From Ilumatobacter coccineus YM16-304 (GTDB taxonomy: Bacteria; Actinomycetota; Acidimicrobiia; Acidimicrobiales; Ilumatobacteraceae): 64,000 nucleotides of DNA. Below, one piece after another: positions 1 through 64,000 of this stretch. The position numbers and the translations under genes are program-made. The stretch spans positions 2,480,001 through 2,544,000 of the forward strand of contig NC_020520.1 of the NCBI RefSeq assembly GCF_000348785.1, written 5' to 3'. Every line of letters begins with the position of its first letter. Within the stretch, counting starts at the first letter, position 1. The notes beneath the pieces were generated by a model. That model was not told the origin of the DNA. It saw nothing but the letters and a program-made list of their open reading frames with translations, and made no database searches.

Positions 1-791
1 GTGCCGAACACGACGGAGGTGCGGCCGCGGCGGAGCTTCTTCGCACCCTTGCCGTAGATCTCGCCGGTGCCGTCGATGAACACGGGGACGACTGCGGCGC
101 CGGTGCGCGCCGACAGGTAGGCGGCCCCGCCCTTGAACTCCTGGCCCCAGCCATCGGGCGAGCGCCCGCCTTCGGGGTAGATGATGAGGCTGTGCCCGTC
201 GGCGATCAGGTCGCGCATCTGGTCGGCGGTGGCACGGCTCGTCGCATCGCGATCGATCGGGATGGCGTTGAGCGCGAGCGCCGAGATCGACGCCTTCCAG
301 TGTGCGTCGAAGAAGTAGTCGGCAGCAGCGGCCACGACGAGTTCGCGACGCCAGCACATCGGGATCGAGCGGATCATCAGCCCGGTGTCGATGTGGCTGT
401 GATGATTCGGGGCGAAGATCACGGGTGCCACGTCGTCGTCACGCATCAGGTCGGCGAGGCGGTCGACGCCGGTGACCGTGGGGCTGGCGACCGTGCGCAC
501 CGCGAGGCGCAGTGGGCCCTCGATGATGAGCCCGCGGGCGGTGCGGGCGAGCGGCGAGCGAGCCCACTCGGTGTCGTAGCCCGGGCCGAGCTTGCTCTCC
601 TCGACGGGCACTTCGACCCCGCGCGGCACCGTCGGTTTGCGGAACGGGAAGCCGTAGCGACGCAAGGGCATGGCGGCCTTGCGAGCGATGCTCTCGACCG
701 AGCCCGAGAGACGCTGCGCCGTCTGGATCGCCGAACCGGGCGTGTCGGGACGCTGAGCCCGCCGGATGTAGGGATGCTTCGTCTTGGCCAT
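1..791 (-). CDS. PlsC-like lysophospholipid acyltransferase (3' end cut by window edge)
   Basis: Acyltransferase of the 1-acyl-glycerol-3-phosphate acyltransferase (PlsC) superfamily, which moves a fatty-acyl group onto a lysolipid at the membrane. The protein starts MAKTKHPYIRR and carries the catalytic motif NHHSHID (HX4D type) about residue 125 and the substrate-binding motif IIYPEGGRS near residue 210. The gene runs off the left edge after about 263 codons, so its C-terminus is unknown. It starts 12 bp after the LarA-like gene stops and is the fourth gene of the minus-strand operon that begins at 5976, which suggests that the operon builds or remodels a lipid. The exact acyl donor and acceptor cannot be read from the sequence. 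Confidence 0.85.
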   Translation of the reverse strand, partial: MAKTKHPYIRRAQRPDTPGSAIQTAQRLSGSVESIARKAAMPLRRYGFPFRKPTVPRGVEVPVEESKLGPGYDTEWARSPLARTARGLIIEGPLRLAVRTVASPTVTGVDRLADLMRDDDVAPVIFAPNHHSHIDTGLMIRSIPMCWRRELVVAAAADYFFDAHWKASISALALNAIPIDRDATSRATADQMRDLIADGHSLIIYPEGGRSPDGWGQEFKGGAAYLSARTGAAVVPVFIDGTGEIYGKGAKKLRRGRTSVVFG

Positions 792-803
792 CGGCGGTCT
801 CGG

Positions 804-2390
804 TTACTTGACGTCGGCGACGAGGACGCCGGGGACGTGGAGGTGCGAGATGGTCGGCGATCGGCCGACGGTGTCGGACGCGATCTCCAGCGCGTCGTTC
901 ATCGTGGAGGCGGGCGTGAAGCCGAGGCGGCGCACCGCGTCGGGATAGCCGCCGACGATGATGACCTTGCCGGCGTGCTGCTGGCCGTGAGCGCCCCAGT
1001 ACCACGCGTAGAACGGGTGCACGCCGTGGTAGGCGTAGCTGGTGCGGTAGAGGTGGCGGTACCACTCGTCTTCGGCGTACTTCTTCTCCCACTTCGTCGA
1101 CATCACGGCCGGGTCGGTCGTGTCGGCGAGCACTTCGTCGAAGAAGTCGATGTAGCTCGGGTGGTGGACCGGGTGGAACTCCTCGTACGTCGGGTGCGTC
1201 ATGATGACCACTCCGCCTTCGCGGACCAGCGGCTTGCCGCGGTACATGTTGAACAGGTAGCCGAGGCCCATGCACATGACGAGGATCGGGTTCATGATCG
1301 ACTCGGGGTTGTACGGGCTGATGAACGGAATGCCCATCGTGAGGATGTCGGTCTGCCCCTCGACCTCGACGAGATGCTGCTTGTAGACGTTCTCCAACGT
1401 CTTCTCGTGCACGGTCTCGGTGAAGCCCGCCTGCACGCTCGTCGTGCGGTACGGCGCCTCGATGCCGTGGAAGATCTTGCGCTTCGTGCGGTTCGGGAGA
1501 CGGTCGAGTGACTTGCTCGACGCGAGGAACAGCGCTCGGTCCTTTGCCGTCCACTCCCACTCGCGCTTCGCGAGGAAGTCGAACGGCTTGGGGAACGCGT
1601 CGGTGTTGATCGTGGTCTCGACCTGGAAGATCTTCGGGCCCGAGTCGCGGAGCAGTTTGCCCATGCGCCAGATCGACTTGTGGAGCGCCGAGTGGTGGCG
1701 GTCCATGAGGCTGCGGGTGTTCTGCAGGCTGGCCGGGTTGTGGTGCTCGGAGAGGCAGCGGTAGCTGGCGAGGCCGGTCGTGAGCGACTTCCAGCCGCCG
1801 TCCATGGCGACCTGGTTGACGTTGGCGTACACGACGAGGTCGGACTCCGCGGCGCGCTTGTTGATCTCGAGGATCTCGCCTTCGTCGGTGTGGCCGATCA
1901 CCGCGAGGTTCTCGGGGTCCTCGGCGTCGTGCTGGTAGAGGAAGCCCCGCGGGAGGAACGAGTCGACGACTCGGTCGCCGAGCACGTGGCGCAACTCGTA
2001 CTCGTGCATGCGACGGTGCAACCCGAGGGCAGCGATGATGTGAACGTCGTCGACACCGGCCTCGGCGGCCATGTCGAGCACCGCTTCGACGATGCGCTGA
2101 CGGTTGTCGGGACGCTGCATCTTGGGCAGCGACAGCGACGCGTCGTCGAAGCAGATCGTCAGCTTCATGCCGGGCGTGAGCAGCGCGGGCAACGGATCCA
2201 TGTCGAGCGGGTTCAGCAGTGCGTCGCGGATCGCCTGGTCGAGGTGATCGATGCCCTTGAGCGGCTCGGGCGGGTAGATGATCCGACTGCGGTCGGCGGG
2301 CAGGCGTTCGAGGCTGAATCCTTCGCCGCGCCAGAACAGTGCGGGTGGGGTCGAGCGGTCGACGTCGAGGACGAATCCGGGGCGAGGCAT
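804..2390 (-). CDS. LarA-like protein (lactate racemase N-terminal/DUF2088 family)
   Basis: A 528-aa member of the nickel-pincer LarA superfamily. The N-terminal half shows the family's GLH motif (H125), GGWK (K201, matching the Lys that holds the pincer cofactor) and H217, placed 16 residues after that Lys just as the Ni-ligand His200 is in Lactobacillus LarA. By eye, the DxTRP motif reads DDASLSLP, so the substrate Arg is absent. The His ten residues before the Lys is also replaced (V191/N192). The reaction is therefore unlikely to be simple lactate racemization. The start ATG overlaps the dehydrogenase stop by one base (TGATG), indicating translational coupling. No larB, larC or larE cofactor genes are in the window. 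Confidence 0.8.
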   Translation of the reverse strand: MPRPGFVLDVDRSTPPALFWRGEGFSLERLPADRSRIIYPPEPLKGIDHLDQAIRDALLNPLDMDPLPALLTPGMKLTICFDDASLSLPKMQRPDNRQRIVEAVLDMAAEAGVDDVHIIAALGLHRRMHEYELRHVLGDRVVDSFLPRGFLYQHDAEDPENLAVIGHTDEGEILEINKRAAESDLVVYANVNQVAMDGGWKSLTTGLASYRCLSEHHNPASLQNTRSLMDRHHSALHKSIWRMGKLLRDSGPKIFQVETTINTDAFPKPFDFLAKREWEWTAKDRALFLASSKSLDRLPNRTKRKIFHGIEAPYRTTSVQAGFTETVHEKTLENVYKQHLVEVEGQTDILTMGIPFISPYNPESIMNPILVMCMGLGYLFNMYRGKPLVREGGVVIMTHPTYEEFHPVHHPSYIDFFDEVLADTTDPAVMSTKWEKKYAEDEWYRHLYRTSYAYHGVHPFYAWYWGAHGQQHAGKVIIVGGYPDAVRRLGFTPASTMNDALEIASDTVGRSPTISHLHVPGVLVADVK

Positions 2391-3610
2391 CAGAGTTGGT
2401 TGCTTTCTCTCAGATCGAAGGCGATTTTCACCGCGCCACGGCGGCCGGCGTTGGCGGCGTGGCTGATGGCGTCGACGTGGTCATCGAGGCGGTAGGTGGC
2501 CGACACGAGTTGTTCGGCGCGCACCGCGTCGACGGTGTCGATCGCGAGCTGGAAGGTGGAGGTGGTCGTGCCGTCGGCGAGGGTTTCGGTGCCGTAGGTG
2601 TATGCGCCCTTCAACTCGATCTCGCGGTGCCACAGGCCCGTGAGATCGACGTCGACGGTCGCCGGCATGCCGAGCAGCACGATGCGGCCTCGCGGTCGGG
2701 TGAAGCGGAGGCAGTCGGCGATCGACGCCGAGCTGCCCACGGCATCGATCGTGACGTGCGCACCCGACGACAGGACGCCATCGGTGTCGCTGCCGATCAT
2801 GTGGCAGCCGACCTCGCGGCGCACGGCCCGGTCGAGTTCGGCGGCGGGGACCGCGACGTCGGCACCGAGCGCGAGGGCGAGGTGACGTTGATGCGGGTAG
2901 CGGGCTCCGACGACGATCCGGACACCGGGGACGTAGCGCTTGAGTCCGGCGACGGCGGCGAGGCCCATCGTGCCGGCACCGAGCACGGCGACCACCGGCT
3001 GGTCGACGCCCTGGATCGCCGGGGCGACCAGCAGGGCCGCGTGGATGCCTCCGGCGAAGGGTTCGACGAGCACGGCGCGCTCGTCGGGGAACTCGTCGAC
3101 CGACGCATCGATGCGGTGCAGTTGTGACTCGTGCGCCCAGAACCACGGCGCCCAACCGCCACCGGTGGAGCAGCAGAAGCCGGTCTGGATGGCGGGCTCG
3201 ACACCTTGGGGTGACGTGACCGCGAGGTGGGCGTAGTCGTCGCCGTCGCCCGGGCAGGCACCGTCGAATGGGGGAGCGACGTTGCGGGCGGCGTGGCCGA
3301 GCACGGGTTCGAGCACGACGCGTTCACCGGTGTCGAGTTCGCCGACCACCTCGTGGCCGGGCACGAACGGGAAGCTGACCCAGTTGTCGAAATACGTCGA
3401 CGCGTGGCCGTCGACGAGCGACAGGTCGGAGCCGCAGATGCCCGAGAGGCGAGTGTGGACCTTGTGCCACCCGTCGCCGGGACAGTCGGGATCGTCGATC
3501 GTGCGGTGTTCGAGCGGACCGAGCTTGGCGGCACCCGACGGCGACACCGCCGACAGGATGCGCGCCGCGCCGAACTTGCCGACGTTGCGAGAGATTCTCA
3601 GCGCCTTCAT
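2390..3610 (-). CDS. Zinc-type medium-chain dehydrogenase/reductase
   Basis: NAD(P)-dependent alcohol dehydrogenase-fold enzyme of 406 aa. The catalytic-zinc region GICGSD holds C59, PGHEVVGE holds H86/E87, and the cofactor Rossmann motif GAGTMGLAAVAGL follows in the C-terminal half. The four-cysteine structural-zinc lobe usual in this family is not evident; the matching stretch around residues 100-120 has only one Cys. It is the second gene of the 5976-to-1 operon, overlapping the upstream reductase/HAD gene by 4 bp (ATGA) and the LarA-like gene by 1 bp, so the three are translated together. Its substrate is probably an alcohol or aldehyde made or used by its operon partners; this is inference from context. 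Confidence 0.85.
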   Translation of the reverse strand: MKALRISRNVGKFGAARILSAVSPSGAAKLGPLEHRTIDDPDCPGDGWHKVHTRLSGICGSDLSLVDGHASTYFDNWVSFPFVPGHEVVGELDTGERVVLEPVLGHAARNVAPPFDGACPGDGDDYAHLAVTSPQGVEPAIQTGFCCSTGGGWAPWFWAHESQLHRIDASVDEFPDERAVLVEPFAGGIHAALLVAPAIQGVDQPVVAVLGAGTMGLAAVAGLKRYVPGVRIVVGARYPHQRHLALALGADVAVPAAELDRAVRREVGCHMIGSDTDGVLSSGAHVTIDAVGSSASIADCLRFTRPRGRIVLLGMPATVDVDLTGLWHREIELKGAYTYGTETLADGTTTSTFQLAIDTVDAVRAEQLVSATYRLDDHVDAISHAANAGRRGAVKIAFDLRESNQL

Positions 3611-5976
3611 GCGAACTTCCTCCTGCGCTCACGCTCGACCATCAACTCGCCGATCGGCAGCAGCGGTCGAGGACCGCCGCTCGCCTTGCTCCAGTGCTCG
3701 ACCAGCCAGCCCCGCTTGCGGGCGATGGTGGCGAGACGCGTCTCGGGGTTGACCGCCACGGGGAATCCGACGGCGTCGAACAGTGGCAGGTCCGACGACG
3801 AGTCGGCGTAGGCCACGGAGTTCGAGATGTCGAGCCCCTCGGCTTCGCAGTAGTCGGTGAGGATCTGGGCCCGAGCCTCGCCCGTGGGCGGCACGGTGAT
3901 CATCTCGCCCGACAGCGTGCCGTCGGGGCGCACGGCCATCTCGGCGGCGACGATCTCGTCGAAGAGTGGGGCGAGTCCGGCCACGGCGAAGTCGAGTGCG
4001 CCGGTGATCAGGATCGTCCGGTGACCGAGCGCACGGTGTTCGCGAACGCGACGGAGACCTTCGGGGAACGCCTTGGTCATGATGAGCTGCGAGAGCATCT
4101 CGCGAGCGTCGGTCTCGATCTGGCCGAGCGGCGCGTCTTCGTAGCGCCGGTAGAAGTGACGCAGGAAGTCGGTGCGGTCCTGCCGATCGAGACGCAGCAG
4201 ACCCGGTGCCTCGGTGAGCGTGCGCAGCACGTAGCGGATGCGCTCGGGCGTGTTGAGACGGCGGGTGGCGAGCCACGAGAAGCTCTCGACGACGTTGGAC
4301 GAGATCAGCGTGTTCTCGAGGTCGAATGCGGCGACCTGCCGCTTCGGGTCGAGGACCTGCTTGCGCATACGCGTCATGCGGTCGGTCGACTTCGACGGCC
4401 CCGGCGTGGTCTTGACTCGGGCGTGCTGGATGATCGACGGGAGGTGCGTGTTGTTGACGTAGTCGTCCCAGTCGACCGAGCGCGGGTCGAAGTTGAACTC
4501 GGCCTGATCCTGCTCGCCGAGCGAGTCCCACATCGCCATGAGGTTGTCGACCTGATAGATCGCCTCGCACTCGGTGTAGAGGCCGTAGAGCTCGACGTAC
4601 TCGAGCGCGGTCTCGACCTCGATGCGCTTCTCCTCGAGCTGTGCCGACAACTCGGCCTGCTTGCCGCGCAGCGGGAGCGCCTGGAGCACCTTGTCGGCCG
4701 ACGACAGCACGGTCTTGGCCTGGCTGAGCTGCTTCTGGACTCGGCCGCGTCCGGGGAACCGCCACTCGGGCACCACGATCGGCTGGCCCTTCGAGTCGTA
4801 GACCGGGTTCGCGGTGAACCACGCCGTGACGTTGTCGACGAGCTGTCGGTACTTGAGTGCGTTGATGCCGCCCGACGCGATCTGGGTGATCGCCGGCGCA
4901 TCCTCGGGGCCTTGCGCTGCGACGGCGATGATCGTGGCCACGACGAGGTCGACGGGGATGACGTCGACGGTGCCCTCGGGGACGCCGGGGAATTCCTTGA
5001 GCAGCCCGCGAGCGAACGAGATGATGACCGGCTCGGCCATGCGGAAGCCGCGGATCCAGCCGGGCTTGGGTTCGGCGAGTGCCGACTCGATGATCGACGG
5101 GCGCACGATCGACACCGGGACGTTGCCCTTGTTGTCGGTGAGCGCCTGTTCGCCGAGCGCCTTGGTGAACGCGTAGGCATCGGGCCAGCCCACGCTCGCT
5201 GCGCGGCTGCGGCCGGCTTCGACGAGCTGTGACTTGACCCATTTCTGGCGGATGTCTTCGGTCTTGGCTGCGAGGGCCGGGGCGCCGGCCGCACCGATCT
5301 CGGCGCGGGCTTCCTTGCGGAACACCTTGAGTTGTTCGGGGAGTCGGCTCGCCGCGTCGAAGTCGGAGCGGATGCGCTTGGTGGCGGCGACTTCTGATCG
5401 CCAGTCGATGCCGATGTCGAACGGACCGTCGCTGACGAGGATCTCGGGAGCGTTGCCCCGCCGGTTGCCGGCGACGTAACACGTCGACACGGCGACGAGG
5501 TGCGGGGTGACGCCCATCTCGTTGGCGAGGTTCGCGATGCGCGTCGGGCCGAGCAGGTTGATCTCGACGGCGGAGTCGAGCGGCGAGTCGAACGAGACGG
5601 CGGCTGCCGAGTGGATGATCACGTCGGCGGTGCCCCAGAGTTCGCGATCGGCGTCGTTCAGGCCGAGACCGTCTTGGGTCACGTCGCCGGCGACGGTGAT
5701 GACGCGGCCGGCGACCTTCTCGTCGAAGTCGTCGCCGTGGGTCTCACGAAGACGGTCGAACGCGTCGTTCTTGAGGATCTCGCGCTGCGTGCGTCGAGCG
5801 GCCGGCGTGCGCTTGCCGTCTCGCACGAGCAGGACGAGTTCGCAATCCGGCACGCCGCGCAGGAGTCGTTCGGCCAGCGCGGTGCCGACGAAGCCGGTGC
5901 AGCCGGTGATCGCGATGCGTTTGCCCGAGAGTGCTTCGGGGATCGAGTCGGCTTTCACGGTCGTCAGTTCTATCAC
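3607..5976 (-). CDS. Fatty acyl-CoA reductase-like SDR fused to a HAD-IB phosphatase domain
   Basis: A 789-aa fusion. Residues about 18-400 form a male-sterility-type NAD-binding domain (TGCTGFVG at 24-31; YAFTK catalytic pair Y268/K272) as in fatty acyl-CoA reductases and thioester reductases. From about residue 548 a SerB-like HAD-IB domain follows: motif I is DLENT (D552), where HAD-IB usually has DxD, then a TGALD motif II and a DSSSDLPLF motif IV near 722. It likely reduces an activated acyl chain and dephosphorylates a small molecule or lipid. It is the first gene of a four-gene operon, with a perfect palindrome just upstream. The GTG at 5976 is used here; a GTG at 5958 (after TAGAAC, 8-nt spacer) is an alternative. 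Confidence 0.8.
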   Translation of the reverse strand: MIELTTVKADSIPEALSGKRIAITGCTGFVGTALAERLLRGVPDCELVLLVRDGKRTPAARRTQREILKNDAFDRLRETHGDDFDEKVAGRVITVAGDVTQDGLGLNDADRELWGTADVIIHSAAAVSFDSPLDSAVEINLLGPTRIANLANEMGVTPHLVAVSTCYVAGNRRGNAPEILVSDGPFDIGIDWRSEVAATKRIRSDFDAASRLPEQLKVFRKEARAEIGAAGAPALAAKTEDIRQKWVKSQLVEAGRSRAASVGWPDAYAFTKALGEQALTDNKGNVPVSIVRPSIIESALAEPKPGWIRGFRMAEPVIISFARGLLKEFPGVPEGTVDVIPVDLVVATIIAVAAQGPEDAPAITQIASGGINALKYRQLVDNVTAWFTANPVYDSKGQPIVVPEWRFPGRGRVQKQLSQAKTVLSSADKVLQALPLRGKQAELSAQLEEKRIEVETALEYVELYGLYTECEAIYQVDNLMAMWDSLGEQDQAEFNFDPRSVDWDDYVNNTHLPSIIQHARVKTTPGPSKSTDRMTRMRKQVLDPKRQVAAFDLENTLISSNVVESFSWLATRRLNTPERIRYVLRTLTEAPGLLRLDRQDRTDFLRHFYRRYEDAPLGQIETDAREMLSQLIMTKAFPEGLRRVREHRALGHRTILITGALDFAVAGLAPLFDEIVAAEMAVRPDGTLSGEMITVPPTGEARAQILTDYCEAEGLDISNSVAYADSSSDLPLFDAVGFPVAVNPETRLATIARKRGWLVEHWSKASGGPRPLLPIGELMVERERRRKFA

Positions 5977-5980
5977 GATT

Positions 5981-5998
5981 CTCTACCACTTGGTAGAG
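5981..5998. promoter_or_regulatory. Perfect palindrome, likely TetR operator
   Basis: Eight-base arms CTCTACCA and TGGTAGAG flank a CT centre. It lies 4 bp from the reductase GTG (5976) and 30 bp from the divergent TetR GTG (6029), so it overlaps the promoter of the first and the -35 zone of the second. One site could therefore control the operon and the regulator itself. The assignment to this TetR is by position, not by a known consensus. Confidence 0.7.
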
Positions 5999-6028
5999 AG
6001 GTGCTCGGTTGGTGGCAGACTGGCGCCT

Positions 6029-6628
6029 GTGACGGCAGGGCCGACAACTCGCGAACGCATCCTCGGGGTGTCGGTCGACCTCTTCGGGGCGCGTGGCGTC
6101 GACTCGGTGTCACTCGACGAGATCGCCCGCGAGGTCGGGGTCCGCAAGCAGACGGTCCTGTACTGGTTCGCCTCGAAGGACGTCCTCGTCGACGCCGTGC
6201 TCGAAGCGGTCGCCGCCGAGTTGTTCATCGTGATCGACGCCGCGGTGCGCGCCGCTCCCGACGACCCGCTCGAACGCATCGACGCCGTCGTACGCGCCGT
6301 GTTCCGTCCGGCGGTTCGGCGTCCGGCGTTGCTCGGCATCGTGCGTGAGATGAGCCGCCTCGACGACGCACACGCAGGTCGGCTGCGCGAGCACATCCAA
6401 CCGCTCATCGACCGCGCCGTCGCCTACCTCGGTTCGGAGATGCGCGCTGGCCGGCTCCGGCGTGGAGACCCCGGACTGGTCGCGGCGCTCGGCTACGCGA
6501 CGATCACGGGGATCGCCACCGAGCCCGAAGCGCTCAGGGCGGTGGGCTGGCACGCCGATGCGGCGGGCCTGCGTCGGTTGCGTGACGAACTGCGCAGCTT
6601 CCTGCGGGCGGCGCTCGCTCCGGTCTGA
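6029..6628 (+). CDS. TetR-family transcriptional regulator
   Basis: A 199-aa repressor with a typical N-terminal helix-turn-helix (TRERILGVSVDLFGARGV, then EIAREVGVRKQTVLYWFASKD) and a helical ligand-binding C-terminal half. The GTG at 6029 is chosen because the hexamer CAGACT ends 7 nt upstream, matching other leaderless starts in the window, and because the HTH begins eight residues later as usual; the frame is open further upstream but only as antisense of the reductase gene. It is divergent from the reductase/LarA/acyltransferase operon across the 5981-5998 palindrome and probably represses that operon and itself, with a lipid or acyl-CoA inducer as the likely but unproven ligand. Confidence 0.9.
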   Translation: MTAGPTTRERILGVSVDLFGARGVDSVSLDEIAREVGVRKQTVLYWFASKDVLVDAVLEAVAAELFIVIDAAVRAAPDDPLERIDAVVRAVFRPAVRRPALLGIVREMSRLDDAHAGRLREHIQPLIDRAVAYLGSEMRAGRLRRGDPGLVAALGYATITGIATEPEALRAVGWHADAAGLRRLRDELRSFLRAALAPV

Positions 6629-6877
6629 TCAGCCGAACACCACCGCGGCGAGCAACGCCACGATGAGCACCGGGATCACGATCTGAAACCACTTGCGGAG
6701 TCGGTCGCCACCGGCGCCTTGCGCGAATCGGCCGATCGCTTCGACCTGCCCCATCGGCGACAGGTGATTGAGCGGTGGTTCTCGGAACTCGCGCTCCTCG
6801 GTGACGGCGGCCGGGTCGAGCGTGGGATCGTCGAGCGGGTCGGTGGCCGGACCGAGATCGTCGTCGGGTGTGCTCAT
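6629..6877 (-). CDS. Small single-pass membrane protein, function unknown
   Basis: An 82-aa protein with an acidic, proline-rich N-terminal half and one C-terminal hydrophobic helix (IVIPVLIVALLAAVVFG) that reaches the last residue, so it looks tail-anchored. It ends one base from the TetR stop (convergent) and starts 7 bp after ddl ends, so it is probably cotranscribed with ddl. I do not recognise a family; the position next to ddl hints only weakly at the cell envelope. Confidence 0.6.
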   Translation of the reverse strand: MSTPDDDLGPATDPLDDPTLDPAAVTEEREFREPPLNHLSPMGQVEAIGRFAQGAGGDRLRKWFQIVIPVLIVALLAAVVFG

Positions 6878-6884
6878 GGCGGCC

Positions 6885-8015
6885 TCAGTGCTTCGTGTTA
6901 CGGCGTCGGCGGGTGTGGCGTTCGATCGCGAGGTCGACGAGTCGATCGATGATCTCGGGGTAGCTCACGCCGTCGGCGATCCACATCTTCGGAAACATCG
7001 AGATCGGGGTGAAGCCGGGCATCGTGTTGACCTCGTTGCAGAGGAAGCCACGACCCCTTCCGGCGGGGTCGCCGGGCGTCTCGTAGAAGAAGTCGACTCG
7101 TGACAGGCCTTCGCATCGCAAGGCACGAAACGTGCGGATCGCGAGCTCGCGACACTCCTCGAGCGCCGCCGCGCCGATCGGTGCCGGGATGACGGCGTAC
7201 GAACCATCGGTGACGTACTTGTCGTCGTAGCTGTAGAACTCGTCGCCGGGGACGATCTCGCCGGGCGTCGCCGCATCGGGGGAGTGGTTGCCGAGCACGG
7301 CGACCTCGATCTCCTTGCCGACGATCGCTTCCTCCACCACGATCATCTCGTCGTAGCTCAGTGCGAGTTCGATGGCGTCGCGGAGTTCGTCGACGGTGGT
7401 CGCTCGCGACACGCCGACCGACGAGCCCATGTTGGCGGGCTTCACGAAGACGGGCAGACCGAGTTCGTCGGCCAGTTGTTGCGGGAGCGCCGGATTCATC
7501 TCGTGCTCGCCGAACGCTCGATAGGCGGCTTGCGGAATCCCGGCAGCTGCGAGCACCTGCTTGGCCATGGCCTTGTCCATCGCCACGGCCGACGCAAGGA
7601 CGCCGGCACCGACGTAGGGGACGTTGGCGAGTTCGAGCAGGCCCTGCACGGTGCCGTCTTCGCCCATCGGGCCGTGGAGCAGCGGCATCACGACGGTGCG
7701 ACCGGGTGACGACGTCGCGGCCGAGAGCACGGGACTGGGCGACACGTTGCTGCCGCTCGGATCGAGACGGCCGGGCAGCTGCTCGGGCCCTTTCGCCAGC
7801 GCGTCGACCGCCTGTTGGGCGATGGCCCACTGGCCCTCGGTCGAGATGCCGATCGGCGTGATCCGATACTTCGTCGGGTCGGCGGCGGCGAGGACGTGCG
7901 CCGCGGTCGTGCACGACACGTCGTGCTCTGCTGATTCGCCGCCGAAGAGCACGACGAGGTGGATCCGGTCGTCGTGTTGCTCGCCGCGCAGCATCACCTC
8001 GAGTACATCACTCAC
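6885..8015 (-). CDS. ddl: D-alanine--D-alanine ligase
   Basis: Joins two D-alanines using ATP to make the dipeptide used in peptidoglycan precursors. The 376-aa protein has the family hallmarks: N-terminal LFGGESAEHDVS, the ATP-grasp Lys loop VFVKPANMGSSVGVS, and the C-terminal Mg/ATP site NEVNTMPGFTPISMFPKM. The gene is divergent from murF, whose product consumes D-Ala-D-Ala, with about 90 bp between them. The GTG at 8015 gives the full-length N-terminus; an internal ATG seven codons later would also keep the whole ligase fold. The length is normal for the family. Confidence 0.95.
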   Translation of the reverse strand: MSDVLEVMLRGEQHDDRIHLVVLFGGESAEHDVSCTTAAHVLAAADPTKYRITPIGISTEGQWAIAQQAVDALAKGPEQLPGRLDPSGSNVSPSPVLSAATSSPGRTVVMPLLHGPMGEDGTVQGLLELANVPYVGAGVLASAVAMDKAMAKQVLAAAGIPQAAYRAFGEHEMNPALPQQLADELGLPVFVKPANMGSSVGVSRATTVDELRDAIELALSYDEMIVVEEAIVGKEIEVAVLGNHSPDAATPGEIVPGDEFYSYDDKYVTDGSYAVIPAPIGAAALEECRELAIRTFRALRCEGLSRVDFFYETPGDPAGRGRGFLCNEVNTMPGFTPISMFPKMWIADGVSYPEIIDRLVDLAIERHTRRRRNTKH

Positions 8016-8106
8016 GGCCGAACCGGCTCTCGGCGAAACGCACGTGACGGCTGGCCGCCGATGGGATCCCGGTCTGGGTCATGTCGCGACAGTACCGTCA
8101 CCCCTC

Positions 8107-9402
8107 GTGAGGTTCATGGCATCCGAAGCAGCAGCGGGCATCGGTGGACGCCTGGTCGGCCCCGACGTCGAATTCGACGGGGCATCGTTCGACACGCGCT
8201 CGATCCAGCCCGGTCAACTCTTCGTCCCGATCGTCGCCGAACGCAACGGTCACGACTTCATCGGCGCCGCATACGACAGCGGGGCGGCGCTGCACCTGTC
8301 GTCGGAGCCCGACCCGTTCCGCAGGGATCACACGGCGATCGAGGTGAACGACACCGCCGACGCGCTGATGCGGCTCGCCGGATGGGCACGTCAACGGTCG
8401 TCAGCGCGAGTGGTCGGGGTCACCGGCAGCGTCGGAAAGACCTCCACCAAAGATCTCATCGCCGCGGCTTGCGCGGCCTCGCTGCGCACCACCGCGAACG
8501 AGCGCAGCTTCAACAACGAGCAGGGTCTGCCGATCACGATGCTCAACGCACCCGACGACACCGAGGTGCTGGTGCTCGAGATGGGCATGCGCGGCTTCGG
8601 GCAGATCACCGAACTCTGCGAGATCGCCCGACCCGAGATCGGCGTCGTTACCACCGTCGGGCACTCGCACACCGAGATGGTCGGGGGCATCGAGGGCGTG
8701 GCGCGCGCCAAGGCCGAGCTGGTCGCTGCGCTGCCCGCGTCGGGCGTCGCGATCCTCAACGCCGACGACGAACGGGTCGCCGCCATGGCGCGCAACACCG
8801 GTGCGTCGGTGCTCACGTTCGGCACGACCGGCGACGTGCGCATCTCCGAACTCACGCTCGATCAGCTCGCCCGGCCGCGCTTCCGGCTCGACACCCCGTG
8901 GGGAGACAGCCGGGTCGAACTCGAGCTCAGCGGCGAACACATGGCGATGAACGCGGCGGCAGCGATCGCGGTCGCCGGTTCGCTCGGCGTCGAGCTCGAC
9001 GCGGCCGTCGCCGCGCTGTCGACCGCCACGATCTCGGGCATGCGGATGGAGATGACCGAGTTGCCGAGCGGTGCGATCGTCGTCGACGACACCTACAACG
9101 CCAACCCGACGTCGATGGCCGCAGCGCTCGACGCACTCGTCGCCATGAGTGCGACTCGTCGCTTCGCCATCCTCGGGCTCATGGGCGAACTCGACGATCC
9201 CGGCGAAGGTCATCGCGACGTGGCGCGCAAGGCCGAAGCGCTCGGGGTGCAACTCGTGGCAACGGGGACCGAGCTCTACGGGGTCCGCCCCACCGACGAC
9301 CCGGTCGGTCAGATCGGTGAGCTCGGCGCCGGCGACGTCGTGCTCGTCAAGGCGAGTCGGAGCGCCGGTCTCGAACGGGTCGTCGCTCAGCTGCTCGGCT
9401 GA
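8107..9402 (+). CDS. murF: UDP-N-acetylmuramoyl-tripeptide--D-alanyl-D-alanine ligase
   Basis: Adds D-Ala-D-Ala to UDP-MurNAc-tripeptide, the last cytoplasmic step of the muropeptide. The 431-aa protein shows the Mur ligase P-loop VTGSVGKTSTK, the central FNNEQGLPITML and EMGMRGFGQI motifs and the C-terminal DDTYNANPTSM motif typical of MurF. The frame is open much further upstream, but that part is antisense of ddl. The GTG at 8107 is chosen because TACCGT (8093-8098) ends 8 nt before it; an ATG at 8116 is an alternative. Unlike the usual dcw cluster, murF here stands with ddl and no other mur genes. Convergent with the MFS gene 16 bp downstream. Confidence 0.93.
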   Translation: MRFMASEAAAGIGGRLVGPDVEFDGASFDTRSIQPGQLFVPIVAERNGHDFIGAAYDSGAALHLSSEPDPFRRDHTAIEVNDTADALMRLAGWARQRSSARVVGVTGSVGKTSTKDLIAAACAASLRTTANERSFNNEQGLPITMLNAPDDTEVLVLEMGMRGFGQITELCEIARPEIGVVTTVGHSHTEMVGGIEGVARAKAELVAALPASGVAILNADDERVAAMARNTGASVLTFGTTGDVRISELTLDQLARPRFRLDTPWGDSRVELELSGEHMAMNAAAAIAVAGSLGVELDAAVAALSTATISGMRMEMTELPSGAIVVDDTYNANPTSMAAALDALVAMSATRRFAILGLMGELDDPGEGHRDVARKAEALGVQLVATGTELYGVRPTDDPVGQIGELGAGDVVLVKASRSAGLERVVAQLLG

Positions 9403-9418
9403 GCTGCGGCGGCGGCGT

Positions 9419-10726
9419 TCAGACTCGCGGGACGGGTGGTTCGCCGCCGTCGGCTTCGCTGAGGAATGCTTCGGGCGGGAGGCGGCGCAGGTCGAGCCAA
9501 CGAGCGAGGAACAGCGCCCACACCGCGCCGATGCCGAGCACTGCGCGAGCACCGATCACCTCGAACAGCACGCCGCCGGCGAGGTTGCCGAGCGGCACGG
9601 TGCCGCCGAACACCATGAACCAGAGCGGCATGACCGACGCCCGCTCGCCGTCTTTCATGTTGAGCTGGAGCGACGTGGTGATCGCCGTGGCCGTCATGAA
9701 GTAGAAGAAGCCGAGCAGCGCACCGACCACGAACGGGGTCACCTGGTCGCGTAGTTGCGAGAACACGCCGAGCGAGAGTGCGACGCCCGTGAACCCGCGG
9801 ACGATCAGGACGCGACGGTGATAGCGCGACAAGAACGTGCCGACCGACAGTGCGCCGGCGAACGCGCCGGCGCCCCATGCCGCGTACAGCCAGCGGTAGA
9901 CCGACGAGTCGGCATCGATGCCGAAGTTGAGTTCGGCGACCGACGGGAAGAGCCCGATGTAGGCGAGGCTGATCGCCGAGAACGAGAACATGCCGACGAG
10001 GAGTCGCCCGAGAACCGGCCGCTCGCGCGCGATGCGGATGCCGATGCCCAACTGTTTGATGCCACGCTCTTTGTGGTCGGCCTTGACGTCGGGCATCGCC
10101 ACCATCACCAGGGCGACGATGAACGACATGTAGCTGATGGCGTTGACGAGGAAGATCTGGGAGAGCGAGAGCCCGACCACGCCGAGCAGTGCAGCGGTGA
10201 CGGGGCCCATCACGCGCGTGCCGTTGATCATCGCCGAGTTGAGGCTGATGGCTCCGGCGAGGTCTTGTCGGTGGACGAGCAGCGGCATCGACGACTGGAA
10301 CGCCGGTGCGTTGAGCGCGTTGGCGGTACCGATCAGGAACTGCACGGCGAAGATCGCCCAGACGCTCGAGTCCTTCCAGACGAGCCACGCCGTGCCGAGG
10401 GTGAGCAGCGCCGACGCGACCTGCATCGCCAGCATCAGTTTCTGCTTCGACACCTTGTCGGCGAGGAGCCCGCCGGGAATCGACAGGAACAGGAGCGGTC
10501 CGAGCTGCACGAAGATGGCGACGCCGACGAGCGCCGGGCGGCCGGTGCGCTCCTGGATGTACGCGGGAAGCAGGAAGTTCTGCATCCACGTACCGATCTG
10601 CGAGATGGCCAGCCCGATGAAGACGATCCGGAATTTGCGGTACGACAAAGCTGCCCGCGCAGTACCTGCCACGTGTCCGTGGTCGGGGGGCGGGACGATC
10701 GGGGGTCCGGGCGCGGTCGTGGTCAT
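9419..10726 (-). CDS. MFS transporter (MFS_3/EntS-like)
   Basis: A 435-aa inner-membrane protein with about twelve hydrophobic helices and the major-facilitator loop between helices 2 and 3 (GGLLADKVSKQK). The architecture and the FIGLAISQIGTWMQNFLLPAYI opening region match the MFS_3 group that includes the enterobactin exporter EntS and drug exporters; a substrate cannot be assigned. It converges on murF and shares no operon with a recognisable partner. The first 30 residues are hydrophilic and proline-rich. Confidence 0.85.
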   Translation of the reverse strand: MTTTAPGPPIVPPPDHGHVAGTARAALSYRKFRIVFIGLAISQIGTWMQNFLLPAYIQERTGRPALVGVAIFVQLGPLLFLSIPGGLLADKVSKQKLMLAMQVASALLTLGTAWLVWKDSSVWAIFAVQFLIGTANALNAPAFQSSMPLLVHRQDLAGAISLNSAMINGTRVMGPVTAALLGVVGLSLSQIFLVNAISYMSFIVALVMVAMPDVKADHKERGIKQLGIGIRIARERPVLGRLLVGMFSFSAISLAYIGLFPSVAELNFGIDADSSVYRWLYAAWGAGAFAGALSVGTFLSRYHRRVLIVRGFTGVALSLGVFSQLRDQVTPFVVGALLGFFYFMTATAITTSLQLNMKDGERASVMPLWFMVFGGTVPLGNLAGGVLFEVIGARAVLGIGAVWALFLARWLDLRRLPPEAFLSEADGGEPPVPRV

Positions 10727-10882
10727 CGGTCGAGCGTGAGGCGGGTCCGGGAGGGGCCGGTCGAGCCTGCGACGATCGACCCTAGCGTCGGGAGGGGATT
10801 GGAACGGTGTTGTGATCGGTCAGGACGCCAAACCCCGGCTCGGGTCACGCCCGGTTCACGGCGTTCGGTCACGGTGGGCCAC

Positions 10883-13800
10883 ATGCGTCAACGTTCTGCC
10901 TCCAGCCTGCTCGTCTCGTTCGCCTGTGCGGCGGCCGCACTGGCAACCGTCGCGACGCCACGACCTGTCGAAGCCGCTGGTGATTCTCTCCCGACGGTGC
11001 AGCTGCTTGCCGACGTCGACACCCACTCCGGTCACAGCCGGCCCGACGAGTTCATCGTGGCCGGCGAGAACGTGTTCTTCACCGCCGATGACGGCGTCCA
11101 CGGCGAAGAGCTGTGGGTCCGCCCGATCGCCGGTGGGGAAGCCCGGATGCTCGCGGACATCAGGGTGGGACCCGATGACTCGTCTCCCGAGACGGAAGAC
11201 GGCGCGGTGATGGGCGGACTCCTGTTCTTCGCCGCTCTCAGCGATGACCACGGTCGGGAGTTGTGGGTCACCGACGGATCCGAGCCGGGCACGAAGATGG
11301 TCGCCGACATTCGGCCCGGGAACTCGAGTTCGAATCCGAGTGATCTTGCGGTGGTCGATGGGGAGCTGTTCTTCTCCGCAGATGACGGGACGTCAGGAAC
11401 CGAGCTGTGGCGTTACGACGGATCGTCGGTCGCCCAGCTCAGTGACATCAACGCCGCCGGCAGCAGCAGCGTCCGCCGGCTGACCGTGGCCGTCGCCGAT
11501 TCCGGCGGTGAGCAACACGTCGAACTCTTCTTCGTGGCGAGCGACGGGACCGACACCGGGTTGTACAGCTGGGACGGTGTTGCAATCCGGGTCCACGACC
11601 TGTCGGCAGGTGTCGACAGCGAACATGTGGTCGGTCTTCGGGCGAGCGGGCCCGACGTCTATGCGAATCTGCTGTCGTCCAGTGGTGGCACGTTGCATTG
11701 GTTGCAGATCAGCGCAGATGGCGACATCGACATCGAGGAGGTCACGTCGATCGGCACGCCGGTGAGCGGCGTCGAGATCGCCGGCGACAGGATCTACGCA
11801 TCGAGTGGGTCGGGCGCCGACCAGGTCTTCTGGGTCTTTCCGTCGGGCATCGAGTCGACACCGATCGAGTTGATCGTCGATGAGACCGTCTACGTGCAGG
11901 CAGTCGACGGCGGCAACGCCTACCTGTCGGCCGACGGCCCGGACGGTTTCGAACCGTGGTACACCGACGGCTCGGTTGCGGGCACGGTCCCGCTCGGTGA
12001 CCTCAATCCGGGTTCGGCGAGCTCGTTTCCATCCGAGTTCCTCGTCGATCCGATCTCGGGCGTTGCGCTCTTCGGGGCCAACGACGGTACGAGTTCCTCA
12101 TGGTGGTCGACCGACGGCACCGCGAGCGGCACGAGTCGTCTCGGCGACTTTGCGGCCAGCCCGATGAGCGGCATTGTCGTCGATGAAGCGACGTGGTGGG
12201 TGACGGGCGACGACGGCTCGGATGCCGGGATCGAGTTGTTCATCACCGACTCCACGGTGAGCGGGACCGCGCTGCTCGCCGACATCGACACGACGACCAG
12301 CGGGTCGAGTCCCGATGACTTCATTGCATTCGGCGACGGTATTGCGTTCCGGGCGGCCGGCCGATCGTGGCGGTCGTCGCCGACCGGTGCCAAACTCACC
12401 GACATCGGGATCGGCGGGGAGCACCTCGCTCGTGTCGGCGACCAACTGCTCACCATCGGCTGCACCGACGACGAAGGATGTGAACCGTACGCCCTGACAG
12501 GCGAGCCCGGTGGCGACAGGCTCATCACCGAAACGACACCCGGCTCCGCCGGCGTCAGGTTCATCAGTTGGGTGGTCGTCGCAGATGATGTCGCGTTCAT
12601 GCGTTACCGCGAGGACAGTCCGAGCGTGGACAATCCGATGTGGGCGACCGACCTCACCGCCGCGGGATCGGTCGAGTTGCTGGGCGACGCCTTCGGCGGC
12701 GCCGGGACGGCTGTGGGCGAACGACTCCTGTTCCAGAACGACGGAGACGGTTCGGGCAGAGAACTCTGGGGCTCGGACGGCACGGTGGCCGGAACCGCGC
12801 GTCTCCTCGACATTCGACCGGGCACGGATGGGTCGAACCCCCGCGACTTCGTCGGCGACGGCACCACGGCGTGGTTCCTCGCGACCGACGTCGCCGGCTC
12901 CAAGCGCGTCTACGAGACAGACGGTACGGCCGCCGGCACCGCAGCGTTGACGACACCCTTCGATGGCAGAGTGGACGCACTGCACTTGTCCAACGACACA
13001 TTGATCGCCGAACTCACGTCACCTGGCGACATCGCGGTCTCGTCGCCTCCCGGCGAGAACTGGGAGGTGGTCTCGCTGCCGGCCGATGGGTCGTTCGACG
13101 TGAGCGACGCGACCGCCAGCGACGGTCGCGTCTTCCTGCCCTTCGAGCCAGACGACTTCGACGGCGAGCAATTGGCGGTCATCGAGAACGGCAGCATGGA
13201 ACTGGTCGAGATCGGTGACGACCCGGGCTACTTCGGTGGCCTGGAGTCGTTTCGTGGTCGCGCGTACTTCGTGTACGAGGGCGACAGCGACGGCGAGGTG
13301 CGATTGTGGATCGGCGACGGCAGCGACGATCTCCTCGAGCCGCTCTTCTGGAACGAAGAGAATCGAATCGAGAATCTGAACATCGTCGACGGGCGGCTCT
13401 ACTTCGCAGCAGAGACCGTGCAGTTCGGCATCGAGCCCTACGTGGCGGATCTGGCCGTCGCACCCACATCGCCGACGGCTGTCGTGGCCACGGCGGGCGA
13501 CGCTGCCGCCCACGTCTCGTGGGCTGCTCCAGCCGACAACGGTGGCCGAACGGAGATCTCCTACGAGGTCACGGCGTCGCCGGGAGGAGCGATGTGCTCG
13601 ACCGACGGCGCGGTGTCGTGCACGGTCACCGGTCTGACCAACGGCGTGGCGCACACGTTCACGGTCGTCGCCACGACGGCCAGCGGTGTGTCGCCGGTAT
13701 CGGCGGCATCGAATGCCGTGACCCCGACCGGACCCGACCCCGACCCGGATGCCGAATCGCCGGACATCGAGTCGCTCACACCGGCGCGGGTGCTCGAATC

Positions 13801-14890
13801 ACGGCCCGGTGAGGTGACCGTCGACCGAATCGGAGAGGTGGGGCGCCGCCTCGCGGCTGGCGAGACCTACCGACTCGACATCGCGGGACGCTCCGGGGTG
13901 GCAGCAGATGCTGCGGCGGTCGTGCTCAACGTCACGTCGGTCGCCCCGGCGGCCACCGGCTTCTTCACCATCTTCCCGTGTGGTGACCGGCCGTTGGCGT
14001 CATCGCTGAACTTTCGCGCCGGCGAGATTCGCGGCAACGAAGTGATCGCCAAGCTGTCGAGTGATGGCGACGTGTGCATCTACACCCCGGTGGAGACCCA
14101 CATCACGGGCGACGTTGTCGGGTTCGTACCGAGCGACTCGCCGTTCTCGTCACTCGACCCGGGGCGGGTCATCGAGACGCGACCCGGCGAGGTCACCGCC
14201 GATCGCGAGGAGGAATTCGGGCGACGTCTCGCTGCCGGCGAGACGGTCGAGGTGCAGATCGGTGGCAGGGCGGGTGTCGACGACGACGCGATCGCGGCGG
14301 TGGTGAACATCACGGCGGTCAACCCCGCTGCGACGGGGTACCTGACGATCTTCCCCTGCGGCGTCCGTCCGCTGGCATCATCGTTGAACTACGGACCCGG
14401 CGATGTTGTCGGGAACGAAATCGTGGCGAAGCTGTCGTCGACCGGCTCATTGTGCATCTACAGCTCCGCCGAGACGCACCTGACGGGTGATGCCGTTGGC
14501 TTCGTCCCGGTGACCTCCGGTCTCGTCTCGATCGATCCTGCCAGGTTCTACGAGACGCGTCCGGGCCAGGGGACCATCGACGGTCTCGGGGCACCCGGCG
14601 CTCGACTCGCTGCCGACTCGCAAGTCGAGGTGCAGGTGGGTGGTCGGAATGGCATTCCGGATGATGCCCGAGCCGTGGTCATGAACGTGACGGCGATCAC
14701 TCCGTCGAGCACGGGCTACTTCACGCTTCATCCCTGCGGTGATCGGCCGCTGGCGTCGTCGCTCAACTTCGGCCCCGGTGACATTCGAGGCAACGAGGTC
14801 GTCGCGAAGCTGTCGTCGGAGGGCACCGTGTGCCTGTACACCAAGTCCGAGACGCACGTCGCCATCGACGTTGTCGGCTACATCACGTGA
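10883..14890 (+). CDS. Large secreted protein: ELWxxDGT repeats, Fn3 domain, three 126-aa repeats
   Basis: A 1335-aa exported protein. The ATG at 10883 is followed by a signal peptide (MRQRSASSLL, hydrophobic core, cleavage near PVEA, residue 31); the open frame upstream is antisense of the MFS gene. Residues 35-855 carry many hyalin-like units of the form GxELWVTDGSxxGTxxVADIRPG. A fibronectin type III-like domain spans about 860-950. Three tandem repeats of about 126 aa begin at 964, 1090 and 1216, each opening with ARVLESRPG-type text and holding a Cys pair (IFPCG and VCIY). Such C-terminal repeats occur in actinobacterial secreted proteins and may bind the surface or carbohydrate; no catalytic motif was seen. 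Confidence 0.85.
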   Translation: MRQRSASSLLVSFACAAAALATVATPRPVEAAGDSLPTVQLLADVDTHSGHSRPDEFIVAGENVFFTADDGVHGEELWVRPIAGGEARMLADIRVGPDDSSPETEDGAVMGGLLFFAALSDDHGRELWVTDGSEPGTKMVADIRPGNSSSNPSDLAVVDGELFFSADDGTSGTELWRYDGSSVAQLSDINAAGSSSVRRLTVAVADSGGEQHVELFFVASDGTDTGLYSWDGVAIRVHDLSAGVDSEHVVGLRASGPDVYANLLSSSGGTLHWLQISADGDIDIEEVTSIGTPVSGVEIAGDRIYASSGSGADQVFWVFPSGIESTPIELIVDETVYVQAVDGGNAYLSADGPDGFEPWYTDGSVAGTVPLGDLNPGSASSFPSEFLVDPISGVALFGANDGTSSSWWSTDGTASGTSRLGDFAASPMSGIVVDEATWWVTGDDGSDAGIELFITDSTVSGTALLADIDTTTSGSSPDDFIAFGDGIAFRAAGRSWRSSPTGAKLTDIGIGGEHLARVGDQLLTIGCTDDEGCEPYALTGEPGGDRLITETTPGSAGVRFISWVVVADDVAFMRYREDSPSVDNPMWATDLTAAGSVELLGDAFGGAGTAVGERLLFQNDGDGSGRELWGSDGTVAGTARLLDIRPGTDGSNPRDFVGDGTTAWFLATDVAGSKRVYETDGTAAGTAALTTPFDGRVDALHLSNDTLIAELTSPGDIAVSSPPGENWEVVSLPADGSFDVSDATASDGRVFLPFEPDDFDGEQLAVIENGSMELVEIGDDPGYFGGLESFRGRAYFVYEGDSDGEVRLWIGDGSDDLLEPLFWNEENRIENLNIVDGRLYFAAETVQFGIEPYVADLAVAPTSPTAVVATAGDAAAHVSWAAPADNGGRTEISYEVTASPGGAMCSTDGAVSCTVTGLTNGVAHTFTVVATTASGVSPVSAASNAVTPTGPDPDPDAESPDIESLTPARVLESRPGEVTVDRIGEVGRRLAAGETYRLDIAGRSGVAADAAAVVLNVTSVAPAATGFFTIFPCGDRPLASSLNFRAGEIRGNEVIAKLSSDGDVCIYTPVETHITGDVVGFVPSDSPFSSLDPGRVIETRPGEVTADREEEFGRRLAAGETVEVQIGGRAGVDDDAIAAVVNITAVNPAATGYLTIFPCGVRPLASSLNYGPGDVVGNEIVAKLSSTGSLCIYSSAETHLTGDAVGFVPVTSGLVSIDPARFYETRPGQGTIDGLGAPGARLAADSQVEVQVGGRNGIPDDARAVVMNVTAITPSSTGYFTLHPCGDRPLASSLNFGPGDIRGNEVVAKLSSEGTVCLYTKSETHVAIDVVGYIT

Positions 14891-14894
14891 CGCG

Positions 14895-16043
14895 TCAGCG
14901 AAATCGTCGGAAGTACGTGCGGAGTTCCTCGACGAACACGTCGGGGACCTCGAACGCGGCGAAGTGGCCGCCCTTGTCGTACTCGACCCAGTGGCAGAGC
15001 CCCGGGTAGATCGGCTCGACCCACGATCGGACGGGCGGCATCACTTCGGCGGGGAATGCGGCGAAGCCGACCGGCACCGTCACGTCGACCTTCTCGCGCT
15101 TGCCGAAGCTCTCCCAGTAGAGCCGACCCGACGACGCGGCGTTGCCGTTGATCCAGTAGAGCATCACGTTGTCGAGGAGTTCGTCGCGGTCGAGCACGTT
15201 CTCGGGGTGGCGGTCGGCGCCCTCGCCGCAGTCGGTCCAGGCCCAGAACTTCTCGATGATCCAGGCGGCCTGACCGGCAGGGGAGTCGACGAGCCCGTAC
15301 CCGAGGGTCTGCGGCCGGGTCGACTGCTGCTTCGAGTAGCCCGAGTCCCAGTCGCGGTAGTACTTCAGCCGTTCGAGGCTGTGGAGTTCCTGAGGCGTGG
15401 GGTCCGAGAGATCGCCGGGGCGAGCGCCCATCGCCAGCGTCAGGTGGATGGCGGCGCAGTGCTCGGCGTCGTGGCCGGCGATCATGTGCGTGATCGCCGA
15501 GCCCCAGTCGCCGCCCTGGGCGACGTATCGGTCGTAGCCGAGCCGGCCCATGAGCGTGGCGAAGGTCTTTCCGATGCGCTCGACGCCCCACCCGACCTCG
15601 GTCGGCTTGTCGGAGAATCCGTAGCCGGGGAGAGATGGCGCGATGACGTGGAAGGCGTCGGCTGCGTCGCCGCCGAACTTCGTCGGATCGGTGAGCGGTT
15701 CGATCACCTTGTGGAACTCGACGATCGATCCTGGCCAGCCGTGGCTGAGGATGAGCGGCATCGCGCCGGGGTGCGGCGAACGTTGGTGGATGAAGTGGAT
15801 GTCGAGGCCGTCGATCTCGGTGACGAACTGATCGAAACGGTTCAGTGCCGCTTCACGCGTTCGCCAGTCGTAGTTGTTCGCCCAGTGGTCGCAGAGATCC
15901 TGCGTGTAGGCGAGCGGCGTGCCCTGCGACCAGTCGTCGACGACTTCGGCTTCGGGCCAACGGGTTCGCCGCAGCCGGTCGCGCAGGTCGTTCAGCAGTT
16001 CGTCGGGGACATCGATGGTGAAGGGCCGGACGTCAGTACTCAC
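14895..16043 (-). CDS. Epoxide hydrolase (EHN-type alpha/beta hydrolase)
   Basis: A 382-aa epoxide hydrolase. Residues 1-110 form the N-terminal EHN region (PFTIDVPDELLNDLRDRLRRTRWP); the alpha/beta core has the oxyanion motif HGWPGS and the nucleophile motif GGDWGSAI (Asp), with the catalytic His probably in the C-terminal GGHFAAFE. It opens epoxides to diols through an alkyl-enzyme ester. The GTG start at 16043 lies 6 nt after TAGGTT, a leaderless promoter. Convergent with the secreted protein gene, whose stop is 4 bp away. Upstream lie the 45-bp hairpin repeats. Confidence 0.9.
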   Translation of the reverse strand: MSTDVRPFTIDVPDELLNDLRDRLRRTRWPEAEVVDDWSQGTPLAYTQDLCDHWANNYDWRTREAALNRFDQFVTEIDGLDIHFIHQRSPHPGAMPLILSHGWPGSIVEFHKVIEPLTDPTKFGGDAADAFHVIAPSLPGYGFSDKPTEVGWGVERIGKTFATLMGRLGYDRYVAQGGDWGSAITHMIAGHDAEHCAAIHLTLAMGARPGDLSDPTPQELHSLERLKYYRDWDSGYSKQQSTRPQTLGYGLVDSPAGQAAWIIEKFWAWTDCGEGADRHPENVLDRDELLDNVMLYWINGNAASSGRLYWESFGKREKVDVTVPVGFAAFPAEVMPPVRSWVEPIYPGLCHWVEYDKGGHFAAFEVPDVFVEELRTYFRRFR

Positions 16044-16099
16044 GCCCGAAACCTATGTGGTCCCCCGATCCACCGGCGACCCGAGCCCCACGTCGACAT

Positions 16100-16207
16100 C
16101 GAGCCTGGGCAGATATCGCCTTGAACGTTGGTTGGGGGTGATTTCGAGCCTGGGCAGATATCACCCACAACGTTGGTTCGGGGTGATTTCGAGCCTGGGC
16201 AGAAATC
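16100..16207. repeat. 45-bp tandem hairpin repeat, 2.4 copies
   Basis: Two full 45-bp units (16100-16144 and 16145-16189) and a partial third begin with CGAGCCTGGGCAGATATC or a close variant. On the minus strand each unit centres on an invariant loop TGCCCAGGCTC flanked by arms that differ between units yet still pair: GATTTC/GAAATC in one and a 10-bp GGGTGAT..ATCACCC stem in the next. AACGTT recurs once per unit. The array sits between two minus-strand genes (stop at 16212, start at 16043). The function is unknown; transcript termination or a protein-binding array are the simplest ideas. Confidence 0.8.
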
Positions 16208-16211
16208 GTCG

Positions 16212-17036
16212 TCAGGCGGGTGGGCTGTCGGTGGCGCCGCCGGCGAAGGCCTGGGCCATCGACATCCAGTCGGCGGCGTGGTCGCCCGTGACCACCAAGT
16301 CGGTGGCGGCGACGTTGCGGCACTGGGTGACGACGAGGCAGAAGTCCTCGGCCGAGCCCGTGACCGTGTCGGTGGCATCGTCGGGGCCGAACGACCACGT
16401 CGTGCCCGACGGAGCGTCGAGCGTGACCCGAACCGCGGTGGTCGGCGCATCGAGACCCCGGTTGACGTACGTCCACTTGCGGGTGATGAAGCCGAGCTGC
16501 GCGATGTGCTGCAGTCGATCGGTGGCCTCGTGCACCGCGCCGACGGCATCGCAGATGTGCTGGCCGTGTGCCCAACACTCCATCAGGCGAGCGGTGAGGA
16601 ACGACTTGGCACCCATCGACGGGCCGTACCAGATGACGCGAGTGTCGTCGTCGAGGGTGGCGCCGGCGTCGGCGAGCAGCTTGCGGTTGGCGCGCCATGC
16701 GTCGAGGAGTTCGGTCGGCGACATCGCCCGAAAGCGTCCGAGGGTGACGTCGTCGAGTTCGTCGGGCGAGCCACCGGAACTCAACGCTGCGAACAGCTCG
16801 TTCATCGACTCCTTGAACCGCGGTTCGTCGGTGATCGCCCACGACGCGGTCTCGTCGAAGTGCGCCAGGTGGCCGATCTGGTCGGCGACGCTCCACCTGT
16901 CGCTCGGCGTGTCGAGCGTCCACTGCTCGTCGTCGAGGCCCGACATCACCGCATCGAGGGACTCCTGTTCGGCGAGGAGGTCGGCGAGGACGGATGCCGT
17001 GGTCAGTGTGTCGGCGGCGGGAGTCTCGGAGGTCAT
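16212..17036 (-). CDS. TIGR03084-type DinB/maleylpyruvate isomerase-like metal-binding protein
   Basis: A 274-aa protein of the DinB-like superfamily that includes mycothiol-dependent maleylpyruvate isomerase. The N-terminal four-helix bundle holds the expected metal-binding histidines (GHLAHFDE near residue 56 and ECWAHGQH near 155), and the WSVADQIGHLAHFD segment is the family signature. Members of this group usually lie near acyl-CoA or CoA-ester catabolic genes in Actinobacteria, as here next to the acyl-CoA carboxylase module. The thiol cofactor would be mycothiol, whose synthase gene is at 41408-42376. The substrate is not known. Confidence 0.75.
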   Translation of the reverse strand: MTSETPAADTLTTASVLADLLAEQESLDAVMSGLDDEQWTLDTPSDRWSVADQIGHLAHFDETASWAITDEPRFKESMNELFAALSSGGSPDELDDVTLGRFRAMSPTELLDAWRANRKLLADAGATLDDDTRVIWYGPSMGAKSFLTARLMECWAHGQHICDAVGAVHEATDRLQHIAQLGFITRKWTYVNRGLDAPTTAVRVTLDAPSGTTWSFGPDDATDTVTGSAEDFCLVVTQCRNVAATDLVVTGDHAADWMSMAQAFAGGATDSPPA

Positions 17037-17079
17037 GGGTGATCCTGTCTGGAAGTGGCGGGGTATTCGGGCGGAACGG

Positions 17080-17745
17080 TCAGGGGCGGGCGGTGAGCGA
17101 CGGGAGCACGAGGTCGAGGATCTGTTCGAGCGTGTCGCTCGCCTCGAGGCCGAGTCGTTCGGCCATGTCGGGTTCGTCGATGTAGAGCGTCGCCCCGGTG
17201 ATCGTGGCTGCGACGATGGCCGGGTTGACCGGCCGGAACTGGCCGGCCTCGATGCCGAGCGACACGAGCCGCTCGACCACCGTCATCACGAACCGATAGT
17301 GATGATCGACGAGTCGCCGGGCCGGCGCGTCGTCGGCGAGGTCATCGGCCAGACGGCTCTCCCAGGCGAACGTGACGCCACCGGCGAGGTAGCGGCGGAG
17401 CTGCGTGTCGAACGGTTCGTCGGGGTCGATCGCGTCGAGCGCGGACCGTCCCTTCTTGTGCAGGAACCGGTCGATCACGACGAGCACCAGTTGGTCTTTC
17501 GACGACGCGATCTCGTACAGCGTGCGGCGAGAACACCCGATCGACGCGGCCAGGTCGGCGATCGTGATCGTCGCGAACCCCCTGGTGAGGAACAACGCTT
17601 CGAGTTGCTCGAGGATCTCGTGATGCCGCGGTCCGAGGCGTGCCTCGACCGAACGTGACAGCAACGGTCGTGGGGCTCCGGCACGCAGCAGGCGTGCCTG
17701 AGCCGATGACTCGACCTCGTCGTGCGCCTGTTGTTCGACCTCCAC
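17080..17745 (-). CDS. TetR-family transcriptional regulator
   Basis: A 221-aa regulator with the HTH in about residues 45-85 (ALFLTRGFATITIADLAASIGCSRRTLYEIASSKDQ) and a helical effector domain. The GTG at 17745 has TAGCAT ending 7 nt upstream. It is divergent from the acyl-CoA carboxylase genes at 17815; an imperfect palindrome at 17780-17805 overlaps the carboxylase -10 box, so this protein is the likely repressor of that operon. The effector may be an acyl-CoA intermediate (inference). Confidence 0.88.
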   Translation of the reverse strand: MEVEQQAHDEVESSAQARLLRAGAPRPLLSRSVEARLGPRHHEILEQLEALFLTRGFATITIADLAASIGCSRRTLYEIASSKDQLVLVVIDRFLHKKGRSALDAIDPDEPFDTQLRRYLAGGVTFAWESRLADDLADDAPARRLVDHHYRFVMTVVERLVSLGIEAGQFRPVNPAIVAATITGATLYIDEPDMAERLGLEASDTLEQILDLVLPSLTARP

Positions 17746-17779
17746 GCAACCGATGCTAGAGCGGGCGAACGCACCCTGC

Positions 17780-17805
17780 GGTACCGAACCGGCGGTTGGA
17801 GTACC
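17780..17805. promoter_or_regulatory. Imperfect palindrome, likely TetR operator
   Basis: The arms read GGTAC-N2-AACCG on the left and CGGTT-N3-GTACC on the right. The right arm runs into the carboxylase -10 box TACCGT (17802-17807), which ends 7 nt before the ATG at 17815, so a bound repressor would block RNA polymerase directly. Confidence 0.55.
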
Positions 17806-17814
17806 GTTGGCCGC

Positions 17815-19440
17815 ATGGTGTCAACCACGAGGAAGAGTCGGATCGGAACGGTGCTGCGATCCAAGCTCGACACGAGTTCCGACGAGTATCAGGCCAATCT
17901 CGCCGAGATGCAGCGCATGTGGGACGAGGTCGAAGCCGAGCTCGCCAAGGTGCCCACGATCGGCGGCCAACGCTATGTCGACCGTCATCGCAAGCGCGGC
18001 AAGATGCTCGTGCGCGAACGGATCGAAGCGCTCATCGACCCGGGCACGCCGTTCCTCGAACTGAGCCCGCTCGCAGCGTGGGGCACCCAGGACCCGATCG
18101 GCGTCGGCGTCGCCAGCGGCATCGGCGTGATCGAAGGCGTCGAGTGTGCGATCACCGGCACCGACATGAGTGTCAAGGGCGGCGCTGCCAACCCGACCAC
18201 CTGGAAGAAGGGGCACCGCTTCTACGAGATCGCCCGCGAGAACCGGTTGCCGCTCATCAACCTCAACGAGTCGGCAGGCGCCGACCTTCCTCGCCAGGCC
18301 GACCTGTTCATCGGCGGCGGCCGCAGCTTCCGCGATCTCACTGTGCTGTCGAAGCTCGGCATCCCAACCATCACCGCAGCGTTCGGGCCCAACACCGCCG
18401 GCGGCGCGTACACGCCGGGCATGAGCGACTACACGATCTTCGTCAAAGAGCAGGGCACCGCCTACCTCGGTGGACCGCCGCTCGTGAAGATGGCGATCGA
18501 CGAGATCGTCGACGAAGAGACGCTCGGCGGCGCCGAGATGCACTCGCGGACGAGCGGCCTCTCCGACTACCTCGCCCACGACGAGATGGACGCCCTGCGC
18601 ATCATTCGCCAGATCGTCAGACACCTCGACTGGAAGAAGCTCGGCCCCGGCCCCACCGAACCAGCCGACCCGCCGCTCTACGACCCGATGGAACTGATGG
18701 GTTGCGCGTCGGCCGACGTACGCATCCCGTTCGACATCCGCGAGGTGTACTGCCGCCTGCTCGACGGCAGCCGGTTCGAAGAGTTCAAGCCGCTCATCGG
18801 CGACAAGATCGTCGTCGGCTGGGGTTCGATCCACGGCTTCCCGGTCGGGCTCATCGGCAACAACGGAATCCTGTTCTCCGAAGAAGCCCGCAAGGCAGCG
18901 CAGTTCATCCAACTGTGCAACAAGCGAGACATCCCGCTCGTGTTCCTGCACAACATCACCGGCTTCATGGTCGGGTCGGCCGCCGAACAGGGCGGGATCA
19001 TCCGCAACGGCGCCAAGATGATCAACGCCGTGTCGAACTCGACCGTGCCCCACTTCAACCTCATGGTCGGAGCCAGCTACGGCGCCGGCAACTACGGGAT
19101 GGGCGGCAAGTCGTACGACCCACGCTTCATCTTCTCGTGGCCCAACCATCGAGTCGCCGTCATGGGTCCGAAACAGCTGGCCGGGGTGATGGACATCATC
19201 GCCCGCAACAGCGCCGCCGGACGCGGCATCGACGTCGACGAAGAAGCGCTCGCCGCGCAGACCGGAGCGCTCGAAGCCCAGATCGAACACGAGTCGACCG
19301 CGCTCTACTCGACCGGCCGCATCTGGGACGACGGCATCATCCACCCCGCCGACTCTCGCACCGTGCTCGGCATGGCGCTGTCGGCCGCCCACAGCAACGA
19401 GATCAAGGGCGCCACCGAATACGGCGTGTGGAGGCACTGA
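17815..19440 (+). CDS. Acyl-CoA carboxylase, carboxyltransferase (beta) subunit
   Basis: A 541-aa crotonase-fold carboxyltransferase that moves CO2 from carboxybiotin to an acyl-CoA. Characteristic segments include GGAANPTTWKKGHRFYEIA, NLNESAGADLP, the oxyanion stretch AAFGPNTAGGAYTPGMSDY, and in the C-terminal half NNGILFSEEARKAAQFIQLC. It most resembles the methylcrotonyl-/geranyl-CoA carboxylase branch, and the DUF1446 protein two genes downstream supports an Atu-like (acyclic terpenoid or branched acyl-CoA) role; a different acyl-CoA is possible. The ATG at 17815 follows TACCGT by 7 nt. It is the first gene of the 17815-23360 operon, under the divergent TetR. Confidence 0.9.
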   Translation: MVSTTRKSRIGTVLRSKLDTSSDEYQANLAEMQRMWDEVEAELAKVPTIGGQRYVDRHRKRGKMLVRERIEALIDPGTPFLELSPLAAWGTQDPIGVGVASGIGVIEGVECAITGTDMSVKGGAANPTTWKKGHRFYEIARENRLPLINLNESAGADLPRQADLFIGGGRSFRDLTVLSKLGIPTITAAFGPNTAGGAYTPGMSDYTIFVKEQGTAYLGGPPLVKMAIDEIVDEETLGGAEMHSRTSGLSDYLAHDEMDALRIIRQIVRHLDWKKLGPGPTEPADPPLYDPMELMGCASADVRIPFDIREVYCRLLDGSRFEEFKPLIGDKIVVGWGSIHGFPVGLIGNNGILFSEEARKAAQFIQLCNKRDIPLVFLHNITGFMVGSAAEQGGIIRNGAKMINAVSNSTVPHFNLMVGASYGAGNYGMGGKSYDPRFIFSWPNHRVAVMGPKQLAGVMDIIARNSAAGRGIDVDEEALAAQTGALEAQIEHESTALYSTGRIWDDGIIHPADSRTVLGMALSAAHSNEIKGATEYGVWRH

Positions 19441-19532
19441 TGAGCTTCCGCCTCACTCGCTTCGCTCCGTTCGTCGGAGTCGGCGCCCTCGGGCCCGGAT
19501 CTGCCCCTGCCTCTGAAAGGTGCCTTTCGTGA
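19440..19532 (+). other. 30-codon open frame bridging two carboxylase cistrons
   Basis: The ATG at 19440 overlaps the carboxyltransferase stop (TGATG), and its TGA stop (19530-19532) overlaps the GTG start of the biotin carboxylase. Translation of this short frame would carry ribosomes across the 88-bp gap between the two subunit genes. The peptide (MSFRLTRFAPF..) resembles nothing I know, so it is listed as a possible coupling frame rather than a gene. Confidence 0.4.
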
Positions 19533-21601
19533 GTTTTGTTTCCACTCCTGCTGGGACTCTGTCTCGGCGGATCACGTCGTTGTTGATCGCGAACCGGGGA
19601 GAGATCGCCGTTCGGATCGCCAAGACCGCGCATGCGCTCGGGATCTCCACCGTCGGCGTCTACTCCGAACCCGACGCCGACGCGATGCACGTCGACGCGG
19701 TCGACGTGGCCGTCGCGCTCGGCGGGGCCACTCCCGCAGAGTCGTACCTCCGCGCCGACGCCATCATCGAGATCGCCCTGGCGCACGGATGCCAGGCCGT
19801 CCACCCCGGCTACGGCTTCCTCGCCGAGAACGCCGACGTCGCGCAACGTGTCGCCGACGCTGGCCTCATCTGGGTCGGCCCCACACCCGACCAGATCAAC
19901 CTGCTCGGCGACAAGATCGCCGCGAAGAAGGCCGCGATCGCCGCCGGCGTGCCGACCGCACCGATCATCGAGATCACCGACGGGCAACTCCCGAGCGACG
20001 TGCCCATGCCGGCGCTCGTCAAAGCCGCAGCCGGCGGCGGCGGTCGCGGCATGCGTATCGTCCGCACGCCCGACGAACTGGCCGACGCCGTTGCCGGTGG
20101 GTCCCGCGAGGCCGAAGCATCGTTCGGTGACGGCACCGTCTTCGTCGAGCCGTACATCGAACGAGCCCGACACGTCGAAGTGCAGATCATCGGTGACATG
20201 CACGGCAACGTCATCCACCTCGGTGAACGCGAGTGCTCGATCCAGCGTCGCAACCAGAAGATCATCGAAGAGTCGCCGTCGGCGGGCATCACGCCCGAGA
20301 CGCGCACCGCGCTCTGTGACGGAGCCGTGGCACTCGCGAAGAGCGTCGGCTATCACGGCGCCGGCACCGTCGAGTTCCTCGTCGGCGAAGACGGCGGCGT
20401 CGATCAGATCAACTTCCTCGAGGTCAACACGCGCCTACAGGTCGAGCACCCCGTGACCGAAGCGGTCACCGGCGTCGACCTCGTCGAACTGCAACTCCGG
20501 GTGGCCGCAGGCGAAGAGCTTCCGATCAGCCAGGAGTTCGTCGCCGCACGCGGGCACGCCATCGAGGTTCGCATCGTCGCCGAAGACCCCGCCGCCGGAT
20601 GGCTGCCGTCGACCGGTGAGATCACGTCGTTCGATCTCGGTGGCGACGAGGCCGATCTCGTGCGCGTCGACACCGGCTTCCGAGCCGGCGCCGTCGTGTC
20701 GCCCGACTACGACTCGATGCTCGCCAAGGTCATCGCGCACGCTCCCACCCGCGCTGGTGCCGCCGCCAAGCTCCGTCGAGCGTTGCGTCGATCCGAGGTC
20801 ACCGGTGTCACCACCAACATCCCTGCGCTCGTCGAGATCCTCGGTGAGCGCGACTACCTCAACGCGAAGACGCCGACCGCCTATCTCGACGAGCACCCCG
20901 ACGTGGTCACCGCGTCCGGCCCGACCGGCGACGACCGACTCGCCCTGTTGCTCGCCGCCGTGTTCGCCACCGAACGCGCCGACCGGGCCGCCGATGCCGT
21001 CACCGGGTTCGCCCCATCGGGTTGGCGCAACCTGCGCACGCAGGGCCAGCGGCAGGTGTGGCGCGCGATCGACAGCGACGTCGACGAGCCCGTCGAGTTC
21101 ACGGTGTGCCTCGACGCAGCCGACGTGCTGATCGGTCCGTGGCCCACGCCGACCGACGACGGCACCCTGTCGGCCGACGAGCGTCGGCGCGTCGCCGTGC
21201 GTCTGCTCCACGTCGAACCCGACCGGATCGCGATCGAGATCGACGGCGTTCGGCGGAGCGTCGACGTGATCAGCACCGACGACGACGCGGTCCGCACGCG
21301 GAGTTCGGCCGGGTCGATCGTGTGGCAACAGGCGCCGCGCTTCGTCGACCACGACGCCGAGGTCTCCGGCGGCGGACCGATCTCGCCGCTGCCGGGCACC
21401 GTCATCGCCGTCAACGTCGAGGCTGGCCAGACCGTCGACGCCGGCGAGGTGCTCATGGTCGTCGAGGCGATGAAGATGGAACACAAGATCACCGCGCCGC
21501 GGCCGTCGACGGTGACCGAGGTGCACTTCGACGTCGGTGGTCGCGTCGACCAGGGCACGTTGCTCGTCAGCCTCGCCCCGATCGAGTCGACCGATGACTG
21601 A
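19529..21601 (+). CDS. Acyl-CoA carboxylase, biotin carboxylase + biotin carrier (alpha) subunit
   Basis: A 690-aa alpha subunit. Residues 15-450 are biotin carboxylase (SLLIANRGEIAVRIA at the N-terminus, ATP-grasp glycine loop KAAAGGGGRGMRIV, EVNTRLQVEHPVTE), and the last 70 residues are a biotinyl domain with VVEAMKMEHK, the biotinylated Lys being K649. It carboxylates its own biotin with ATP and bicarbonate. GTG 19529 is preferred to GTG three codons earlier because GAAAGG sits about 8 nt upstream as a Shine-Dalgarno site, one of the few here. It pairs with the beta subunit gene just upstream and overlaps the AtuA-like gene by 8 bp. Confidence 0.9.
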   Translation: MSFVSTPAGTLSRRITSLLIANRGEIAVRIAKTAHALGISTVGVYSEPDADAMHVDAVDVAVALGGATPAESYLRADAIIEIALAHGCQAVHPGYGFLAENADVAQRVADAGLIWVGPTPDQINLLGDKIAAKKAAIAAGVPTAPIIEITDGQLPSDVPMPALVKAAAGGGGRGMRIVRTPDELADAVAGGSREAEASFGDGTVFVEPYIERARHVEVQIIGDMHGNVIHLGERECSIQRRNQKIIEESPSAGITPETRTALCDGAVALAKSVGYHGAGTVEFLVGEDGGVDQINFLEVNTRLQVEHPVTEAVTGVDLVELQLRVAAGEELPISQEFVAARGHAIEVRIVAEDPAAGWLPSTGEITSFDLGGDEADLVRVDTGFRAGAVVSPDYDSMLAKVIAHAPTRAGAAAKLRRALRRSEVTGVTTNIPALVEILGERDYLNAKTPTAYLDEHPDVVTASGPTGDDRLALLLAAVFATERADRAADAVTGFAPSGWRNLRTQGQRQVWRAIDSDVDEPVEFTVCLDAADVLIGPWPTPTDDGTLSADERRRVAVRLLHVEPDRIAIEIDGVRRSVDVISTDDDAVRTRSSAGSIVWQQAPRFVDHDAEVSGGGPISPLPGTVIAVNVEAGQTVDAGEVLMVVEAMKMEHKITAPRPSTVTEVHFDVGGRVDQGTLLVSLAPIESTDD

Positions 21602-23360
21602 ACCGATTCGCATCGCGAACTGCTCCGGCTTCTTCGGCGACCGCCCGTCGGGTGCGATCGAGATGGTCGAGGGCGGCCCCATCGACGTGCTCACCGGCGA
21701 CTGGCTGGCCGAGTTGACCATGCTGATCCTGAGCCGAATCCGGGCGAAGCGTCCGGGCTCCGGATACGCCCGCACGTTCGTCGGCCAGATGGAGCAGGTG
21801 ATGGGCACCTGCCTCGACCAGGGCATCAAAGTCGTCTCGAACGCCGGCGGGCTCGACCCTGACGGCTGCGCCGACGCCGTTCACGAGGTCGCCCAGAAGC
21901 TGGGCTTGAACCCGACCATCGCCTACATCGACGGCGACGACCTGCTGCCTCGGATCGCCGAACTCGCCGAGTCCGGAGCACTCCAACCCTTCGGCGACAC
22001 CGACCTCGGAGACGTCTCGTCGTACCTCACCGCCAACGCCTACCTCGGCTGTTTCGGCATCGTCGACGCGCTCGCTCAGGGCGCCGACATCGTCATCACC
22101 GGTCGCGTCACCGACGCTGCGGTCACCTGCGGTCCCGCTGCGTGGCATCACGGCTGGCAGCGCACCGACTTCGACCAGTTGGCGGGCGGCGTCGTCGCCG
22201 GACACGTGATCGAGTGCAGCGCCCAGGCGACCGGCGGCAACTACTCCTTCTTCAACGAGATCGACGGCCGCACCGAAGTGGGAGGCCGAACGCGATTCGG
22301 GTTCCCGTGGGCCGACGTACACGCCGACGGCTCGTCGGTCATCGGCAAACACGACGGCACCGGGGGAGCGGTCACGGTCGGCACCGTCACGAGCCAACTC
22401 CTCTACGAAATCGGCGGCCCCGAGTACCTCGGCCCCGACGTCACCGCCCGGTTCGACACGCTCGAGGTCGAACAGCTCGAACGAGATCGCGTCCGCATCA
22501 GTGGCGTCCGTGGCCAGGCGCCGCCGTCGACGCTCAAGGTGGCGATGAACGAGATGGGCGGGTACCGCAACTCGTTCTCCGTCGCGCTCACCGGGCTCGA
22601 CATCGACGACAAGGCCGCGTTCGCAGAAGCCGCCTTCTGGGACGCGTGCAGCTTCACCGCCGACGACTTCGAGTCGTTCACGAGCCGCGTCATCCGCACC
22701 GACAAGCCCGATCCGGCGACGCAGGAGGAGGCGACCGCGATCTGGCGAGTGACCGTGAAAGACCACGACGAGCGCAAGGTCGGACGCGCCTTCGCCGATG
22801 CCAACGTGCACACGGCGTTGGCGAGCATCCCCGGCATGTACGGCCTCGGAGGAGGTCCGAGCGCAGCATCGCCGTTCGGTGTGTACCGGCCAGCCATCGT
22901 TCCCAACGATCTGGTCCCTCAGTACGTCCACGTCGTGGGCGGAGCGACCACGCAGGTCGACAGCGTCGCACCACAGGGACCTCCGATCGAGGTGGTGCTC
23001 GACGACGTTCCTCGACGGGAGTGGGGCGACACCACGGCCGCACCGCTCGGCACGATCATCGGCACGCGCTCCGGCGACAAGGGTGGCAACGCGAACCTCG
23101 GCGTCTTCACCCGCAACGACGACGCGTGGGTGTGGATCGACGAGTGGCTCACCAGCGAACGGCTCGCCGAACTGCTGCCCGAAGCCGCGGCACTCCCGAT
23201 CGACCGCCACCGCTTCCCGAAGATCCGCTCGCTGAACTTCGTGGTGCACGGACTCCTCGACGAAGGCGTCGCCGCCTCCACGCGCCAAGACGCACAGGCC
23301 AAAGCCGTCGGCGAATGGCTGCGAGCCCGCGTCGTCGACATCCCCACCGAACTCCTCTGA
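21594..23360 (+). CDS. AtuA-like protein (DUF1446 plus C-terminal ferredoxin-fold domain)
   Basis: A 588-aa DUF1446 protein. It opens with RIANCSGFFGDRPSGAIEMVEGGPIDVLTGDWLAELTM, the family signature, and continues with GGLDPDGCADAV and VITGRVTDAAV. The last 110 residues (PLGTIIGTRSGDKGGNANLGV onward) form the AtuA-like ferredoxin-fold domain. AtuA is encoded with geranyl-CoA carboxylase subunits in the acyclic terpene utilization cluster of Pseudomonas, and the carboxylase genes directly upstream repeat that arrangement. The biochemical role of AtuA is not established. The ATG at 21594 is read within the upstream gene's last codons, which argues for translational coupling. Confidence 0.85.
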   Translation: MTEPIRIANCSGFFGDRPSGAIEMVEGGPIDVLTGDWLAELTMLILSRIRAKRPGSGYARTFVGQMEQVMGTCLDQGIKVVSNAGGLDPDGCADAVHEVAQKLGLNPTIAYIDGDDLLPRIAELAESGALQPFGDTDLGDVSSYLTANAYLGCFGIVDALAQGADIVITGRVTDAAVTCGPAAWHHGWQRTDFDQLAGGVVAGHVIECSAQATGGNYSFFNEIDGRTEVGGRTRFGFPWADVHADGSSVIGKHDGTGGAVTVGTVTSQLLYEIGGPEYLGPDVTARFDTLEVEQLERDRVRISGVRGQAPPSTLKVAMNEMGGYRNSFSVALTGLDIDDKAAFAEAAFWDACSFTADDFESFTSRVIRTDKPDPATQEEATAIWRVTVKDHDERKVGRAFADANVHTALASIPGMYGLGGGPSAASPFGVYRPAIVPNDLVPQYVHVVGGATTQVDSVAPQGPPIEVVLDDVPRREWGDTTAAPLGTIIGTRSGDKGGNANLGVFTRNDDAWVWIDEWLTSERLAELLPEAAALPIDRHRFPKIRSLNFVVHGLLDEGVAASTRQDAQAKAVGEWLRARVVDIPTELL

Positions 23361-23405
23361 CCACCCCGTCATCCGGTGTGAGACACCCGATGACGCACCG
23401 ATGCG

Positions 23406-24164
23406 TCAGACGCGGGTTGGGCGGCCGAACCGGGCGTCGACGGGTTGGGCGTAGCGGACGATCGGATCACCGGACGGAGTCGGGAGGCCCGCGGCTTCGA
23501 TCGACGCGTCGGCGTACTCGGTGAGCGTCGCCTCGTGCAGCGTCCACGCCTGGTGATCGACCGGATGATGGCGCAGCACACCGCGCGCGGCAGGCCACTT
23601 CGTGACCGTGCCCCAGCGAGCGGTGAGGAACACGTCGAGCCCGGACGGCTCGGTGATCACGTCGCCGATCTCGACGGCCACGGTGGTCGACGAGGCCGGA
23701 CGCTTCGGCCAGCGTCGTCGTGCCGTGACGTAGCGACGCCACGAGGCGCGGCGTTCGATCGTGAGGCGACCCCACACGTAGGGGAAGCCGAGAAACCATC
23801 GAGCGAACGCGACGATCGCCAATCGGTCGGCTTCGAGCGAGAAGAACCAGATCGCCCGGTTGCCGGCCGAGTCGACGACGTAGGTGCGCACGTTCGTCTC
23901 GTTGAACGCCGAGATCCACGGCACGGCAGGCACGAAATGAGGCGTCGCATCGGTCATGCGGAACGGCACGAGCGACACGTAGGCCCATCCGGCGTGGGTG
24001 TCGACGCGCAGGCCGTCGGGGAGCAGCGCCTGCACGATGTCGGGCCGGTACCGCCAGTGGACGAAGGTGAGCTCGTCCCACCGGTTACGCAACCAACGTC
24101 GCGAGACCGGGCCGGGGGAATCAGCGGTCAACGGTTGCGGTGGCACGTCGCCCGATGAGCTCAT
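23406..24164 (-). CDS. DUF2071 (YqjF-type) protein
   Basis: A 252-aa DUF2071 protein, recognisable by RWDELTFVHWRYRPDIVQALLPDGLRVDTHAGWAYVSLVPFRM near the N-terminus and by the NVRTYV..GIWFFSLEA-like middle. The family adopts an acetoacetate decarboxylase-related fold, but no function is known. The ATG at 24164 is chosen over GTG 24170 because TACCGT ends exactly 8 nt upstream. Its promoter overlaps that of the divergent DUF971 gene. Convergent with the AtuA-like gene. Confidence 0.8.
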   Translation of the reverse strand: MSSSGDVPPQPLTADSPGPVSRRWLRNRWDELTFVHWRYRPDIVQALLPDGLRVDTHAGWAYVSLVPFRMTDATPHFVPAVPWISAFNETNVRTYVVDSAGNRAIWFFSLEADRLAIVAFARWFLGFPYVWGRLTIERRASWRRYVTARRRWPKRPASSTTVAVEIGDVITEPSGLDVFLTARWGTVTKWPAARGVLRHHPVDHQAWTLHEATLTEYADASIEAAGLPTPSGDPIVRYAQPVDARFGRPTRV

Positions 24165-24172
24165 CGCCACGA

Positions 24173-24182
24173 ACGGTACCCT
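24173..24182. promoter_or_regulatory. Bidirectional overlapping -10 core ACGGTACCCT
   Basis: Read rightward it gives TACCCT (24177-24182), 8 nt before the DUF971 ATG at 24191. Read leftward it gives TACCGT (24178-24173), 8 nt before the DUF2071 ATG at 24164. The two -10 boxes share the central TA, so only one polymerase could open the site at a time. The same ten bases with the same spacing occur at 49360-49369. Confidence 0.7.
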
Positions 24183-24190
24183 TCGCGGCC

Positions 24191-24550
24191 ATGGCTGCTC
24201 ACGACATCGAATCGATCGAAGTCGATCGCACCAAGCACGTCTTCATCGAGTTCGCCGACGGCGTCACCGCCAGGTTCGATCTCGCTCCGCTGCGCTTGGC
24301 GTGCCCGTGTGCCGAGTGCAACTCGCGTCGACAGCAAGGACGCTCGGTGTCGGTGCTGGCCGAGACGAAGCCCGACGAGATCACCATCACCGAAGCCGCG
24401 ATGCAGGGCGCCTGGGGCCTCAACCTCGACTGGAGTGACGGCCACTCGACGGGCATCTATGCCTTCGAGAAGCTGCGCGGCTGGATCGACGACCGGTTGG
24501 TCGCCTCCCACGTCACCAGGCCCGACCCCGACCTCGAAACCAACCGCTGA
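24191..24550 (+). CDS. DUF971 domain protein
   Basis: A 119-aa protein made only of DUF971, the domain also found at the N-terminus of gamma-butyrobetaine hydroxylase and in Fe-S-related proteins. Conserved features are FADGVTARFDLAPLRLACPCAECNSR, with three closely spaced cysteines suited to metal binding, then EAAMQGAWGLNLDWSDGHSTGIYAFEKLRGW. The start follows TACCCT by 8 nt in a promoter shared with the divergent DUF2071 gene. A role in iron-sulfur or metal handling is plausible but unproven. Confidence 0.85.
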   Translation: MAAHDIESIEVDRTKHVFIEFADGVTARFDLAPLRLACPCAECNSRRQQGRSVSVLAETKPDEITITEAAMQGAWGLNLDWSDGHSTGIYAFEKLRGWIDDRLVASHVTRPDPDLETNR

Positions 24551-24571
24551 GCCGGCGAGCGGCGATGCGGG

Positions 24572-25609
24572 TCAGCCGTTGATCAGTTCGGCGTAGATCG
24601 GCAGCATCATCGCCGGACCCGACAGCAGGAACTCGGTGATGCAGGTCTCGCGCCACTTGTCGAGTTCGCCCTTGATCTTGTCGGCGGGGCCGACGAGCGC
24701 GACGTCTTCGACCATCTCGAGCGGGATCGACGCAGCGGCCTCTTCCTTCTTGCCGTCGAGGTACAGGTTCTGCACCTTGTCGGCGACGTCGCCGTAGCCC
24801 ATGCGCTCGAAGACCTCGTAGTGGAAGTTGGCGCCCTTCGCACCCATGCCACCGGCGTAGAGAGCGAGGAACGGACGGACCATGTCGGCGCACTTCTGCA
24901 CGTCGTCGCCCGGAATGATCATCACACCCGACGACACCTCGAAGCGGTCCTTCTTGGTGGCGTCGCCCGCAGCATCGAACCCGGCCTGCAGTTGCTCGCG
25001 GTACCAGGCGTCTTCCTTCGGCGAGAAGAACAGGGGGAGCCACCCGTCGGCGATCTCGGCGGAGAGCGCGACGTTCTTCGGCCCCTCGGCGGCGAGGTAG
25101 ATCGGGATGTCGTTGCGCAGCGGGTGCACCGTCGACTTGAGCGGCTTGCCGAGGTTCATGCCACCGTCGACGGGCATGTCGAAGAAGTCGCCGTGGTACT
25201 CGACCGGCGCCTCGCGGGCCCAGATGGCACGGAGGATCTCGATGTACTCGCGGGTGCGGGCGAGCGGGCGTGGGTACTCCTGGCCGTACCAACCTTCGAC
25301 GACCTGTGGCCCCGACGCACCGAGCCCGCAGATGAAGCGACCGTTCGACAGATGGTCGATCGTGATCGCGGCCATTGCCGTGGCGGCAGGCGTGCGCGCG
25401 GCCATCTGGATGATGCCGGTTCCGAGCTGCACCTTCTCGGTGTGGGCTCCCCACCACGACAGCGGCGTCAGGGCATCGGACCCGTAGGCCTCGGCGGTCC
25501 AGATCGAGTTGAAGCCGAGCTTCTCTGCTTCCTGGATCGCTTCGAGCGCTCCGCTGGGCGGGCCTGCCGACCAGTATCCGGTGTTGTATCCGAGCTTGAT
25601 GTCAGCCAT
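24572..25609 (-). CDS. LLM-class (F420-type) oxidoreductase
   Basis: A 345-aa luciferase-like TIM-barrel oxidoreductase. The pattern LGYNTGYWSAGPPSGALEAIQEAEKLGFNSIWTAEAYGSDALTPLSWWGAHTEKVQLGTGIIQMAARTPAATAMAAITIDHLSNGRFICGLG in residues 6-100 (written here only by its ends: LGYNTGYW to FICGLG) is the standard F420-dependent arrangement in Actinobacteria. It would transfer hydride to or from F420 on an unknown substrate. The ATG at 25609 follows TACGGT by 6 nt; the gene is divergent from the release-factor-like gene. FMN use instead of F420 cannot be ruled out. Confidence 0.88.
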   Translation of the reverse strand: MADIKLGYNTGYWSAGPPSGALEAIQEAEKLGFNSIWTAEAYGSDALTPLSWWGAHTEKVQLGTGIIQMAARTPAATAMAAITIDHLSNGRFICGLGASGPQVVEGWYGQEYPRPLARTREYIEILRAIWAREAPVEYHGDFFDMPVDGGMNLGKPLKSTVHPLRNDIPIYLAAEGPKNVALSAEIADGWLPLFFSPKEDAWYREQLQAGFDAAGDATKKDRFEVSSGVMIIPGDDVQKCADMVRPFLALYAGGMGAKGANFHYEVFERMGYGDVADKVQNLYLDGKKEEAAASIPLEMVEDVALVGPADKIKGELDKWRETCITEFLLSGPAMMLPIYAELING

Positions 25610-25671
25610 GACGAGACCGTACGACAGGAACGTGACGCGAGTTCAGCCGAGCGACGATGCAGACTGGGAGT

Positions 25672-26115
25672 GTGAGCCAGGGCCAACACGATCCGAGCGG
25701 CGACGACCGCCTCGTGGTGACCGACGACGTGCGCATCCCGCCCTACGAGCTCACCGAGTCGTTCTCCGCGTCGGGAGGCCCGGGTGGTCAGCACGCCAAC
25801 AAGGCGGCCACTCGCGTCGAACTGTCGTGGGATGTCACCACGTCGTCGGCGTTCCGGCACGAGGTGCAGCGCGCCCGCGTGCGCAAACGGTTGGGTGACG
25901 TGGTGCGGGTGGTGGTCGACGACGAGCGGTCGCAGGTTCGCAATCGCGACATCGCCCGGCAACGCCTGGTCGACAAGGTCCGCGGCGCTGTTGCGGTGCC
26001 GAAGCGGCGTCGGGCGACCAAGCCCACACGGGGCTCGCAACGTCGGCGGCTCGCTGCCAAGTCACAGCGCAGCGAACTCAAGCAGCAGCGCCGCAGCCCT
26101 CGCCACGACGACTGA
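25672..26115 (+). CDS. arfB: ArfB/ICT1-like peptidyl-tRNA hydrolase (ribosome rescue)
   Basis: A 147-aa GGQ-domain protein without a codon-recognition domain. GGPGGQ lies at residues 35-40 within FSASGGPGGQHANK, and the C-terminal tail is strongly basic (KRRRATKPTRGSQRRRLAAK), as in ArfB, where it enters the empty mRNA channel of stalled ribosomes to free the peptide. The GTG at 25672 follows CAGACT by 6 nt. Its stop is 5 bp from the convergent P450 stop. The size and tail make ArfB far more likely than a partial release factor. Confidence 0.88.
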   Translation: MSQGQHDPSGDDRLVVTDDVRIPPYELTESFSASGGPGGQHANKAATRVELSWDVTTSSAFRHEVQRARVRKRLGDVVRVVVDDERSQVRNRDIARQRLVDKVRGAVAVPKRRRATKPTRGSQRRRLAAKSQRSELKQQRRSPRHDD

Positions 26116-26120
26116 CTCTG

Positions 26121-27371
26121 TCAGGTCCGGAAGGTGACCGGCAGGTGGTCGGGGCCGAAGATCGCGGTGGTCGACGGTTTCCACCTGATGTCGCCGGCCG
26201 CGGTGAGGTCGGGCATCCGCTGAGCGAGGATCGGCAGCGCCTCTTGCAGCTCGGCCCGTGCGAGCGACGCACCGAGGCAGTAGTGGATGCCCGATCCGAA
26301 GCCCATCTGCATCCGTCCGGCAACGGGTTCGCGAGTGATGTCGAACGTCTCGACGTCGCCGACGGCGACACCGTCGTCGTGGTTCGCCGAGGCCAGCGAC
26401 GGGAACACGAACGTGCCGGCGGGGAAGAGCACGTCGCGGTAGACGATGTCTTCGCTCGCGAACCGGCCGGTGCCTCGAATCGCCCCGAAATAGCGCATGC
26501 ATTCCTCGACGGCGTTCTTCGCGAGTTCGGGCTGCTCGGCCAGCATCGCCCACTGGTCGGGGTGTTCGAGGAAGACGCTGATGGCGCAGCCGAGTTGGTT
26601 GCGAGTGGTGTCGGTGCCGCCGACGATCACCGCGTTGACCATCATCACCAACTCTTCGGTCGAGAGCCGGTCGCCTTCCTCCTCCGCAGCGATCAGCTGG
26701 GTGATGAGATCGTCACGCGGGTCGTCTCGACGCTGCGAGATCATGTCGATGACGTACTCGTTGAGTTCGATCTGAGCCTGCTTGATGACGTCGAGTTCAG
26801 CCGCCGCGGTGCCGTTGAAGATGCGCAGGACGTCTTCGGCCCAGCGGGAGAAGAGCTGCCAGTCGGAGCGGGGAGCACCGAGCAGTTCGCAGATGATCGG
26901 GATCGGGTACGGCTCGCAGATGTCGACGGCGATGTCGGCACGGCCAGCGTCGGCAACGGCATCGACCAATTCGTTCACGACCTCGCGCATGAACGGCCGA
27001 AGCTTGTCGGCCTCCCGCGGCGAGAACGCCTTGGCCACGAGTCGCCGCAATCGGGTGTGGACGTCGCCTTCGGCGGCGAGGATCGACGGTGGACGGTCGG
27101 TGAAGAACGGGTCGTCGATCCCCATCATCTCGGGCAGCTTGCCCACGGCGTTGTGCCAGCGCTTGTCGCGCAGGATGGCTGCCACGTCGTCGTAGCGGAG
27201 CACCGTGTATCCGAATACGTTCTGCGCGATCCAGTGTTCTTTCGCCAGCGATCGGTACAGCGCCGAGGCTTCGTGACGGTCGGTCTCGCGGATGTCGGCC
27301 GGGAGCACCGGAAGGTCGAGATCGAAGATGCTGGTCGCATCGGTGCGATCTCTGTCAGTCGTACTGCCCAT
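26121..27371 (-). CDS. Cytochrome P450
   Basis: A 416-aa soluble bacterial P450. The I-helix reads VGGTDTTRNQLG, the K-helix region ECMRYFGAIRGTGRFASEDIV lacks a clean ExxR as read by eye but has ECMR in that position, and the haem loop is FGSGIHYCLGASLARAEL with the Cys ligand. It would hydroxylate a hydrophobic substrate with electrons from a ferredoxin encoded elsewhere. The ATG at 27371 has TAACGT 6 nt upstream; beyond that is the 72-bp repeat array. No ferredoxin or reductase gene adjoins. Confidence 0.92.
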   Translation of the reverse strand: MGSTTDRDRTDATSIFDLDLPVLPADIRETDRHEASALYRSLAKEHWIAQNVFGYTVLRYDDVAAILRDKRWHNAVGKLPEMMGIDDPFFTDRPPSILAAEGDVHTRLRRLVAKAFSPREADKLRPFMREVVNELVDAVADAGRADIAVDICEPYPIPIICELLGAPRSDWQLFSRWAEDVLRIFNGTAAAELDVIKQAQIELNEYVIDMISQRRDDPRDDLITQLIAAEEEGDRLSTEELVMMVNAVIVGGTDTTRNQLGCAISVFLEHPDQWAMLAEQPELAKNAVEECMRYFGAIRGTGRFASEDIVYRDVLFPAGTFVFPSLASANHDDGVAVGDVETFDITREPVAGRMQMGFGSGIHYCLGASLARAELQEALPILAQRMPDLTAAGDIRWKPSTTAIFGPDHLPVTFRT

Positions 27372-27443
27372 CGCGCAACGTTACGACACGCTGACGGTCG
27401 AGACGTGCTCGGCCGTCGCCGCGTGAGCACGCGAGCTCTCCGA

Positions 27444-27629
27444 TTTGTGTGACCGAATCCGCGAGCCTCAGTCACAATCGGTCACACAAACTCGGCAAAT
27501 TCGGGCCCTGTCCGGTTTGTGTGACCGAAAGCGCGAGCCTCGGTCAGAATCGGTCACACAAACTCAGGAAATCGGGTGCTGGCCGGTTTGTGTGACCGAC
27601 AGCGCGAGGCTCGGCGGGAGCCCGGCCGG
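27444..27629. repeat. 72-bp tandem repeat with inverted-repeat core, 2.4 copies
   Basis: Units start at 27444, 27516 and 27587 (periods 72 and 71; the third is cut short near the ald stop). Each full unit has perfect 13-bp arms TTTGTGTGACCGA and TCGGTCACACAAA around a 20-21-nt loop that contains GCGAGCCTC, then a less conserved tail ending in CCGG. The array fills the gap between the ald stop and the P450 promoter. Two units with a variable loop are too few and too symmetrical for a CRISPR. Confidence 0.8.
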
Positions 27630-28763
27630 TCAGGCGAGGGGGTCGACGGCGGTGGCGCCAAGGGATTCGGCGACGATCGCGTTGGCGTGGTGGCCGCCGA
27701 CGGTGTTGAGGCCGTGGGCGATCGACGCGCTGCGTCGGGCCGCACCGAGTGCGCCGTGGACGGCGACGTCGAGTTGGTAGGGGAGCGTCGCGTTGGTCAG
27801 GGCGTAGGTGCTGGTGTGCGGCACGGCGCCGGGCATGTTGCCGACGGCGTAGTGCACCACGCCGTGCAGTTCGTACACCGGATCCTCGTGCGTGGTCTCG
27901 CGGGTGGTGGCGATGCAGCCGCCCTGGTCGACGGCGACGTCGACGATGACCGCTCGCGGTTTCATGGAGCGGACGAGGTCGTCGCTCACCACGACCGGGG
28001 CGCGTCCTCCGGCGACGAGCACGGCGCCGATGACGAGGTCTGCTTCGGCGACGGTGCGTTCGATCGAGCCCTGGTTGGAGGCGAGCGTCGAGATGCGACC
28101 CTTGTGGATCTGGTCGACGTAGCGGAGGCGCTCGAGGTTCTTGTCGAGCACGGTCACCTCGGCTTCCATGCCCGCTGCGATGACGGCCGAACTCCATCCG
28201 ACGTTGCCCGCGCCGAGCACGACGACCTTTGCCGGTGACACGCCGGGTACGCCGCCCATCAGCACGCCGCGTCCGCCCTTGTGCCGCTCGAGGAAGTGAG
28301 CGCCCATCTGTGGGGCGAGTCGTCCGGCGACCTCGCTCATCGGGGCGAGCAGTGGCAGCGAGCCGTCGCTGAGTTGCACGGTCTCGTAGGCGACGCTGGT
28401 GGTCTTGGCTGCGAGCAGCGCCTCGGCGACGGCGGGGTACGCGGCGAGGTGGAGGTAGGTGAAGAGCGTGAGGTCCTCGCGGAGGTACTCGAACTCCTCC
28501 GGCTTGGGTTCTTTGACCTTGACGACCATCTGCTGTGCCCAGACGTCGGCTGCGGTCGGCACGATGGTGGCTCCCGCTGTGACGTAGTCGTCGTCACTGA
28601 TCGACGCCCCGTCGCCGGCGCCGGTCTCGACCATGACGGCCACGCCGGCGCGATCGAGTTCGCGCACGCCGTCGGGCGTCATCGCCACGCGGTGTTCGGA
28701 GTTCTTGACTTCGCGGGGTACGCCCACGGTGGAGATGGCCGGGGTGGTGGTCGCGTTCGACAT
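27630..28763 (-). CDS. ald: Alanine dehydrogenase
   Basis: NAD-dependent interconversion of L-alanine and pyruvate plus ammonium. The 377-aa protein starts with the family's GVPREVKNSEHRVAMTP (pyruvate-binding Arg/Lys region), has KVKEPKPEEF and THLHLA-like FTYLHLAA, and a Rossmann motif VVLGAGNVGWSSAVIAAGM near residue 180. The ATG at 28763 has CACAAT ending 6 nt upstream. The divergent Lrp/AsnC gene 68 bp away is the expected activator, as with AldR in mycobacteria. Confidence 0.95.
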   Translation of the reverse strand: MSNATTTPAISTVGVPREVKNSEHRVAMTPDGVRELDRAGVAVMVETGAGDGASISDDDYVTAGATIVPTAADVWAQQMVVKVKEPKPEEFEYLREDLTLFTYLHLAAYPAVAEALLAAKTTSVAYETVQLSDGSLPLLAPMSEVAGRLAPQMGAHFLERHKGGRGVLMGGVPGVSPAKVVVLGAGNVGWSSAVIAAGMEAEVTVLDKNLERLRYVDQIHKGRISTLASNQGSIERTVAEADLVIGAVLVAGGRAPVVVSDDLVRSMKPRAVIVDVAVDQGGCIATTRETTHEDPVYELHGVVHYAVGNMPGAVPHTSTYALTNATLPYQLDVAVHGALGAARRSASIAHGLNTVGGHHANAIVAESLGATAVDPLA

Positions 28764-28831
28764 GAGGTCATTGTGAACTCGCGCGCACCGTCGATGAGAC
28801 GGAATCTGCCGTTTCGGTTAGAGTTGGCGCC

Positions 28832-29272
28832 GTGGATTCATCGGTCATCGACCCCGTCGACGCTCGAATCATCGACATTCTGCGCCACGACGGTCGAATG
28901 TCTTGGAGAGAGCTGTCTGAGCGGATCCATCTGGCGCCGAGCTCGGTGGCCGAGCGCGTGCGCCGCTTGGAGTTGCGCGGCGTCATCACGGGCTATTCGG
29001 CACGGGTCGATCCGGTCGCGCTCGGCCGCACGGTGCGGGCGGTCATCGACGTGAGCCTCGGGCCCGGTGACGCTGCTGACGATTTCGAGGAGCGGTTGCG
29101 TGAACGCGACGAGGTGGTGATGGCCGCGTACGTCACCGGTTCGGCCGACTACACGATCGTCGCGGAGTGCGTCGGTGCCGAGGGGCTCGACGCGTTCGTC
29201 CGCTGGGTTCGCGCCGACCACGCTGTGGCGCGCACCGAGAGCAAGCTGATGTTGCGCTCGATTGTCGGCTGA
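28832..29272 (+). CDS. Lrp/AsnC-family regulator, probably controlling ald
   Basis: A 146-aa Lrp/AsnC protein: N-terminal winged HTH (DARIIDILRHDGRMSWRELSERIHLAPSSVAERVRRLE) and a C-terminal RAM effector-binding domain containing VTGSADYTI, the G-x-x-D loop that senses amino acids. The GTG at 28832 follows TAGAGT by 7 nt. The divergent arrangement with alanine dehydrogenase matches the mycobacterial aldR-ald pair, so alanine-responsive control of ald is likely. Confidence 0.9.
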   Translation: MDSSVIDPVDARIIDILRHDGRMSWRELSERIHLAPSSVAERVRRLELRGVITGYSARVDPVALGRTVRAVIDVSLGPGDAADDFEERLRERDEVVMAAYVTGSADYTIVAECVGAEGLDAFVRWVRADHAVARTESKLMLRSIVG

Positions 29273-29310
29273 GCACTTCGCAATCTCGGTCGACACTCCT
29301 AACGTGGTCG

Positions 29311-29961
29311 ATGGTGACGAGTCGAAATCATTACGCCGTCCTCGGAGTCGGCCAGGAGGCGTCGATCGAGACGGTCCGTGAGGCGTACCGTCGGCTCGCT
29401 CGCGAGTATCACCCCGACCGCACGATGGGGTCTGCGGCGGGGTCGGACAAGATGCCGGCCATCAACGAGGCGTACCGGGTGCTGTCGGACCCGGCTCGCC
29501 GAGCGGTCTACGACGCATCGCTGCGCTCGGGGACGGCGTCGCCCAGCGCCCCGTCCGGTTCCACGACCACCTCGGCGGCCGATTTCGATCCGCGACGTGA
29601 CGGTCCGGGCGACGAAGCGATGCGTGAGTGGCGCTATCAGCATCCCGAGGGGCCGGCTCGTGTGCCGTGGCGGATGCTGACGATCTGCAGCGCGATCGCG
29701 ATCGTGGTGATCGTGGTGCTCGCCCAGTTCGGCGACCCCGGTGAGCCCGGCGCCCCCGACGGCGTGCTGCGCAACGGCGATTGCGTCGAGATCCTGCCCA
29801 ACACCGACGCCCGTGAGGTCGCGTGTCAGGGCGAGGGCGATCTGGTGGTACGTCAGTTCATCGCGTTCGACCGCCAGTGTTCGAACGGGTGGACGCCGCA
29901 CCGCGATCGGCAGGGCATGGGCGTGGCCTGCATCGAGCCCCGCCCTCCCGAAACCGGCTGA
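29311..29961 (+). CDS. J-domain membrane protein with septum-type extracytoplasmic tail
   Basis: A 216-aa protein with a J domain at residues 6-70 (HYAVLGV..; HPD at 34-36), a low-complexity Ser/Thr linker, one transmembrane helix at about 122-141 and a small extracytoplasmic domain with four cysteines (GDCVEI, EVACQG, RQCSNG, VACIE) that could form two disulfides. It would recruit DnaK to the membrane. TAACGT ends 5 nt before the ATG at 29311 and 8 nt before an in-frame GTG two codons... one codon later, at 29314, so the true start may be the GTG. Confidence 0.8.
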   Translation: MVTSRNHYAVLGVGQEASIETVREAYRRLAREYHPDRTMGSAAGSDKMPAINEAYRVLSDPARRAVYDASLRSGTASPSAPSGSTTTSAADFDPRRDGPGDEAMREWRYQHPEGPARVPWRMLTICSAIAIVVIVVLAQFGDPGEPGAPDGVLRNGDCVEILPNTDAREVACQGEGDLVVRQFIAFDRQCSNGWTPHRDRQGMGVACIEPRPPETG

Positions 29962-29984
29962 CGCTGGCGGGGTCAGCCGCTCCG

Positions 29985-30032
29985 AAAACGACGAAACCCC
30001 CGGCGGCGCCGGTGGCGTCGGACGGGGGTTCG
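29985..30032 (-). terminator. Intrinsic terminator of tRNA-Val
   Basis: On the minus strand, just after the CCA end, a GC-rich stem (GAACCCCC with GGGGGTTTC) is followed by TCGTTTTC. The tail TTCGTCGTTTTCGG is identical to the one after tRNA-Asn at 62981-62994. Confidence 0.75.
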
Positions 30033-30109
30033 TGGTGGGCGCAAAGGGATTCGAACCCCTGACCTCTGCCGTGTGAAGGCAGCGCTCTAACCAACTGAGC
30101 TATGCGCCC
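30033..30109 (-). tRNA. tRNA-Val (anticodon CAC), CCA encoded
   Basis: The minus strand reads GGGCGCATAGCTCAGTTGG at the 5' end, an anticodon stem CTGCC/GGCAG around TTCACAC (anticodon CAC), the T arm GGGGTTCGAATCCC and acceptor GCGCCC, then A-CCA (30036-30033). The body is 74 nt and fits the cloverleaf in full. The 15-nt leader can pair with the first three tRNA bases to form a small hairpin. Confidence 0.95.
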
Positions 30110-30183
30110 GATGTTGCTTCGGGATGTCCAGCCGATGATGCTGCCTTGGAGGGCGGCGTTCTCACCAACTGAGCTATGCGCCC
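30110..30183 (-). pseudogene. Decayed tandem tRNA copy upstream of tRNA-Val
   Basis: Exactly one tRNA length (74 bp) upstream, the tRNA 5' half recurs: acceptor 5' strand and D arm GGGCGCATAGCTCAGTTGGT are intact and the anticodon arm is recognisable (GCCGCCCTCCAAGGCAGC) but lacks one loop base. The T arm and the acceptor 3' strand are gone. The leader hairpin (30181-30197, CCCGAAG/CTTCGGG) is also shared with the real tRNA (30107-30123, one mismatch). It is best read as a tandem duplicate that lost its 3' half. Confidence 0.65.
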
Positions 30184-30220
30184 GAAGTTGCTTCGGGAGC
30201 GGGACTCTATCCGTGTCCGG

Positions 30221-30562
30221 TCAGGCAACCAAGTGCGCGGGGATGGGAACTTCTTCGGCAGCGATCTCGATGCGGTCGCGAGCCGGGCGTCCGCGGCGTC
30301 GCGCGAAGCGGGTCGGCTCGCCGTCGATCAGCAGCACGCCGCCCCACACGCCGTACGCCTCGCGGCGAGCGATGGCGTTCTGGAGACACTCTTCGCGCAG
30401 CGCGCACGACGAGCAGACGGCCTTGGCGCGGGCGATGTCCATGTCGTCGTCGGAGAAGAACAGTGGTGCCAACGTGCCGGCGCCATCGGCGCAGCGAGCC
30501 CGGCGGACGGGGAGTGGTTCGAAGGCGATGTCTGGGTCGAGGCCTGCGGGTGTCGTGTGCAC
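30221..30562 (-). CDS. WhiB-family Fe-S transcriptional regulator
   Basis: A 113-aa Wbl protein with the four cluster cysteines C24, C50, C53 and C59 (C-X25-C-X2-C-X5-C), the GVWGG turn and a basic AT-hook-like tail (RRRGRPARDR). Wbl proteins bind a redox- or NO-sensitive [4Fe-4S] cluster and act with the primary sigma factor, whose gene (sigA) is also in this window. The GTG at 30562 is chosen because TACGTT ends 6 nt upstream; the longer frame would add 34 residues not found in the family. Confidence 0.92.
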   Translation of the reverse strand: MHTTPAGLDPDIAFEPLPVRRARCADGAGTLAPLFFSDDDMDIARAKAVCSSCALREECLQNAIARREAYGVWGGVLLIDGEPTRFARRRGRPARDRIEIAAEEVPIPAHLVA

Positions 30563-30706
30563 GATTCGAACGTACGGAACCACCGTTAACCAGGCGTTGC
30601 TCAATCCGCTCCGACGATTACTCAGTCGGTCGAGATCCGCTCCATGGGGGCGGTTCCGCGGCATCCATCCCGCTCCCGACGGCCCTGAGCACTACAGTCG
30701 GGGCCG

Positions 30707-31270
30707 ATGGGCCGACTGTGCGAACGACCGGGATGTTCCGAGAACGCCTCCGTCGCCTACGGCATGCGGGCAGAAGATCTCGTGTTCTGGCTCGACGTGA
30801 TCCGCCCGTCCGAGAACATCACCGGCGGCGTGCTCTGTCAGCGCCACGCCGATTCGATGGTCGTGCCACGCAATTGGACGCTCGACGATCTCCGCGATCC
30901 CGACCTGCACCTGTTCCGGCCACCGCCGATCAAGCGGGCGCCGTCGTCGCGCACCCGTCGATCGGGACACCGCGACGACTCGATCGAGCAGTTGCAACTG
31001 GGCGTGGTTCCCGACCAAACGACTGATGTCGCGCCGGCCGACGTCGTGACCGCCGACGCCGCTGCCGACACCGTGACCGTCGAGACGCCGACGGTCGTCG
31101 CCGACGCCATGCCCGCCGACGAGACTGCGGCGACGCCCGACGCCGTCGACGCCGACCCCGAATCACCGTGGGTGCCGTCGTTCGATTCGGGTGACGACCT
31201 CGACGGTCTGCTGTCGGCACGAAGCCCGCTGCTCGCTCGCGCCTTTCGCGGCGACGGCCGTCGCAACTGA
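30707..31270 (+). CDS. DUF3499 family protein
   Basis: A 187-aa protein of the actinobacterial DUF3499 family: the N-terminal MGRLCERPGCSENASVAYGM and GGVLCQRHADSM pair a C-x4-C with a C-x2-H, likely a zinc knuckle. After residue 95 the protein is an acidic, Val/Thr/Ala-rich low-complexity tail. TACAGT ends 8 nt before the ATG. The SRPBCC gene follows 7 bp later, so both form one unit. The function is unknown. Confidence 0.8.
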   Translation: MGRLCERPGCSENASVAYGMRAEDLVFWLDVIRPSENITGGVLCQRHADSMVVPRNWTLDDLRDPDLHLFRPPPIKRAPSSRTRRSGHRDDSIEQLQLGVVPDQTTDVAPADVVTADAAADTVTVETPTVVADAMPADETAATPDAVDADPESPWVPSFDSGDDLDGLLSARSPLLARAFRGDGRRN

Positions 31271-31277
31271 CCAGCCG

Positions 31278-31739
31278 ATGGAGATCGTTCGTCGGCTCGT
31301 CGCCCCGTGCACTCCGGCTCGCCTCTTCGCGCACGTCGACGACCTGTCGCGCTATCCGGCGTGGATGGACCTCGTCCACGCCGTCGAACGTGAATCGGCT
31401 GACGATGCCTGGGACGTCGAACTCCGCGCCACCGTCGGTCCGTTCGCCCGATCGAAACGGCTCCGCATGGAACGCACCGAACTGGTGCCCGACCGTGTCG
31501 CCGTGTTCGAGCGAGCGGAGTCCGACGGGCGCAACCATTCGCCGTGGATGCTCCGAGCCGAACTCGCACCGATCGAGCCCAGCCCGAACGGTGCCGCGCA
31601 GACCGAACTCACCATGACGCTGCGCTACGGCGGCAACCTCTGGACCGGCGCCGTGCTGCAACGCGTGCTCGACGACAAGGTCGCCGCCGGGAGCGCCGCA
31701 CTGCTCGCTCTCGTCACCGCCGAGTCGCGACCGAGCTGA
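31278..31739 (+). CDS. SRPBCC (polyketide cyclase/START-like) protein
   Basis: A 153-aa START/Bet v1-fold protein. The opening EIVRRLVAPCTPARLFAHVDDLSRYPAWMDLVHAVERE is the typical first strand, helix and 'YPxWM' element of the family, and the C-terminal long helix (GAVLQRVLDDKVAAGSAALLALV) closes the hydrophobic cavity. It likely binds or cyclizes a hydrophobic ligand. It is 7 bp after the DUF3499 gene and has no promoter of its own. Confidence 0.8.
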   Translation: MEIVRRLVAPCTPARLFAHVDDLSRYPAWMDLVHAVERESADDAWDVELRATVGPFARSKRLRMERTELVPDRVAVFERAESDGRNHSPWMLRAELAPIEPSPNGAAQTELTMTLRYGGNLWTGAVLQRVLDDKVAAGSAALLALVTAESRPS

Positions 31740-31771
31740 CGGCACTCCCGACGGCGCCGAGACCGGGCCGC

Positions 31772-32725
31772 TCACGTGGCCGCGGAAGCTCCCTGGGCGT
31801 CGAGCCAGGTCAGGATCGCCCGTGTCGTCTCGTCCGGCTGCTCCTGCTGGATCCAGTGACCGCAGTCCAAGGTGATCACGTCGGCGTCGGGAACGAAGTC
31901 GCTGAGGTTCTCGAGTGGCGCCACCATGTCGTGTGCGCCGTGGATCATGAGCGCGGGCTGTCGGATGATCGGGTCGACATCGGCCAACAGGTGCCAGTTG
32001 CGGTCGAGGTTGCGGTACCAGTTGACGCTGCTCGTGAACCCCGTCGACTCGAACGCCGAGACGAACACGGCCAGGTCGTCGTCGCTCATGATCGGTTCGC
32101 CGGCGGGCGACTCGGCTCTGGCCAGATTGATCATCATCATCCCCGGCTCCGGCGCGACGTGGGGCAGATTCTTGCGGTACAGGTTGCGCAGGAACCGTGG
32201 CGCGTGTTCGTCCATGACGGCGTCGGCGACACCTGGCTGTCGGTTGAAGTGAACGAAGTAGAAGTCGCCGCCGAACACGGCGTCCATCCACTCGATCCAC
32301 GGCTGTTCGCCCCGAGGTTGGTACGGCACGCTCAGGTTGACCAGCCGACTGACACGGCTCGGGTGCAGCAGGGTCAGCCACCAGACGACCATCGCGCCCC
32401 AGTCGTGGCCGACGAACACCGCGTCGTCGTACCCGAAGTGATCGAGCAGACCGACGAGGTCACCCGAGAGGTGTTCGATGTCGTACTCGGTCACGTCGTC
32501 GGGACGAGACGAGTTGCCGTAGCCGCGCTGGTTCGGGACGATGACGTGGTAGCCGGCGGCGGCGAGGGCGGGCATCTGGTGGCGCCAGGAGTAGGCGTGC
32601 TCCGGCCAGCCGTGGCACAACACGATGGGGTTGCCCAGGTGCTCGCGACCTGCTTCGAACACTTCGAGTTCGACGCCGTTGACGGCGATCATCGTGGGTT
32701 CGGGAAACTCGGTTGGGGTGGTCAT
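31772..32725 (-). CDS. Alpha/beta hydrolase, epoxide hydrolase type
   Basis: A 317-aa hydrolase with HGWPEHAYSWRHQ (oxyanion region), nucleophile VGHDWGAMV (Asp) and a likely catalytic His in LDCGHWIQQEQP near the C-terminus, matching soluble epoxide hydrolases and haloalkane dehalogenase relatives. The ATG at 32725 is chosen: an AGAGAAGAGAG purine run precedes it, and TACGTT (32771-32766) would start a leader of about 34 nt. This makes it one of the few genes here with an untranslated leader. It is divergent from a WYL regulator, which may control it. Confidence 0.88.
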   Translation of the reverse strand: MTTPTEFPEPTMIAVNGVELEVFEAGREHLGNPIVLCHGWPEHAYSWRHQMPALAAAGYHVIVPNQRGYGNSSRPDDVTEYDIEHLSGDLVGLLDHFGYDDAVFVGHDWGAMVVWWLTLLHPSRVSRLVNLSVPYQPRGEQPWIEWMDAVFGGDFYFVHFNRQPGVADAVMDEHAPRFLRNLYRKNLPHVAPEPGMMMINLARAESPAGEPIMSDDDLAVFVSAFESTGFTSSVNWYRNLDRNWHLLADVDPIIRQPALMIHGAHDMVAPLENLSDFVPDADVITLDCGHWIQQEQPDETTRAILTWLDAQGASAAT

Positions 32726-32802
32726 TGTCTGCTCTCTTCTCTTCGCTGTTGAACGGATGCGCATCAACGTAGAGACCGTTCAGGACAGGATCGGTCCGCA
32801 AT

Positions 32803-32820
32803 GTCTGACAGACTGAGACG
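32803..32820 (+). promoter_or_regulatory. WYL regulator leaderless promoter with overlapping small palindrome
   Basis: CAGACT (32809-32814) ends 6 nt before the ATG at 32821. It is the right half of a short palindrome GTCTG-A-CAGAC (32803-32813), a candidate self-regulatory site for the WYL protein. Confidence 0.45.
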
Positions 32821-33840
32821 ATGCCGAACGACCCGACCGGGCGGGCCCTGCAGCTCCTGTCGCTCCTGCAGACGCACCGGCTGTGGCGGGGCGCCGAACT
32901 CGCCGAGCGCCTCGAGGTGACGGAGCGGACGGTGCGCCGTGACATCGATCGCCTGCGCGACCTCGGCTATCCCGTCGATGCGACGACGGGTGTCGACGGG
33001 GGATACCGCCTCGCGACCGGGGCGCACATGCCCCCGCTGGTGTTCGACGACGACGAAGCCGTCGCGGTCGCCGTCGGGCTGCGCACGGCCGCAGGGGCGG
33101 CGATCGGTGGCATGGACGAATCGTCGCTACGAGCGCTGACGAAGATCGAGCAACTGTTGCCCGACCGTCTGCGACGCCGGGTGTCGGCGCTGCACACGAG
33201 CGTCGCGTCGATGCGGTGGGCGGCCGACGACGGTGTCGTCGACGCCGACACGCTCAGCGTGCTCGCCGTGGCGTGTCGGGACGGCGAGGAGGTGCGTTTC
33301 GACTATCGGCGTCGTGACGGACACGACAGCCAACGCCTCGTCGAGCCGCATCGACTCGTCGCGGCCGATCGGCGCTGGTACCTCGTGGCGTGGGATCTGC
33401 GTCGCAACGACTGGCGCACGTTCCGGCTCGATCGGCTCGGCGACGCACGGCTCGCCGGCGGCCGTTTCACCCCACGCGACATCCCGGGCGGCGACGCCGT
33501 GCGCTTTCTCGAGAACACGCTTGGCCCACGAGCCCGTCTCCACGAAGCGACGATCGCCGTCCATGCGCCGCTCGACCAGGCCACCGACGTGCTCCAATGG
33601 GTCGATCACACGATCGAACACACCGAGGCGGAGACCTGTGTGGTCCGCATTCGCGGTGAGGACCTCGGCCGCCTCACCATGACGGTCGCCCGCATCGCGC
33701 TCACCATGCCGGTCGACGTCATCGAACCGGACGAACTCGCCGGCGCCGTCGCGCGTCTCTCCGCGAACCTCTCCGCGAATCCCACCGCGAATCTCTCTGG
33801 CGACGTCACCACGGCGCCATCCCACCGGTCGGGCCGATGA
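32821..33840 (+). CDS. HTH-WYL transcriptional regulator
   Basis: A 339-aa regulator: N-terminal DeoR-type winged helix (RALQLLSLLQTHRLWRGAELAERLEVTERTVRRDIDRLRDLGYP), a central WYL domain (HRLVAADRRWYLVAWDLRRNDWRTFRLDRL) that binds nucleic acid or nucleotide ligands, and a WCX C-terminal domain. It ends in a repetitive LSANLSANPTANLSG tail that looks like short tandem DNA duplication. It overlaps the GNAT gene by 4 bp and is divergent from an epoxide hydrolase. Confidence 0.9.
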   Translation: MPNDPTGRALQLLSLLQTHRLWRGAELAERLEVTERTVRRDIDRLRDLGYPVDATTGVDGGYRLATGAHMPPLVFDDDEAVAVAVGLRTAAGAAIGGMDESSLRALTKIEQLLPDRLRRRVSALHTSVASMRWAADDGVVDADTLSVLAVACRDGEEVRFDYRRRDGHDSQRLVEPHRLVAADRRWYLVAWDLRRNDWRTFRLDRLGDARLAGGRFTPRDIPGGDAVRFLENTLGPRARLHEATIAVHAPLDQATDVLQWVDHTIEHTEAETCVVRIRGEDLGRLTMTVARIALTMPVDVIEPDELAGAVARLSANLSANPTANLSGDVTTAPSHRSGR

Positions 33841-34760
33841 CCGCGCGAGCCGATGGCGCGAGCGACGCCGACGCCGTCTTCGATCGGGCGGCTGCCTTCG
33901 TGGCCGAGATGTGGCGCCACCACGGACCCAGCTCCGAGATGCACGTCGGCGATCTCGCCTGGGGCACCTTCGGCCGCTGGCCGAGCCGACTCGGAGCAGT
34001 GCGTCTGTGGTCGGACGGCGCAGGTCGACCGCAGGCGCTCACCATGTACGACGGCACACGCGTCTGCGACCTGGTGGTGCGCCCCGGACGGGCGGGCACG
34101 GAGGCAGCCGAGCAGGCGGTGGACTGGGCCGAGCGGGTCTGCGCAGCGACGGCGACCGGTGGCGAGTCGGTCGACCTCCGGGTGGGGCGACGGGTGCAGT
34201 CGCCCGAGGTCGTCGACCTCCTCGACGCCAGGGGCTTTCGACGCGACGCCACCGGTGTCCCGGCGATGAGTCGAGCGATTGCGGCCGCCGACGTCGACGT
34301 TCCCGTCATCGCCGACGGGTATTCGATCCGGCCACTCCACCCCGACGATCTCGTCTCGCGCGTCCATGCGTTCAACGGGGCGTTCCCCGGAGAAGCACTC
34401 CGTGTCGACGCCTACCGAGCGCTACGAGGTTGTCGGGTGTACGACCCGCGCCTCGACGTGGTCGCCGTCTCGCCCGCGTCGGAGGTCGTCGCCTTCGCGA
34501 CGCTCTGGCTCGACACGCACAACGGCGTCGTCCAGATCGAACCAGCGGGTTGCCATCCCGATCACCGGCGCCTCGGCCTCACCCGGGCCGTGATCCTCCA
34601 CGCCCTTCGCCGATCGGTCGAATCGGGCGCCACGAGCGCCCTCGTCCGCCACGTCAGCACCAACACCGCGGCCCGAGCGCTCTACGAATCGTGCGGGTTC
34701 ACCACCGTGTGCGAGGCCACCGGCTTCACCAAGACGCTTCGACCGGCCGCCGTCGGATAG
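33837..34760 (+). CDS. GNAT-family N-acetyltransferase
   Basis: A 307-aa protein whose C-terminal half (residues about 155-300) is a GNAT domain: PAGCHPDHRRLGLTRAVILHALRR is the acetyl-CoA pyrophosphate loop and NTAARALYESCGFTTV the following strand-helix. The N-terminal half is a diverged second GNAT-like domain without the binding loop. It is translationally coupled to the WYL regulator (ATGA). The acceptor is unknown. Confidence 0.85.
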   Translation: MTARADGASDADAVFDRAAAFVAEMWRHHGPSSEMHVGDLAWGTFGRWPSRLGAVRLWSDGAGRPQALTMYDGTRVCDLVVRPGRAGTEAAEQAVDWAERVCAATATGGESVDLRVGRRVQSPEVVDLLDARGFRRDATGVPAMSRAIAAADVDVPVIADGYSIRPLHPDDLVSRVHAFNGAFPGEALRVDAYRALRGCRVYDPRLDVVAVSPASEVVAFATLWLDTHNGVVQIEPAGCHPDHRRLGLTRAVILHALRRSVESGATSALVRHVSTNTAARALYESCGFTTVCEATGFTKTLRPAAVG

Positions 34761-34787
34761 CTCGCGACAGGTCGGCAGGGGAGTCGG

Positions 34788-35645
34788 TCAGCGGGGTGCC
34801 CAGGCTGCGTATCGACCGTCGGCGCGGCGGTCGAGGTGGAGGTCGAGGCCGAAACACTCGCTGAGCGCCGGCGCGGTGAGTGTGTCGTCGATCGGGCCGG
34901 CGGTCATGAGCTGGCCGTCGCGGATCATGGCCAGATGGGTGACGCCGGGTGGAATCTCGTCGACGTGGTGCGTGACCATCACGAAGGGCGGGGCGTCGGT
35001 GTTCTGAGCGAGCCCGGCGAGCGTGGCCACCAACTCCTCGCGGCCACCGAGATCGAGCCGCGCCGACGGTTCGTCGAGCAACACCACCGCCGGGTCGTTC
35101 ATCAGGGTGCGCGCGAGGAGTACCCGCTGCTGCTCGCCCGACGACAACGTTCCGAAGCGCCGGTCGCTCAGGTGGCCCACGTGCATCGTGTCGAGGCACT
35201 CGTCGGCGCGGGCGTCGTCGGCGTCGTCGTAGCGATGCCACCAGGGCTCGAGCGCGGCGTGGCGGGCGGTGCGCACGACGTCGTGGGCGACGATGTCCTG
35301 ACGGAGCTGTGCTGCGAGCGCCGCGGACGCGTAGCCGATGTTGCGGCGCAGTTCGCGCACGTCGGTCTGACCGAGCCGCTGACCGAGCACTTCGACCGTC
35401 CCCGACATCGGATGGTCGTACATCGCCATGATCCGCATGAGCGTCGTCTTGCCCGAACCGTTGGCCCCGAGAATCACCCAGCGCTGATCCGATTCAACTT
35501 CAAGGGAGATTCTGTCGATGATCAAGACGCCGTCACGTTTCACGACGATGTCGGCCACGCGAAGCGCTGCCGTTGAGTTGTCGACGGGGGTGGTCACGTG
35601 CACAGCCAACCACGTCGTGAGACGTGCACAGAAACCGATCAGCAT
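34788..35645 (-). CDS. ABC-type ATPase (stand-alone)
   Basis: A 285-aa ATP-binding cassette with Walker A LGANGSGKTT, Q-loop, signature LSSGEQQR, Walker B AVVLLDEPSA and switch VTHHVD. The pattern is close to ATPases of the ModF/molybdate-like or YlmA type that occur without a permease; none is adjacent. The start is uncertain: the ATG at 35645 is given, but the ABC domain begins near ALRVADIVVKRDG, and GTGs at 35603 or 35597 would remove 14-16 poorly typical residues. It converges on the GNAT gene and is divergent from the M23 peptidase gene. Confidence 0.85.
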   Translation of the reverse strand: MLIGFCARLTTWLAVHVTTPVDNSTAALRVADIVVKRDGVLIIDRISLEVESDQRWVILGANGSGKTTLMRIMAMYDHPMSGTVEVLGQRLGQTDVRELRRNIGYASAALAAQLRQDIVAHDVVRTARHAALEPWWHRYDDADDARADECLDTMHVGHLSDRRFGTLSSGEQQRVLLARTLMNDPAVVLLDEPSARLDLGGREELVATLAGLAQNTDAPPFVMVTHHVDEIPPGVTHLAMIRDGQLMTAGPIDDTLTAPALSECFGLDLHLDRRADGRYAAWAPR

Positions 35646-35685
35646 GACCCGAGTCCGAGCCCGCCGAGAACTACGCTCCCCACTG

Positions 35686-37116
35686 ATGCGCGCCCCTCAG
35701 TCTCTACGTCGTGGTCGGCGCGCTCCGACACCGACGAAGACCGAGGCACCCGGCAACGGCGGACGGTGGTCGACGCCACAGCGCCTCGTGGTGTTGCTGC
35801 TCGCGGTCGCCTGCGGCATCGGTGTGGCACCCGGTCTCGGGCTCGCACAGAGCGAGACTCCCGCCGAGCAGGCCGCTCGCGAGATCCAAGAAGCGCGCGA
35901 TCGCGCCAACGCGGCTGCCGAAGCGTTCTTCGCTGCCGAGTCGACGCTCGACCTGCTCGAAGAAGAACTCATCGGTCTCGAACGCGAAGAAGAGGTGTTG
36001 CAGGAAGAAGTCACGGCACTGCGCCGTGAAGTCGAGTCCGTCGCCCTGTCGCGTTTCGTTGCGAGCGGAACCAGCGGCATCCCGCTGCTCACCGAGGTGA
36101 GCGCGCCGCAAGACCAGATCCAGGCCGAGGTGTTCGTCGACGTGCTGACCAACACCGGCGCCGACGTGATCGACCAGTTCGACGCTGCCGAGAAGGCGCT
36201 GGTCGGATTGCAGGACCAGGTGGTCGAGCGGCGTGCCGACGTCGAGGCCCAACGTGAAGAACACGCTCGCCTGCGCGACGCTGCGAACGACGAAGTGGTC
36301 CGGTTGCGCGAGATCGAAGAAGAACGACTCGAAGACGAAGCCGTGCAGAAGGCACTCGCCGCGCAGTTGGCGAAGGAACGGGCACGCATCGTCGAAGAGG
36401 CCCGCCTCGAAGCGGAAGCCGCCGCCCGGGCACAGCCGAATCCGGGTCTCGTCGTGCCACCCACGACGGTGCCTCCCACCACCACGGTGCCCGCCGACGG
36501 AGACGACGCTGCGGCATCGGGCCCGGCCGGCGACGACACCGACGGCACCACCACCGACGACGCTCCCGTCGACACGACCCCCGAGACGACGTCTCCGCCC
36601 GTGTCGACGCTGCCCGAGAACTCGGGCGCATCGGGCGGCGAGAGCGGCGGACGAACCGGTGTGGGCGGAGCGGGCAGCAGCCCGACCCCGGTCATCGTCG
36701 GAAGCGGTGACGGTGGGATGTACATCGACGCGATCGTGTGTCCGATCCTCGGCTCGGCGTTCGCCGACACCTGGGGCGCACCTCGCTCGGGCGGTCGACG
36801 CCACGTCGGCGTCGACATGATCGCTCCTCGCGGCGTGCCGATCTACGCCGTCGTGTCCGGCTACGTCACGTTCAAGGCCAACCGTCTCGGCGGCAACGCC
36901 GCATCGCTCGTCGGTGACAACGGCAACCGCTACTACTACGGCCACATGGACAGCTACAACGGCGTGAGCCGACGGGTGACACAGGGCGAGATCATCGCCT
37001 ACAACGGCGACACCGGAAACGCGAAGTACTCCACGCCGCACCTGCACTTCGAACTGCGACCCGGGGGCGGCGTCAACGTCAACCCGTACCCGTCAGTTCT
37101 CGCCGCGGGCTGCTGA
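35686..37116 (+). CDS. Secreted M23 (LytM-type) peptidase with coiled coil
   Basis: A 476-aa exported cell-wall protein. A twin-Arg-rich N-terminus precedes a hydrophobic signal segment (LVVLLLAVACGIGVAPG) ending near LGLAQSE. Residues about 55-255 form a long Glu/Arg coiled coil, followed by a Pro/Thr linker (about 255-345) and the M23 domain with HVGVD (H373, D377) and HLHFE (H452, H454), the zinc and catalytic residues for endopeptidase activity on peptidoglycan. It resembles EnvC/RipC-type proteins used in cell separation. The ATG at 35686 follows TACGCT by 8 nt; the open frame further upstream overlaps the divergent ABC gene. Confidence 0.9.
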   Translation: MRAPQSLRRGRRAPTPTKTEAPGNGGRWSTPQRLVVLLLAVACGIGVAPGLGLAQSETPAEQAAREIQEARDRANAAAEAFFAAESTLDLLEEELIGLEREEEVLQEEVTALRREVESVALSRFVASGTSGIPLLTEVSAPQDQIQAEVFVDVLTNTGADVIDQFDAAEKALVGLQDQVVERRADVEAQREEHARLRDAANDEVVRLREIEEERLEDEAVQKALAAQLAKERARIVEEARLEAEAAARAQPNPGLVVPPTTVPPTTTVPADGDDAAASGPAGDDTDGTTTDDAPVDTTPETTSPPVSTLPENSGASGGESGGRTGVGGAGSSPTPVIVGSGDGGMYIDAIVCPILGSAFADTWGAPRSGGRRHVGVDMIAPRGVPIYAVVSGYVTFKANRLGGNAASLVGDNGNRYYYGHMDSYNGVSRRVTQGEIIAYNGDTGNAKYSTPHLHFELRPGGGVNVNPYPSVLAAGC

Positions 37117-37134
37117 TCTGCGACGATCGGGGTG

Positions 37135-38091
37135 ATGAGCACCGGTGACCTCGATGACACGATCGCTGAGTTCGCCGCCACGCTGTCGGCATCGCTCGAT
37201 GGCGCAACCATCGATCGGCTGACCCGGCTGTCGGGTGGCGCTTCCCGTGAGACCTGGCGGTTCTCGGCCGACGGCACCGATCTGATCGCTCAACGCCAAC
37301 GCCCCGGCGACATCCGCGAGATGCTCCACGAGGCGGCCGTCGTTCGCGCCGCCGGCGACGCTGGTGTGCCGGTGCCGAAGCTGCTCCACGCCGAGCGACA
37401 AGACGACGGTGCGGCGTTCATGATCCTCGAAGCGATCGACGGCGAGACCATCGCCCGCAAGATCCAGCGCGACGACGAGTACCGCGACGCGCGACAGGTC
37501 TTTGCTCGGCAGTGCGGCTCCGCACTCGCCAGAATCCACGCGATCGACCACGCCACGCTCGACGGGCTCGAACCGGTCGATCCGATCGCGTTCTACACCG
37601 ACGTCATCGACGAACTCGGCCAGCCGCACCCCGTGCTCGAACTCGTGCGTCGATGGCTCATCGACCATCGGCCCGAGACGTCGACGCAGTGTCTCGTTCA
37701 CGGCGACTTCCGGCTCGGCAACATCATCGTCGGCTCCGAAGGGCTGCGTGCCGTGATCGACTGGGAACTCGCGCACCTCGGCGATCCGATGGAGGATCTC
37801 GGTTGGCTCTGTGTCAAGGCGTGGCGCTTCGGTGGGGCCCCGCCCGTCGCCGGACTCGGTGAGTACGACGAGCTCTTCGACGCCTATCAGGCTGCGAGCG
37901 GCATCGAGATCGACCCGGACGTCGTGCGGTGGTGGGAAGTCCTCGGCACCTGGAAGTGGGGAATCATGTGCATCTCGCAAGCATCAGCGCACCTCAACGG
38001 CGCCGTCAGGAGCCACGAGCTGGCTGCCATCGGCCGTCGGGTGTGCGAGAACGAACACGACCTCTTCCTCGCACTGGAGGGCCGCTGGTGA
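37135..38091 (+). CDS. APH-family phosphotransferase (acyl-CoA dehydrogenase-linked type)
   Basis: A 318-aa kinase-like protein of the aminoglycoside phosphotransferase fold. LSGGASRETWRF is the glycine-rich nucleotide loop, CLVHGDFRLGNIIV the catalytic loop (Asp) and VIDWELAHLGDPMEDLGW the Mg-binding DxE/D region. Relatives accompany acyl-CoA dehydrogenases in fatty-acid catabolism (ACAD10-type) rather than resistance genes. It overlaps the DUF6285 gene by 4 bp (GTGA), the usual pairing. The GTG one codon upstream is an alternative start. Confidence 0.88.
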   Translation: MSTGDLDDTIAEFAATLSASLDGATIDRLTRLSGGASRETWRFSADGTDLIAQRQRPGDIREMLHEAAVVRAAGDAGVPVPKLLHAERQDDGAAFMILEAIDGETIARKIQRDDEYRDARQVFARQCGSALARIHAIDHATLDGLEPVDPIAFYTDVIDELGQPHPVLELVRRWLIDHRPETSTQCLVHGDFRLGNIIVGSEGLRAVIDWELAHLGDPMEDLGWLCVKAWRFGGAPPVAGLGEYDELFDAYQAASGIEIDPDVVRWWEVLGTWKWGIMCISQASAHLNGAVRSHELAAIGRRVCENEHDLFLALEGRW

Positions 38092-38438
38092 CCGACCCCG
38101 TGAATCCCCACGACGTACCGACCGCGGCGCAACTCGTCGAGTCGGTCCGCGAATGGCTCGAGCGCGACGTGTCGCCGGCCACCGACGGCCGCCTGCGTTT
38201 CCACACGCGCGTGGCGGTCAACGTCTTGGCGATGGTCGAACGCGAGCTCGAACTCGGCGACTCGCACGCGCAGGCCCACGGCGCCCGGCTCGAACAGCTG
38301 GGCATGGCCGACGACGCCGAACTGGCGGCCGCCATCCGCAACGGCGACCTCGACGATCGCCTCGACGAAGTCCGCGGGCTCCTCGCCGCCACGGTCGCCG
38401 ACAAGCTGGCCGTCGCCAACCCGAAGTACCTCGCCTGA
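38088..38438 (+). CDS. DUF6285 family protein
   Basis: A 116-aa all-helical protein (VPTAAQLVESVREWLERDV at the N-terminus, FHTRVAVNVLAMVEREL in the middle). It matches the small DUF6285 partners that follow APH-type phosphotransferases in Actinobacteria and Proteobacteria. The GTG lies inside the last codons of the kinase gene, implying coupled translation and probably a protein complex. The function is unknown. Confidence 0.75.
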   Translation: MTDPVNPHDVPTAAQLVESVREWLERDVSPATDGRLRFHTRVAVNVLAMVERELELGDSHAQAHGARLEQLGMADDAELAAAIRNGDLDDRLDEVRGLLAATVADKLAVANPKYLA

Positions 38439-38470
38439 GCGGCGGGCTGGCTCAGCGCTTCCGGGCTCCC

Positions 38471-39514
38471 TCAGCGCTTTTTCGACAGGGTGACCGGCTG
38501 GCCGGCGGCGAGCTGGCCGCACGCCGCATCGATGTCGGTGCCGCGGTTCTGGCGGACGGTGGCGTTCGCGCCGAGCTTCTCGAGCAGATCTCGGAACGCG
38601 TACACCTTCTTCAGCGGCGTGCCCTTGGTGGGGTAGCCCGGCGTGGGGTTGAGCGGGATGAGGTTGACGTGCGCGCTCGGGCGGAGCTTGCGGCAGAGTT
38701 CGGCGAGCTCCTCGGCGTCGGAGTCGCGATCGTTGACGCCGTCGATCATCGCCCACTCGAAACTCACGCGGCGGTTCTTCACGTCGAGATAGTCGGCGCA
38801 CGCGTCGAGGAGATCGTCGATCGGGTACCGCTTGTTGATCGGCACCAGCTCGTTGCGGAGGGTGTCGTTGGCCGCGTGCAGTGACACGGCGAGATTGACC
38901 GGAAGCGGGAGGTCGCGCATCGCTCGGATCCCCGGCACGAGCCCGACGGTCGAGATCGTGATGTGTCGAGCAGACAGGCCGATGTCGCCGTGGATCCGTT
39001 CGGTCGCCGACCACACCCGTTCGAGATTGGCCATCGGCTCGCCCATGCCCATGAACACGATGTTGCTGACGCGCCGGTTCGACTCGGCGGCACGCTGAGA
39101 CGCACGCACGACCTGCTCGACGATCTCGCCGACGGTGAGGTGACGGGTGAACCCGGCCTGGCCGGTGGCACAGAAGCCACACGCCATCGCGCAGCCGGCC
39201 TGGCTGCTCACGCACACCGTCGCTCGATCGGGGTACAGCATCAGCACGGTCTCGACCCGGCTGCCGCCGTCGAGTTCCCACAGGAACTTGACCGTGTCGC
39301 CCTTGTCGTTGACCGATTCGGTGACCTTGGTGAGCGCGGTCGGCAACTCGCTGTCGAGACGCGCTCGCAGCTTCTTGGGCAGGTTGGTGATGTCGACCGG
39401 GTCGGCGAGCTGCTCGTACAGGCCCGACCACAGCTGGTCGAGGCGGTAGCGCGGTTCGCCGTCGAGCACCTCGCCGAAGGCCTCGCGATCGAGGTCGTAC
39501 AGCGTGGTGGTCAT
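38471..39514 (-). CDS. rlmN: 23S rRNA / tRNA adenine-C2 methyltransferase
   Basis: Radical-SAM enzyme that methylates C2 of A2503 in 23S rRNA and A37 of some tRNAs. The 347-aa protein has the cluster motif CX3CX2C at C108, C112 and C115 (CAMACGFC), GMGEPMANLE for SAM binding, and the second catalytic Cys in DAACGQLA near the C-terminus. The ATG at 39514 overlaps the M3 peptidase stop (ATGA); the open frame further upstream is antisense to nothing but lies inside the peptidase gene. Confidence 0.95.
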   Translation of the reverse strand: MTTTLYDLDREAFGEVLDGEPRYRLDQLWSGLYEQLADPVDITNLPKKLRARLDSELPTALTKVTESVNDKGDTVKFLWELDGGSRVETVLMLYPDRATVCVSSQAGCAMACGFCATGQAGFTRHLTVGEIVEQVVRASQRAAESNRRVSNIVFMGMGEPMANLERVWSATERIHGDIGLSARHITISTVGLVPGIRAMRDLPLPVNLAVSLHAANDTLRNELVPINKRYPIDDLLDACADYLDVKNRRVSFEWAMIDGVNDRDSDAEELAELCRKLRPSAHVNLIPLNPTPGYPTKGTPLKKVYAFRDLLEKLGANATVRQNRGTDIDAACGQLAAGQPVTLSKKR

Positions 39515-41343
39515 GAGCCGATCGAATCGGCGATGTCGACGTAGTCGTCGATGCGTCCGCGCACGACGTCGAGCGAGGCCGTCCAGAAGGCCTCGTCGGT
39601 CACGTCGAGGCCGAACGCCTCGCCGAGCTGCTCCGCGGTGTCCATGCCCGCACGGGAGAGAAGGGTGTCGTACCCGCTGCGGAACCGCTCGGGGTCCTCC
39701 TGGTACTTGGCGAACAGGCCGAGCCCGAACAGCAGGCCGTACGTGTAGGGCCAGTTGTAGAAGTGCGAGCCGTAGTAGTGCGGCTTGAGCAACCACATGT
39801 ACGGATGGGCCGTCGACTGGTCGAGCCCGGCGCCGTAGGCATCGGCTTGTGCCTCGGTCATCATCTCGCACATCTCGGCGGCACTGAGCGTGCGGCGTTG
39901 GCGGCGAGCGAACAGCTCGGTCTCGAACGTGAAACGGGAGCGGATGTCGACCACGACCTGGTTGGTGCCCTGCAGGTCGATGTCGAGCAGCGCCAACCGT
40001 TCGGAGCGGTGTTCGTCGCCTTCGAGGCGAGCGAGACCGGCCTCGACGACGAGCGTTTCGCAGAAGATCGACGCGGTCTCGGCGAGTGCCATCGGCAGCC
40101 GTCGCTGGAGCGACGTGCGATCGGCGAGCGTCGTGTTGTGGTAGGCGTGACCGAGTTCGTGCGCCGTGGTCTGCGCCGATTCGGCCGAGCCCGACCAGTT
40201 GAGCAGCACGAGCGAGCGATCGCCGACGAACGGCATGCAGAACGCTCCGCCGGTCTTGCCGTCGCGAGGGGCGGCATCGATCCACTGCTCGTCGATGGCG
40301 CGATCGACGAGTCCGCCGAGCGTCGGGCTGAACCCGGTGAACGCGTTGCGCACCACGTCGATGCCGTCGTCCCACGACATCGCCCCCGAGCTCACCGGCG
40401 CCGGCGCGACGAGATCCCACCAGGGGAGCGTGCCGCTCTCGTGCTGGTGGAGCCGGGCCTTGGTCTGCATCCAGCGATGGAAATCGGGCAGCGACGCGGT
40501 GACGGCGGCCTGCATGGCGTCGAACGTCGCCCGGCTCACGCTGTTGGCGAACAGCGACGCGTCGAGCGGTGACGACCAGTTGCGGCGACGGTTGACCGCG
40601 TTCGCCTCGCCCTTGATGGCGTTCATCGCGGCCGCCACGGGTACCTCGACGGTCGGCCAGGCGACTTGCTCGGCGTCGTACGCGGCCTTGCGGACGGCGG
40701 GGTCGGCGTGCGTGCCGAGGCCGCGCACGGCCGGCATCGGCAGGCGCTCCGGGCCGTCGGGCAGTTCGACCTCGGCCGACAGTTGCGACGTCACTTCCTG
40801 CTGCAGGCGACCCCACGCTCCGGCGCCGGTGTTGGAGAGTTCGGCGTAGAGGTTCTCCTCGGCCTCCGACATCTGATGCGTCGATCGCTCGACGAGTCGG
40901 CTGAGCGGCCCTTCGTGGTCGGCGGCCTGTTCGCTGACGGCGACGAGCGCGTCGAGATCGAACGAGCTGACCCAGTCGGAGAGCCGAGCCATGAGCGGGC
41001 GGAGCTTCGATTCGACCGGGTCGAGTTCGCTCATGGTCGCCTGTGCGACCTGATCGCGGGAGTTGGTCGACACCGAGGCGTAGATGTAGGCGCCGAGGAT
41101 GTCGAGGTCGGCCGACACGCGGTTGAACTCGGAGATGACGATGTCGGCGGTCTCGCCGGTCGCTTCGGTCACCTCGCCGTCGACCGCACGGATGCCGTGC
41201 TCGTCGAACAACGAGACGAGACGGTCGACGTCGGCGCCGGCGCGCTCCTTCGCGTCGAGGAACGATCGTGACTCGAAGCTCTCGTGGACGTCGGCGACGC
41301 TCCAGCGGGGGAGTGCCTCGTTGTCGGCGGTGGTGTTGCTCAT
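39511..41343 (-). CDS. M3-family oligoendopeptidase (PepF-like)
   Basis: A 610-aa zinc metallopeptidase. The motif HELGHAYHN supplies two zinc His and the catalytic Glu, with the third ligand Glu in the following helix (ETASIFCETLV). The length and domain layout match PepF/oligoendopeptidase F, which clears short peptides in the cytoplasm. The ATG at 41343 is the start; the longer frame adds an unrelated Pro/Thr-rich stretch. The gene is translationally coupled to rlmN. Confidence 0.9.
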   Translation of the reverse strand: MSNTTADNEALPRWSVADVHESFESRSFLDAKERAGADVDRLVSLFDEHGIRAVDGEVTEATGETADIVISEFNRVSADLDILGAYIYASVSTNSRDQVAQATMSELDPVESKLRPLMARLSDWVSSFDLDALVAVSEQAADHEGPLSRLVERSTHQMSEAEENLYAELSNTGAGAWGRLQQEVTSQLSAEVELPDGPERLPMPAVRGLGTHADPAVRKAAYDAEQVAWPTVEVPVAAAMNAIKGEANAVNRRRNWSSPLDASLFANSVSRATFDAMQAAVTASLPDFHRWMQTKARLHQHESGTLPWWDLVAPAPVSSGAMSWDDGIDVVRNAFTGFSPTLGGLVDRAIDEQWIDAAPRDGKTGGAFCMPFVGDRSLVLLNWSGSAESAQTTAHELGHAYHNTTLADRTSLQRRLPMALAETASIFCETLVVEAGLARLEGDEHRSERLALLDIDLQGTNQVVVDIRSRFTFETELFARRQRRTLSAAEMCEMMTEAQADAYGAGLDQSTAHPYMWLLKPHYYGSHFYNWPYTYGLLFGLGLFAKYQEDPERFRSGYDTLLSRAGMDTAEQLGEAFGLDVTDEAFWTASLDVVRGRIDDYVDIADSIGS

Positions 41344-41407
41344 CGGTGTGGTCTTTCTGATCGAAGTGAGGCGGGAGTGTGCGTCGAGGGTCGTCGGGCG
41401 GGACGGC

Positions 41408-42376
41408 TCAGCAGTTGCCGACGCGGTCGGGCGCGTCGCCGGTGCCGGCGTCGACGGTGGTGCTGAATGCGGCATTGGTGGAGTGGACGGTGAAGCCGAG
41501 CTTCTCGTACATGGCGACGGCTCCGGCGTTGTCGGCGTCGACGTAGAGGAGCGCGGTACCGATGCCGACGTCGGCGAGGTGGTCGAGTCCGGCGAGGGTC
41601 ATCTCGGAGCCGAGACCGAGGCCGTGGAAGTCGGGGTCGACGGCGATCACGTAGATCTCTCCGAGTCGACCGTCACCGGCGTCGCTCGTCGAGGTCGCCG
41701 GATCGGGTTGGTGGACCTTCGTCCAACAGAATCCGGCGAGTCGCCCGTCGCGTTCGTGCATCCGGAATCCGTCGGGGTCGAACCAGGCTTCCTGCTGCCG
41801 CAGGCGCAGCGTGTCGATCGTCCACCCACCCTGCTCGGAGTGGTCGGCGAAGGCCCGGTTGTTGACCGAGAGCCAGGCCTCGTCGTCGGCGCCGGGCACG
41901 AACGAACGGGTGTCGATCGTGGCGTGTCGCTCGGTGGGCAGGCTGCGCCGCATCTGATAGAGCGTGCGCCCTTGCACCATGCCCGCCTCGGCGGCGAGCG
42001 CACGATGCGTGGCGGTCGGTTCGTACACCCACCAGTTGACCTCGCCGCCGCCTTCTCGGCGGACGACGTCGAGGGCCGCGTCCATCAGTTCGGGGCCGAT
42101 GGTGCGCATGTCGTAGCGGTGATGCGGATGGACCACGAGTTCGAACGCCAGCGAGTCGTTGCCGCTCGAGATCTGCGCGTAGGCGACCGGATGCTCGTGG
42201 CCGGGCTCCCAGGCGACGAGTCCGGTGAATCCGTCCTGACCACCGCCGACGAGATCGAGGTACAGGTGATCGGAGAGCGGTCGGCGGCCGTCGGCGCGCG
42301 CCGCGGCGTCGAGCAGTTCGGTCACGAGCGCGATGTCGTCGTCGGCCATTTCGCGCTTGATCTCGAGGCACCGCAT
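41408..42376 (-). CDS. mshD: Mycothiol acetyltransferase (mycothiol synthase)
   Basis: Acetylates Cys-GlcN-Ins to finish mycothiol, the main low-molecular-weight thiol of Actinobacteria. The 322-aa protein has two GNAT domains; the C-terminal active one shows EIYVIAVDPDFHGLGLGSEMTLAGLDHL (acetyl-CoA loop), and NNRAFADHSEQGGW is the MshD-specific insert. The ATG at 42376 is chosen because TACCGT ends 6 nt upstream; an earlier ATG at 42412 would place the promoter inside the gene. Mycothiol may serve the TIGR03084 protein at 16212-17036. Confidence 0.92.
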   Translation of the reverse strand: MRCLEIKREMADDDIALVTELLDAAARADGRRPLSDHLYLDLVGGGQDGFTGLVAWEPGHEHPVAYAQISSGNDSLAFELVVHPHHRYDMRTIGPELMDAALDVVRREGGGEVNWWVYEPTATHRALAAEAGMVQGRTLYQMRRSLPTERHATIDTRSFVPGADDEAWLSVNNRAFADHSEQGGWTIDTLRLRQQEAWFDPDGFRMHERDGRLAGFCWTKVHQPDPATSTSDAGDGRLGEIYVIAVDPDFHGLGLGSEMTLAGLDHLADVGIGTALLYVDADNAGAVAMYEKLGFTVHSTNAAFSTTVDAGTGDAPDRVGNC

Positions 42377-42471
42377 GACACCACGGTACCGGTCGCTGTC
42401 GACGGCTGACATCGTGCGATCTCGTGGCTCCGACAGCCGCTTCTCGCTGGGCTGTTCCGCCGCCGGTAACG

Positions 42472-42499
42472 CTTGCGGGGGAGAGGGCGTGGTGTAGAG
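42472..42499 (+). promoter_or_regulatory. Promoter of the candidate small RNA
   Basis: TTGCGG (42473-42478) and TAGAGT (42494-42499) are 15 bp apart. No start codon follows at 6-10 nt, unlike the leaderless genes; a hairpin begins at the expected transcription start instead. Confidence 0.5.
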
Positions 42500-42505
42500 T
42501 TTCCG

Positions 42506-42608
42506 CTACCAGGTTCCCGCCACCTGGTAGGCGCGACAGCTGGGATCCGCCGCCCGGCGTCGCCTGGTGCGACGGTCTCTCTTCGTGAGGGGCCGTCGCC
42601 CGCTTTTT
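42506..42608 (+). ncRNA. Candidate intergenic small RNA, about 103 nt
   Basis: The segment has a promoter-like pair upstream, three successive hairpins and an intrinsic terminator, and no convincing open frame. Hairpin 1 (42506-42530) has perfect 9-bp arms CTACCAGGT/ACCTGGTAG around TCCCGCC. Hairpin 2 (about 42531-42564) pairs GG-CGAC with GTCG-CC with a small bulge. Hairpin 3 is the terminator. The genes on both sides (mshD and a 67-aa protein) are on the minus strand, so no plus-strand gene needs this terminator. It does not match 6S, tmRNA, RNase P or the 6C motif as I know them. Confidence 0.55.
42569..42608 (+). terminator. Intrinsic terminator (13-bp stem, UUCGU loop, T5)
   Basis: GCGACGGTCTCTC pairs with GAGGGGCCGTCGC through 11 Watson-Crick and 2 G-U pairs, loop TTCGT, followed after CCGC by TTTTT (42604-42608). 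It is the strongest intrinsic terminator seen in the window. Confidence 0.8.
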
Positions 42609-42628
42609 CGGGTCGGACCGAGCGATCG

Positions 42629-42832
42629 TCAGCCGCCGGTGCGGACGGCGCGCAGGATGCCGCGCTCGGCACTGCGCAGCTGCCGCTCGGCTTCGTGGAT
42701 CGCCGCCACGAAGTCGTCGCGATCGGTGCCGACGTGGCGATCGGCGAGCGCGGCCACACGGCTGCGGTACTGGGCGACGTTGTCGGCGATCGTGGCGAGT
42801 TCGTGCGCAGTCGATTGCGTCGAGTCGGACAT
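42629..42832 (-). CDS. Conserved-looking 67-aa helical protein, function unknown
   Basis: A short protein predicted to be two amphipathic helices (ELATIADNVAQYRSRVAALADRH and DDFVAAIHEAERQLRSAERGILRAVR) joined by a turn, a helical-hairpin layout. TACGGT ends 7 nt before the ATG, the same leaderless signal used by neighbours, which is the main reason for calling it real. It lies between the candidate small RNA and hisC on the opposite strand. I do not recognise a family. Confidence 0.6.
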   Translation of the reverse strand: MSDSTQSTAHELATIADNVAQYRSRVAALADRHVGTDRDDFVAAIHEAERQLRSAERGILRAVRTGG

Positions 42833-42905
42833 GTCACGGACCGTATCGTCCCGAGCTGATATCGATACCGGTCGGGTGCGGTCACCGTCGATACGCTGCG
42901 ATGTC

Positions 42906-43973
42906 GTGATCCAGGTACGTGACGACCTCCGAGCGATGGACGGCTACCACTCGGCGCAGGTCGACGTCGACGTCCGCCTCAACACGAACGAGTCGCCCGT
43001 GCCGCCGCCCGACGGGTTCCGAGATGCGGTCGCCGCCGAGGTGAGCCGTGTCGAGTGGCATCGCTATCCCGATCGAGCGGCCACCGCCCTGCGCGCGGCG
43101 ATCGCCGAGATGCACGACGTCGATCCGGCACAGATCTTCGTCGCCAACGGGTCGAACGAGGTGTTGCAGACGATCCTGCTCGCGTATGCCGGCCCGGGTC
43201 GCACGGTCGCCACGTTCGAGCCGACGTATCAGATGCACGCGCAGATCGCTCGGGTCACCGGAGCGACGGTGGTCGAAGGAGAGCGGGCGGCCGACTTCTC
43301 GCTCGATCCCGACGAAGTCGACCGGATCATCGATGCGCACGACCCTCACGTCGTGTTCCTCACGTCGCCCAACAACCCGACCGGGCTGGTCGAACCGCCC
43401 GAGCGGGTGCAGCAGTTGCTCGATCGGGCCACCGGTCTCGTGGTGGTCGACGAGGCGTACGCGCAGTTCGCCGACTGGAGTGCGCTCGATCTTGTGTCGG
43501 AGGAGCGACCGCTCGTCGTGACCCGCACGTTCTCCAAGACGTGGTCGATGGCCGGAGCACGACTCGGCTACCTCATCGGCCCGACCTGGCTGGTGTCCGA
43601 GCTCGAGAAGGTCGTGCTGCCGTATCACCTCGACGCCGTCAAGCAGATCGCCGGCCGCCTCGCGCTGCGCTACATCGGCGACATGAACGAACGCGTGCAA
43701 CAGCTCGTGGCCGAACGCTCACGCATCAGCGACGCGATGGGCGCAATGGCGATCGACGTGTTCCCGTCGGGCGCCAACTTCGTGCTGTTCCGTCCGCAGG
43801 CCGCCGACGGCAAGACGGTGTGGCAGGGGCTGGTCGATCGCAGCGTGCTGGTGCGCGACTGCTCGTCGTGGCCACGTCTGGCCAACTGTCTCCGCGTCAC
43901 GGTCGGCACACCCGCCGAGAACGATGCGTTTCTCACCGCGTTGGACGCCACACTGTCGACGCTCACCGACTGA
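42906..43973 (+). CDS. hisC: Histidinol-phosphate aminotransferase
   Basis: PLP enzyme converting imidazole-acetol phosphate and glutamate to histidinol phosphate. The 355-aa fold-type I aminotransferase has LNTNESP near residue 22, FVANGSNEVL, SPNNPTGLV, DEAYAQF (PLP Asp/Tyr) and the Schiff-base Lys in TFSKTWSMAGARLGY. The GTG at 42906 follows TACGCT by 8 nt; the open frame upstream of it is not HisC-like. It heads the his operon hisC-hisB-hisH-hisA-hisF. Confidence 0.94.
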   Translation: MIQVRDDLRAMDGYHSAQVDVDVRLNTNESPVPPPDGFRDAVAAEVSRVEWHRYPDRAATALRAAIAEMHDVDPAQIFVANGSNEVLQTILLAYAGPGRTVATFEPTYQMHAQIARVTGATVVEGERAADFSLDPDEVDRIIDAHDPHVVFLTSPNNPTGLVEPPERVQQLLDRATGLVVVDEAYAQFADWSALDLVSEERPLVVTRTFSKTWSMAGARLGYLIGPTWLVSELEKVVLPYHLDAVKQIAGRLALRYIGDMNERVQQLVAERSRISDAMGAMAIDVFPSGANFVLFRPQAADGKTVWQGLVDRSVLVRDCSSWPRLANCLRVTVGTPAENDAFLTALDATLSTLTD

Positions 43974-43989
43974 CAACGAAAGCCTGCAG

Positions 43990-44583
43990 ATGTCTCGTAC
44001 CGCCTCCCGCTCGCGTGCCACCAAAGAAACGTCGATCGAGGTGTCGATCGACCTCGACGGGTCGGGTGTCACCGACATCTCGACCGGCATCCCGTTCTAC
44101 GACCACATGCTCGATCAACTCGGGCGGCACGGCGGTTTCGACCTCACGGTCAAGGCGGTCGGTGACATCGAGATCGACACCCACCACACCGTCGAAGACG
44201 TGGCGATCACGGTCGGTGAAGTGTTCGCCGAGGCGCTGGGCGACAAGGCCGGCGTGCGTCGCTTCGCCAGTGGGCGCTACCCGCTCGACGAAGCGCTGAT
44301 CGACATCGCGCTCGACCTGTCGGGCCGCCCGCACGTCGAATGGCACGTCGAGATCCCCGAGTCGTTGCCGCTCGGAACGCCCGCGTTCGACCCGCAGCTC
44401 GCCGAGCACGCGGTCGCCTCGTTCGCCACGTCCGCCAACATCACGTTGCACGTCGAGATGGTTCGCGGCCGCAACACGCACCACATCATCGAGGCGACGT
44501 TCAAGGGACTGGCGCGAGCGCTGCGCGACGCCGTACGTGTCGAGGACGGCGCCGGCGTGCCGTCGACCAAGGGCGTGCTGTGA
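43990..44583 (+). CDS. hisB: Imidazoleglycerol-phosphate dehydratase
   Basis: Dehydrates imidazole glycerol phosphate in histidine synthesis. The 197-aa protein carries the diagnostic GIPFYDHMLDQLGRHGGFDL and DTHHTVEDVAI repeats whose His/Glu residues bind two Mn ions, and the second copy NTHHIIEATFKGLARAL near the C-terminus. It is the monofunctional form, with no fused phosphatase. It begins 16 bp after hisC, with GAAAG about 8 nt upstream as a Shine-Dalgarno site, and overlaps hisH by 4 bp. Confidence 0.95.
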   Translation: MSRTASRSRATKETSIEVSIDLDGSGVTDISTGIPFYDHMLDQLGRHGGFDLTVKAVGDIEIDTHHTVEDVAITVGEVFAEALGDKAGVRRFASGRYPLDEALIDIALDLSGRPHVEWHVEIPESLPLGTPAFDPQLAEHAVASFATSANITLHVEMVRGRNTHHIIEATFKGLARALRDAVRVEDGAGVPSTKGVL

Positions 44584-45212
44584 CCCGACCGGTCGTCGCG
44601 GTCATCGACTACGGCATCGGCAACCTGCACTCCGCGCAGAAGTCGCTCGAGGTGTGCGGCGCCGATGCACGGCTCACCGCCGATCCCGACCTGATCGCAT
44701 CGGCCGACGGCGTGGTGCTGCCCGGTGTCGGCGCGTTCGGCGCGTGCATGGCGGCGCTGCGGTCGCTCGACCTCGAAACACCGACGCTCGACGCGGTCGC
44801 GTCGGGCCGACCGTTTCTCGGGATCTGCGTCGGCATGCAGATGCTGTTCACCCGTTCGGAAGAAAACGACGAGGCGCTCGGTCTCGACGTGATTCCCGGC
44901 GTCGTTCGCTGGATTCCGCCTGCCGGGGTGAAGATCCCGCAGATGCAGTGGAACCGTCTCGACATCACCGCCGACGACGATCCGATGCTCGCTGGTCTGG
45001 GCGACGACGCCTGGCTGTACTTCGTGCACTCGTTGCACGGCGTGCCCGACGATGCCGACGTGGTGGCGGCCACCGTCGAGTACGGCACCACGATCAACGC
45101 GGCGTTCCGACGAGACAACGTCTTCGCCGCCCAGTTCCACCCCGAGAAGTCGAGCAAGCCCGGTCTCCGGTTGCTCACCAACTTCGTCGAGATCTGCCGA
45201 GAGGCCTCATGA
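44580..45212 (+). CDS. hisH: Imidazole glycerol phosphate synthase, glutaminase subunit
   Basis: Class-I glutamine amidotransferase that feeds ammonia to HisF. The 210-aa protein shows the oxyanion segment PGVGAFGACM, nucleophile Cys in FLGICVGMQMLF and the His/Glu pair in QFHPEKS. Start GTG is embedded in the hisB stop region, and its own stop overlaps hisA (ATGA), so the his genes are tightly coupled. Confidence 0.95.
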   Translation: MTRPVVAVIDYGIGNLHSAQKSLEVCGADARLTADPDLIASADGVVLPGVGAFGACMAALRSLDLETPTLDAVASGRPFLGICVGMQMLFTRSEENDEALGLDVIPGVVRWIPPAGVKIPQMQWNRLDITADDDPMLAGLGDDAWLYFVHSLHGVPDDADVVAATVEYGTTINAAFRRDNVFAAQFHPEKSSKPGLRLLTNFVEICREAS

Positions 45213-45988
45213 CCATGTCGCACACCGCTTCGTTCCCCGAGCTGTACCCGGCCATCGACCTGCGCGGCGGGCAGGTCGTGCGCCTGCGCCAGGGTGATTA
45301 CGCCGACGAGACCGTCTACGGCAGCGATCCGGCCGCCGTGGCCCGTGGGTTCGCCGACGCGGGTTCGCCGTGGATCCACGTGGTCGATCTCGATGCGGCG
45401 AAGTCGGGCGACCCGGTCAACCGGCCGGTCGTCGCGGCGATCGCTGCCGCGGTGTCGGGCGTGGCGCAGGTGCAGACCGGTGGCGGCGTCCGTTCGGTCG
45501 ACGACGCGCAGCAGTTGGCCGACGCAGGCGTCGCCCGCGTGGTGATGGGGTCGGCGGCGGTGAGCGACCCGTCGTTGGTCGCGGCCGCGTCGGAGATCGT
45601 TCGCGTCGCTGTCGGCCTCGACCACAAGAACGGCGAGATCGCCGTGCACGGCTGGACCGAGGGCAGCGGGCTGCAGCTCGACGACGCGTATGCGTTGTTC
45701 CCGACGGCCGACGTGTTCGTCATCACCGACATCGGTCGTGACGGCATGCTCGAAGGCCCCGATGTGGAGGGGCTCGCTCGCTCCGCCGAGGTGGCCGGCT
45801 CGCCGGTGATCGCCAGCGGAGGAGTGGCCACGCTCGACGACATCGAGACGCTGGCACGGATCCCCGGCTTGGCGGGTGTGATCACGGGCAAGGCGCTCTA
45901 CGAGGGTCGCTTCGACGTTGCCGAAGCATTGGCGGTGCTCGACCGGGTGCGCGCCGGATCGAACTCCGACACCGGAGCGCCGTCGTGA
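45209..45988 (+). CDS. hisA: ProFAR isomerase
   Basis: Isomerizes ProFAR to PRFAR. The 259-aa TIM barrel begins [21 protein letters not shown] and includes [21 protein letters not shown] and the phosphate loop [13 protein letters not shown]. Many Actinobacteria carry the bifunctional PriA (HisA + TrpF); the text here ([22 protein letters not shown]) looks more like ordinary HisA, so a separate TrpF would be expected elsewhere. That reading is by eye. Confidence 0.92.
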
Positions 45989-46794
45989 AGGTGGCTCGCG
46001 TCATCCCGTGTCTCGACGTGACCGAGGGTCGAGTCGTGAAGGGCACCAACTTCGTCGACCTGCGCGACGCCGGTGACCCGGTCGAACTCGCCGGCCGCTA
46101 CGACCTCGAAGGTGCCGACGAGCTGGTGTTTCTCGACATCACCGCGTCGAGCGACAATCGGGAGACCACGGTCGACATGGTGCGGCGGGTGGCCGAGCAG
46201 GTCTACATCCCGTTCACGGTCGGGGGAGGAATCCGGACGCTGGAAGACGCTCGTCGGATGTTGCGTGCCGGTGCCGACAAGGTGAGCGTCAACACGGCGG
46301 CGGTCGAACGCCCCGAGTTGATCTCCGAGATCGCTGCCGAGTTCGGCTCGCAGTGCGTGGTGTGTGCGATCGACGCCCGCCGGCGCCGCCCCGACGGTTC
46401 GTCGGCGAGCGACGGATCGCCCGAGCCCGACGATCCCGAGCTCGGCTGGGAGATCTACCTGCACGGTGGGCGCACGCCGACCGGTATCGATGCGATCGAG
46501 TGGGCGCAGCGCGCCGTCGAGCTCGGAGCGGGTGAACTGCTCGTCACGTCGATGGACCGTGACGGAAGCCGCAAGGGATTCGACCACGAACTCACGCAGG
46601 CGCTCGCCGAGGTGGTGTCGGTGCCGATCATCGCCAGCGGTGGTGTGGGCACGCTCGACCATCTGGTCGACGGCGTGGTCGAAGGTGGCGCCGACGCGGT
46701 GCTCGCCGCGTCGATCTTCCACTTCCGTGAGCACTCGGTGGCCGAGGCCAAGGCGGCGATGGCCGACTCCGGCATCACCGTCCGCCCCGCCTGA
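45985..46794 (+). CDS. hisF: Imidazole glycerol phosphate synthase, cyclase subunit
   Basis: Cyclizes PRFAR with ammonia from HisH to IGP and AICAR. The 269-aa barrel opens [34 protein letters not shown] (catalytic Asp in CLDV) and has [11 protein letters not shown] and [15 protein letters not shown] (second catalytic Asp). A somewhat longer acidic insert ([17 protein letters not shown], about residues 134-150) sits before the [16 protein letters not shown] motif. It overlaps hisA by 4 bp. The following 136 bp hold only the next gene's promoter. Confidence 0.95.
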
Positions 46795-46930
46795 CCGACC
46801 GTCACGATTCGCAACGCTCGGCGGGCACGGGCGTGAGACGATTCGTGATCGGCTGGCCCCGGTTGCGCCTTGGTGGCGTACCCCACGAGGCGTTTGCTCC
46901 TCACACCGCCGGGGCGAATACGTTGGCTGC

Positions 46931-47626
46931 ATGGCAACCGTGACCACCGAACGCATCGACAACGTCCTCGTCGTCCACCTCGACGACGGCAAGGCGAACG
47001 CGCTCTCCAAGGGGATGATCGGTGACATCGTCGCCGCCGTGGAGGTCGCCGAAGCCGACGAGGCGATCTCGGCGGTCGTGCTCCACGGACGCGAGGGCAA
47101 GTTCTCGGCGGGCTTCGACCTGAGCGTCATGCGCGGCGGTGACATGTCGGCGATGATCGATCTCGTCGCCGACGGCGGTGACCTGGTTCGCCGCCTGTAC
47201 GGAGCGACGGTGCCGATCGTCGCCGCGTGCACCGGGCACGCCCTCGCCGCCGGCGCTCTCACGCTCCTCGGATGCGACGTGCGCATCGGCGCCGACGTCG
47301 ACTGCAAGATCGGACTGAACGAGGTCGCCATCGGGATGGTGCTGCCCGACTGGGCCTTCACGATCGCCGTCGAACGACTGAGCAAGCGGCACCTCCAGCA
47401 GGCCGTGGCAACGGCTCGGATCACCGGCGCTTCCGGGGCGGCCGACGCCGGCTATCTCGACGAGGTCGTCGCCGCCGACGAGGTGTTGCCGACCGCGATC
47501 GAGCGAGCGCGTTCGATGGCCGCTCTCGATGCTCGGGCGTACGCCGGGACCGTGCGCAAGTTGCGTGGCGACGTGCTCGACACGATGAGCCGACAGATCG
47601 CAGCCGACCGCGCCTCGATCGCCTGA
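46931..47626 (+). CDS. Enoyl-CoA hydratase/isomerase (crotonase) family protein
   Basis: A 231-aa crotonase-fold protein: VVLHGREGKFSAGFDLSVM is the first oxyanion segment and ACTGHALAAGALTLLGCDVRIGA the second. The Glu pair of classical enoyl-CoA hydratase is not clearly present (GLNEVAIGMVLPDW region), so an isomerase or other acyl-CoA reaction is as likely. TACGTT ends 6 nt before the ATG. It is monocistronic as far as can be seen. Confidence 0.87.
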   Translation: MATVTTERIDNVLVVHLDDGKANALSKGMIGDIVAAVEVAEADEAISAVVLHGREGKFSAGFDLSVMRGGDMSAMIDLVADGGDLVRRLYGATVPIVAACTGHALAAGALTLLGCDVRIGADVDCKIGLNEVAIGMVLPDWAFTIAVERLSKRHLQQAVATARITGASGAADAGYLDEVVAADEVLPTAIERARSMAALDARAYAGTVRKLRGDVLDTMSRQIAADRASIA

Positions 47627-47701
47627 CCTCGACGGTCGCGGCGTCGGCCGATTGCCGACCTCGTGTCAGCCAGCCGTCCGAATCCTCGGTACGTTGCACG
47701 C

Positions 47702-48694
47702 ATGGCACAACCCACCGTCAACAAGAACATGGAATACCGGCGCCTCGGCAACTCCGGTCTCAAGGTCAGCGTCCTCGGCTTCGGAAGCTGGGTCACGTTC
47801 GACGCTCAGATCGACAACAACGCCGCCGTCGAGTGCATCGCCGCGGCCGGCGACGCAGGCTGCAACTTCTTCGACAACGCCGAGGCCTACGCCGGCGGCA
47901 AGAGCGAAGAGATCATGGGCCACGCCTTCCGCGAACTCGGTTGGCCACGCTGGTCGTATGTCCTCACCACCAAGGTGTACTGGGGCATCAACGGCGAAGT
48001 GCCCAACATGCGCAACACGCTGAACCGCAAGTACCTCATGCAGGCCATCGACGGTTCGCTCGAACGTCTGCAAGACGACTTCGTCGACGTGCTCTACTGC
48101 CACCGTGGCGATCCTGACACGCCGCTCGAAGAGGTCGTCCACGCGATGAGCGACATCATCACCGCCGGCAAGGCCCACTACTGGGGTACCAGCGAGTGGA
48201 CGGCCGACGACATTCGCGGAGCGATCGACATCGCCGACCGCCACGGACTGCACAAGCCGGTCACCGAGCAGAGCCAGTACAACCTCCTCGAGCGCAAGAC
48301 GGTCGAGAAGAGCTACGCCCGCATCACCGACGACTTCGGCTACGGCAACACGATCTGGAGCCCACTGGCGTCAGGACTTCTCACCGGCAAGTACAAAGAC
48401 GGCATCCCCGAGGACTCTCGCGGCGCGCTGTCGGGCTACGAGTGGTTGCAGGACCGCCTGTCCGACGATCAGGCGATCGCCCGCGTCGAGCGCCTCCGCC
48501 CGATCGCCGACCGCATCGGCTGCACCATGGCGCAGCTCTCGCTCGCCTGGGCCACCAAGCACCGCATGGTGTCGTCGGTCATCACCGGCGCGTCGAAGGT
48601 GAGCCAGGTCGTGCAGAACTTCGAGACCGTCGACGTGATCCCCGAGATCACCGAAAACGTGCGCCTCGAGATCGAAGAGGCCATCGGCCGCTGA
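47702..48694 (+). CDS. Aldo/keto reductase (AKR6/Kv-beta type)
   Basis: A 330-aa NADPH-dependent TIM-barrel reductase. It opens [21 protein letters not shown]; the catalytic tetrad is D (FFDNAEAY), Y of the same segment, K (LTTKVYW) and H (YCHRGDPD). [18 protein letters not shown] is the cofactor-binding end. It most resembles the voltage-gated potassium-channel beta-subunit group (YghZ-like). TACGTT ends 6 nt before the ATG at 47702. A 43-bp palindrome starts 4 bp after the stop. Confidence 0.9.
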
Positions 48695-48697
48695 CCG

Positions 48698-48740
48698 CCG
48701 ACCTGGTTATTTCCATCCCGGATGGAAATAACCAGGTCGG
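48698..48740. repeat. 43-bp perfect palindrome, copy A
   Basis: Arms of 21 bp around a single C; the left arm starts CCGACCTGGTTATTTCCATC. It lies at the convergent end of the aldo/keto reductase and alpha/beta hydrolase genes and encodes the last ten residues of the hydrolase. A sister element of the same length is at 57015-57057. In RNA each strand would fold into an uninterrupted hairpin, so a bidirectional terminator is one possible role. Confidence 0.85.
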
Positions 48741-49351
48741 GTGATCCAGGTGGCGACGCGTTCGGCGACGAGCGCGGCGCGACCGGCGACGAAGTGATCG
48801 ACCGACTCGATCGTCTCGAACGTGGCATCCGCCCACGTCGAGACGATCGGCTCGGCGACCGACGGCGGCGCGAACTGGTCGTGCGCCGGCGTCAGCACCA
48901 GCGTCGGCATGTCGCGTCCCGGCGCGAGATCCATGACCCCGAGCGGGGGAGCGACCAGCGCCTTACCGCTGAGCCGTTCGTCGCCGAGCGCCAGCGTGAC
49001 CATCGCTCCGAACGAGTAGCCCACGGCGAACAGCGGCACACCGCTGCCCGCACCGGCAACGGTGTCGAGCGCGGCCACCGCATCGAGTTGTTCGGCCACA
49101 CCGCCCCCGAACTCCGAACGGAAGTCGAAGCGCAGCGACGTCACCCCGGCACGCGGCAACGCGTCGAACAGCGCCTCGACCACGTTGTTGTGTCTGTTGC
49201 CGCCGTACTGCGGATGTGGGTGGCACACGATGGCGCCGGCGATCGCTCCGTCGACCGATGCGAGATCGCCCTCGATCACCACGCCGTCGGACGTCGTGAA
49301 CGACACCGTCTCGATCGTCGGAACCACGTCGCGCTCGTCGTCAGTGCTCAT
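48707..49351 (-). CDS. Alpha/beta hydrolase (Tex30/KANL3-like)
   Basis: A 214-aa compact hydrolase. CHPHPQYGGNRHNNVVEAL is the family's oxyanion region, FAVGYSFGAMV the nucleophile elbow (Ser), and PAHDQFAPP / VDHFVAGR carry the Asp and His. No lid domain is present. The ATG at 49351 follows TACCGT by 8 nt in a promoter core shared with the divergent GroES-like gene. Its final residues TRPGYFHPGWK are specified by a 43-bp palindrome, so the element has been absorbed into the reading frame. Confidence 0.85.
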   Translation of the reverse strand: MSTDDERDVVPTIETVSFTTSDGVVIEGDLASVDGAIAGAIVCHPHPQYGGNRHNNVVEALFDALPRAGVTSLRFDFRSEFGGGVAEQLDAVAALDTVAGAGSGVPLFAVGYSFGAMVTLALGDERLSGKALVAPPLGVMDLAPGRDMPTLVLTPAHDQFAPPSVAEPIVSTWADATFETIESVDHFVAGRAALVAERVATWITRPGYFHPGWK

Positions 49352-49359
49352 GTGATCTG

Positions 49360-49369
49360 ACGGTACCCT
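49360..49369. promoter_or_regulatory. Bidirectional overlapping -10 core ACGGTACCCT
   Basis: The same ten bases as at 24173-24182. TACCCT (49364-49369) is 8 nt before the GroES-like GTG at 49378; TACCGT (49365-49360) is 8 nt before the hydrolase ATG at 49351. The two start codons are again 26 bp apart. Confidence 0.7.
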
Positions 49370-49377
49370 GCCCGACC

Positions 49378-49701
49378 GTGGCGATGGACGACGACAAACT
49401 CCCCATCAAGATGCTCAACGACCGTGTCCTCGTCGAGGCCGACGACGACGCCGAGCGCAAGTCGTCGGGCGGCATCTTGATCCCGGCGACCGCACAGATG
49501 GCGAAGCGGCTCGTGTGGGCCACCGTCGTCGCACAGGGGCAGAACGTCCGGGCGTGCGAGATCGGCGACAAGGTGCTGTTCAGCCCCGACGACCGCTACG
49601 AGGTCGAAGTGCAGGGCAACGACTACATCATGCTGCGCGAGCGAGAACTGCACGCCGTTGCCTCCGAGCGCAACGAGTCGTCCACCGGCCTCTACCTCTG
49701 A
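49378..49701 (+). CDS. GroES-like co-chaperonin paralogue
   Basis: A 107-aa GroES-fold protein: MLNDRVLVEADDDAERKSSGGILIPATAQ and ATVVAQGQNVRACEIGDKVLFSPDD match the chaperonin-10 domain, but the mobile-loop segment that contacts GroEL is atypical and there is an extra C-terminal tail. No groEL adjoins, so it is probably an additional orphan copy. The GTG at 49378 follows TACCCT by 8 nt; an ATG two codons later is possible. Confidence 0.85.
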   Translation: MAMDDDKLPIKMLNDRVLVEADDDAERKSSGGILIPATAQMAKRLVWATVVAQGQNVRACEIGDKVLFSPDDRYEVEVQGNDYIMLRERELHAVASERNESSTGLYL

Positions 49702-49812
49702 CGTCGGGTTCGTCGCGTCGCCGATGCCCGAGCGTTCACGCGCCGACGCACACGCCAGACGGATCCGGAAACGAGTGGGGCCGGAGCGCGTCACCACCCG
49801 TATCCTGCTCGT

Positions 49813-50175
49813 ATGAGCGGCATCACTTTCGATCTCGACCGGCCCGAGGTCGTCGAGCAGTTGGCAGGCATCAAGTTCAACAGCGACGGGCTGGTCACCG
49901 CCATCGCGCAAGATGTCGACGACAACGAAGTGCTGATGCTGGCCTGGATGAACGCCGAGTCGCTGCGCATGACCCTCGAAGAGGGGCGGATGGTCTACTG
50001 GTCACGGAGCCGTCAGGAACTGTGGCGCAAGGGCGACACGTCGGGGGAGCGGCAGTTCGTGCGCGAGGCGTACTACGACTGCGACGCCGACGCGCTGCTG
50101 TTCAAGGTCGTCCAGGAAGGCGGCGGCGCCTGCCACACGGGCGAGCGCACCTGCTTCCACCGTTCGTTCGGCTGA
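49813..50175 (+). CDS. hisI: Phosphoribosyl-AMP cyclohydrolase
   Basis: Opens the adenine ring of PR-AMP in histidine synthesis. The 120-aa enzyme has MLAWMNAESL, the metal motif YDCDADALLF (Asp/Cys) and the zinc cysteines in GACHTGERTCFHR. It is the monofunctional form without HisE. TATCCT ends 6 nt before the ATG. It lies 3 kb from the other his genes and 22 bp before trpE, so it is cotranscribed with tryptophan synthesis. Confidence 0.95.
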   Translation: MSGITFDLDRPEVVEQLAGIKFNSDGLVTAIAQDVDDNEVLMLAWMNAESLRMTLEEGRMVYWSRSRQELWRKGDTSGERQFVREAYYDCDADALLFKVVQEGGGACHTGERTCFHRSFG

Positions 50176-50197
50176 CCGAGCGCACGCCGTCGACGCC

Positions 50198-51724
50198 ATG
50201 AAGTTCTCTCCCTCCCGCGAGGAGTTCCACGCCCACGCGGCCGAGCACACGATCGTCCCGGTCTGGACCGAACTGCTCGCCGATCTCGAGACGCCCGTCG
50301 CGGTGTACGCCAAGCTCGTCGGCGACGGCCCCGGGTTCCTGCTCGAATCGGTCGAGGGCGCCGAGCGCTGGGCCCGTTTCTCGTTCGTTGGACGCAACCC
50401 GTCGGCGACGCTGATCCTGCGCAACGGCGCCGTCGAGATCGATGGGCCGGTGCCCGACGGCGTGCCGACCGACGAGGGCATCCTCGCGGCGATCGAAGCG
50501 ATGCTCGCCGAGTACAGCAGCCCGACGTTCCCCGATCTTCCACCACTGCACGGCGGCATCATGGGCTTCCTCGGGTACGACGTCATCCGCGAAGTCGAGC
50601 ACCTGCCCAACACGCCCGACGACGATCGTGACTACCCCGACGCGGTCATGTCGGTCATCGGTTCGCTCGCCGCGTTCGACCACTGGCGCCAGCGGGTGTA
50701 CCTCATCGAGAGCGTGCCGACCCTCGGGCTCTCCACCGCCGAACTCGACGCGGCCTACGACGCCGCGACCGAACGCGTGAGCGTCGCAGTCGCCGACCTC
50801 GCCAAACCACTCCCGTACACGCCGGTCGCCCCGCCGTCGCTCGACGACGAGCTCCCGACGCTCGAGTCGACGATGCCCAACGGCATGTACCAGCGCGCGG
50901 TGGAGGTGGCGAAGGAGTACGTGGTCGCCGGTGACGTGTTCCAGGTCGTGTTGTCGCAGCGTTACGACATCGAACTCGGCGCCGACCCGTTCGACTTCTA
51001 CCGCGTCCTCCGGCAGGTCAATCCGTCGCCGTACATGTACTACGTCAAGCACGACGAGCTCGCGATCGTCGGGTCGTCGCCCGAACCGATGGTGCAACTC
51101 CTCGACCGCAAGGTCATCTCGCGGCCGATCGCCGGCACGCGTCGCCGCGGCAAGAACGACGAACACGACCGCATGATGGCCGCCGAGTTGATGGAGCACC
51201 CCAAGGAGCGAGCCGAGCACGTGATGCTCGTCGACCTGGCCCGCAACGACGTCGGTCGTGTGGCGAAATTCGGTTCGGTGCAGGTCGACGAGTTGATGAC
51301 CCTCGAGCGCTACAGCCACGTGATGCACCTCACCTCACAGGTGTCGGGCGACCTGCGCGACGGCCTCGGTCCGATCGACGTCCTGCGCGCCACACTGCCC
51401 GCCGGCACGGTGTCGGGGGCACCGAAGGTCCGTGCGATGGAGATCATCGACGAACTCGAACCCGTCAAACGCGGCCCGTACGCGGGCGTCGTGGGCTACA
51501 TCGACTGGTCGGGCAACCTCGACACGGCGATCGCCATCCGGACCCTGTTCGTCACCGGCGACGGCGTCACCGCCAGCTTGCAGGCCGGCGCGGGCATCGT
51601 GGCCGACTCCATCCCCGACGAGGAAGACCTCGAGTGTCGCAACAAAGCGGCGGCTCTGCTCGCGGCGATTCCCGGCGCCCGCCGGATGACCGCCGCCCGC
51701 CGGGCCGCCGGCACCGACGCCTGA
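50198..51724 (+). CDS. trpE: Anthranilate synthase component I
   Basis: Makes anthranilate from chorismate, with glutamine hydrolysis supplied by TrpG (not in the window). The 508-aa protein has the N-terminal regulatory part with LLESVEGAERWARFSFVG (tryptophan-binding LLES) and the catalytic part with NPSPYMYYVK, SPEPMVQ, RPIAGTRRRG and DLARNDVGRV...VMHLTSQVSG. The LLES motif suggests feedback inhibition by tryptophan. There is no leaderless promoter before the ATG, consistent with an operon with hisI. Confidence 0.95.
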   Translation: MKFSPSREEFHAHAAEHTIVPVWTELLADLETPVAVYAKLVGDGPGFLLESVEGAERWARFSFVGRNPSATLILRNGAVEIDGPVPDGVPTDEGILAAIEAMLAEYSSPTFPDLPPLHGGIMGFLGYDVIREVEHLPNTPDDDRDYPDAVMSVIGSLAAFDHWRQRVYLIESVPTLGLSTAELDAAYDAATERVSVAVADLAKPLPYTPVAPPSLDDELPTLESTMPNGMYQRAVEVAKEYVVAGDVFQVVLSQRYDIELGADPFDFYRVLRQVNPSPYMYYVKHDELAIVGSSPEPMVQLLDRKVISRPIAGTRRRGKNDEHDRMMAAELMEHPKERAEHVMLVDLARNDVGRVAKFGSVQVDELMTLERYSHVMHLTSQVSGDLRDGLGPIDVLRATLPAGTVSGAPKVRAMEIIDELEPVKRGPYAGVVGYIDWSGNLDTAIAIRTLFVTGDGVTASLQAGAGIVADSIPDEEDLECRNKAAALLAAIPGARRMTAARRAAGTDA

Positions 51725-51764
51725 CGATCAGGTGGCGAGCCGACTCGGCGTCGGCCGGGTCGAG

Positions 51765-52406
51765 TCAGAGCAGCAGGGCGATGACGAAGATCAGCCCGAG
51801 GCCGGCGAACGCGAACCCGATGAGGGTGGCGATGGCGATCAGGCCTGGAAACGACGTGACCGCAGTGAGCGCCGACGTGAGGGCCCGGAACTGACCGGCA
51901 CGGTCGCCGATGGCCCCACGCATCGAGAAGAACTCGCGTGACAGGTCGACGATGCCGTCGTTGCTCTTGCCCTCGGTCGAGTGGACGGTGTCGGCGACGG
52001 TTCGTTTCGATTCGCGGTCGCCTCCGACCAGCGAACGAACCTCGCTCACGAGCGTGTCGGCGCCGGTCTTGACCGAGCGAAGTCGGAGCATGGCCGTGAG
52101 CACCGACGCGATGGCGACGACGCCGAAGAATCCGCCCAGTGCGATCCAGACCGTACGGATACCACCCGACAGCGCAGCGAGCCCGAGCAGGAAGCCACCG
52201 ATGGCGCACACGACGACGAAGATGAGCACGCCGCCGGCGAGCGCGTTGGCTCGTCGGACGAGGTGCAGCACGCTGTCGACGGCGCGTCGGGCGAGACGGT
52301 CGAGGTCGTCGAGGCCGAAATCGCCGTCGTCTGCTCCACCACGTCCGGCGGTGACGCCGTCGGGGCTGATGGGGCCGTCGTCGTTCGAGTCATTCTGCGA
52401 AGCCAT
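51765..52406 (-). CDS. Integral membrane protein, function unknown
   Basis: A 213-aa protein with a 45-residue acidic cytoplasmic N-terminus, two adjoining transmembrane helices (VLIFVVVCAIGGFLLGLAAL and VWIALGGFFGVVAIASVL), a charged loop of about 70 residues, and one or two C-terminal helices (LIAIATLIGFAFAGLGLIFV). No family is recognised. CACACT ends 9 nt before the ATG at 52406. It is divergent from ygfZ, 33 bp between start codons, and converges on trpE. Confidence 0.7.
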   Translation of the reverse strand: MASQNDSNDDGPISPDGVTAGRGGADDGDFGLDDLDRLARRAVDSVLHLVRRANALAGGVLIFVVVCAIGGFLLGLAALSGGIRTVWIALGGFFGVVAIASVLTAMLRLRSVKTGADTLVSEVRSLVGGDRESKRTVADTVHSTEGKSNDGIVDLSREFFSMRGAIGDRAGQFRALTSALTAVTSFPGLIAIATLIGFAFAGLGLIFVIALLL

Positions 52407-52439
52407 GGTGAACGCAGTGTGCCACGCCAGACTGCAAGA

Positions 52440-53123
52440 GTGAACACCGACGACGCCGTTGACCTGACCGCCGACCTGATCGACTCCGAGGCCCGTGACA
52501 CGGTCACGGTCTCGGGTGCCGACGCCTCCACCTACCTGCAATCGCAGATCGCACAGGAGATCCGTGACCTCGCCGTCGGCAGCGCTCGTTGGACGTTCGT
52601 CCTCGACCCGACCGGCAAGATCGACTCGTTCGCGCGCATCCGCCGCACGGCCGACGACGTGTTCGTGCTCGACACCGATGCCGGCTTCGGCGAAGGACTC
52701 GTCGCCCGCATCAACCGGTTCAAGATCCGCGTCGACGCCGACGTCGAGTTGACGCCGGCTGCATCGGCAGCGCCCTCCGCCGATCACGAAGCGGCGCGCA
52801 TCGCCGCCGGGTGGCCGCGCATGGGCAACGAGATCGAACCGGGTTCGACGATTCCGGCGACGACCGGGGTGACCAACCTCGCCGTCAACTTCACGAAGGG
52901 GTGCTACCCCGGCCAGGAACTCGTCGAGCGCATGGACAGCCGAGGCGCGGATGCGCCGAAGTCGCTGCGCGTCGTCGACGTGGCCGACGGCACGGCCGCC
53001 GGGAGCCCCGTCGTCGTCGACGGTGACGAGGTCGGCACCGTGACGAGCGTGAGTGGAACCATCGGCTTGGCCTACATCAAGCGCGGCAACGACGTCGGGC
53101 GAGCCCCGGCACACCTCGACTGA
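52440..53123 (+). CDS. ygfZ: YgfZ/GcvT-like folate-binding Fe-S maintenance protein
   Basis: A 227-aa COG0354 protein that helps build or repair Fe-S clusters using folate. It has the aminomethyltransferase-like N-terminus (TVSGADASTYLQSQIAQEI), and the diagnostic KGCYPGQE motif with the conserved Cys (within FTKGCYPGQELVERMDSRG). It is shorter than E. coli YgfZ, as is usual in Actinobacteria. The GTG at 52440 follows CAGACT by 6 nt. Confidence 0.9.
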   Translation: MNTDDAVDLTADLIDSEARDTVTVSGADASTYLQSQIAQEIRDLAVGSARWTFVLDPTGKIDSFARIRRTADDVFVLDTDAGFGEGLVARINRFKIRVDADVELTPAASAAPSADHEAARIAAGWPRMGNEIEPGSTIPATTGVTNLAVNFTKGCYPGQELVERMDSRGADAPKSLRVVDVADGTAAGSPVVVDGDEVGTVTSVSGTIGLAYIKRGNDVGRAPAHLD

Positions 53124-53128
53124 CCCGC

Positions 53129-53170
53129 CTCGTCGTCGAGAGTCGCCGGTGGGCTGGCGACGGCGACGAG
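53129..53170. terminator. Convergent hairpin between ygfZ and the M50 protease gene
   Basis: Nested inverted repeats, CTCGTCG/CGACGAG outside and GTCGCC/GGCGAC inside, fill the 54-bp gap between two convergent stops. There is no T-run, so termination is suggested only by position and structure. Confidence 0.45.
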
Positions 53171-53177
53171 CCTTGGA

Positions 53178-54293
53178 TCAGCGGGCGAGCGAGTTGCGGA
53201 TGGCTGCCACCGTCGGGTGTTGTCGCAGCGGGATCAGTTCGGGCGCCCGGTCGATGGTGGTCGCCAGCCCGTCGTCGGACGTGCCCGCGTCGGCCGCCGA
53301 CCCGAGCCAGGCGATCGCCGTGTCGTGATCGCCGAGCGCGGCCGCCGATCGAGCGACGATCGCGGCGCTCAACGTGTTGGGGTGTCGCCCGAACGAACCG
53401 GCCGCATAGTGCGCGGCCTCGTCGTAGCGACCGGTCATCATCAACAGATTGGCGAGCACGTACTCGTTGCCCGGATCGCCGTGGGGGAGCGGGCGGGGGA
53501 GCAGTTCGATCAGCCGGTTCGCGAGCGTGGGCGGCATGCGGAGGTCGGCGGGAGCAGGAATCGGCTGCGGGTGCGTGAGCGCAGCGACGAGCGTACGTCG
53601 AGCCTTCTGTTCCTTGCCCGCATCGAGCGCTTGCCTGGCGACGTCCCACGCCGACGTGGCGCGCTGCTGCGGCTTGGTGGCGTTGAGCATCTGGAGCTGC
53701 GTGATGATGAGGAACGCGATGAAGATGCCGAAGCCCTGGTAGCCGTTGAGGAACATCCAGCCGGCGCCGAGCACGGTCGCGCCGATCGAGAAGTACAGCA
53801 TCAGCTTCTGCGCTCGGCCGGGGACGATCGCATCGAGCCCGTACGTGACGATGTTGCCACCGTCGAGTGGGAGCACGGGGATCAGGTTCATCATGCCGAT
53901 CGCCGGACCCGCCCACCAGATGGCGAACGCTGCGGCCGAGTCGTCGAACGACTCGCGGCTCAGCGGGTTGACGCCCATCACGAGGAGTACGGCGACGCTG
54001 ACGCCGATGTGCACACCGGGCCCGGCGAACGAGATCCACGCCTGACGCGCTCGGCTGATCGGGCGTGTCGGTCGGTACGAGGCGTAGCCGGCGAGGAACC
54101 CCAGCGAGATTTCGGCGTCGGCACCAGCGCTGCGGGCAGCGACGGCGTGACCGAGTTCATGGATCAACGTGAGGACCGCGACCGATCCGGCGAGCCAGAA
54201 CCCGAACTCGTTGCCGTAGAGGGCGACGATGAGCACCATGAAGATGACGAAGCCGGACTGCACGCGAACGTCGAAACCAAGCAAACGGAACAT
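53178..54293 (-). CDS. M50 site-2-type membrane metalloprotease
   Basis: A 371-aa integral membrane protease with HELGH at residues 45-49 in the second helix and the second metal motif in NLIPVLPLDGGN (the family's NPDG, here LDGG). Six or so hydrophobic segments cover residues 12-210; residues 220-371 are a soluble helical tail with TPR-like text (GRYDEAAHYAAGSFGRHPNTLSAAIVARSAAALGDHDTAIAWL). Such rhomboid-like S2P proteases cleave anti-sigma factors or membrane peptides. TAGCAT ends 9 nt before the ATG. Divergent from ppdK by 80 bp. Confidence 0.87.
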   Translation of the reverse strand: MFRLLGFDVRVQSGFVIFMVLIVALYGNEFGFWLAGSVAVLTLIHELGHAVAARSAGADAEISLGFLAGYASYRPTRPISRARQAWISFAGPGVHIGVSVAVLLVMGVNPLSRESFDDSAAAFAIWWAGPAIGMMNLIPVLPLDGGNIVTYGLDAIVPGRAQKLMLYFSIGATVLGAGWMFLNGYQGFGIFIAFLIITQLQMLNATKPQQRATSAWDVARQALDAGKEQKARRTLVAALTHPQPIPAPADLRMPPTLANRLIELLPRPLPHGDPGNEYVLANLLMMTGRYDEAAHYAAGSFGRHPNTLSAAIVARSAAALGDHDTAIAWLGSAADAGTSDDGLATTIDRAPELIPLRQHPTVAAIRNSLAR

Positions 54294-54373
54294 CTGCCCG
54301 GAATGCTACGGCGAGTGACGGAGGCTGGTCGGTCGGGCCCGCGGACAGCGCGAGTCGTACACTCGATTCACGT

Positions 54374-57013
54374 ATGCGATATGTCTACAGCTTCGACCAC
54401 AAGCATCGTCGTCCGCCTATGGAACACAAGGACTTGCTGGGTGGCAAGGGTGCCAATCTCGCCGAGATGAGCAGCGTGCTGAAGCTTCCGGTGCCACCGG
54501 GATTCACCGTCACGACCGACGCGTGCCGCGCCTACATGGAGTCGGGTTGGCCGAGCGACATCGACGACGAGATCGCCCGCCACGTCGCGGAACTCGAGGC
54601 CACGATGGGTCGGTCGCTCGGCGACGCGAACGACCCGCTCCTCGTGTCGGTCCGCTCGGGAGCACGCATCTCGATGCCGGGCATGATGGACACCGTCTTG
54701 AACCTCGGACTCAACGACAAGTCGGTCAAGGGGCTCGCGAAGGTGACCGGCAGCAAGCGGTTCGCCTACGACAGCTACCGCCGGTTCATCGCCATGTACG
54801 CGAACGTCGTGATGGGCGCCGACGCCGACGCGTTCGAAGCGAGGCTCGCCGACGCTCGGTCGGCGACCGGTGCGGCGACCGACGCCGACATCCCGGCCGA
54901 CGCGCTCGTGTCGCTGTGCACCGACTACAAGAAGCTCGCCAAGGAGCAGACCGGCAAGGCGTTCCCACAGGACCCCTACAAGCAGTTGCGCGGTGCGATC
55001 GAAGCCGTGTTCGCCTCGTGGAACGGGGCTCGCGCCGTCGCCTACCGAGTCCGCGAGAACATCGAGCACACGCTCGGCACCGCGGTCAACGTGCAGACGA
55101 TGGTGTTCGGCAACCGTGACGAGCGTTCGGGCACCGGCGTCGGTTTCACCCGCAACGCGTCGACCGGCGAGAACAAGCCGTACGGCGACTTCCTCGTCAA
55201 CGCACAGGGCGAAGACGTGGTGGCGGGCATTCGCAACACGCAGAACCTCGATGACATGAAAGAGGTCTTCCCCGAGGTCTACGACGAACTGCTCGACATC
55301 TTCGTGCGCCTCGAACGGCACTACACCGACATGTGCGACACCGAGTTCACCATCGAGCAGGGCAAGCTCTGGATGCTGCAGACCCGGATCGGCAAACGAA
55401 CCGGCGTGGCTGCGCTGAAGATGGCCGTCGACATGACGAAGGGGACCGGCAAGGGCGCCGACCGCTGGAAGATCACTCGTGAGGAAGCGCTGCAACGCGT
55501 CACCGCCGACCACCTCGACGCCGTGCTGCACCCGCAGTTCGACACGTCCGGCGAAGTGGTGGCCACGGGCCTCGGGGCATCGCCTGGCGCGGCGGTCGGT
55601 GCGGTCTACTTCAACGCCGATGATGCCGCCGACGCCGCCGATCGAGGCGAAGAGGTCATCCTCGTCCGCAACGAGACCAGCCCGGAAGACGTGCACGGGA
55701 TGATGGTCGCCGAGGGCATCCTGACCGTCCGAGGTGGGTTGGTCAGCCATGCTGCCGTCGTCGCCCGCGGTTGGGGCACCCCGGCCGTCGTCGGCGCCGA
55801 AGCGATCAAGATCGACGGAAAGCAGTTCACCGTCGGTTCGGTCACGGTCCGCGAGGGTGACGTCATCTCGCTCGACGGCTCGACCGGTGAGGTCGTGGTC
55901 GGAGCGATGCACACCGCCGACGCCGAGCCGCCCGAAGAGTTCGAGATCCTGCTCGGATGGGCCGACAAGGTCCGCAAGGGCAAGCTCGCCGTTCGCGCCA
56001 ACGCCGACTCCGGTGACGATGCAGCCAACGCTCGTCGCCTCGGTGCCGAGGGCATCGGGTTGTGCCGAACCGAGCACATGTTCCTCGCTCCCGATCGTCT
56101 GCCGGTCGTGCGCCGGATGATCCTCGCCGACACCGAGGAGGAGGAAGCCGCAGCGCTCGACGAACTCCGCACGGTGCAGCAGGCCGACTTCGAGGAGGTG
56201 CTCGAGGCGATGGACGGCCTTCCCGTCACCATCCGGCTGCTCGATCCGCCGCTGCACGAGTTCCTGCCGTCGGTCGAAGAACTGAAGATCAAGCAGGCCT
56301 CCGGCGGCCTGAGCGACCAGGAGCGGCGCGAACTCGCCGCCGCCGAGGCGTGGTCGGAGCACAACCCGATGCTCGGCACGCGCGGCGTCCGCCTCGGCGT
56401 GATCAAGCCCGGGCTGTACGCCATGCAGGTTCGGGCGCTGCTCGATGCCGCTGCCGCCCTGCGCAAGCGCAAGAAGCACCCGATCGTCGAGATCATGATC
56501 CCGCTCACCGTCACGCGCGAGGAGTTGGCGCTCGCTCGTTCGTGGGTACAGACCGAGGTCGACAGCGCACTGAAGGGCATGAAGAACAAGCCCGACATCA
56601 CGATCGGCACCATGATCGAGACCCCGCGTGCGGCGGTGCGCGCCGACGAGATCGCCGAAGCGGCCGATTTCTTCTCGTTCGGCACCAACGACCTCACGCA
56701 GCTCACGTTCGGGTTCAGCCGTGACGACGTCGAGAGCCGGATGATGCCGGCGTACCTCGACCAGGGACTGCTGAAGCGCAACCCCTTCGACACGATCGAT
56801 CAGACGGGTGTCGGAGACCTCGTGCGGCTGGGCGTGGAGCGTGGCCGGTCGACGAAGAAGAAGCTCAAGATGGGCGTGTGCGGCGAGCACGGCGGCGACC
56901 CCGAGTCGATCGATCTGTTCTACCGAGCGGGTCTCGACTACGTGTCGTGCAGCCCGTACCGGGTGCCGATCGCCCGCCTCAGCGCCGCCCAAGCCGTCAT
57001 CCGCAACCGCTAG
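54374..57013 (+). CDS. ppdK: Pyruvate, phosphate dikinase
   Basis: Interconverts pyruvate, ATP and phosphate with PEP, AMP and pyrophosphate. The 879-aa enzyme has the N-terminal ATP-grasp domain (LLGGKGANLAEMS; SVRSGARISMPGMMDTVLNLG), the central phosphohistidine domain with GGLVSHAAVVARGWGTPAVVG (His) and the C-terminal PEP/pyruvate barrel with GLCRTEHMF and the catalytic Cys in GVCGEHGGDP. It can run toward PEP for gluconeogenesis or toward pyruvate in glycolysis. TACACT ends 10 nt before the ATG, the longest such spacer here. A 43-bp palindrome begins 2 bp after the stop. Confidence 0.97.
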   Translation: MRYVYSFDHKHRRPPMEHKDLLGGKGANLAEMSSVLKLPVPPGFTVTTDACRAYMESGWPSDIDDEIARHVAELEATMGRSLGDANDPLLVSVRSGARISMPGMMDTVLNLGLNDKSVKGLAKVTGSKRFAYDSYRRFIAMYANVVMGADADAFEARLADARSATGAATDADIPADALVSLCTDYKKLAKEQTGKAFPQDPYKQLRGAIEAVFASWNGARAVAYRVRENIEHTLGTAVNVQTMVFGNRDERSGTGVGFTRNASTGENKPYGDFLVNAQGEDVVAGIRNTQNLDDMKEVFPEVYDELLDIFVRLERHYTDMCDTEFTIEQGKLWMLQTRIGKRTGVAALKMAVDMTKGTGKGADRWKITREEALQRVTADHLDAVLHPQFDTSGEVVATGLGASPGAAVGAVYFNADDAADAADRGEEVILVRNETSPEDVHGMMVAEGILTVRGGLVSHAAVVARGWGTPAVVGAEAIKIDGKQFTVGSVTVREGDVISLDGSTGEVVVGAMHTADAEPPEEFEILLGWADKVRKGKLAVRANADSGDDAANARRLGAEGIGLCRTEHMFLAPDRLPVVRRMILADTEEEEAAALDELRTVQQADFEEVLEAMDGLPVTIRLLDPPLHEFLPSVEELKIKQASGGLSDQERRELAAAEAWSEHNPMLGTRGVRLGVIKPGLYAMQVRALLDAAAALRKRKKHPIVEIMIPLTVTREELALARSWVQTEVDSALKGMKNKPDITIGTMIETPRAAVRADEIAEAADFFSFGTNDLTQLTFGFSRDDVESRMMPAYLDQGLLKRNPFDTIDQTGVGDLVRLGVERGRSTKKKLKMGVCGEHGGDPESIDLFYRAGLDYVSCSPYRVPIARLSAAQAVIRNR

Positions 57014-57014
57014 C

Positions 57015-57057
57015 CCAACCTGGTTACATCGCTCCCGGAGCGATGTAACCAGGTTGG
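57015..57057. repeat. 43-bp perfect palindrome, copy B
   Basis: Arms of 21 bp around a single C; the left arm starts CCAACCTGGTTACATCGCTC. It differs from copy A (48698-48740) at arm positions 3, 13, 14, 17 and 18, and every difference is matched in the opposite arm. It lies between ppdK and terC, both on the plus strand, and could end the ppdK transcript. Confidence 0.85.
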
Positions 57058-57093
57058 CGTCTGGCGGGGTTCGGAAGGCGGCAGACTGTGCAG

Positions 57094-58122
57094 ATGTTCG
57101 CTGCGCTGCTTGCCGAATCCGAGGGTCGAGAGAATCTCGTCGACCTCGACGTGGCCCCGTGGCAGTGGATCACGCTGCTCGTCATCATCTCGGTGATGCT
57201 GCTCGTCGACCTCCTCGTGGTGCACAAGGAAGCGCACGAGGTCGAGACCAAAGAGGCGGCGATCGAGTCGATCGTCTGGATCAGCTGCGGTATCGCCTTC
57301 ACCGGCGTGGTCGCCTGGTGGTTCGGCGCGGCGGCGAGCGGCGAGTACATCTCGGGCTTCCTGATCGAGAAGTCGCTGAGCATCGACAACGTCTTCGTGT
57401 GGGCGCTGATCATGGGGTACTTCAGCGTGCCGTTGAAGTACCAGCACCGGGTGCTCTTCTGGGGCATCTTCGGTGCGCTGGCACTGCGCGCCGTGTTCAT
57501 CTTCGCCGGCGTCGCCCTGATCGAGCGCTTCGAGTGGGTGCTGTACCTGTTCGGTGCGTTCCTGCTCTACACGGCAGCGAAGCTGGTGTTCACCGACAAC
57601 GATCACATCGACCCGGGCGAGTCGAAGTTCTTGAAGGTGGTTCACCGGTTCGTGCCGTCGACCGACGAGTTCGACGGGCAGAAGCTGTTCACGATGAAGA
57701 ACGGCAAGCGTCTCGCCACGCCGCTGTTCGCGGTCCTCGTGTTGATCGAGGGCACCGACGTGATCTTCGCCGTCGACAGCGTCCCCGCGGTGCTCGCGGT
57801 GTCGAACGAACAGTTCATCGTGTTCGCCTCGAACGCGTTCGCCATCCTCGGTCTGCGCGCCCTCTACTTCCTGCTCGCCGACATGCACAACCGATTCGCG
57901 TTCCTGCAACAGGGTCTGGCGATCATCCTTGCCTTCGTCGGCGTCAAGATGATCATCGCCGAGTGGTACCACATCCCGACGTGGCTCTCGCTGACGGTGA
58001 TCGCCATCGTGCTCACCGCATCGATCGGCATCTCGTTGAAGTTCACCCGCATGCAGGAGGACTCGGCCACAGCCGGTCGAGCCTTCGACGCGACGCCGAG
58101 CGACAGCACCGTCGACGACTGA
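57094..58122 (+). CDS. TerC/Alx-family membrane protein
   Basis: A 342-aa TerC-family protein with about eight transmembrane helices. Signature segments are WQWITLLVIISVMLLVDLLVVHK near the N-terminus, EKSLSIDNVFVWALIM and LIEGTDVIFAVDSVPAVLAV, whose acidic residues line the metal path. Relatives (Alx, TerC, YkoY) export manganese, in some cases to load exported enzymes. The ATG at 57094 follows CAGACT by 6 nt; the GTG two codons earlier would leave no spacer. The name does not imply tellurite resistance. Confidence 0.92.
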   Translation: MFAALLAESEGRENLVDLDVAPWQWITLLVIISVMLLVDLLVVHKEAHEVETKEAAIESIVWISCGIAFTGVVAWWFGAAASGEYISGFLIEKSLSIDNVFVWALIMGYFSVPLKYQHRVLFWGIFGALALRAVFIFAGVALIERFEWVLYLFGAFLLYTAAKLVFTDNDHIDPGESKFLKVVHRFVPSTDEFDGQKLFTMKNGKRLATPLFAVLVLIEGTDVIFAVDSVPAVLAVSNEQFIVFASNAFAILGLRALYFLLADMHNRFAFLQQGLAIILAFVGVKMIIAEWYHIPTWLSLTVIAIVLTASIGISLKFTRMQEDSATAGRAFDATPSDSTVDD

Positions 58123-58161
58123 TCATCGAGCGCTCGCTGGCGTCGCTGGTCAGCCGGCGCG

Positions 58162-59592
58162 TCAGCGGAGGGCGAAGAACTCGTAGTCGTCGCTGAAGAT
58201 CTCGCCGGTGGCGTAGGCGACGAGCGAGTCGGTGTCGGCGGCGTCGGCGAGGAAGCACAGCGTCCCGGAGGTCGATCCGCCGGGGAACACGTCGGCGAAC
58301 AGGTCGAGTTCGCCGTCGAGCGACGACACGCTGCACTGGTCGTCGGCGGCCACGTTGGAGTCGCCGACGAGCGCCACGTCGACCGAGAACAGGGAGCCGG
58401 CTTCGCCGTCGCTGCCACCGTCGTAGGCGATCGTCGCGTCGACGAGCACGTACACCTGGCCCTCCGGAGCGGGGTCGTTGAAGTCGCTCGCCGCGAGCAC
58501 CTCGGCGTCGGCGTCGAAGTTCGCTCCGTTGACCGTGAACGTCCATCCCTCGCCGATGTCGACCGGCGTGCCGATCGGTGACGGGTCGGTGCGGTCGGCG
58601 GTGAGGCTGCCATCGGGCGCCGGGCCGGTGCTCGCCACGACCGAGGTGGGCTCGGCGGCCGGTGTGGCGGCGTCGAAGTAGACCGACCGGTCGCTGAACC
58701 CGACGCTGACCGACACGATCGGCGTGGCCGGGAAGGCGTCGGGAGTCGCAGCGAAGCAGGTGACGACCGAGCGGGAGCCGCCCGAGAACACGTCGGTCGC
58801 GCCGTAGTACGTCTGGTTGTTCATGTTTCCGCAGCCGGTCGTGCCGACACCCACGCCGTCGGCGCCGACCAGTTGGAGTTGGACATCGTTGAGCGAGGCG
58901 GGTTCTTCGTCGCCGCTGTACGCGATGTCGTACTCGAGCAGCGCGATCGTCTCACCGTCTTCGAGGTACGGGGCGCTGCCGCCGAGGTCTTCGATCATCG
59001 CCGCAGCATCGGGCGTGTAGCCGGTGATGGCGAGTGTGAACCCTTCGCCGATCGGCACCGCGAGGTCGGCCGGTGCGGGGTCGTCCTGTGTGCCGGACAC
59101 TCCGAGTTCGTCGAGCGCTGCTTGCAGGTCTTCGGCGTCGCGCTCGGTCGTGTCTTCGAAGTCGCAGTCGGTACCGACCCATTTGCCGTTCTCGTAGATG
59201 ACGTCGACCTCGTCGTCGCCGAGCGTGAGGAAGCCGAGATCGTCGGCGCCTTCGGGGGTGATCAGCTCGATCACCACGGTGGCCGCCTCGGGGGTGAAGT
59301 CCTCGACGGTGCCGGTGACCTCGATGTCGGCGATGTCGTAGTCGTCGCTCTGGAAGAAGACCTGAGCGAGCGCCAACGCCTGCTTGATCTCGCCGGTGTC
59401 GACGTTGCTGCGGCATTCCTCGTTCATGAAGTCGATGACGTCGCCCGAGCGGTTCACGAAGGTACCGCGCACCGCCTTGGTGGCAGCCTCGATGGCCGCC
59501 TCCTCGGTCTGCTCCTGTGGGGCGCTGCTGCCACCACCACAGGCGCTGATCAACAGCGTTGCGGAGGCGGCGATGGCGAGACGTCGAAGCAT
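58162..59592 (-). CDS. Secreted lipoprotein with two DUF4352-like domains
   Basis: A 476-aa lipoprotein. The signal peptide MLRRLAIAASATLLISACGG has lipobox LISAC (Cys19). Residues about 25-165 form a DUF4878/NTF2-like part (AIEAATKAVRGTFVNRSGDVIDFM), followed by two Ig-like immunoprotective-extracellular (DUF4352-type) domains with similar text, one starting VPIGEGFTLAITGY and the other PVDIGEGWTFTVNG. The pair looks like an internal duplication. The ATG at 59592 is chosen because TACACT ends 6 nt upstream and it gives a perfect lipoprotein signal; the ATG seven codons earlier does not. Confidence 0.85.
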   Translation of the reverse strand: MLRRLAIAASATLLISACGGGSSAPQEQTEEAAIEAATKAVRGTFVNRSGDVIDFMNEECRSNVDTGEIKQALALAQVFFQSDDYDIADIEVTGTVEDFTPEAATVVIELITPEGADDLGFLTLGDDEVDVIYENGKWVGTDCDFEDTTERDAEDLQAALDELGVSGTQDDPAPADLAVPIGEGFTLAITGYTPDAAAMIEDLGGSAPYLEDGETIALLEYDIAYSGDEEPASLNDVQLQLVGADGVGVGTTGCGNMNNQTYYGATDVFSGGSRSVVTCFAATPDAFPATPIVSVSVGFSDRSVYFDAATPAAEPTSVVASTGPAPDGSLTADRTDPSPIGTPVDIGEGWTFTVNGANFDADAEVLAASDFNDPAPEGQVYVLVDATIAYDGGSDGEAGSLFSVDVALVGDSNVAADDQCSVSSLDGELDLFADVFPGGSTSGTLCFLADAADTDSLVAYATGEIFSDDYEFFALR

Positions 59593-59708
59593 CGTCGAAG
59601 TGTAGAAAAGCACCAGGCCCGATGGGGTGATGCGATCGAACGCGATCCGCCGCGAACGCTGCGGTCACGTGGCCCGAGTCGGTCGTCGCTGCCGTAGTGT
59701 TGCAGGCG

Positions 59709-61469
59709 ATGGGGATCGCCGACGACGACATCGAACGGTTGCGCACGTCGGTGTCGATCGTCGACACCGTGCAGCAGTACGTCGCCCTCAAGCGGGTCGG
59801 CCGCAACTGGGTCGGACTGTGCCCGTTCCACGCCGAGAAATCGGGCTCGTTCAACGTCCGCGAAGAGATGGGGCGCTACAAGTGCTTCGGCTGTCAGGCC
59901 GGCGGCGACGTGTTCACGTTCATCCAGGAGATCGAGCATCTCGACTTCCCGGGGGCCGTCGAGCATCTGGCGTCGAAGGCGGGCATCGAACTCAACTACA
60001 CGAGCACCGGGCAGTCGAAGGAGCGCGCTCGACGCAAGCGGCTCACCGAAGCGATGGGCGACGCGGTCGAGTGGTATCACGAGCGACTGCTGACGAGCCC
60101 CGATGCGCGAGCGGCCCGTGACTACCTGCGCCAGCGCGGCCTGGCAGGCGACATCGCTCGCCAGTTCAAGCTGGGCTGGGCCCCCGACGACTGGGATCTG
60201 CTGGCACGTGAGCTCGGGCAGCCCGCCGACGTCCTGCAAGACGTCGGTCTCGCGTTCCGCAACCGCCGCAACCGCATGCAGGACTCGTTCCGGGCGCGGG
60301 TGATGTTCCCCATCTTCTCCGACTCGGGTGAAGCGTTGGCGTTCGGAGGTCGCATCCTGCCCGGCTCCGACGACCCGGCGAAGTACAAGAACTCGTCGGA
60401 GACGACGATCTACTCGAAGTCGAAGACGCTGTACGGCCTCAACTGGGCGAAGGCCGACGTGGCCAAGGTCGACCAGGTCGTGGTGTGCGAGGGCTACACC
60501 GACGTCATCGGTTTCCACCTCGCCGGCGTGCCGCGTGCGGTCGCCACCTGTGGCACCGCGCTCACCGAGGAACACGTCCGCATCCTCAAGCGGTACGCGA
60601 GCAGGGTGGTGCTGTCGTTCGACGCCGACGCCGCCGGCCAAGGCGCAGCCGAACGCTTCTACGAATGGGAAGAGAAGCACAAGGTGGAGGTGTCGGTCGC
60701 CCGTCTCCCGCAGGGCAAAGACCCCGGCGACCTCGCCCTGTCGAACCCCGAGGCGCTGGCGAAGGCGATCGACGACCCGGTCCCGTTCCTCGGTTTCCGG
60801 TTGCAGCGCACGCTCGCCTCTCGTCCGGCCGATTCGCCCGAGCACCGGGCACGTCTCGCCGAGGAGGCGATGGTGGTCGTCAACGAGCACCCGAACTCGA
60901 ACGTGCGCAAGCTGTACGCGGGGGAGGTCGCCACCAAGGTGGGGCTCCCCGTCAACGACATGGTCCGCCTCGCCGAGCGCGGCACGCGCCGACCGTCGAT
61001 CGAGGTCAAGGCCAAGAGCACCACCGGTCCGCCCGAGAACGCGGAGTTCGCCGCACTGGTGCTGCTGGTGCAGGACTGGGACTCGATCGCAGAGTGGCTC
61101 GTCGAGGCGCTGTTCTACGACGATGCGAACCGGATGGCGTTCCTCGCGCTGGCCGAGACCGGTGGCCTGCAGGCCGCCCTCGAGGTGGCACCGCCTGACG
61201 CGCGCCAGGTGCTGGAGCGGGCGGCGGTGGCCGATCTCGACCTCGACGCCACCGTCGAAGCCCGCCAGTTGATCGAGGCCGCCGTGCGTCGCGAGCTGCG
61301 TCAGCGTCAGCGATTGATCGACCCGGTCGAACTCGAACAGAACCGTGTGGCGCGCCTCGAGGTCGAGAACCTGACCAGCGCTGACGCTGAGCGGTCCCTC
61401 GCCGCCGCTGAGTCATTGCTAGGTTGGCTGCACCGCCGCACAGAAGAACGGACCGATGGAACCTCCTGA
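59709..61469 (+). CDS. dnaG: DNA primase
   Basis: Makes RNA primers for replication. The 586-aa protein has the zinc-finger ligands C38, H41, C59 and C62 (CPFHAEK..YKCFGC), the RNA-polymerase-like core, and the TOPRIM domain with [13 protein letters not shown] and SFDADAAGQ. The ATG at 59709 follows TAGTGT by 8 nt. It overlaps sigA by 14 bp; the rpsU gene that often precedes this pair is absent. Confidence 0.96.
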
Positions 61470-62757
61470 CGCACCACATGACGCAACCAACGATGCGTCG
61501 TCAGGCGCGCCATTCCTCGGCGTCGACGACGGTGAGTGGGGCAAGCTCCTCAAGAAGGGGCAGGCCTCGGGCGAAGTGCACGCCGATCAGGTGAGCCACG
61601 TGCTGCGTCACGTCGAGCTGACCGAGAACGTGCTCACCGATGTGCAGACGGCGCTCGCCGATCAGGGCATCTCGATCGACGACGCGGTCGAGCACGACCA
61701 CGACGACGACACGCCGGGGCTTCATCGCTCGGTCATCGACGAGCCGGCCGATCCCGACGACGCCGACGAGCGACTGCTCAGTCGACGCCGCAAACGCCGC
61801 ACGAAGAAGCAGGCTCCTCGCGGCGAAGGCGGAACCGCCGACGCAGTTCGCATGTATCTGCGTGAGATCGGCCAGGTCGATCTGCTCACCATCGACGACG
61901 AGCGCCGCTTGGCGCAGCTCATCGAAGAAGGCCAGGTCGCAGCCGGCAAGATCGACGAGGCGAACGAGGCCGGCAAGCCGGTCGAGGGCGTCGAGGGACG
62001 CATGCTCGTGCGGGCGGTCAACCGCGGCGAGCGCGCCAAGAGCGAGTTGACGCAAGCCAACCTGCGGCTCGTGGTGTCGATCGCCAAGCGGTACTCGGGG
62101 CGCGGTATGCAACTCCTCGATCTCGTGCAGGAGGGCAACCTCGGTCTGATGCGGGCGGTCGAGAAGTTCGATTACACCAAGGGGTTCAAGTTCTCGACGT
62201 ACGCAACCTGGTGGATCCGTCAGGCGATCACCCGCTCGATCGCCGATCAGGCCCGCACCATTCGCATCCCGGTGCACATGGTCGAGCACATGAACCGGGT
62301 CACACGGGCGAAGCGCACCATGCACCAGGAGCTCGAGCGTGAGCCGTCGATCGAAGAGCTCGCCGAGCGCGTGCAACTCGAACCCGATCGGGTCCGCGAG
62401 TTGCTGCGCATCTCACAGGATCCGTTGTCGCTCGACTCGCCGGTCGGGGAGGAAGACGAATCGAACCTGGGTGATTTCATCCAAGACGAGTCTGCCGACA
62501 GCCCCGCCGACGCCGCCGCCAAGGTCATGCTGTCGGATGCGGTCGGCGAGGTGCTCAACGAACTGTCGGAGCGGGAGCAGGAGATCGTCCGGCTCCGGTT
62601 CGGGCTCGACGGCGGGCAGGCCAAGACCCTCGAAGAGGTCGGCAAGGCGTTCGGCGTGACACGAGAGCGCATCCGCCAGATCGAGGCGAAGACCTTGGCG
62701 AAGCTGCGTCATCCGCAGCGCAGTCAACGCCTCCGCGAGTTTCTCGAAGTCGAGTAG
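61456..62757 (+). CDS. sigA: Primary sigma factor (sigma-70 group 1)
   Basis: Directs RNA polymerase to housekeeping promoters. The 433-aa protein has a shortened, acidic region 1.1, then region 1.2 ([17 protein letters not shown]), region 2 ([54 protein letters not shown]), region 3 and region 4 ([28 protein letters not shown]), written here by their key parts. Its region 2.4 would read the TANNNT boxes seen throughout the window. The ATG lies inside the end of dnaG, so both are made from one message. Confidence 0.96.
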
Positions 62758-62877
62758 CCACGGTTCGAGCGGGGGGCTCGATCAGCAGGTGTGTCGGCCG
62801 CGTCGGCCAATCTCTGACGACATCCGTTCGCCGGTTGCGGGTGGAGATCGAGCCGATATCATCGCACTTCGACACAT

Positions 62878-62953
62878 TCCGGGATAGCTCAGTTGGCAGA
62901 GCACGGCACTGTTAATGCTGTTGTCGCAGGTTCGAGCCCTGCTCCCGGAGCCA
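62878..62953 (+). tRNA. tRNA-Asn (anticodon GTT), CCA encoded
   Basis: 5' TCCGGGATAGCTCAGTTGG, anticodon loop CTGTTAA (GTT), T arm GCAGGTTCGAGCCCTGC, acceptor TCCCGGA and G-CCA to 62953. The cloverleaf is complete. Confidence 0.96.
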
Positions 62954-62992
62954 CGAAGGCCCATCGCTCCGGCGGTGGGCCTTCGTCGTTTT
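62954..62992 (+). terminator. Intrinsic terminator of tRNA-Asn
   Basis: A perfect 10-bp stem CGAAGGCCCA/TGGGCCTTCG with a 12-nt loop starts right after the CCA, followed by TCGTTTTC. Confidence 0.85.
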
Positions 62993-63038
62993 CGGTGGGG
63001 ATCGTGTTGACTGGTGCCACGCTCCGACGAGGAGCGGA

Positions 63039-63112
63039 GGGGTGTTAGCTCAGTTGGTCAGAGCAGCGGACTCATAATCCGTCGGTCCCGGGTTCGAGCC
63101 CCGGACGCCCCA
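63039..63112 (+). tRNA. tRNA with CAT anticodon (elongator Met, or Ile2), CCA not encoded
   Basis: 5' GGGGTGTTAGCTCAGTTGG, anticodon stem GCGGA/TCCGT with loop CTCATAA, T arm CCGGGTTCGAGCCCCGG, acceptor ACGCCCC and A73. It is not an initiator (no C1xA72 mismatch). Whether the first anticodon base is lysidine (Ile) cannot be told from DNA alone. Confidence 0.93.
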
Positions 63113-63208
63113 CTCGCTCGCATGTGCGTCCGGTTCGGTTGGTTCTTCGAGAGTTTGTCCGGGGGAACGTCGAATTGTCCGGTCATACCTCGGTAGCGTC
63201 GTGGCGCC

Positions 63209-64000
63209 ATGTTGGAGAGTGAGATCGAAGAACGCCCAGGCGCCTCTCCGGTCATCGACCGAGCCTGCCGCTTGGCGCCAGGGATCCTGCTGGTCGTCGC
63301 GATCGCGGCGGTGGCGACGCTGGTCGCCGGTGTGTCGTCGTCGCTGTCGCCGCTGGTCGTCGGCATCGTGCTCGGCGCGCTCGTCGCCAATGTGGTGACC
63401 GTTCCCGATCGATTCACACCCGGTGTCGCCTTCTGCGCGCGTTCGTTGCTCCGCGTCGGCATCGTGATCCTCGGTCTTCGCCTGTCGCTCGGCGATCTTG
63501 CTGGGCTCGGGGCCAACGGGTTGTTGGTGGTGGCCGGTGTCGTCACGGTCACCTTCTTCGGCACCCAGTGGCTCGGACGGCGACTCGGCATCTCTCGTGA
63601 CCTCAGCCTGCTCGTCGCCACCGGCTACTCGATCTGCGGGGCGTCGGCGATTGCCGCGATGGACGGAGTGATCGACGCCGACGAAGAGGAGACCGCGTAC
63701 GCGATCACACTCGTGACGCTCTGCGGCACGCTGTCGATCGTCGTGTTGCCGCTCATTGCCGAAGTGATCGGGTTCAGCGGCGCCGACTACGGCACCTGGG
63801 TCGGTGGTGCGGTCCACGATGTCGGCCAGGTCGTGGCGACTGCGAACCACGGCGGCAGTGAAGCGCTCGCTGCCGCGACCGTGGTGAAGCTCACGCGAGT
63901 GGTGCTACTGGCCCCGCTGGTTGCTCTGGTGTCGTTGCGTCGTCGATCGACGTCCGACGCAGAAGTCACCGAGGGAGCGCGCCCGCCGCTGCTGCCCCTC
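63209..64000 (+). CDS. YeiH/UPF0324-family transporter (3' end cut by window edge)
   Basis: The first 264 residues of a 'putative sulfate exporter' (PSE/YeiH) membrane protein: hydrophobic helices from residue 23 (APGILLVVAIAAVATLVAG), then SPLVVGIVLGALVANV, SLLRVGIVILGLRLSLGDL, and the family signatures ATGYSICGASAIAAM and VGGAVHDVGQVVAT. Relatives are about 320-350 aa, so some 60-80 residues may lie beyond the edge. TAGCGT ends 9 nt before the ATG. The substrate is uncertain despite the family name. Confidence 0.9.
   Translation, partial: MLESEIEERPGASPVIDRACRLAPGILLVVAIAAVATLVAGVSSSLSPLVVGIVLGALVANVVTVPDRFTPGVAFCARSLLRVGIVILGLRLSLGDLAGLGANGLLVVAGVVTVTFFGTQWLGRRLGISRDLSLLVATGYSICGASAIAAMDGVIDADEEETAYAITLVTLCGTLSIVVLPLIAEVIGFSGADYGTWVGGAVHDVGQVVATANHGGSEALAAATVVKLTRVVLLAPLVALVSLRRRSTSDAEVTEGARPPLLPL

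Follow-up and report, generated by a model that had tools for sequence, protein, structure and literature searches.

The window, by which we mean the whole 64-kb stretch of DNA analyzed here (positions 2480001-2544000 of a single-contig 4.83-Mb genome), contains two copies of the decamer ACGGTACCCT, each lying between a pair of divergent genes:

23406..24164, minus strand: locus 1 left gene, DUF2071 protein of 252 aa (PF09844, domain match)
24173..24182, no strand assigned: locus 1 predicted TA-sharing double -10 core ACGGTACCCT (sequence, motif counts in window and genome)
24173..24178, minus strand: locus 1 predicted left -10 box TACCGT, 8 nt before ATG 24164
24177..24182, plus strand: locus 1 predicted right -10 box TACCCT, 8 nt before ATG 24191; kept as CCGATACCCT in the same-genus locus L173
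24191..24550, plus strand: locus 1 right gene, GBBH-like N-terminal domain protein of 119 aa (PF06155, domain match)
48707..49351, minus strand: locus 2 left gene, alpha/beta hydrolase-like protein of 214 aa (solved relatives 3trd_A and 2i3d_A)
49360..49369, no strand assigned: locus 2 predicted TA-sharing double -10 core ACGGTACCCT, conserved in the order
49360..49365, minus strand: locus 2 predicted left -10 box TACCGT, 8 nt before ATG 49351
49364..49369, plus strand: locus 2 predicted right -10 box TACCCT, 8 nt before GTG 49378
49378..49701, plus strand: locus 2 right gene, GroES-like co-chaperonin of 107 aa (PF00166, domain match)

Read directly from the sequence, the divergent start codons are 26 bp apart at both locus 1 (ATG 24164 on the minus strand, ATG 24191 on the plus strand) and locus 2 (ATG 49351 on the minus strand, GTG 49378 on the plus strand). 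TACCGT and TACCCT lie on opposite strands and share a TA at each locus, so the two hexamers overlap. The sequence bears out the first-pass annotation on the identical decamers, the 26-bp gaps, and the 8 nt to all four starts. Our codon-usage caller placed the DUF2071 start at 24092 rather than 24164, and the GroES-like start at 49384 rather than 49378. ATG 24164 is backed by alignment of DUF2071 residues 1-252 to the same-genus relative in L173, and the alternative GTG at 24170 is only 2 nt from the locus 1 left box. The hydrolase-like protein had no Pfam match at 0.001, with 3trd_A and 2i3d_A as its best solved relatives. No regulator domain was found in any of the four flanking proteins. The closest relatives of the groES-like gene in the named collection were from Ilumatobacter and Ilumatobacteraceae.

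We called genes with our own codon-usage script in the window and 40 evenly spaced 20-kb stretches (768 genes, 864 kb). Of 1793 candidate starts, 71, 55, and 29 had TANNNT at 6, 7, and 8 nt upstream, compared with 38, 26, and 20 of 26645 non-start control codons. The leaderless -10 signal of this genome is TANNNT 6–9 nt ahead of the start, as described for Actinobacteria (PMC3160421, PMC3898074), and 182 of the 768 called genes had it. The 8-nt spacing on both sides of both loci is within the enriched range and longer than the modal 6–7 nt, so leaders of 1–2 nt are possible. Promoters made up 182 of the 576 TANNNT boxes overall, 29/65 of those preceded by GG, and 38/87 of those preceded by CGN; boxes preceded by AC matched the last two classes at 13/27, and the corresponding fractions for GGTACCNT and CGGTACCNT were 8/17 and 4/12.

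TANNNT was 5.0-fold depleted in coding DNA (163 sites vs 817.5 expected, phase-matched, both strands of the 864-kb sample), and the window contained 46 vs 169 in dinucleotide shuffles. Depletion was smaller in relatives, with 20 vs 69 in Pseudonocardiales loci, 25 vs 96 in named Acidimicrobiia loci, and 26 vs 61 expected in loci of other families of the order. We set aside a synonymous-shuffle estimate of TANNNT avoidance in favor of the phase-matched one, judging it inflated because that shuffle did not keep the codon phases of TA. Whole-locus ratios, which lump promoters together with coding DNA, were not used. Selection acting against spurious -10 motifs has been described, with under-representation in the coding DNA of 24 of 42 genomes according to the available part of that study (PMC1939733). 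Given that TANNNT is purged from coding DNA, a TANNNT that remains in this genome is often a promoter.

The motif ACGGTACCNT occurred twice in the window, compared with a dinucleotide-shuffle mean of 0.10 (2/100 shuffles reached 2), and at four places in the whole genome (6 hits with palindromes counted on both strands, vs 8 for the reversed control). It is not over-represented genome-wide as a motif per se. What is unusual is its position: all four places fall in gaps between divergent genes, and such gaps make up 22,405 of 864,000 sampled bases (2.6%). The first-pass annotation had proposed a genome scan for the motif with start codons 8 nt away on both sides. The placement between divergent genes held throughout, but the exact 8/8 spacing was found at only two of the four sites, with 6–8 nt on both sides at three. 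The two sites outside the window, L003 and L004, are perfect palindromes (ACGGTACCGT). L003 has a pyruvate kinase start 6 nt to the left and a metallo-beta-lactamase superfamily start 13 or 16 nt to the right; at L004 the starts to either side, of a TetR-type gene and a DUF3995 gene, are both 7 nt away, and the right ORF has a weak coding score. Positions 1485-1520 of L004 form a near-perfect inverted repeat around ACGGTACCGT between these two genes, possibly an operator overlying a predicted two-way leaderless promoter.

Pairs of TANNNT boxes sharing a TA numbered 28 in the 864-kb sample, vs 12.9 expected given TA; 23 were intergenic and 5 were inside called genes. The sample contained 119 divergent gene pairs, and TA-sharing boxes with called starts 4–12 nt away on both sides occurred three times, at the two loci of the window and at L105. 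This geometry was counted in the sampled stretches only (864 kb). We claim no genome-wide over-representation of the 26-bp geometry, and the strong evidence is conservation. Three more intergenic TA-sharing pairs lie in the window, at 8089-8098, 10779-10788, and 42840-42849; the first and third have a called-gene start 7–8 nt away on one side and the second on neither. The motif GGTACCNT had fewer genomic hits than its reversed control (75 vs 187) and was intergenic at 18 of 30 examined sites; 20 stretches chosen near GGTACCNT sites were excluded from every count. As a raw count, ACGGTACCCT was present in 77 of 148 class genomes.

We compared locus 2 with loci from the named collection and from class, family, and order genomes (L005-L026 and L202-L286), using the best 30 loci from 112, the best 30 from 78, and the best 30 from 46 matching genomes. 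The last set favors hydrolase-bearing loci because the hydrolase was its seed. The 107 loci represented 89 distinct contexts (identical ones merged, near-copies kept), of which 79 were usable, meaning that TANNNT lay 5–10 nt before an in-frame groES start; the TA and final T of the right box are invariant by this search rule. Ten distinct loci were set aside, five without groES in the locus, two at contig edges, and three without a -10. Exceptions included L008, where the core and left start were present and an in-frame groES start at leaderless distance was absent, and L218 and L285, which had no TANNNT 5–10 nt before an in-frame groES start.

Among the matches listed, a hydrolase start lay 5–9 nt from the left box in 42 of the 79 usable loci. 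The left box was TACCGT in all 42 of these, and a left TANNNT was present in 5 of the remaining 37 (Fisher 3e-17, uncorrected for relatedness). All 42 read ACGGTA followed by CCCT (19), CCGT (18), GCGT (4), or CCTT (1), and the top base in the columns flanking the core reached at most 26/42. The most telling base was the left-box -7T (A on the plus strand), found in 42/42 loci with the hydrolase start and 5/37 without among the matches listed; the same A occurred in 16 of the 182 leaderless promoters of our own-genome sample (11/94 with a divergent neighbor, 5/84 with a co-directional neighbor).

The association extended to other genes. The five left-box loci outside the 42 were L279, with a hydrolase start at 11 nt, L018, L208, and L252, with another ORF, and L209, with none. 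When any divergent ORF of at least 150 aa was considered, a start lay 5–11 nt away in 45/47 left-box loci, while 31/32 loci without the left box lacked such an ORF, again among the matches listed. The misfits were L012, L209, which retained the left box with no nearby divergent start, and L256, where the contig ends 195 bases from the beginning of the groES match and so cuts the left ORF. At L208, L252, and L018 a different divergent ORF (190, 187, and 397 aa, respectively) starts 5–8 nt from the retained left box, as if the left half of the promoter had been taken over by another gene.

Within the order, the 42 carriers among the matches listed came from 13 families. In a tree of groES proteins, left box plus nearby hydrolase start, taken as one label, required 19 changes (bootstraps 17–20), at least 8 of them forced on well-supported branches, compared with an average of 26.7 for shuffled labels; the tree itself was weak, built on 110 columns, with 28 open forks and a bootstrap that had not settled. 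The association was therefore not a single event and has been gained or lost repeatedly, and the clustering of the label means that the loci are not independent. In Pseudonocardia and allies (L027-L050), a TANNNT, mostly TAGCAT, lay 6–7 nt before the groES-like start in 24/24 loci, which suggests that this gene has been expressed leaderless for a very long time; a divergent hydrolase within 400 nt of the groES-like gene was found in none of the 24. Such a pattern agrees with the right promoter predating the two-way element, itself probably in place early in the history of the order.

Locus 1 had a different history. In the 26 loci analyzed (L172-L197) of 30 listed, DUF2071 was divergent beside the GBBH-like gene in only two, the window copy (L172) and same-genus L173. 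In L173 the right box is preserved at 8 nt and the left box is missing, with 48 nt between the DUF2071 start and the right start. Locus 1 looks younger than locus 2, and the decamer they have in common is best read as convergence on a favored palindromic double box. Duplication of one element was rejected, since the 8-nt flanks of ACGGTACCCT and the genes differ and the relatives show separate histories, in agreement with the earlier view that the pair was not a simple duplicate. The idea of a special twin element was not supported, as locus 2 is conserved in the order while locus 1 is not in the comparable L173, and other TA-sharing pairs exist. The locus 1 side of our claim is weaker than that of locus 2.

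Could the palindromic GGTACC core instead be a transcription factor operator, with the promoters elsewhere? The perfect palindromes at L003 and L004 would suit this explanation, as would the TetR-type gene adjoining L004 and the reach of its inverted repeat beyond the core. However, the right box varies within TANNNT (TACCCT, TACCGT, TAGCGT, and TACCTT; elsewhere TAACCT and TAGCCT, and in Pseudonocardiales TAGCAT or TAAACT) while staying 5–10 nt from the start (the range searched), the left half decays once the start of the left gene is gone, and the 182 sample genes with TANNNT at such a distance mostly have other sequences. We considered an operator improbable and rejected it as the main reading, though it may additionally apply at L004.

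It is still less probable that only the right promoter works and that the left box is an accident of an extended -10 (CGG) of the right promoter. CG at core positions 2–3 was common in loci without a hydrolase start (29/37 and 32/37 among the matches listed), and some of the core may thus be needed by the right promoter only, and in M. tuberculosis CGN commonly precedes TANNNT promoters, the extended -10 going with higher promoter activity in the accessible text of that study (PMC3898074). But the A at position 1 lies outside CGN, and it is this base that tracks the hydrolase start, an argument from co-variation.

We gave equally little credence to a mutually exclusive toggle, in which the polymerase orientations compete and cells choose one gene. 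At bidirectional promoters, steric constraints are stated to bar binding on both sides at once, and one side, when activated, can repress the other, but five tested E. coli promoters did not compete at basal activity, as far as the available text of the paper goes (PMC12825309). The first-pass annotation's toggle-like control requires mutually repressing regulators, and the four genes encode DUF2071, GBBH-like N-domain, alpha/beta hydrolase, and GroES proteins; its expectation of competition is likewise at odds with the E. coli result. With no regulator found in either pair, the loci would be expected to give steady and roughly independent output. Least credible of all is chance overlap of two TANNNT boxes in a short gap, for which overlap on TA is easiest because TA is self-complementary, TA-sharing pairs are partly expected (12.9 of 28), and ACGGTACCNT is not commoner than its reversed control, but which is disfavored by the confinement of all four genomic sites to divergent gaps and, at locus 2 already, by the 42/42 left boxes.

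We conclude that each decamer is very probably a minimal bidirectional promoter that fits into a 26-bp gap and is predicted to yield two leaderless mRNAs. The sequences themselves establish the geometry, the statistics of spacing, the conservation, and the disappearance of the left box together with the left gene; conservation of both halves and this co-loss bear only indirectly on RNA synthesis in both directions. A recognizable -35 is absent, in line with the lack of a consensus at actinobacterial leaderless promoters. The best TTGACA match at the two loci was only 2–3 of 6, and across the 42 locus 2 relatives mean matches were 2.69 on the right (shuffled 2.62 ± 0.12) and 2.81 on the left (shuffled 2.60 ± 0.11). 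The leaderless set of the sample had a slight TTGACA excess (2.76 vs 2.61 ± 0.06), with 6/182 promoters having at least five matches vs 2.3 when shuffled. The spacing, missing -35, and conservation with co-loss agree with the earlier proposal of oppositely directed leaderless -10 elements that overlap on the TA.

From this arrangement we infer how the element could work. Two TANNNT -10 hexamers on opposite strands would share one TA step (ANNNTANNNT), and each RNA would begin at the start codon or 1–2 nt ahead of it, giving a predicted start-site separation between 23 bp (7 bp from each box) and 27 bp (exactly leaderless). Because a clear -35 is absent on either side, RNA polymerase would be positioned mainly by the -10 region, and it would bind in one orientation or the other, never both simultaneously. 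Since both strands read TACC, the CC of either box appears as GG directly upstream of its counterpart, so each box may double as the extended -10 (CGN or GGN) of the other; the rates for GG- and CGN-preceded promoters lend this mild support. Each bubble would open outward from the shared TA, one to either side, and the polymerase footprint would make the complexes alternatives. The geometry would thus imply two complexes instead of the single open complex first suggested. Under ordinary rates, use of one orientation should hardly affect the other, and interference would be expected only with strong activity on one side.

A more ambitious version is possible, though we lean against it: from early in the order onward, the TA step may have been a dual promoter that chooses orientation, each box extending its opposite and the pair evolving as one palindromic unit, with a trade-off that holds GroES-like protein and hydrolase at a fixed, low-noise ratio.

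One proposal, in the available part of that work, is that bidirectional promoters arise early in the evolution of promoters and are then removed or altered by degrees (PMC10268837). At locus 2, the second half of a predicted two-way promoter persists with the second gene over many families and is repeatedly absent without it. This co-varying half offers a natural test of gradual removal and of orientation competition as a means of control. The decamer is also a compact predicted dual promoter amenable to in vitro testing, and it probably allows transcription either way into two back-to-back genes with almost no spacer.

Bacterial bidirectional promoters with shared or overlapping -10 elements were reportedly described by Warman et al. 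in 2021. The kind of element is known, and its leaderless, conserved, co-varying form is a variant for which we found no report in the literature searched, which was covered in part. In known examples the commonest distance between start sites is 18 bp, with 10 and 23 bp common as well (Warman et al. 2026, PMC12825309), and start sites 7–25 bp apart have served as a criterion (Middlemiss et al. 2023, PMC10268837), both as given in the accessible text. The likeness to our loci is a pseudo-symmetric -10 region serving both strands. By our own arithmetic, TA-sharing geometry with 7 bp per side gives 23 bp, a common spacing, while the 27 bp predicted for exactly leaderless RNAs is just outside the 7–25 bp range. 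The differences here are the predicted leaderless mRNAs, the absence of a clear -35, and co-variation with the left gene over 13 families; the word leaderless does not occur in the available text of Warman et al. 2026 (PMC12825309). Toggle switches resemble our loci in that mutually exclusive use of overlapping promoters is possible, and differ in that no repressor pair was found here and no feedback is known. Earlier work on leaderless genes of Actinobacteria places TANNNT ~12 bp ahead of the start codon and counts over 20% of genes as leaderless (Zheng et al. 2011, PMC3160421; Cortes et al. 2013, PMC3898074), and in M. tuberculosis no -35 is conserved and "closely juxtaposed divergent promoters" are called common (PMC3898074), again in the portions of these papers available. 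Our loci are alike in having TANNNT at a fixed distance, enriched over control codons and at 8 nt in both, and are distinct in that a single TA step is common to two such boxes, both halves having evidence of conservation.
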